Positions 1 through 64,000 of a stretch of DNA of 64,000 bases are shown piece after piece (position 1 is the first letter of the stretch; each line of letters opens with the position of its first letter). This DNA comes from Neelides folsomi (taxonomy: Eukaryota; Arthropoda; Collembola; Neelipleona; Neelidae). A program made the translations under genes and the position numbers. The notes under the pieces are model-generated. The model was not told where the DNA came from, ran no database searches, and saw nothing but the letters and a program-made list of their open reading frames with translations. The DNA lies in the NCBI GenBank assembly GCA_034687125.1, contig JAQGBZ010000060.1, positions 176,687-240,686 on the forward strand, given 5' to 3'.

Positions 1-40
1 TTAATAGGAAATGATAATTTGTACAATACAGAATATGGAA

Positions 41-1155
41 TTAAGAGATCATTATTTCTTTCGAGTATATAAAATAAGAGACATCTTCTTCGTCTTCATC
101 GGGTGAAGTGTCATCCAGTGAGTATCTAATGAAAAACAAGAAATTGCGATTCCAATAATTAAATTAAATATTCGCCCATATCACCAACCCCATATATGCA
201 TAGTTTCAATATGTAATATTTGTACAAATTCTTATTATTAATAATTTACCCTATTTTTTGAAAGAAACCAATTGCTGAATTTTTCTTGAGAACTGTGAGG
301 ACAACAAAGTTCATCTTTGCTAATCGACCCATTTCTTCAAGAATTTCCATCAAATGCCTTCCTAGCCCAAATTTCCTTCCGCTTACTTCTAATTGAAGTT
401 CGTAACTAAACAGGAATAAATCGTTTTTATACTTTTTGTTGTCTTTTTATATTTTTCTTACCAATAAACCACCGGGCGTTCATAATCCATATCAAATCTA
501 TAGTGTGTGAAACCTATGGGATTTTCTTGTTTAAAAGCAATTACAAATCTGGCATTAACATTTGTAATTTCGGTCAACTTTTCATCGGGATTCCATCCCC
601 AGTCACAATCTAGATATCTAGAATTCCAACAATTAACATTTAGCTTTTCGATGCACATCAGCTCCTCCTTTATATGAAACTTGTGTTATTCATATATAAC
701 ATGTTGAATTTTGAATGAGGGGTCAAACTTAACTTACAATAATCTCATATTTCGAGAGATGAGATCCATTATCCAATTACGTAACTCTCGAGTAAGTTCT
801 TTTGAATCATAATGTTTGAATGACAATTCATCGTTGGACATTTTATTGGTCGCTTCAGATATAAAATTTTTTTGTGACAGGACAAGATTCAATGGATTTG
901 TCTACAAAAATAAACAATTTTTAATTGATAGATTAAATAGATTTAATGGATTATGAAGAATAAACTTTAAATGTTAAAATGTAAAATTTTAATTATATAA
1001 GATAAAATAATGAAATAAAGCGACTTTCACCACACCACGTATTTGCAATGAAAAATTGAATAATGAGAACTTACGATTTTGTTCGCCAATTTGACATTTT
1101 CCTCCATTTGTTTAAGAATGTTTTTTACATTAGATCGAGTATTGTGGTTTGACAT
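41..1155 (-). CDS. NAA40: N-alpha-acetyltransferase 40 (NatD), histone H4/H2A N-terminal acetyltransferase
   Basis: A GNAT-fold enzyme that transfers acetyl from acetyl-CoA to the alpha-amino group of histones H4 and H2A. Coding exons on the minus strand are 1155-1075, 901-738, 617-462, 405-250 and 125-41; phases 0, 2, 2 and 2 all close, giving 213 aa (human is 237). Recognition rests on the run of family landmarks: NM-x3-Y-x3-DWGW, the FxHYRFDM strand, the CYELQLE strand, and the acetyl-CoA pyrophosphate loop RKFGLG followed by HLMEIL. The tail holds YSLDDTSP, matching the FEIDDSSP region of the family. The start ATG at 1155 opens a short exon; the family's longer basic N-terminus is mostly absent here. 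All introns are short (76-173 bp). The gene is divergent from the SLC37 gene at 1760. An ATG-like open frame beginning at 658 runs through the last part of the second intron and is not the true exon start: only the acceptor before 617 keeps phase and family alignment. Confidence 0.93.
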
Positions 1156-1572
1156 GTTTGACAAACAACTCCAATTAAAACAATGTCAATTGAGTCTAGG
1201 TGTAAAAAACGTTAAAATAATTGTTAAATAGGTTTTCTTTTATTAAAAGAAAGAACCTCCAAAATGCATGTGTGTGTGGAAAAAGAGATTGAATGATAAA
1301 CCCCGCTCACCCACCCGGACCAACTCATTTTTTAATGTAGATTAAAGAATACATTAAGCACGTTAACAGTTGTCATTCTTCTTTAGTCAACGAATCATTC
1401 TTTAGCAATTAAGCAAAATCAATTAAGTTTTATATTCACTCTGACGGTTAATTTTGATTTTTAGCCTTATCCCATTATTGGGCCTTTTGTCCTTTCCAAA
1501 CCCAAGTCGATTGAACGGAATTAAAGTAGGAGTTGAAAGACTTCTTCGATTGACCTTCATTCTCAAGTTTAC
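1156..1572. promoter_or_regulatory. Divergent promoter region and 5' UTR exon between NAA40 and the SLC37 gene
   Basis: About 0.6 kb separates the two divergent start codons, so this stretch must hold both promoters. No TATA box is convincing. A small C-rich patch sits at about 1298-1320 (CACCC and CCCGC words) in otherwise AT-rich DNA. The stretch up to 1572 ends in a donor-like ACGTAAGC, so its 3' part is probably a 5' UTR exon of the SLC37 transcript. No open frame in it is convincing. Confidence 0.45.
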
Positions 1573-1757
1573 GTAAGCACTTTTAAAAAAATGTCGAATT
1601 TAAATTTTTATTAAGACACGTTAATTTGCAAATTTAATGTTATGTTATGCTAATTAATTTAATGTTTCAATGCTGCATATATCTAAAAATTATTCTTATT
1701 AAATATTACATATGATTATATTGTAAATAATATTTAATCGACTTTGGATTTCTTTAG
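1573..1757 (+). other. Probable 5' UTR intron of the SLC37 gene
   Basis: A GTAAGC donor at 1573 and a pyrimidine-rich TTTCTTTAG acceptor ending at 1757 bound a 185-bp AT-rich segment directly before the start codon, which lies two bases after the acceptor. I read this as a 5' UTR intron. The same acceptor could also serve spliced-leader trans-splicing if the host uses it; the presence of a matching donor makes cis-splicing the simpler reading. Confidence 0.5.
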
Positions 1758-1759
1758 AT

Positions 1760-4700
1760 ATGCACAGATCACGACAACCTGGAAAGAATGGAGATGGTTA
1801 TTCTGAAGGAGATGAAAGAAGTGCGAGCAGCAGCGGACGAAGCTCCTCCGGTTGGGACACCCAAAGATCCTCAAATGACAACATCGTCCGACTAACGGGA
1901 ACCGTCATCATGCGTCACAAGAGAGATTTACCATGGGGGATAAGATTTATTCAGAAGGTCTCTGACACGTGTTTCTACCCTATTTCCGTCAAAAGAAGAG
2001 ACTTGTGGTGAGTTAAGATTATTTAAATTATTTATACACTTTTCACAATCTCACAAAAGGTCTGCAATAATTAAAATATGTCTTTGGATAGTAAAGTTAC
2101 ATAAATAATCATTAGGGTTCAATAGATCAATGATAAAATCAATAACAAAATTTTATTTATTTATAAATATTTTTCAACATGTGTTAATAACTCTTTGTTT
2201 GCTTATATTTTACAGTTATAGGATTTCAATCCTTGTGATTACCTATTTGAGCTACACGGCGTATCATTTGTCGAGGAAGCCAATTAGCATTGTCAAAAAT
2301 GTACTGAATCAAAATTGCTCAAGTTTGGGAACGACGCCACCCCCGTCGAGTGGAAATTCAACAAATTGGTGTGATTGGGCTCCATTTGGTAATTAATATT
2401 ACTCTATACTCTATATATAATTTGTGTATTATAATTTTATGTAGTATCCTGTAATTATTAAATCCAATTAAGAGGTTTAATGACTTTCGAACTACATGTA
2501 CAAATACGCAATGTTAACATAATTAACATTTTATTTTATTATTTTAGATGGATCAGATGCAGAAACATTGTTGGGAACGCTCGATTCTTCGTTTCTCTTT
2601 GCATATGCAGCTGGAATGTTTGTCAGGTAGATTCAGTTTAATGAATATTAGTTAAATCATAAAGTTTTATTAGAGCTATACAGAACTTTTACTGACTGAC
2701 TTTAATATAAAGTAGCCATTTATTCAATTTCCTTAATTAATGATATACGGATCAAATTAATTTTGCTTTAAATATTAGTGGTTTTGTTGCTGAACGTGTT
2801 AACCTGCGGTATTTCTTATCGCTTGGTATGCTCCTCTCCGGATTCTTCACTTATTTATTCGGATTGGCTTACACTCGCAAAGTCCACAATTTATCTTACT
2901 TCATCATGGTTCAAGTAAGGATAATTTAAATTATTGAATAACAATGTTTGGCAATTAAATGTTTCCTAGCTGAAGTATCTAAATGTTAAAATAATTCATT
3001 TATAAACTTTAATAAAAATAGTTCTTGGCTGGGATATTTCAAACAACTGGATGGCCTGGAGTTGTCACTGTTGTTGGAAATTGGTTTGGAAAAGGGAAAA
3101 GAGGTAATTTTTAGTAAACCGGTCAAATTAAGAATATTTCATTATTATTTTATTCGTACTATCGATTTTTATTGTAGTTATTCCAGACATGCAATTGCAT
3201 TGTGATAATGATTCTTCAATTTTTTTTTATTCTTTTTAAGGTTTAATCTTTGGTCTTTGGAATTCACATACTTCTCTTGGAAATATTCTCGGATCTGTAA
3301 TTGCTGGCGAATATGTTGAGAAAGATTGGGGGCTCAGTTTCATCATTCCAGCTGCTGTAATTGGAGCAACAGGATTTTTAGTTTTCTTGTTTTTGGTTCC
3401 AAAACCACAACATGTTGGATGCACTGTTCCGGATCATGAGACAAAATCATCCAATCAAACTAATTTTTCGAAGGTAAAACGACATCTACTTTAAAATTAA
3501 GTGCTTGATAATCTTTAATTATAATATAATTTAAAAGTTAAGTATTGCTCGTATAAATAGTTTTTCTAGTTCTGATTTATATAAATTATTTGAAATTCAG
3601 AAAGCGAAAAAGAAGCCTTCCAGACACCACAGCCGTTATTACAACGAAGACACAAATGACAATATTTCCGAAAGTGAAGAAAGTGATTCAGCTCCTATTT
3701 CAAACGTATGTCGGCAATATCATCAAAATTCAATATAACCAACAACAAATATAAAGCTAATTTTAAATTAAATTTTAGGACGAAGGAAATTACGACGTTC
3801 ATGAAAATACTCCAATGATTGCTCCTTATGAAGTTGAAGTGAAAGTGAAAGCCGTTGGATTCTATGAAGCTTTGAAAATTCCCGTAAATCCTTTACAACT
3901 ATTCTTTGCCAGTTAACTTATAAATTAAAGTTAGATGCTTTAATTATTTTAAATAAAAATTTAATTATTTTCGACTTTTTTAAAATTTATATTATTATTG
4001 ATTTTTATGTTTCAGGGTGTGATTGAGTTTTCTCTTTCTCTCTTCTTTGCCAAACTAGTCAGTTACACATTCCTTTATTGGCTCCCACGATACATCAGCA
4101 CTTCAAGTAAAGGTGCGATTCACGTTTTATGTTCTCTTTTAAATGTAAGTAAGATTATTAATGTAAAACCCACCATTAGAAAATTCCACGACGTTTGCTT
4201 AAAAATTCTAATTGAATATTATTCTTTAAATTCGAAATGATTTCCAAAGATTGTAGTTTTTTTGTTGAACAGATTTGAGATTTCTTAATGTAGCTTAACT
4301 ATTTATTTTTTGTATTAATCATTTTTCATTAAATTTGATGTTTTTTGATTATTTTTAACAGCTACATTTTCTCCGACTGAAAGTGCCAACTTGTCGACTT
4401 TGTTTGACGTTGGCGGAATCATTGGCGGGATCATTGCAGGAGTCATTTCGGATTATTCTGGAATGAGCGCCACGACTTGTGCTGGGATGTTAACCATTGC
4501 CATTCCAATGGTAAAACACCAATTACTTTAATTTTAAATTACCATTATAATAAATATTGGTTAGAATTCACAAGTTCACATGTCTCAATCTTTGTGTAGC
4601 TTTTGGTGTATGAGGACTATGGATCTTCGAGCTTATGGGGAAATATCGTTCTTCTCATCATTGTTGGGATTTTGGTCAATGGGCCTTATGCCCTGATCAC

Positions 4701-5240
4701 AACGGCCGTTTCCACCGAACTTGGAACTCATCCTTGTCTTCAGGGAAATGCACGGGCTTTGGCCACTGTGACCGCCATCATTGACGGAACTGGATCAATT
4801 GGTGTGAAATCATACAATTATCATTTATCATACATCAATATCAATTTCATAATCTATTAATTATTATATTACCTAACAAATTATTTATTTATAATTTTGT
4901 AAAAATCAATTCGGATTTTTGATTTGTTTGAATTTTGTAGGAGCGGCAGTTGGGCCGTTACTAGCAGGTCCTGTTTCCGATTTTGGTTGGAAGTATGTAT
5001 TTTATATGCTTATGCTGGCGGATGTATTTGCGCTCTTGGTAAGTTAAATTATTTGATGTTTAACTAATTTAATAATTCAATTACAATTAGTAGAATTTAA
5101 CTGTTATGTTACTTAATTGGAATTGTAAAATTTTATTTTAGTTCCTAATAAGGCTGATGGTCCATGAGATCAAGAGATTGATGCAGAGAAGAGCAGCAGC
5201 CAAACTTCGTGTTACCATTCATTCCGATCAAATGACTTAA
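1760..5240 (+). CDS. SLC37-family sugar-phosphate/phosphate exchanger (SLC37A1/A2-like), ER membrane
   Basis: A major facilitator superfamily antiporter that in known members exchanges glucose-6-phosphate or other phosphosugars for phosphate across the ER membrane. Coding exons are 1760-2007, 2216-2388, 2548-2626, 2779-2914, 3022-3103, 3241-3473, 3601-3705, 3779-3883, 4016-4106, 4362-4510, 4600-4801, 4941-5038 and 5142-5240; every phase closes, giving 599 aa against about 500-530 in vertebrates. The extra length is a serine-rich hydrophilic N-terminal extension of about 80 residues and a charged central loop (exons 7-8, KKKPSRHHSRYY then an acidic serine stretch). Landmarks include YHLSRKPISIVK, GWPGVVTVVGNWFGKGKRG, WNSHTSLGNILGS, FAKLVSYTFLYWLP, STLFDVGGIIGG and NGPYALITTAVS. 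Twelve membrane segments are expected. The C-terminus is short and basic and I see no KKXX-type retrieval signal. Substrate cannot be decided from sequence; resemblance is closest to A1/A2. Confidence 0.95.
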
Positions 5241-6621
5241 AACTTCACGATTTTAAAAATATTGCCAACATGATGACTCGCCATAATTTCATCCTATTCA
5301 GATATTTTTATCATGTATGATTGTAATATGAGTTAAGATTAAAATATCAAAAATGTAGTATGATTAGACCGCTGAGGCAGAAAAGTGTTAAATATTAAAC
5401 AAGTAATAATAATTTGATTCAATTATTTTAATAACTTCTTACTACATTTAACACTTTTTTTCATTCTTTCTTTTTATCTAAATGATGATTTTACAATTCA
5501 TGGAAGCGCTGGATTAACAATCTCTATATAAATTTGTTAACAATGAACGGACTGATTCAGTATAGTTTTATAAATACTTATTGCTACTGATCATCCAAAT
5601 GTGATTTTTAGGAATTCGACTACAATTATTGTCTTTTTAACTGAACTCGAGGCACAATGTTTAACCATATTAATCTATTACTACACTCTATACAAATTGA
5701 ATCGTGATGTTAATTGTATTTAACTAGCTGTAAGATTAACTTATTAAAATTAAATAATTTTACCTTAAATAACTTTTACCAATGGAAATATTTGTGGAAT
5801 GTCTAGAATTTGTAAAACTGATTTTATCACCATTATATTCCTATCTAAATGTATATTTTACAACTTGTCAAAAAACTAGTTTTATAAATTATTCGATAAT
5901 ATTTTACTATATATTCTTAATTAAATACTTCGCTTATTTTTCTATTACTCAAAGGCCAACTGGAAATTAGGCACATTAAAGGATTTATCTAATTAATATA
6001 TAATTTGTAGGTTTTTAGGATTGTACGCTGATATGATAAAAATTGGATTGTAATAATTTTTAAAACTGAAATAATATTGCTTCGTTGATAATACTTAAAA
6101 AACGTACAAAGAAAATTGAATAAATAAAAAAAAACCTGCTACATAAAACTGCTATTTTAATACTCCAAGACCATTTATTTATTTGTGGAGCGTGTGACTC
6201 GTTAAGTAGAGATACCTTTCATAATTACAGTAACTAAAATGTTTTAAAATAATATCAATTAATGATTTGGAACAATTAAATTGCATTCAAGACAAGTTTA
6301 CAAAGCTCACTCTGTCTCTTAAAAGTCGCTTGAAATGAATAAACTACAACAAAAAGTAACATAGAAAGAAATTTATAGTGATACAATTTTACATTTAACA
6401 AATACTTGAGAGAAAGAAGGATTTTGAATTTTAGATTTAGAAAAAGGAAATTAATTTACAATTTATTAATTAGGAAAAATGTACAAATCAAATGGGAAAA
6501 AAATTGGTGAGAGAAGTCGAAGATTTGAAGTAAATGAAAGTTGCCGGAAGTTGATGTTTTTGTGCCGAGAAGCAGATTGATTTTTTTTATAAATTTCTTC
6601 TCTACTTTTCGTTTCTTGTTT
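5241..6621. other. Tail-to-tail intergenic region (3' UTRs)
   Basis: This separates the stop of the SLC37 gene (plus) from the distal last exon of AP-1 sigma (minus). It is AT-rich with no believable coding frame; the longest open frame (5782-5970) is low-complexity. An AATAAA motif on the plus strand near 6118-6125, followed by an A-run, is a candidate polyadenylation signal for one reading, but nearer weak variants may be used instead. Confidence 0.5.
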
Positions 6622-6666
6622 TTATCCTAAACTGTGATCCTCAAAAAAACTCTGCGGCGTCTCTTC
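6622..6666 (-). CDS. AP1S: AP-1 sigma distal alternative last exon (FFEDH-type tail)
   Basis: A strong acceptor (CCTTCTTTGTAG) precedes a 45-nt frame encoding [14 protein letters not shown] and a stop. This is the tail typical of invertebrate AP-1 sigma, ending in a leucine-glycine. It joins the GAG at 9326 in phase 0. Use of this exon requires a 2.66-kb intron that skips the proximal alternative at 7208-7252. Confidence 0.88.
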   Translation of the reverse strand, partial: EETPQSFFEDHSLG

Positions 6667-9600
6667 CTACAAAGAAGGAAAAAACGGAATTTTAAAATTT
6701 ACTCTCCAACCTAATTAACTTAAAATTTATATTTAAAAAAAAATTTAACGAAAAATACTTAATACTTTTTAAGTTCAATTAAGAAAATATTGATTAGATG
6801 AATCCTAACCATTAAACATTATAATTTATAATAAATATAATTTTAATTAGCAAAGAGCAATTATAATTATTTTATATGCGGCAGATACACATCTTATACC
6901 CTGATTAAATCTAGGTAATCATTATCTTAATATTATTAATATTTTAAATCCAAATAAATATGTTGATTGGAATTTTGTAAGTGAAAGAGTTTTATTCAAT
7001 AAATTGTGATGTGAGGAATTACAGTTATTATTTAGTCAATAATTAAAATAATTCACTTCCACATTCCTCAATTGTTTGGCATGTGATTTGGCAAATTGGA
7101 AAGTGGTGGTTTGATCAGGAAGAGAATTGAAGTAAGGAATTGGGAAGTTCATATTTGATAATTAATGGAATGGTCGAAGTGAGTAAAATTGGTCCGTCAT
7201 ATTTTATTTAGATAAGCCCATGCTCACGCAGGATTGAGTCCATCATTTCATCCTGTATAATAATAATAAGGCCGAATATTTGAATTTAATTTAATTAAAT
7301 AAATTAAAAATTCAAATTAACTTAAACAGATTCTTTGAGTATCTTTATATTTAAAAATTTAAAACAAGTAGAAAGATACTTTTTCACAGGCAACATTAAT
7401 ACGATTCATTTCAACATGCCTTATAAGAAAAAGTTTAAAAAAATTTAAACTCCATTTCGTTGATCAAAATGAAAAAACCCAATTCCAAACTCGTTAAAAA
7501 ATCACCCCTTTTGCCATTCAAGGTTAGGAAAAATCACGAGAAATTAATGGTGTTAAATTATCAAACTAGATAAAACTACAATTTAAGTTTTCGTGAAAAA
7601 TATCATGCTACCATTTCATATCAAAACTAAATAGGATGAACATAATGTAATGATATATAATTATAATTAAATGTTATTTTTTCAAAATTGAACATGCAAA
7701 AATATTTAGGTAATGAACTTATAGAGGAATATTTAAATTAATTGACAATTATCTTTACATGCCACAACTTAATAAATAGGATAAATGAACCAATTCTTGC
7801 TACAATAGTAAAAGCGACTTAACCTCAAATAAATCAAATGACAAAATGAAGAAATATTTGAGATTTTTCTTAATGAACCAAAAGTATTTAAAAACATAAA
7901 TTACTTATCAGACCTTTAAATACCAACTTACAAATTTGATTTATAACCGAATTGGTAATTAACTACAATTATATAATATTATATTCCAATAAAGTATATC
8001 CTAAACATTATATCTTAAAATCATATCCTAGTGCGAAAATAAAATATATAAAATCTTTGTCTACTCGTGCGATCTTTGCGTATATCAATTACCAAACAAA
8101 CTCTTTTTTCGTACCTTTTGCACCATTAAATAATAAAAATCCTCGTATGGAAACCCCTTTCCTACAACTGACTAAATATTTGTTAAATTATGTGAAAAAA
8201 GCTTTAAATCTTAGAATATAAAATTGTAAAGCTTTGAGCTGAGATTTCGAGTCGTTTTTTCACATTATTTCTGAGCCATATCTATTTACCACTCACCATT
8301 TTTGGAAAACACTAGAATGAATTAAAAATTTCTAAAACGTGACTAAAAATGAGAAGAATCTAAAAGATTCATAAAGTGCCTAAATTTTACTTTTTATATC
8401 CAAACTTTCCCATTTAAAACATTACAACTGTATAATTTGTATACAAGCGTTTACAACATCTAATATAAAATTAGATTGATATTTTAATATTTTTTCTATT
8501 ATTTATAATGAAATAGATTCTTTTATCTATTTGTAAATAGGGATCAAAATATAATTCCATTTCTAAAATATGTTTTCTTTTAACTTTAAAATGCATTTCT
8601 ATTAAAATTCTTTGTAGAATGTGAAAGATTAATGTTTTATGAGATTCTTAATTATGTTCAATCATATCACCTCCCAATTCAACACTCACGTATACACGCC
8701 AAGTATACTGTATAATAAATGCGCGAATCCTGCGAACCTTTATAACCATTTCTTAATTGTTATTGTCTAATATTAGTAATTGTTAAATTAAATAACGCCA
8801 TTTGGTGAGATCTTAACCATTGGCTTAAGTAAAGCTGATGGTTTAACATGTAAAGTTAGTTCAAAAATTATTGTTATTGTGAGATAGCCTTGATTAGATT
8901 TCATTTTGCTAATACTTATTTATTAAATACTGCAAACTACGCTTTATATTCCTATCAAGGAGCGCTTAAATAATTAAAAGTTGACCAATTTATTCAATCC
9001 CTAATGAAAAATGTAGGAATACCAATCTCTAATCCAATCCTCTATATAAATAAATCTGACTTGAAAAACCTCGCCGAACTTGTCCGATTTAACTAATTTA
9101 GAAATTATAAATTAATGTTAGAGACCAATTGATTTGGGCAAGCAAGAACCAGCAGCCAAATTAACTTAAAATCACAATGTTAGTTAATTAAATAAAGATA
9201 AAATTTGGTATGATCGTGACTTCAAAATAGTCGAAGAAAAACATTTCTCAAAACAAACAAAATCCTTGGATGGAAATATTGACGAAAATATTTTAAAGTT
9301 CCACTGTGTTCGGCCCGTCGCTTACCTCTTGCAAAAGATCTTGAGCAGCGATCGCTTTCAACACATTCTTCTTCGATGTTTCTTGCACTTCCCCTCCAAT
9401 CAGGAGTTCGTCCAAGATGAAATACGCTTTCTCGAAATTGAAAATGATGTCAAGTTCGCAAACCTAAATGATTAAATACCAAATATATAAACAATAATTC
9501 TAAGGATCAATAAATGAATAAATTTTAAAGTTACAATAATAATTGAAATCATACACTGCCAAAGTACTTGTCCAAAAGCTCGACATAACGATGGATGATT

Positions 9601-10057
9601 TCCAAAGTCAAGAGCTCATTATCCGGTTGTTCGATAGCACAACAGAAGTAGAGACTCGCGTAACTATTAATCAAAAAATTTCATTATTGCCAAACTCAAA
9701 TACAGATTGAAATGCAATTTCAATTTTTTAGATAAACTCGATTATATTAACTTACCGCTTATAAACAATCTTTAAATCTCTCCATTCAAGGAAAGAGCAC
9801 ATTTTGGGTTTTCTTGACAGGATGGTTGTGACAAGTTCTCTGGTAATTTTTTTGCGGGTTTTGTCGGGTTGTGCAACGTACCATTTCTGCAGCCTCAACT
9901 TTCCTTGACGGCTAAACAACAGCATGAAGTGCATCTGCAAAATAGAACATTAAAATCAGTTAAAGTCCATTACATTCAATAACACTGCTAAATAAACAGG
10001 CTTAAAGTTAATTACTTTATAGTTAATATTTGAATGTTAAAGTTAAATATCTACCAT
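6622..10057 (-). CDS. AP1S: AP-1 clathrin adaptor complex sigma subunit, with two alternative last exons
   Basis: The small subunit of the heterotetrameric AP-1 adaptor, which sorts cargo between the trans-Golgi network and endosomes. Shared exons on the minus strand are 10057-10055 (the start Met alone, then a GTAGAT donor), 9934-9756, 9663-9555 and 9463-9326. The message then ends with either 7252-7208 or 6666-6622, both in phase 0 and both 45 nt, so each isoform is 157 aa (family usual 154-160). Landmarks: [20 protein letters not shown] at the N-terminus, [59 protein letters not shown] and [20 protein letters not shown]. The one-codon first exon is chosen because the family starts with two methionines before the HFMLLF-type strand; initiation inside exon 2 would lose only one residue. 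The gene is divergent from the orphan gene at 11324. Confidence 0.93.
7208..7252 (-). CDS. AP1S: AP-1 sigma proximal alternative last exon (ILREHGLI tail)
   Basis: An ATTATACAG acceptor precedes a 45-nt frame encoding [14 protein letters not shown] and a stop. It aligns position by position with the distal tail (acidic pair, Ser, two hydrophobics, acidic-His, Leu), the pattern expected of a duplicated exon, and its S-I-L-x-E spacing resembles the SVLEE tail of vertebrate AP-1 sigma. It joins the exon ending at 9326 in phase 0 over a 2.07-kb intron. Confidence 0.82.
   Translation of the reverse strand, partial: DEMMDSILREHGLI
7253..9325 (-). other. Long AP-1 sigma intron before the proximal last exon
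   Basis: A 2.07-kb AT-rich intron starting with a GTAAGC donor at 9325. I found no third copy of the 45-nt tail exon in it by eye. The open frame at 7952-8221 is lysine, tyrosine and isoleucine rich, as expected of random AT-rich sequence. Confidence 0.6.
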
Positions 10058-11323
10058 CTTGAAGCAGAATTTGAGGAACTTCGGATCCGAATTTCGAACA
10101 GATGGAAATATTCAGGTGTATGAGATTATAATTGTGGATCTTCAATTAGGACATTATGTGAATTTAGAAGTAACTAAATTGTAACAACGACTAGCACCGG
10201 CTTTATCCCAACCCTTAAAAATAAGGTTATCTAAATGAAAATTTAACTAAATGAGTTTGGGTCTTTGGGACTAGCAGGAATTCCTCCCAAACCCAGTTTG
10301 GTTCTAAAACCAAGTCCAAAAACTATTGACAAAACCAAGCCTCAATATTCCCAAAACTCATGGTCAAATAATTTTCCCTTCAATTTTCCACTACTTTCCT
10401 TACAAGTCATTGCAGTGAAAAATTGACGAAGCTTCAAAATGTCTTAGATATCATTTTCATCAATTCTCATCTAATTCTCTATATAAAATACCGGAATGTT
10501 ACATGATTATTTTAAAAAAATATCCTATCGGAAATTTTGTTTAAACCTCGGTTAATCATTTAATTACAAGATCAATCAATTAATTAATTATAAGAATGAA
10601 ACTTTCAATTATAGGCTTTCACCTATCTATTTCGAATAATGCTAAATTACTTAAATTATTTGATATTTGCGATTTAATTTAATCGGCGATTTATTTGGGT
10701 GCTTGGTGTAGGAAGAAGTAAAGATGTTTTGGTCTTGGAGTAGATGGCGATTTACATTGAGAGGGATAGGGACTTTGCACGTAATGTAATTGGAGAAGTG
10801 AAGGGTGCGGGATTAGGAGTTTTCCTATACGCATTCACTATGCTTTTGTGAGAGCTTTTCTGCTCCTCTGAAGAGTTGTGCCATCGGGAAAATCACTGAC
10901 CTCCGCCTCGGTCTCGGCCAATGAGATCCGGGAGGGACACAGGTAGATTGAAATACACAACATGTGCTAACAGGACTGGACAGGATAGTTAAATCGTGAC
11001 AGGTAACCTTCTTAAATTATTTGAACATCATTAACTATGATTTTAATTATTGGACAAAATGGAAAAGTTGTACTCCATTCCCAATACGTAAACTCATAAG
11101 AATTTCTGTTGCTTTTGTTGAGTGAATAGAAATAAACGTTTTCTTATATAATGCATAGGATTTAAAGATCTTTTGTGTAGTAGCATTTAAAGTTTAATTA
11201 ATAAATAATTTTAAGAATGATTAAATGTTGTAATTTTTATATTACATAATAATGGATGGTTTTGTAATTAGATTTGGTGTTCGTTGAAGATTTATTTAAA
11301 GCTTTAAATCTTCTCATCTCAAG
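10058..11323. promoter_or_regulatory. Divergent promoter region between AP-1 sigma and the orphan 1850-aa gene
   Basis: This 1.27 kb between two divergent start codons must serve both genes. The middle (about 10720-10990) is clearly more GC-rich than its surroundings and holds CCTCGG and CGGGAGG words. It ends in CACAGGTAGATT, which could be a donor, so the block may include a 5' UTR exon of the plus-strand gene. A 16-base motif at 10913-10928 recurs with one inserted base at 59769-59785 on the same strand. No protein-coding frame is supported. Confidence 0.45.
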
Positions 11324-14300
11324 ATGCCTGGAAAATTTCTTGAATACATAAAGGTGAGTTATAGAATTGAAAACATTACAATTTTTCGATTTAAATATAT
11401 TGGGAATTATTTATTTATTTGTAATTTTTAAATAAGCCATATTGGACTGAATTAAATGAATGTGAATTGAAGGTGGGGAGTCTTGCTGTACCTGTCGAGA
11501 TCACTCTCATGAAATCCTCCTTCTATGACGATGACCCGGGGACTTTTGTCACAACTTCCAAATGGTCTCAACCCTGCCATTGGAGAGTAAGCTTAATTTA
11601 AATTATACAGTTAATGTAATTAATTTAAATGTCCGTATGGTTTGGAGTAATAAGAAATTTTTAATTTTAAGGAAATCAAGATCATGCTGAAGCCGGCAGT
11701 TGAACTTGTATTGGACCACAATGATTCTGTGTCTGATACAATTTCCAAAACTAACAATGTTTCTGTTGGGCAAGATATCTCTTTTGGGTAATTAAATCAT
11801 TTTTTCTATACACATGATACTTTTAAAATGGATTATACTTAACTGATAATTGGGTTAATTTTTAAATTTAAGCTACGTGATCGCATTAAATAATCACAAA
11901 TCGGCTTTTCTTTCTCTTCTCGATGTGAAGAAGAAACATTGGACAGACGATGAAGAAGACGAAATGGATCTTTTTGACAACATTCAAGATCTTGGTGAGA
12001 AATCGTTTATGATTTCAATATTTATCTTAGAAAATTCATTTTAAGTGTTTTGCAATATGAATTCATTCTTATGGATAGTAGGAATTGTAATATTTTATGC
12101 CAATTCGATGTTGTATGTATTTCAATTCATTCACAAGATTTATATAACACACCATACATAATAATATTAAGTTTTTATTAAATCTTTTTTCAAGTATTGC
12201 ATTACTAGAAAGTTTTTAATCGACATAATTCATCACTGTATCACAGCTTCCATTTCATCACAATAGCGAAAACCATTGTTAGTTTACACTGTTTACAGTA
12301 CAATGCAGATCCACAGTTGCCAGCCAGTTTAGCAATTACTTCCATAATTCACGGAATGCTTTTATAATGCTTTATTCAACTTTTTTAAGTAGTTTAATTA
12401 CTCTATAATTGAGGAATTAAATATTTATTTCGAGCTTTAAATATTTAACACTAACAATTTTGATAAAAATTGTTAAAGATTTATTTCTTAATACTTCATT
12501 TTGCTTCTTCTTTCATTTCAAAATGGCAATTTGTAAATTACTGATGAATTAATACAAGTATTTATTAATGCTCCGATCGGAAGGTGGGGGGTGGAAAAGA
12601 GGCAAGTTACTTGACCTGTTCACTAATATTAACATTACTGACTATGTAGTGCATTACAAAACTGCATTAGAATAAATAAATTGCAAATTAGTTACAATTT
12701 ATTAATCAACTATATACCAAGATTGTAGATAGAATGACTTCATATTTCGTCATAAATATAATATGTTATTTTACCTACATAAATAAGCGTATGATATAAC
12801 TTATAAAAATATAAATAATCCATAATTTTCTCTTTAGAATATAAACTTATATTCTAAAGTAAGTACATTGTATGTTCTTTAGAATCTATCTTATGTTATC
12901 TTTACCTATACTTAAATTATCTTTATTTTAAATATAAAGATAAATTAGTGTTACGTGGTTAAACTTTAATTATTTAATACTAGTTGTGAATGCTTAATTA
13001 ACTAACGTTTGTTTAGGTGGGCGCTACAAGAATCTGAGCACGACGAAGTATATGATTAAAGCCTGCGCCGTCCTCAAATCAAAGTCAAAAGCAGAAGACG
13101 AGAAAAAGATTCGGACCGAACTTGGAATTAAAGCCGACGATCTCGCTGCTTATCTCGGCTTATCTTCTTCTTCTTCAAAATGTTCTTCAGCCAAAAAGTG
13201 ATTCATATAAATTTTAAGTTTTTCAATTTCACTATTTAATTAATTATCATTGAGTTCCTTCAAAATCACTTTTTTGTATTATGTATAAATTGGATCAAAC
13301 TTATAGTATTTTTTCATAATATCAACTTTTGTTTTTCTCCAACTATTAACATTCCATTTTAAATAAAATATCCATTTTTGATAATAATTAATAAATGATA
13401 AATTGAGCTTCATAAAGATAATTTTTTGTTATTTTCACGAGCATTATTTTTAATTATAAATACCAAATTCATCCATTTAATCATTTTCATTTATGGTGTA
13501 GGAGGAAACGAGCTCCTCGACCGCCTCGAAAGCAGTCAACACCTCTGAAGGAATCGCCATCAATTCCAATCGTTCCAAGAGCCGAAGTCCCCAAAAGCTT
13601 CGACTTCTCTTTCACTTCCCGCACCGACTCAAGAACAGAAAACTTTCAAGCTCTTCTCAAACGTGTTTCTTCCTCTCCGACCAAAGAACTCTCCGCCTTT
13701 GCCAAAAAACCTACCGTAGAGGAGTCAGACGGATGGAACGATTGTGAAATTAACGGAAGCTATTATGAGGAACGGGACGACCAAGTGATTGCCGGAGTTT
13801 ATTGTGGGAATGTCGATGACGACGACGATGGTTCAGTCATCAGCTGGGAACTCCCTGACATTGACAACGATCTTGACAAAACTCCTTATTTCGAATCCAT
13901 TCCCGATTATCTCATCAACATTAACACACTCCGTCGCGGTCCAGGGTCAACTTCCTCTTCTGAAATCTCTCTAATTGACAAGCCAAAACGAAAAAAGAAG
14001 GAAAAACCGAAAGTTGTCAATAAACCCACAGAGAGCGAATCTGAACTTCATGCCATTTACGGGAAAGCGACTCCTTTGGCTCATCTTGGTGATTTGATTG
14101 GATCTCCCACAGCTTCTCCTACAACAACAATTCACTCCATTTCCACAATCAACGTCCAGAGTTTGGCCTTAGCACAAAATCAAAATCGAGTCGAAGCGGA
14201 TAAAATCGTTAATTATTTTGCATCAATTGAGAAAGCGGCCGAAGAGAATCAAACTAATTTAGCTACTGTGATCCGAGTTCCTGCTCCTGCACCAACTCCG

Positions 14301-17300
14301 CCTAATGTTCCCCCAACGAATGAATTCGATGAGCAGTTGCGACTCGAACGCCTTCGGAAAAAAGATATGGAATCGAAAAAAGCTAAGGAAAAGTCACAAG
14401 AGCAAGATAAAGGCCGACTCGAAGGGGAAAATTTAAGAGAAATTGAATTAGAAATGGCCAGATTGGCTGCTTTAGGACGACAAAAGAAGCCAAGACGGAT
14501 TGGACAAGACAGCTGTAATGAACAGTCAGTTGGAGCTTTGAGCACGGCAACTCTTAGTGAGATATTCAGAGCGAGCGAAAGCGAAGGTGAACGAAGGAGC
14601 GATAAGCAAAGGAGTCCTTTTAAAAAGTCTGACATTGTCATTCAGAAATGGGTCAATGATTCTTCTAGCAATGAGAACGAGGCAGCTGGGTTGGCGAAGA
14701 ATAGACGTGATACGGGAGAATGTAATAAGAAGGATGGAACTGGAAGGGTCTCTCCGATAGTCTCAACTGACCCAACTGGAGGTCAAGCACAAGTAGAAAA
14801 GTCAGTCAGGAAAGGGAAGGAAAATAGTCAAGCAAAAGGGCCAAGTCAAAGTAAAACATCACAAGCTAACAAAGCACCTGAAGTCCAAGCCAATTTAAAT
14901 AAAAAACAAACTGCTCCGGTTTCACCTGTTAAAATTACCAAAACAAACGTCCAGAGTCTTCAGAGACCAAATACACAAAGTCAATCGCAAAAAGAAGCTC
15001 CGGTTTTAAAGACAAAAGACAAAGAAATTGGAATTTTGAAAAAAGCACCATTGGTTCGTTCCCATACTGAGCCAATTATAAGAAGTCCTTTAGTGACCAA
15101 AGCCAGCCGAAAGGAAATTTTGCAAGAAAAATCTTCAGAAAATGTGAAATCTGTGGAATTTACCCGAAGGCAAACTCGGAGTAGAAGCAGCGAAGCTCCT
15201 AAAACAAAGTCATTGGAACAAAGAGGGAATGAAAAAAGGACCAAAAGTGTTGAACGTCTCCGGCATCGAAAAACTGGTGATATTGAAAGTGATCCAGAAA
15301 TGCCAATTCTGATGCAAATTCGTCCCTTGGAACAAGTTGATGTTTTATTTAGACGTGAAAGTCATGAACTTCCAATTCTAACTCCAATGAGCTCACCAAA
15401 AGTCTTAAGTACTTCCCAACCAAATCTTTCTCATCCTGTTTTAGTTGAAAAAAGAAATATCATCACGAATCAAAATTCCAAAACCCGAAATGAGTACAAA
15501 GAAAATCAACCAAGAAAATCTCTTCGTTTGGAACCCAAAGAAATACGAACAATTGGGAAGAAAATGTATTCTGCACCTTCACCTTCCAAAATTCATCCGA
15601 GATCTGAAAATCAAACTTTACTGAAATCTGCAACCAAATCTTCTCCGATTCATTCGATCTTAAAATCTCACGATTCGACAAAAACGATCATTTTAAATAG
15701 AAAAGAGGACCGAAATAAAAAATTACCAAAACATGCTGAAAATCCAATTGAAAAATCTCCTACAGCTTCAGCCCAAACGCTTGAATCGACCAATAAATAT
15801 TCAAAGAAGGTTGAATTGTTAAAACGGAAAGAAGTTGAGAAAAAAGATTCAAAACCTCCAAAAAGAAATTCGACAAGGAATAAAAACATGGAACAGGAAA
15901 AAGTACAAAAAATTGGCAGAAAACCATTTGGAACTGAAAATAATTCAAAAAGTCCTGTTATGATGAAAAGAACTGAAAATGTCCATCGTCGTTCGAATGA
16001 ATCTCCCGTTATTGACAAAGCCGCAAACCAGCTGAGCAAAACATTTGAGAATCTCTTCAAGAAGGAAATGAAGAACCGTGAAAAGATTAAGGAAGCAAAG
16101 CAAAAGACAAAGGTTAAATTGAATCTTGAAAACATTCGGAATGTCGTGGTGCAAATGATCAATCAAAAAGTCAAATTAATGAACGAATCTTCAACTGATT
16201 TGAATGACTCTTTGCTTTTGAACAGATCAAATTTAAGATCTTCACTTGGAAAGGAAAAGGAAAAAGAGAAAAACGTAGAAAAGACAATTCAAGAAAAACC
16301 AATTTCTGAAATCCGTCCCAAACCATCAGCTGAAAAACAAGTAAATGAAAAATTGGTAAATAAGGAAAAAACTACAAGTATAACAGCAGTGGAAAAACAC
16401 ACAAGCTCTGAGAAATCAAATGTAGAAAATATTCCAAAAACACGAAAATCAATGGCAGCTGAAAAAATGACCAATCCAGAAAAAAGAGTCCAAAAAGCGT
16501 TTTTCCCCGAACCAACTGATAAACCAAAAGTTATTGAAAAATCTCCAGCTGTTGAAAAATCAAATAAAAGAATTCCACAAAGGAAAACATTAGTAGTGGT
16601 CAAAGTTCCACCACCCAAAATGAAACCTGGGAAGAAAATCCAAAAGGCTATTTCAAAGGTCAAGAGGGAACTGAGGTCACAATTTGTTTCTCCTATCAAA
16701 AACTTACCAGAATCATCATCTCGTTCACATTTGGGACACATAAAGGAAAAGGAAAAACCACGAGAGAAAATAATTAACAAATCGTTGAAATCGAAGCGAA
16801 CTCGAACTTCTTGTGAAGCTTCAGTTCAAACCGAGCCAGAAACTGATTCACAAGTTTCTCAATTATCACAAGTGTGCCAAGCTTCTCAAGTTTCATCACA
16901 TGCGACAATTATCGAAGAGGATTTGAAGAGCCGACATCATGAATCGAGCCAAAGGTCAAGTCATGATGAAGAAAATGGGGAAATTGCTCTTAGATATGGA
17001 AAAGTTTATGAAGATGATTTCGATGTGAATGAATTTTCCAAAATGAAAGAACCGGTCCCAATGACGCCAGAAACAGTTTTCGGAAAACGTAAACAAAGCA
17101 TTAAAACCTCACCGATTGATTTCCCATCGTCGCGAGAATCGAGAAGCCCACCAAGGTCCAGTTTCAACAAATCTCCATTAACAATCGACATCGACTTTGA
17201 AGACGATGACGAGGAAAATACTGAACAAGAAAAGGATTTATTTTCTTTTGAAGGGATCGAGTCCCCGCCAAGGGCCATTGAATATGAACACGAACAGGAA

Positions 17301-19068
17301 ATGTCTTCACCTGATAAATATTCAGAAAAATATTCAGTTTCTGAAGTAAATCATGATGAATATCAATCAGTACATTCAGAGTCGGAGGATGAACCACGAC
17401 CTTCGACCTCAAAAGCTTCATCAACTTTGGCAATTATGCCACCGCCATTTAAACGTCCCCCAACGAGGAATTCCAATAGTGGAACAAATGACAGCGAATT
17501 GGGGGAAAATCAAAGAGCTTTGGAAGCCATTGGAATCACTGAAAATCCATCACAAATGCCGGCAATTTCGCTATTGACCAATCAATATGTTTTGCCTTAT
17601 ATTTTCGATTGTGTGAATCGGTTGAACAAAAAAGAAATTTCTTCATTGGAGATGGGACGGAAATTGGGATATAATTTGATGCCGCCACCAGCGAATCCGA
17701 AAAGGGGAAGGCCGTCGAGTCCGGACATGGTCGCCCAATCTTCCAAGATTGTAAAGAAAATGCGGAAGGAGGAAAAAGAAAAGGAAATGGCTTGGAGTTT
17801 GTCTAAAAGGACAAAGGGAGCTACAGCTGAAGATGACACAAGGGCGAGATTGCTCAAAGCCCCATATGTGGAAGAAGGATGTGGAATCATGTTTAAAGAA
17901 ATTGTTAAAAGATATTCTTCAAAAGCTGATGCTCCAATGAGAGGTAAAATCAATTTTTTGGCAAAATCAACATTATATGATACATATTTGCTTTTTTGTC
18001 CTTTTAATTTACAATTAAAGTTTCATTAATTTAAAGTTAATTAAAAAAATTATGACTTTTAATGAATTTGTATTTGTTTTAGGAAATACGTCTGGGGAAG
18101 AAGATTTACATCAAATGTCACAAGGGTCCATTGCCTGCATTCCATTTGTTCAAAGATATCCGCAAAAGAGTTCAATTTATAAAGACCATTTAAAGTAAAT
18201 ATTTATTAATTAAATGACCAATTTCTAAAATTATTTACCAAATCAAACTTACTTATTTTTACTTTGAATTTTTAATAGGCCTGTTATTATTTTTTTTAAA
18301 TTGGAAATTAGAAGATTATATGATTGTTATTTACAGGAAAATCCAAGAACTTGACGTTTGGGACGCGTTGGAAATTTTTCAAGAGATCAAGGATGAAATC
18401 ATTGGTATCTTTGAAGAAAAGATCCCAAGTTTGCGTCATAACGTAAGAGCTCTTTAATTACAATTTCCTAATGCTAATGGGATTTTTTAAAAGTTTAAAT
18501 TAATATAAGAATTTGAATTAAATTAAAATTAGATTTTACTTTATATCTGTTAATTGTGAATATTTTTTGTAGCTTTTCCTCATGGGACGAGAGAAGCTGA
18601 GAGAGCTGAAGAGTCGTAAAGTGACTTTTCCATTTGGGAACGACGTATCTTTTCGTGTCATTGACCTTTTGTATGCATTGCTAATTCCTCATCCAGAGGA
18701 TCGTTGCAAGGTAATTTAATTAAACTCTCTCATATTATAACATTATTTACATTATATTATAGATTAGTATACATTATATACATTTAATTTAATTCTGGGA
18801 TCTGACTTATTTTCTAATTGTAAAGAAAATATTTTTAAATATTTATTTTTAATCGAATGACTTTTTTCTATTGCAGTGGGCTTTGTATATTGACACAGTG
18901 ATGATGCCAGAAGCTCTGATCAGAATTTACGCCAAAGTGAATAATATCGATTACAAATTGGCAGAGAACGAAATGAGACATGGGCCGTGCTACGATGATG
19001 ATGACGATGACCACGTAGCCATTTCTAATTTACCTTCAACTTCTCTATCTCTTATGACTCCAGATTGA
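11324..19068 (+). CDS. Large unassigned protein, 1850 aa, charged and largely disordered
   Basis: I do not recognise this gene. Coding exons are 11324-11353, 11473-11586, 11672-11787, 11873-11994, 13017-13197, 13502-17943, 18083-18194, 18337-18442, 18573-18710 and 18877-19068; all phases close. Residues 1-187 look folded: alternating hydrophobic strands (GSLAVPVEITL, REIKIMLKPAVELVLD, GYVIALNNHKSAFLSLL), then an acidic patch and a lysine-rich helix. Residues about 188-1600, nearly all in one 4.4-kb exon, are Lys/Glu/Ser/Pro-rich low complexity with many basic clusters of nuclear-localisation type (KPKRKKKEKPK), acidic runs (DDDDDG) and repeated xEKxxxEK words. From about 1600 to 1830 the sequence again looks folded and helical (KEIVKRYS, VWDALEIFQEIKDEIIGIFE, WALYIDTVMMPEALIRIYAK), then ends with an acidic run and serine tail. 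A nuclear scaffold or chromatin role is a guess from composition only. Three exons use AAG acceptors; the 30-nt first exon and the weak acceptor at 11472 are the least certain joins. Confidence 0.85.
11995..13016 (+). other. 1.0-kb intron of the orphan gene
   Basis: AT-rich intron with a GTGAGA donor and GTTTAG acceptor. It contains a perfect hairpin at 12832-12859 and no coding frame that would fit the phase-1 join. A further partial copy of one hairpin arm (CTTTAGAATC) lies about 17 bases downstream. Confidence 0.6.
12832..12859. repeat. Perfect 13-bp inverted repeat with a 2-base loop
   Basis: The arms CTTTAGAATATAA and TTATATTCTAAAG are exact reverse complements separated by AC. It lies inside an intron. 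It could be the centre of a decayed palindromic or foldback element; I saw no flanking duplication or terminal repeat to prove that. Confidence 0.7.
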
Positions 19069-21724
19069 TCTGTGGATTTCATCCTTTGAACTCTTTATAT
19101 AAATTGAAGCAATTGAGATATTTAAAATTCTCATTCAGAATTATTTTTTCCAAACTTGTGAATATTATCATGACATGAATGATTGAAGATATTCTATCAA
19201 CAGTTAGAATTTCAAGAAGGTTATTTAGATTATTATAGAATTTGTTTGGTTTTGCTCACGAAGCCAAACTCAACTTAATGTTAGTTAGCAATTGCCTTGT
19301 GGGATGTGATTAAAAAATATTTTTCAATATTTTGCAAGCAGTGGAGGCCAGCTTAATGAACACAAATACAAAATATTGCTGGGTTAATTAATCAAGTTTA
19401 TTCTATTTATATAAAATATAAATAAGATTATAAATGCATGCAATATTTATATATGTATTTATCTATGATCTATGATAAAAGCATAATTGATAATTTAAAG
19501 GTAAAGTTGGAGAATTGTAATATTTTTTCTAATGTTATTCTATGCAAAAAGAGTCAAAAATAAAATTATTTTCTGTCGAGATTCACCATGTATAAGTTTA
19601 GTATATAGTACATAGCTTAATTAGTTCGTATTTTAATTTTAAGGAAGTTCGAGAGTAAATAAATATCGAGAATATTATCTGTTATGTATTATATTTATTG
19701 TTACATTTGTAAGTGTTGTTCATTTTATGATGCGAAATAATCAATTCTTAAAATTATCTCAATTTTGCTCAAATAAAATTTTCATTGCATTTTGTTTTTT
19801 CTTTATTTGTCATCCATTGCACATTCGATTTTGCACCAATAAACCGTTAATATTACATAAATATCAATTCAATTTCCAGCTTTAATGAACTATTAATGCA
19901 TTTAGAGTTTCGCTCATTAAATAATTGATTTACACATTAAAACATTGGTAATTACCAGTTATTGAGTAATTAATAATACTTAACCCTCGTTAGAACTTGC
20001 ATAAAATAATCAGTAACATATAATTCATAAAAGGTTTAATTATCAAGGATGTGAGAATTTTTAATGTAAAATGTATTGATAAACTGCTGAATTGAGAAAT
20101 CTTGGTTTACTACTGTATCTGTATGTATATTATGTATTACAGCTAAAAACTATATTAAACATCATAAGAACTTAAGTTATCTGAATTATATGTTAATGAT
20201 TGTTATCTCCTTATGAGATTTATATTCCAAGTTAAAGTTTGTGAATAAATAAAAAAATAGTCGTGCTCAATAAAATATTTTAAAGTTGATTACAAAGCGC
20301 ATTAATACTTTTAATCCAACCACAAAGGTACGTTCATTGTAAATAAGTATTTGCATAGCCAAATAAAATAATTAATGTATGATGACAATATTTTCTAAAT
20401 TGCTAATAATACTAATTATTATGTTTATTAAAAAGATTGATTGATTATACTTTGCCTTATTGTTAGTTTAGATCAACGAAACTAACGTTTAATAAAAATT
20501 AATACAGATCTATAAAGCTACATTTTACAATGAATGTTATTTAGACAATTTACAAATTAGTCTAATTTTAGTGTAATTAGGTAAAGTTCCATACAAATGT
20601 ATGTAAAATATTGATAAAATCACAAATCCACAATCGAAAGTCTCGTATTCAAAAGTCCGACAACATAGAAAATTATTTTAATTCTTCAATTATTTCTTCC
20701 ATTTATTTAAAATACATTCAAGTTTGTATGAGAAAATTGAACTTTAATGACCTTAATTATTAGTTAAATTGAATCTTCACGATTACCCGTAACCAATTTA
20801 ATTATTATAAATATCAATTGTTCACGAATGTGATCTATTCTACAAAATCAAAATTATACTTATAAATACGAATACATACTATGTACAATATAATATAATA
20901 AATCCTTATTATTATATATAAATTCATCTTCACATTTCTACAAGTTTGCATTAAACATTAAATATGAATTGGTAATTACTTTATAAAGATAAACAAATAT
21001 TGAACTATTCGGATATTTTATACAATTTTTATAAATTACTTCGATGTTTTTTTTTCAAATCACCTATCGTATGCATTTTATCATTTTATACAATAAAACA
21101 TTTTAATTTGTAATTTAATTCGATAAATGATTCACACAATTTTGAACTCTTTCTTGAATATTATCATTAACACGAGTAACTTTTAAAATTTTAAGATAAA
21201 CAATACGTTAAATTGAAAAAGCAGTCTTCATATATTTAAATAAAAAATGTCTAAAATACCACTAGAAACTAAATTTTAAGATTGTTAAAAATGTTATATG
21301 AATAAAATATTTAAGTAAAATCTTTTATTTAAAAAGTAGACCTAAAATCTACAGATTCGCGATTCTCAATCTTATTAGCATTTATTATAATTAAATAGCA
21401 TAAAAGCGACCGAGTCGACCATAAAACGATTCAATTATAAATTCCTTATCCTTAACGTAATAAAAAGTAGCATTTTGCTAAAAAGTAAAAGATCTCGGTC
21501 TTGTATGAAACTTGTTCCCATCTCGAGCTTGAAACAACAAGCGACGTAATGTAAAAAATATCTCCTTGAAAGTGATTTTCAATTTTCCTTTCCCCTCCAA
21601 CCCGTCGAAGCATGAAGTGGAAAAAAGTCACTAGTTTCTTCCCTGCTCGACTTTTCCCCCAATTTCTCTTTCCTGGCTGAGACCGACGGGACAACTAAAA
21701 TAACCGCTCGAGATGAATTGACTG
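19069..21724. other. Tail-to-tail intergenic region (3' UTRs)
   Basis: 2.66 kb of very AT-rich sequence between the stops of the orphan gene (plus) and protein kinase D (minus). No credible open frame or repeat was seen. Plus-strand AATAAA words occur near 19560 and 19770; minus-strand AATAAA (TTTATT on plus) occurs at 21381-21386 and 21324-21329, suitably placed as polyadenylation signals for protein kinase D. Confidence 0.5.
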
Positions 21725-55098
<33,374 letters not shown>

Positions 55099-55704
55099 CT
55101 TGACACTCGTTCCACTTTATTTTCCGCAACTTCTAATTCCCTTCTTTTCCCCGAGGTTAATGGGGCCTTAGTTTTAAATTATTACTCCGATGTTTCTATT
55201 AAACTGCCCCCACTCAACTTACACTTTCATCAATTAATCACCCAGCACAAAGAGTTTAATTGCAAATAAAAAGAACCGAATCATAAATCTTCCACATCCT
55301 CAATTCATCTCAATACTACGAACGTATTGAAAGCATCTCACAACTTCCTTCCAACTACATCTCAATTCCTCAAATGATAAGAAAATAAACTTTGGGGTTC
55401 ATTAAAAAAATGTGAACTGACAAGAATCTCTCATTCTTTTCATTGAAGGGATTTCTTAAACAAAAAAAAGCCGGGTATTGCGTGAGGGTTCAAATGTTCA
55501 AAGAAAGACACTAAATTTTAAATGAACAACTTTTTGTTGGGAGTTCTTGGAGCATTAAAATCCTCCGTTTTGCTCTTTGGCAAATAAAGATCCTCGTGGT
55601 GTCTTCACTCTTATTTTTCAAAACTATTCAACATTTATGATACGTTTAGCCTTCAAGTTCACTTTGCACATTTCAGAAGTTTCCTTTTCAATAGGAAAGT
55701 CTGG

Positions 55705-55779
55705 TTAGCAAATTTTCACAGCATTTTCCTCCTCATTTTGCAAAGTCCATCCAATTGCATCAGCAACTCTCAAGTCCAC
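55705..55779 (-). CDS. Possible terminal coding exon of an unidentified minus-strand transcript
   Basis: A good acceptor (TTTTTAACAG) precedes a 25-codon frame, VDLRVADAIGWTLQNEEENA then VKIC and a stop. The amino-acid composition (Asp, Ala, Trp, Glu) is unlike the surrounding AT-rich noise. It lies about 0.6 kb upstream of the protein kinase D start and on the same strand, so it could be a last exon of an upstream gene or an alternative 5' exon of protein kinase D. No partner exon is proven. Confidence 0.25.
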   Translation of the reverse strand: MDLRVADAIGWTLQNEEENAVKIC

Positions 55780-57844
55780 CTGTTAAAAACAAAAAATATT
55801 TAGAATTAAATTCCCATATACTTAACATATTAAATTATTGGTTTGAATCTTATAGATCAAATGTGACAATAATAACATTATTATTTTTCATGGACTAAAA
55901 ATATTTTATATTTTTTAAAATATTAACCAAATATATTATGATTTTAAATAGAACAGTGTGGGAATATGATGATTGGAGTTTTTTTAAGTCTTGGGTTCTT
56001 CAAACAAACGTCTTGGTGAATAAATGTTGTGAATAATGTAAGAATGTGTAAGGAAGAGATAAGGGCTGTTTTTATGTTCTCCCAAACCGAGGTAAATGGG
56101 TTAATAAATCCTCGGACGCATGAGAGATAAATGGCAAAGGATTTTCTTCACTAACTCCACACAATTATGGAAGCGTATGTAGATGAAAGCCACATTTCTC
56201 TCTTCAAATTGAGTTTGGGGATAATCAATGGGATCGGAGCGATTTGTGAAGAGCTCATCCGAACAACTTCCTCCCGACTTCTTCCAACTCCCTCAAAAAC
56301 GTGCGGGTTAAGGAGAAAAGACACTTTGCACCAAATGGGACCAAATTCAGGTTTCCTCTCCACATAAAAACCCCCCGTTAAGAGATGAGAGATGAATGGA
56401 AATGGAACATATTGGATAAAGAACAATTTCCCCTCGGATGCATTTAATATCCTAATAAAATCAATATACCTTTTTCAAATGTAAAAATCTAGAAATATTC
56501 TAAAGCAAAAACGGTGAAGAATTTAACTAAAATTCTGTATGATGATCATACAAAATGATAAATGTTATAAAATTGCATTTAACATTTATAGTGAGTTATT
56601 TAATAAAATAATCATATTGTTATTTATCTAATCAGAATTTGAATTTTGATAACTTTTCTATCTGTGTTGTATAACAAATGTCATTATCGTTTACACAATT
56701 TTTAAAATAATAAATTGAAGCATAGGGCAAATTAATAATTATGTATATGTATATTGTACTATATAAATAAAAAGATATGAAAAAGCTAATACAGATATGT
56801 ATGTATCATGTCAAGTATTAGAGATATATCTAGAGATATTTATAAAGATGCTTAGAATATGCCATTGCATTGCCAATATGTTTGTAAAAAATAAAGGCAT
56901 TTATCGAACTTCAATGTTTGCATTTCGAACCCTTTTTCCTTTTATCTAAACCGGAAGAGCGTAAAAACAGCCTTTACGCAAAAAATCACCAGATAGTCCT
57001 GGAAAAGAAATTGCAATCTCTCGGAATTCACTTATCCACTACACGGCTGGCAAAACGACTTTTTTTAAAACACACAAAAGCTTAAGTTAAAGAATAAGAA
57101 TCTCGCAAATGTTCTTCCCCTTCTTATGTACTTTTATGTTATCTTCCTCCCCCCATTGCGAATGGAGGAATGGAAAAGCGGCAAAAGATCAGACATGGGG
57201 TTATATAACTGTTGGGAGTTGAAGAGTTTTTTTCTGCAGGCCAAGTCCAATGTGAAATGTAAAGGTGGAGAAGATGAGGATTAATTGGGAATTTGGCTCT
57301 CGGCCGTTGGTTCGTTTCTCTTTTTAATGTAAATTTGAGGCGCCGTATTTCTCCCTTCGCATCCTTTTTCCAAAACCTCCTCCAACTACAAAACTCCAAA
57401 ACCTTGAGAAATTAACAATAAAAGAATTTGCCTCCTTGCACTATCAACTCAAATGATCTCAAAACACTTCATCAATTATTCCCTCCCTACTATGCAAAAA
57501 AGTGCTATGTCGCAAGGAACTCCGTGGCTTCTTTTATGGAAAAAATCCATTTCCTTATTTAATCTTTTTACTATTTTTATTTTGTCACCAAGTTGTTTTA
57601 CGTATTTTTTCGATTTGTTATTTGTCAAACAGTTATTTTGTCAAACATTGATCAAAAATAATCCAACAAAATATTAAATTCATAATTAAACAAGCTTTAA
57701 TTATATTTTATATATTGTGTTTCAAGTTTAAATGCGAACGGGAATTTAATAAATGATCCAAATTTGACAATTGTTTCATTATATAATTTAGATCATCAAA
57801 AAGATCTTAAAAGCTATATCCTTCTTTACCCCTTCTGTGTGTGG

Positions 57845-58222
57845 ATGGGTCAAAAATGGGATGAGGTCAAGAAGATGAGAATTCAGTTGGATTTCAATAA
57901 AACCAAAAGTTTTGTCTCTGGCAAAGCCTTAATTTGGAATAAAGGGTATGAAGAAAATTATCTCGGCCTTGACTCTTTGGATCAACTTACTGATGAGAAC
58001 GAAGATTTCACCACGCGTGAAATCAAAACCCTCAACTTGGTTGGAATAATAGATTGGGAAATCATAGCAGGATGCTTGAAATACAATGAATCCAATAAAG
58101 ATGGACAGGATCCTATCGAATATGGAAATGATTTACTCTTATGGATAAATTCAACTTTCCCCAAACACAAAAAATTCACCGAATTCTACGAAGCTTATAA
58201 AAAATTACATCGTTATCATTAA
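57845..58222 (+). CDS. Hypothetical intronless open frame, 125 aa
   Basis: From ATG at 57845 this frame encodes 125 residues; the same frame is open 27 codons further upstream without an ATG, after a possible TAATTTAG acceptor ending at 57791. The composition is protein-like: MGQKWDEVKKMRIQLDF at the start, several Trp residues, balanced charge (TREIKTLNLVGIIDWEII, KHKKFTEFYEAYKKLHRYH at the end). I recognise no family. There are no flanking repeats to suggest a mobile element. It is antisense to the protein kinase D upstream region. It could be a real small gene, a final exon of a plus-strand gene, or a retrocopy fragment. Confidence 0.4.
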   Translation: MGQKWDEVKKMRIQLDFNKTKSFVSGKALIWNKGYEENYLGLDSLDQLTDENEDFTTREIKTLNLVGIIDWEIIAGCLKYNESNKDGQDPIEYGNDLLLWINSTFPKHKKFTEFYEAYKKLHRYH

Positions 58223-61200
58223 ATGTTCTTAAATTCTTTATTTATATTATAATTTTATTTTAAAATTGCAATTCCATTATTTCAATACAAATAAAAATGA
58301 CGTTTTTCCATATTATTCTTATTTCTTTTATAATTCCCAAGAACAAAAGTAAATTCTATTAAATCAATTTTATATGTCATATTGCAATAAATTAATCTAA
58401 AGTTGTAAAGGATTTAGCATTGGTTCATGAAGTCATGAAACAATTTGTATAAAGAATAGGGAAACTTCCATTAGCTGAAAACTCTGTCTCATCAACTCAT
58501 CATTAATAAGAGCAGAGAAATGTCGTGAGGTCGAGGGAGCAGAAATGAGAGGTTCTCAAAATGAATTGAGTCCCGTTAGGAAATTGAGGAGGAACCTTTA
58601 AAGGAGTCCTCCAAGCCATGCCATCCAATCCACAAGTATTAATGGAAGTAACTCATCCAACACTTCAACTTCTCAAGAAACTTAAACATATTATAAGAAA
58701 TTCAATTCAACCTTTATTTTCCATACAACTTCATAACTTATTTTACACGTACCTTTAAGATCATATTTTATCCTTCATATTTATTATAAAAATCTATTTG
58801 ATACACATAAAGTTCTTATTTTATACACCTAATAAATATTCTACCTACCAAAACGAATAAAATAATATTATATGGTATACTCTATACTAGGTATATTATA
58901 TTTTATACAAATCCTGCCACTCCCAACCTCAATTTCCTTCCAAGTTTATAAGTAAAATATGGAGCAATATAAAAATCCTATGACGCACGGTTCCTTCATT
59001 CAATATATAATATTAAAACTCAGGTACTAAAATATATTTTTTATTAGTTTTATATTATTTTAGAGTGAAAATTGAAGTTTATGTACTGTGAAGTTTAACA
59101 AAAAAGGCCTACATAAAAACCTCATAGACTACCTGTGTAAAACTAAACCCCATTATACTTGTAAGGATCTTATGAAAAAATAATTAACTTGTATTTTATA
59201 TCAGCTACAGAGCCTACAGACAGACATAACATACACACCTTTGAAAAATATCATCTTGTATCACCTTTAAATTATTTCCTGTCTAAAGGTCCTATAATAA
59301 TGTCTAGATCCTTGATACAAATTCCAGACACTATAAGAATCCAAATTAGCCTTTTAGTCATAAACAAGTACTTCATATAGGACCAATATGAATTAAGATG
59401 TAGTGTTAAAAACTTAAGATTCGAAAGGTTGAAAGGCTTACAAGTTCCCCAAAATTGCCACTTGTTTTCTCATATTTTTATCTCTTGGTTGAGAGGAAGA
59501 GAGGAAATGTATGAAAGTGAGCAAACCGTGGAAAATACCTTTGGAGGAGATACCTGGAAGCATATAAAGGAAGGAAGAGCTGGGGTTCTGAGAGTTTGGC
59601 AGAGGAAGGGTTTATAGGAGTTGTAGCCATGGAAGGTAATGAGGAGAAGGTCAATGACTGCACCGCTGTTGAAAAGGAAAAAAGGTAGGACAAGGAATGG
59701 AATGCAGCTGATGCACTCAAAGGACTTTTCTCCCCTGCAGGAATGTCCCTCGTTCACCCACGGTCAGCCTCGGCCTAATGAGATCATTTTACTCAACGAC
59801 CAAAATGGAGTCAAATAAAATCAACCTCGGGATCTCCTCAACCATCGACACATTCAACACTTCAATTGGAAAATTATGAAATTCAAAACTTAAAAGCAAA
59901 TGCCAAACGGTGAATTCCTACGGTTCAAATAGAGTGCAAATCACTCTTCTAATTGCAATTTATGAGAAATTTATAAATTGTGATTGAGGAATATTTATCA
60001 ATAAATTATTCTCTTTAAATATTTATCTATAGAGTAAGTTCTTGCTAATTAAATATTTCGAAGATTAACAAATCTTTAAATACATAATATTTCATATATT
60101 GGTACCTTCAATAATTTATTTTAAAAATTTGAAACAAAACTCATCTGAATGTTAAATGTATAAAAATGAAAATAAAAAAACAATTTATTATTTTAATCAT
60201 CGGTTCAAAAATTTTACCATTAAAAAGTTCTTAAAGACATCAAAAAGCTTAATCATAATAAATTTCAATCTCAAGTGTATTCATTTGTCTTTGCATCTCT
60301 ACGAAAGAGTAATTAATAATCATTAAACTTGATTCATAGCTGGAATAAGATTAAAAAAACACTTTAAATGAAATTAAACCATAGGGAAAAAAGAAGGAAG
60401 AAAAAAGTTTAATCTCAACTTCCATTTCCACTTTTGAAGTTTTAAGGCTAAATGATTTAATTATTCTGTCCAATTAACCAAGGTGGACATTCATATTTTC
60501 TCTTGCGTCATAGAAGGCTCAAATGGAGTGTGATTTCCCAATTTTCCGCCATCATACTTATAAATATGCATGGGCCACTTTGAGCCGCTTTATAATCGTT
60601 AAATTGCCACTTCTACGAAAATCCTTCCATGAGATCCTTCCATACGAAATCCTTCCATATTTATGAAAGAAGGGAGCGAATTATCCTCATCATATTTTCA
60701 TTCCTCTCCTTCTTCTGCCGCTTTATTCCTCTCCACGACGCTAATTCCACATCATTACTCAAATATGAATTGGTAAATATTTTATTCAGTTGCTGTTTTC
60801 TAAATACTTAGTGTTCCGTCAAGGATAATTTGCATTAAAATCAGATTTCCAAGCGGCCTTTTAATGCAAGCGACCTTTGTGCCCGAAAATCCTATTAAAT
60901 CCGGCTCTTAATGACTCATGTGTGGAAAATTGGAAAATTGTATTATTTATTTAAATTTAATTTCGTACCATCATGGTCCAACCATTTACATAACTATTCG
61001 CAAATCCAACCCAGAATAATTAAATTGTAAAGAATTGGAGGAATTATAGAAAACTCGTTCCACATTGAATTGAAGCACATTGATAGAATCAATGATAGAA
61101 TTTTGATCAAATTCAATTTTGATCGAATCACATGTTAAACTACATATTACGCTATTTGATCCAACCAGACATTTGATGTAAATTGTGAAGCAGAGTGATA

Positions 61201-61332
61201 AATTTAAATGACAAAGGCAATCAGCAAACGGAATCTCTACTTCTGTATTGGGAATTTATGACCATTTATTTAATCAAATAACTCAATCCGCCAATGTAAT
61301 CCAACCATTGATAATTGGGCCCTCTGAATATT

Positions 61333-61605
61333 ATGCAAGTTGTGATCTCTCCTCACTCCCATAATGAGCCGTTGTCTATGAATTATAAAATGATGGACTT
61401 GGAATCATTTTGCTTATCGAAACCTCTCATGATTAATGACCTTGATCAACTCCCAGACGTTGTTTCTCAATTGATGGAAAAGTTCATTTTCGAGTTCAGA
61501 GACGCTCATCTGGGATTCACCTCTGGTCCCACTCAAAACTACATTGAGTTAATTGGATCCATTTCATATTGTCTATCATCTCAATTTCTCAATGAATTTG
61601 ATTAA
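61333..61605 (+). CDS. Hypothetical open frame, 90 aa
   Basis: ATG at 61333 opens a 90-residue acidic frame (includes LMINDLDQLPDVVSQLMEKF and FRDAHLGFTSGPTQNYIELI) ending at 61605. It has the amphipathic pattern and low lysine/asparagine content of a coding sequence rather than AT-rich noise. No family is recognised and no partner exon was found. It might belong with the open frame at 57845 on the same strand. Confidence 0.3.
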   Translation: MQVVISPHSHNEPLSMNYKMMDLESFCLSKPLMINDLDQLPDVVSQLMEKFIFEFRDAHLGFTSGPTQNYIELIGSISYCLSSQFLNEFD

Positions 61606-62944
61606 AATTCATTATGAATTCATCAAGGATAAAGGGAAGCAGAACTAATAATTATATTATTTTCATAATAATAATTTATTTTATAAAAAAATTATGTGCC
61701 CTACAAAAATAATTTAAGTTTGTTAAAAAATGGTCAATGCCAATACAATGAACATTGGTTGAAGAACTCCACTAGAAATTCACAATAGAAATTATGCAAA
61801 AGTTCAGAATGTAAATTGGCAATACATTTAAAAATTAATATTTAATGGTGGTTTTAAATTGGCCGGGCGAGACTGATTACATTCATTGAATCCTATTAGT
61901 CCACTCACGGGACTTGGCACTTCATAAATCAAAATAAAGAATGGGATTAAAAATTCACAACGCCTGTTGATCTGCCCTACATTTGCTAAATATGAAATGA
62001 GATCAAGATGAGAAGCAAAGAAGCAACGGAGAGTCTTTTTTAATTGCTCTACTTATATCAATCACACTTTCTTTCAATTAAATGAGAATAGGGGTGAAGG
62101 TTTTATTTTCTTAAACTTTCAAACCTCAGCTCTATCTTAGCAAACAATTTTGCGGTAAAATTGGGATTGCAATTATTTCTTATCTTTTATGCAAAAATTT
62201 ACCTGTTCATAATTTATGAATGGTCTTTTCCTCATATATATAATTTTTTAATAATATTATGTAGGTATTTTATATAATTTACTGTTAGATTTATTCCATC
62301 TTCTTTTTACAATCATCTTTATGCTTCCATTATAAAATGTCCATTCTTTATATTGGAAATACTCAGAGGAAATAAATCACTATTAAATCAAATAATCGAA
62401 GAATCTCTACATTTTTTACCAATTTTGTGGGGAGTTGGAGAGTCAAAAGAGGAATAGGGATTTTTAATAAAGGTTTTATGATATGCGAAAGTTTCCTCAT
62501 GCACGAGCAGGTTCAATTCCATGATTGAGAGAATCCGTGAAAAATGAGGAAATGTGGGAAAGTATAATAAAAGATCTGCATATTTGATAATACGAAGGTT
62601 ATATTATATTACATAAAATAATATAAAGTACTTAAAATATATTCGATAGGGGCTTATAAAAGAAGAGAGATTGGATCGTAATTCCTCTATGCAAAGAATT
62701 TGAGTCACGTCTAGTTCAAACAAAATCGTGTATTGTGTGTTTGTGGTTTGATAGAAAAACCGTATTTGGAATCGGATCTATGATCCTTGAGTGTTATGAC
62801 CCAAGCCTTCGCGTTCAATCTTGGCAGAATGATGTAAGTGATCTTAATGGACGTTTCCTCTTGAAATATTGAAAAGCCGTAAGATGATCTTACAAGCCTC
62901 AAAAAGATTGGGATCAAAACTTTGAGTATATTTGAAACCAAAGA

Positions 62945-63020
62945 AGAAAATGAAATCAGAAAACCGAAAACCGAAAACACCAAACAGAAAATCCGAATCC
63001 GAAATCTGAGTACGAAATCC
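62945..63020. repeat. Purine-rich simple stretch
   Basis: Repeated words of the form GAAAACC, GAAAAC and GAATCC run through this 75-base polypurine tract. It lies opposite a minus-strand open frame (62711-63022) that I consider non-genic or a repeat fossil. Confidence 0.5.
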
Positions 63021-63303
63021 ATATTAATTTATAGTGAAATACAAAATAACTATCAGAAAAATTTGAATTTATAAAATGAACAAGATTTTAGTTTTATATA
63101 ATATTATCGTTAAAATGTCAAATGGGAATCCGAAGATATCTAACTTAAAATTCGAAGTTATTTTTATTTAAACTATAAATCTTAATTAGAAATCTTAATA
63201 TAATCCAAATAAACAATATAACATGTAAAATTAAATCAGAATTGCCCTTTTCAGAGTGCAGATATAAAATTTTATAAAATGTGTAAAAAATATTCGTTCG
63301 TAC

Positions 63304-64000
63304 CTGTTGGATTTCTCCTTGTCGCCGGCGGAGGAAATGACAAAGACGGAGAGAACCGGAACGTGTTTTAATTGCTTTTAGCAATCTGATTCCTGAGGGG
63401 AGGTCAATTGGTCAAAGGTTAAAACTGTGTCTTGTGAGTCTTTTGATTGAATCTTGAGCTGTCAAAAGTGCAAATGTGTGAGAGGAGTCGAGGAACGTTG
63501 TTGTTAGTTGTGGGGTTTGGAGCTGACTGGCCTTCCAACTCTTTCGCCCCACTCTCCCACCCCGCCAATGTTGAACACGCGCACTCGCCATCGATCCCAA
63601 ACACTTTTTGTTATTGTCACTCTTTGGAACGGAAACCAACAGAGGTCTGCTTTTAACTAACGTTATAATCGTTACTTTTAATTGCACACTTTAACTAACT
63701 TTAATACAATACTAACTTTAGTACAATGGCATAATCTTATTTAAATAAATGGTTATCTAATAGTATGGAATAGTATGGATTTACAGATATATACAGGGAG
63801 GGCCATAAGTATCTTTCTTTTTTTAATCAGCTCATATCTCTTTTAATTTTTAACCAATTTTTCTAACATTTAACAATGGTAATGCTTATATATTATATAA
63901 TATATTCAGTAATATTATTTTTCCACTTGAGCTTCATCAGCTTCGAGGCAGCGTTGCAAACGCAAACAAACGACAGCTTCACATCCACGTTTGCACATAG
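63304..64000. other. GC-richer block near the window edge, possible promoter or upstream exon
   Basis: From about 63300 to 63640 the sequence is clearly more GC-rich than its flanks. On the minus strand a frame without ATG (63411-63304, containing GSLRLCHFLRRRQGEIQQ) ends at a GTACGA donor in phase 0. It could be an internal coding exon or a 5' UTR exon of a transcript that continues toward protein kinase D. Beyond 63660 the sequence is AT-rich to the edge, apart from a short GC-richer end at about 63930-64000 that could begin another exon. Confidence 0.3.

Follow-up and report, generated by a model that had tools for sequence, protein, structure and literature searches.

Can a single AP-1 sigma gene of an arthropod supply two sigma subunits that differ only in their C-terminal tails? 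The question is raised by a locus of the collembolan Neelides folsomi, at which the original prediction placed two last exons of equal length behind one shared donor and described them as a mutually exclusive, tandemly duplicated pair, doing by splicing what vertebrates do with gene duplicates. Here, the locus was evaluated within the window (the whole stretch of 64,000 nucleotides of contig JAQGBZ010000060.1 that was analyzed, in whose coordinates all positions are given) and across the genome assembly. Judged from the DNA and its translations, the gene very probably offers two real, usable tails, a conclusion with which the rival readings of mechanism and origin weighed below are compatible.

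RESULTS

Layout of the AP-1 sigma gene.

The AP-1 sigma gene (AP1S), read directly and spliced by script, is intact on the minus strand from position 10057 to position 6622. Its ATG start codon (10055..10057, minus strand, as for every exon and intron of the gene given below) stands at the end of exon 1, is followed by a donor gt, and opens a translation that starts like the solved sigma-1A chain. Exon 2 (9756..9934), exon 3 (9555..9663), and exon 4 (9326..9463), each of which matched the small-chain domain family PF01217 in the genome search, are separated by introns of 92 and 91 nt, and exon 4 ends in ...DLLQE, at residue 143, on a phase-0 donor, GAG/gtaagc (in full, TTGCAAGAG/gtaagc; the slash marks the splice site), that is common to both tails. 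The proximal alternative last exon lies at 7208..7252, beyond an intron of 2,073 nt (7253..9325, as calculated from the exon coordinates), and the distal one lies at 6622..6666; each is 45 nt long and encodes a 14-residue tail followed by a stop. Whether spliced to the proximal or to the distal end, the frame remains open over 474 nt and encodes 157 residues, the two isoforms being identical across 143 residues and their difference being confined to the 14-residue C-terminal tail. Direct reading and splicing therefore confirmed the predicted architecture of two 45-nt last exons with their own AG acceptors, both in phase 0 from one donor and both encoding 14 residues and a stop. The stretch 6600-7300 occurs at a single place in the genome, and the sequence of the distal tail exon has itself as its sole match in the window at up to three mismatches.

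Two further observations concern the shared donor. When it is left unspliced, the frame reads on through 9325-9293 of the minus strand, giving a possible third tail of 10 residues. In the solved AP1S3 chains, too, QE is followed by VS, the residues that would result from a read-through donor. Production of the AP1S3 QE-VS, or of a third tail in N. folsomi, by donor read-through is possible.

Identity and copy number.

The clathrin adaptor small-chain domain (PF01217, Clat_adaptor_s) matched residues 1-140 of both isoforms, with E values of 4.5e-60 and 4.6e-60. Among solved structures in the PDB, the best matches to the distal isoform were sigma-1A chains (1w63_Q; E 9e-81; residues 1-155); AP-1 sigma-3 matched at 9.8e-74, and the best AP-2, AP-4, and AP-3 matches stood at 1.5e-39, 1.1e-32, and 8e-28, respectively. 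By these matches of the distal isoform, the protein resembles sigma-1 more closely than it does sigma-2, -3, or -4. We take the solved sigma-1 chains among the matches to be of human and mouse origin. Sigma-1A shares its start with the collembolan protein, matches the distal form over nearly its full length, and carries the same kind of tail, the 158-residue chain having 15 residues after the junction versus 14 in each of the tails described here.

A PF01217 scan of the genome (75.1 Mb in 840 contigs) gave 12 matches at five places, with three matches each at AP1S, on C174, and on C58, two on C115, and a single weak one, below the cutoff, on C318. From translations judged by eye and by recall, we assume that C174 carries AP-2 sigma, C58 carries AP-3 sigma, and C115 carries coatomer zeta. 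A protein search of the genome with the distal isoform returned seven matches, at AP1S and on C174, C58, and C318. Neither search, both covering the whole genome, found a second AP1S gene or a retrocopy; the genome search works exon by exon and, for large families, gives minimum counts. AP1S is, by these searches, the sole AP-1 sigma gene found in the genome, and the notion that one of the tails comes from a second AP1S gene was rejected, there being no further AP1S-like match.

Both tail exons stand out from chance reading frames.

Every AG of the window, on either strand, that leads into a phase-0 frame running 12 to 30 residues to a stop was taken as a candidate tail (n = 1,829), and the candidates were scored by their similarity to 12 residues from the tail of the solved sigma-1A chain. 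The proximal and distal exons ranked first and second among the 1,829, with scores of 26 and 24, the third-ranked candidate reaching 17. The 3,525-nt region was also simulated 300 times under a first-order Markov model; the highest score obtained was 21, and no simulation (0/300) reached 24. The candidate ranking and the simulations together rule out that either tail exon is a chance reading frame. Against the sigma-1A tail, permutation gave p values of 0.00013 for the proximal and 0.00028 for the distal peptide, and the predicted gapless alignment of one tail with the other was borne out, with 4/14 identities and a BLOSUM62 sum of 18 (permutation p, 0.00067). The GC contents of the two exons, 0.444 and 0.422, compare with a mean of 0.250 in the flanking noncoding DNA, where 0.5% of 3,303 overlapping 45-nt windows reach 0.444.

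These figures bear on the reading that just one tail exon is in use, its counterpart being the remnant of a former last exon and still tail-like. By eye, the pyrimidine tract of the proximal acceptor (ttattattatacag) is weaker than that of the distal one (ttccttctttgtag), which favors such a reading; yet both frames are intact in acceptor, phase, length, and stop, both peptides are close to the sigma-1A tail, and an unused 45-nt exon would be expected to drift toward the 25% GC background. We regard the loss of one exon from use as quite unlikely, and retain the reading in which both tails are usable.

Splice sites and 3' ends.

The proximal acceptor reads ttattattatacag/GATGAAATG and the distal acceptor ttccttctttgtag/GAAGAGACG, so that two acceptors follow one donor in the same phase (0) and each exon carries its own stop, as in alternative last exons. 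The proximal exon ends in CTTATCTAA/ataaaat, with no donor GT at the stop. The 6667..7207 segment on the minus strand, which may be proximal 3' untranslated region (UTR), interexon intron, or both, is accompanied by AATAAA/ATTAAA hexamers starting at 7208, 6996, and 6847; the likely distal 3' UTR and the DNA beyond it (5800..6621, minus strand, with the far end set by hand) contain hexamers at 6467, 6183, 6179, and 6161. Such poly(A)-like hexamers occur at chance level in both places, with 3 observed versus 3.6 expected after the proximal exon (region 7211-6667) and 4 versus 4.7 after the distal exon (region 6625-5800). Since their frequency is that of chance, the hexamers were dropped as support for two 3' ends.

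The same count bears on whether the proximal exon might be an internal cassette that is spliced on to the distal exon, an arrangement that would yield the same two tails with regulation by exon skipping, possibly coupled to decay of the included form, instead of by 3'-end choice. Hexamers that do not exceed chance between the exons agree with a cassette, but the proximal stop is not accompanied by a donor GT, and any donor would have to sit further downstream; we hold this arrangement to be improbable. Two true last exons remain the preferred reading, and here the original description as mutually exclusive needs to be divided. It stands for the protein, since each last exon carries a stop and every protein can therefore have one tail only, but it does not extend to the mRNA, as the sequence leaves room for one mRNA that contains both exons.

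Origin of the exon pair.

The proposal of a tandem exon duplication was supported at the protein level, by the tail-to-tail p value of 0.00067, but not at the DNA level: the two exons are identical at 16/42 coding positions, with p values of 0.056 when bases and 0.080 when codons were shuffled. As this DNA identity is not significant, common descent of the exons is backed by the peptides only. A minimum of 8 residues has been used to recognize homologous exon swaps (text of PMC9741552, seen in part); the tails described here have 14 residues each, are similar to one another, and are both related to the sigma-1A tail. The exons could instead have arisen independently and converged on a tail of acidic, Ser, hydrophobic, and Leu positions. 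The modest DNA identity would suit such an origin, which nevertheless appears doubtful in view of the permutation values between the tails and between each of them and the sigma-1A tail. Pattern scans for relatives in collections of viral and prokaryotic contigs gave 3 and 16 matches, respectively, none of which was confirmed; given the makeup of these collections, that outcome has no bearing on conservation of the pair.

The tail as a separable unit of sigma subunits.

Since the small-chain domain match covers residues 1-140 in both isoforms, the tail swap starts just past the domain. The AP-2 sigma of N. folsomi (C174, L017) ends LNSLE-stop, one residue before the AP-1 tail junction by our own residue count, and solved AP-2 sigma chains have 141 to 142 residues. 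The AP-3 sigma gene (C58, L015) has a phase-0 intron of its own, ...LERQE/gtgaat, near the position of the AP-1 tail intron; by our count the two positions differ by two residues of length, an offset with which common descent of the AP-3 and AP-1 sigma introns is only suggested. Local alignments with two full-length AP1S3 chains stop 3 to 4 residues beyond the tail junction. The AP-2 stop, the AP-3 intron, and the ends of the AP1S3 alignments together indicate that the sigma tail behaves as a separable, modular unit.

Other features of the window and the assembly.

An Rfam scan of the window gave no match at the gathering threshold. On the plus strand, an open frame at 13785-18029 encodes 1,414 amino acids that by eye are charged and serine-rich; it has no Pfam match at E 0.01 and coincides with a bump in GC and AT skew at 14-18 kb. 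Elsewhere in the assembly, contig C742 (L019; 15,157 bases, of which 9,900 were read) is mitochondrial. Its tRNA genes run Ile, Gln, Met, Trp, Cys, Tyr, Leu, Lys, Asp, Gly, Ala, Arg, Ser, Glu, Phe, and tRNA-Leu(UUR) stands between cox1 and cox2; its protein genes were named by eye, tRNA-Asn was not called, and one tRNA is without assignment. We take the gene order of C742 to be the insect-crustacean arrangement, and its cox1 protein, judged by eye, resembles that of springtails.

DISCUSSION

Alternative last exons that exchange a C-terminal tail outside the conserved small-chain domain would be a credible and fairly ordinary form of splicing. The swapping of C termini by tandemly duplicated exons is a known class, represented by 77 of 236 human events and by 154 fly genes in the available part of PMC9741552, and it likewise exchanges homologous C-terminal regions. 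AP-1 sigma is not named in the main text of that paper as available ("AP1S," "AP-1," and "adaptor" occur 0 times each). The 348 Drosophila alternative-last-exon genes analyzed in PMC9470587 have the same architecture, with differing C termini and separate 3' UTRs, and the authors conclude, as far as the available text goes, that for many of them the exon is really decided by selection of a poly(A) site; AP-1 sigma is absent from its main text in the same form ("AP-1," 0; "sigma," 0). Nor is it mentioned in the available parts of PMC8055025, PMC4465641, and PMC8797185. AP1S genes are mentioned, and an alternative tail is not, in the accessible passages of PMC2585812 (12 of 35 places), PMC8806629 (12 of 24 places), PMC8355340, and PMC11996387 (a fly screen table). 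Among the matches listed, no paper dealt with alternative last exons of invertebrate AP-1 sigma, which is weak evidence, as the literature covered is mostly without subscription journals, and a tail peptide matched no paper in that literature.

Annotation may be ahead of the literature in this respect. Insect AP-1 sigma genes have several annotated isoforms, and the C termini of insect and nematode AP-1 sigma records presumably include close counterparts of both tails described here (of the types "DEAVEGTLRDIGLL" and "EETPQGFFEDHGLG"). Should this hold, public annotation would already contain the pair, even if it is not discussed, and its novelty would be lower. At present, on the evidence of its sequence, the pair is one more well-formed example of alternative last exons.

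In N. folsomi one AP-1 sigma gene was found, whereas vertebrates have three. We assume that the type AT in a tumor splicing list stands for alternate terminator. The three vertebrate genes are AP1S1, AP1S2, and AP1S3 (PMC8806629, in part), and human AP1S2 has two events of type AT, one of them exon 5.2, in the part of PMC9485890 that was available. From similarly partial texts, AP1S2 also contains an SRRM4-dependent 9-nt neural microexon, which is said to be important for contacts inside the AP-1 complex (PMC13387927); an Ap1s2 microexon is found in both linear and circular RNA (PMC8355340), and AP1S2 transcripts are listed as nonsense-mediated decay targets common to human, mouse, and rat (PMC10816255). 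With the AT events and the microexon, alternative splicing of AP-1 sigma is already known in vertebrates, a likeness to the collembolan gene that is drawn at the level of the gene. The idea that splicing in N. folsomi stands in place of the vertebrate gene duplicates (PMC9485890 and PMC13387927, as available, bear on it) was accordingly too sharp.

How might the two tails work? We infer splicing of both exons, the manner of choice between them, a helical tail, and a functional effect, and propose the following scheme: (i) exon 4 completes the small-chain domain, and its single donor would be joined to either the proximal or the distal last exon; (ii) the choice could be made through 3'-end selection or through choice of the acceptor; (iii) the tail is a part of sigma that is present in AP-1 and missing in AP-2; and (iv) the tail chosen may change the accessory or cargo partners met by the gamma/sigma half of AP-1, while the core assembled into the complex would stay untouched. 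In mammals, sigma-1A shares 87% identity with sigma-1B, and the two also differ outside the tail, Vps34 fragments bound neither sigma-1 in the authors' test, and partner choice is not mapped to the sigma tail, in the part of PMC4944158 available.

A more far-reaching view would join these elements: the pair of interchangeable tail exons, with its intron where the small-chain domain ends, would predate arthropod diversification; the vertebrate sigma-1A, -1B, and -1C tails would have started as splice variants and become fixed in separate gene copies afterwards; and the tails would recruit different regulators, switching AP-1 routes within one cell type. Taken as a whole, we consider this view a long shot.

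To conclude, should both tails be made, the two proteins, differing only there, would provide a clean test of the role of the sigma-1 tail, and the gene would offer a route to ask whether splice variants preceded gene copies in the sigma family.
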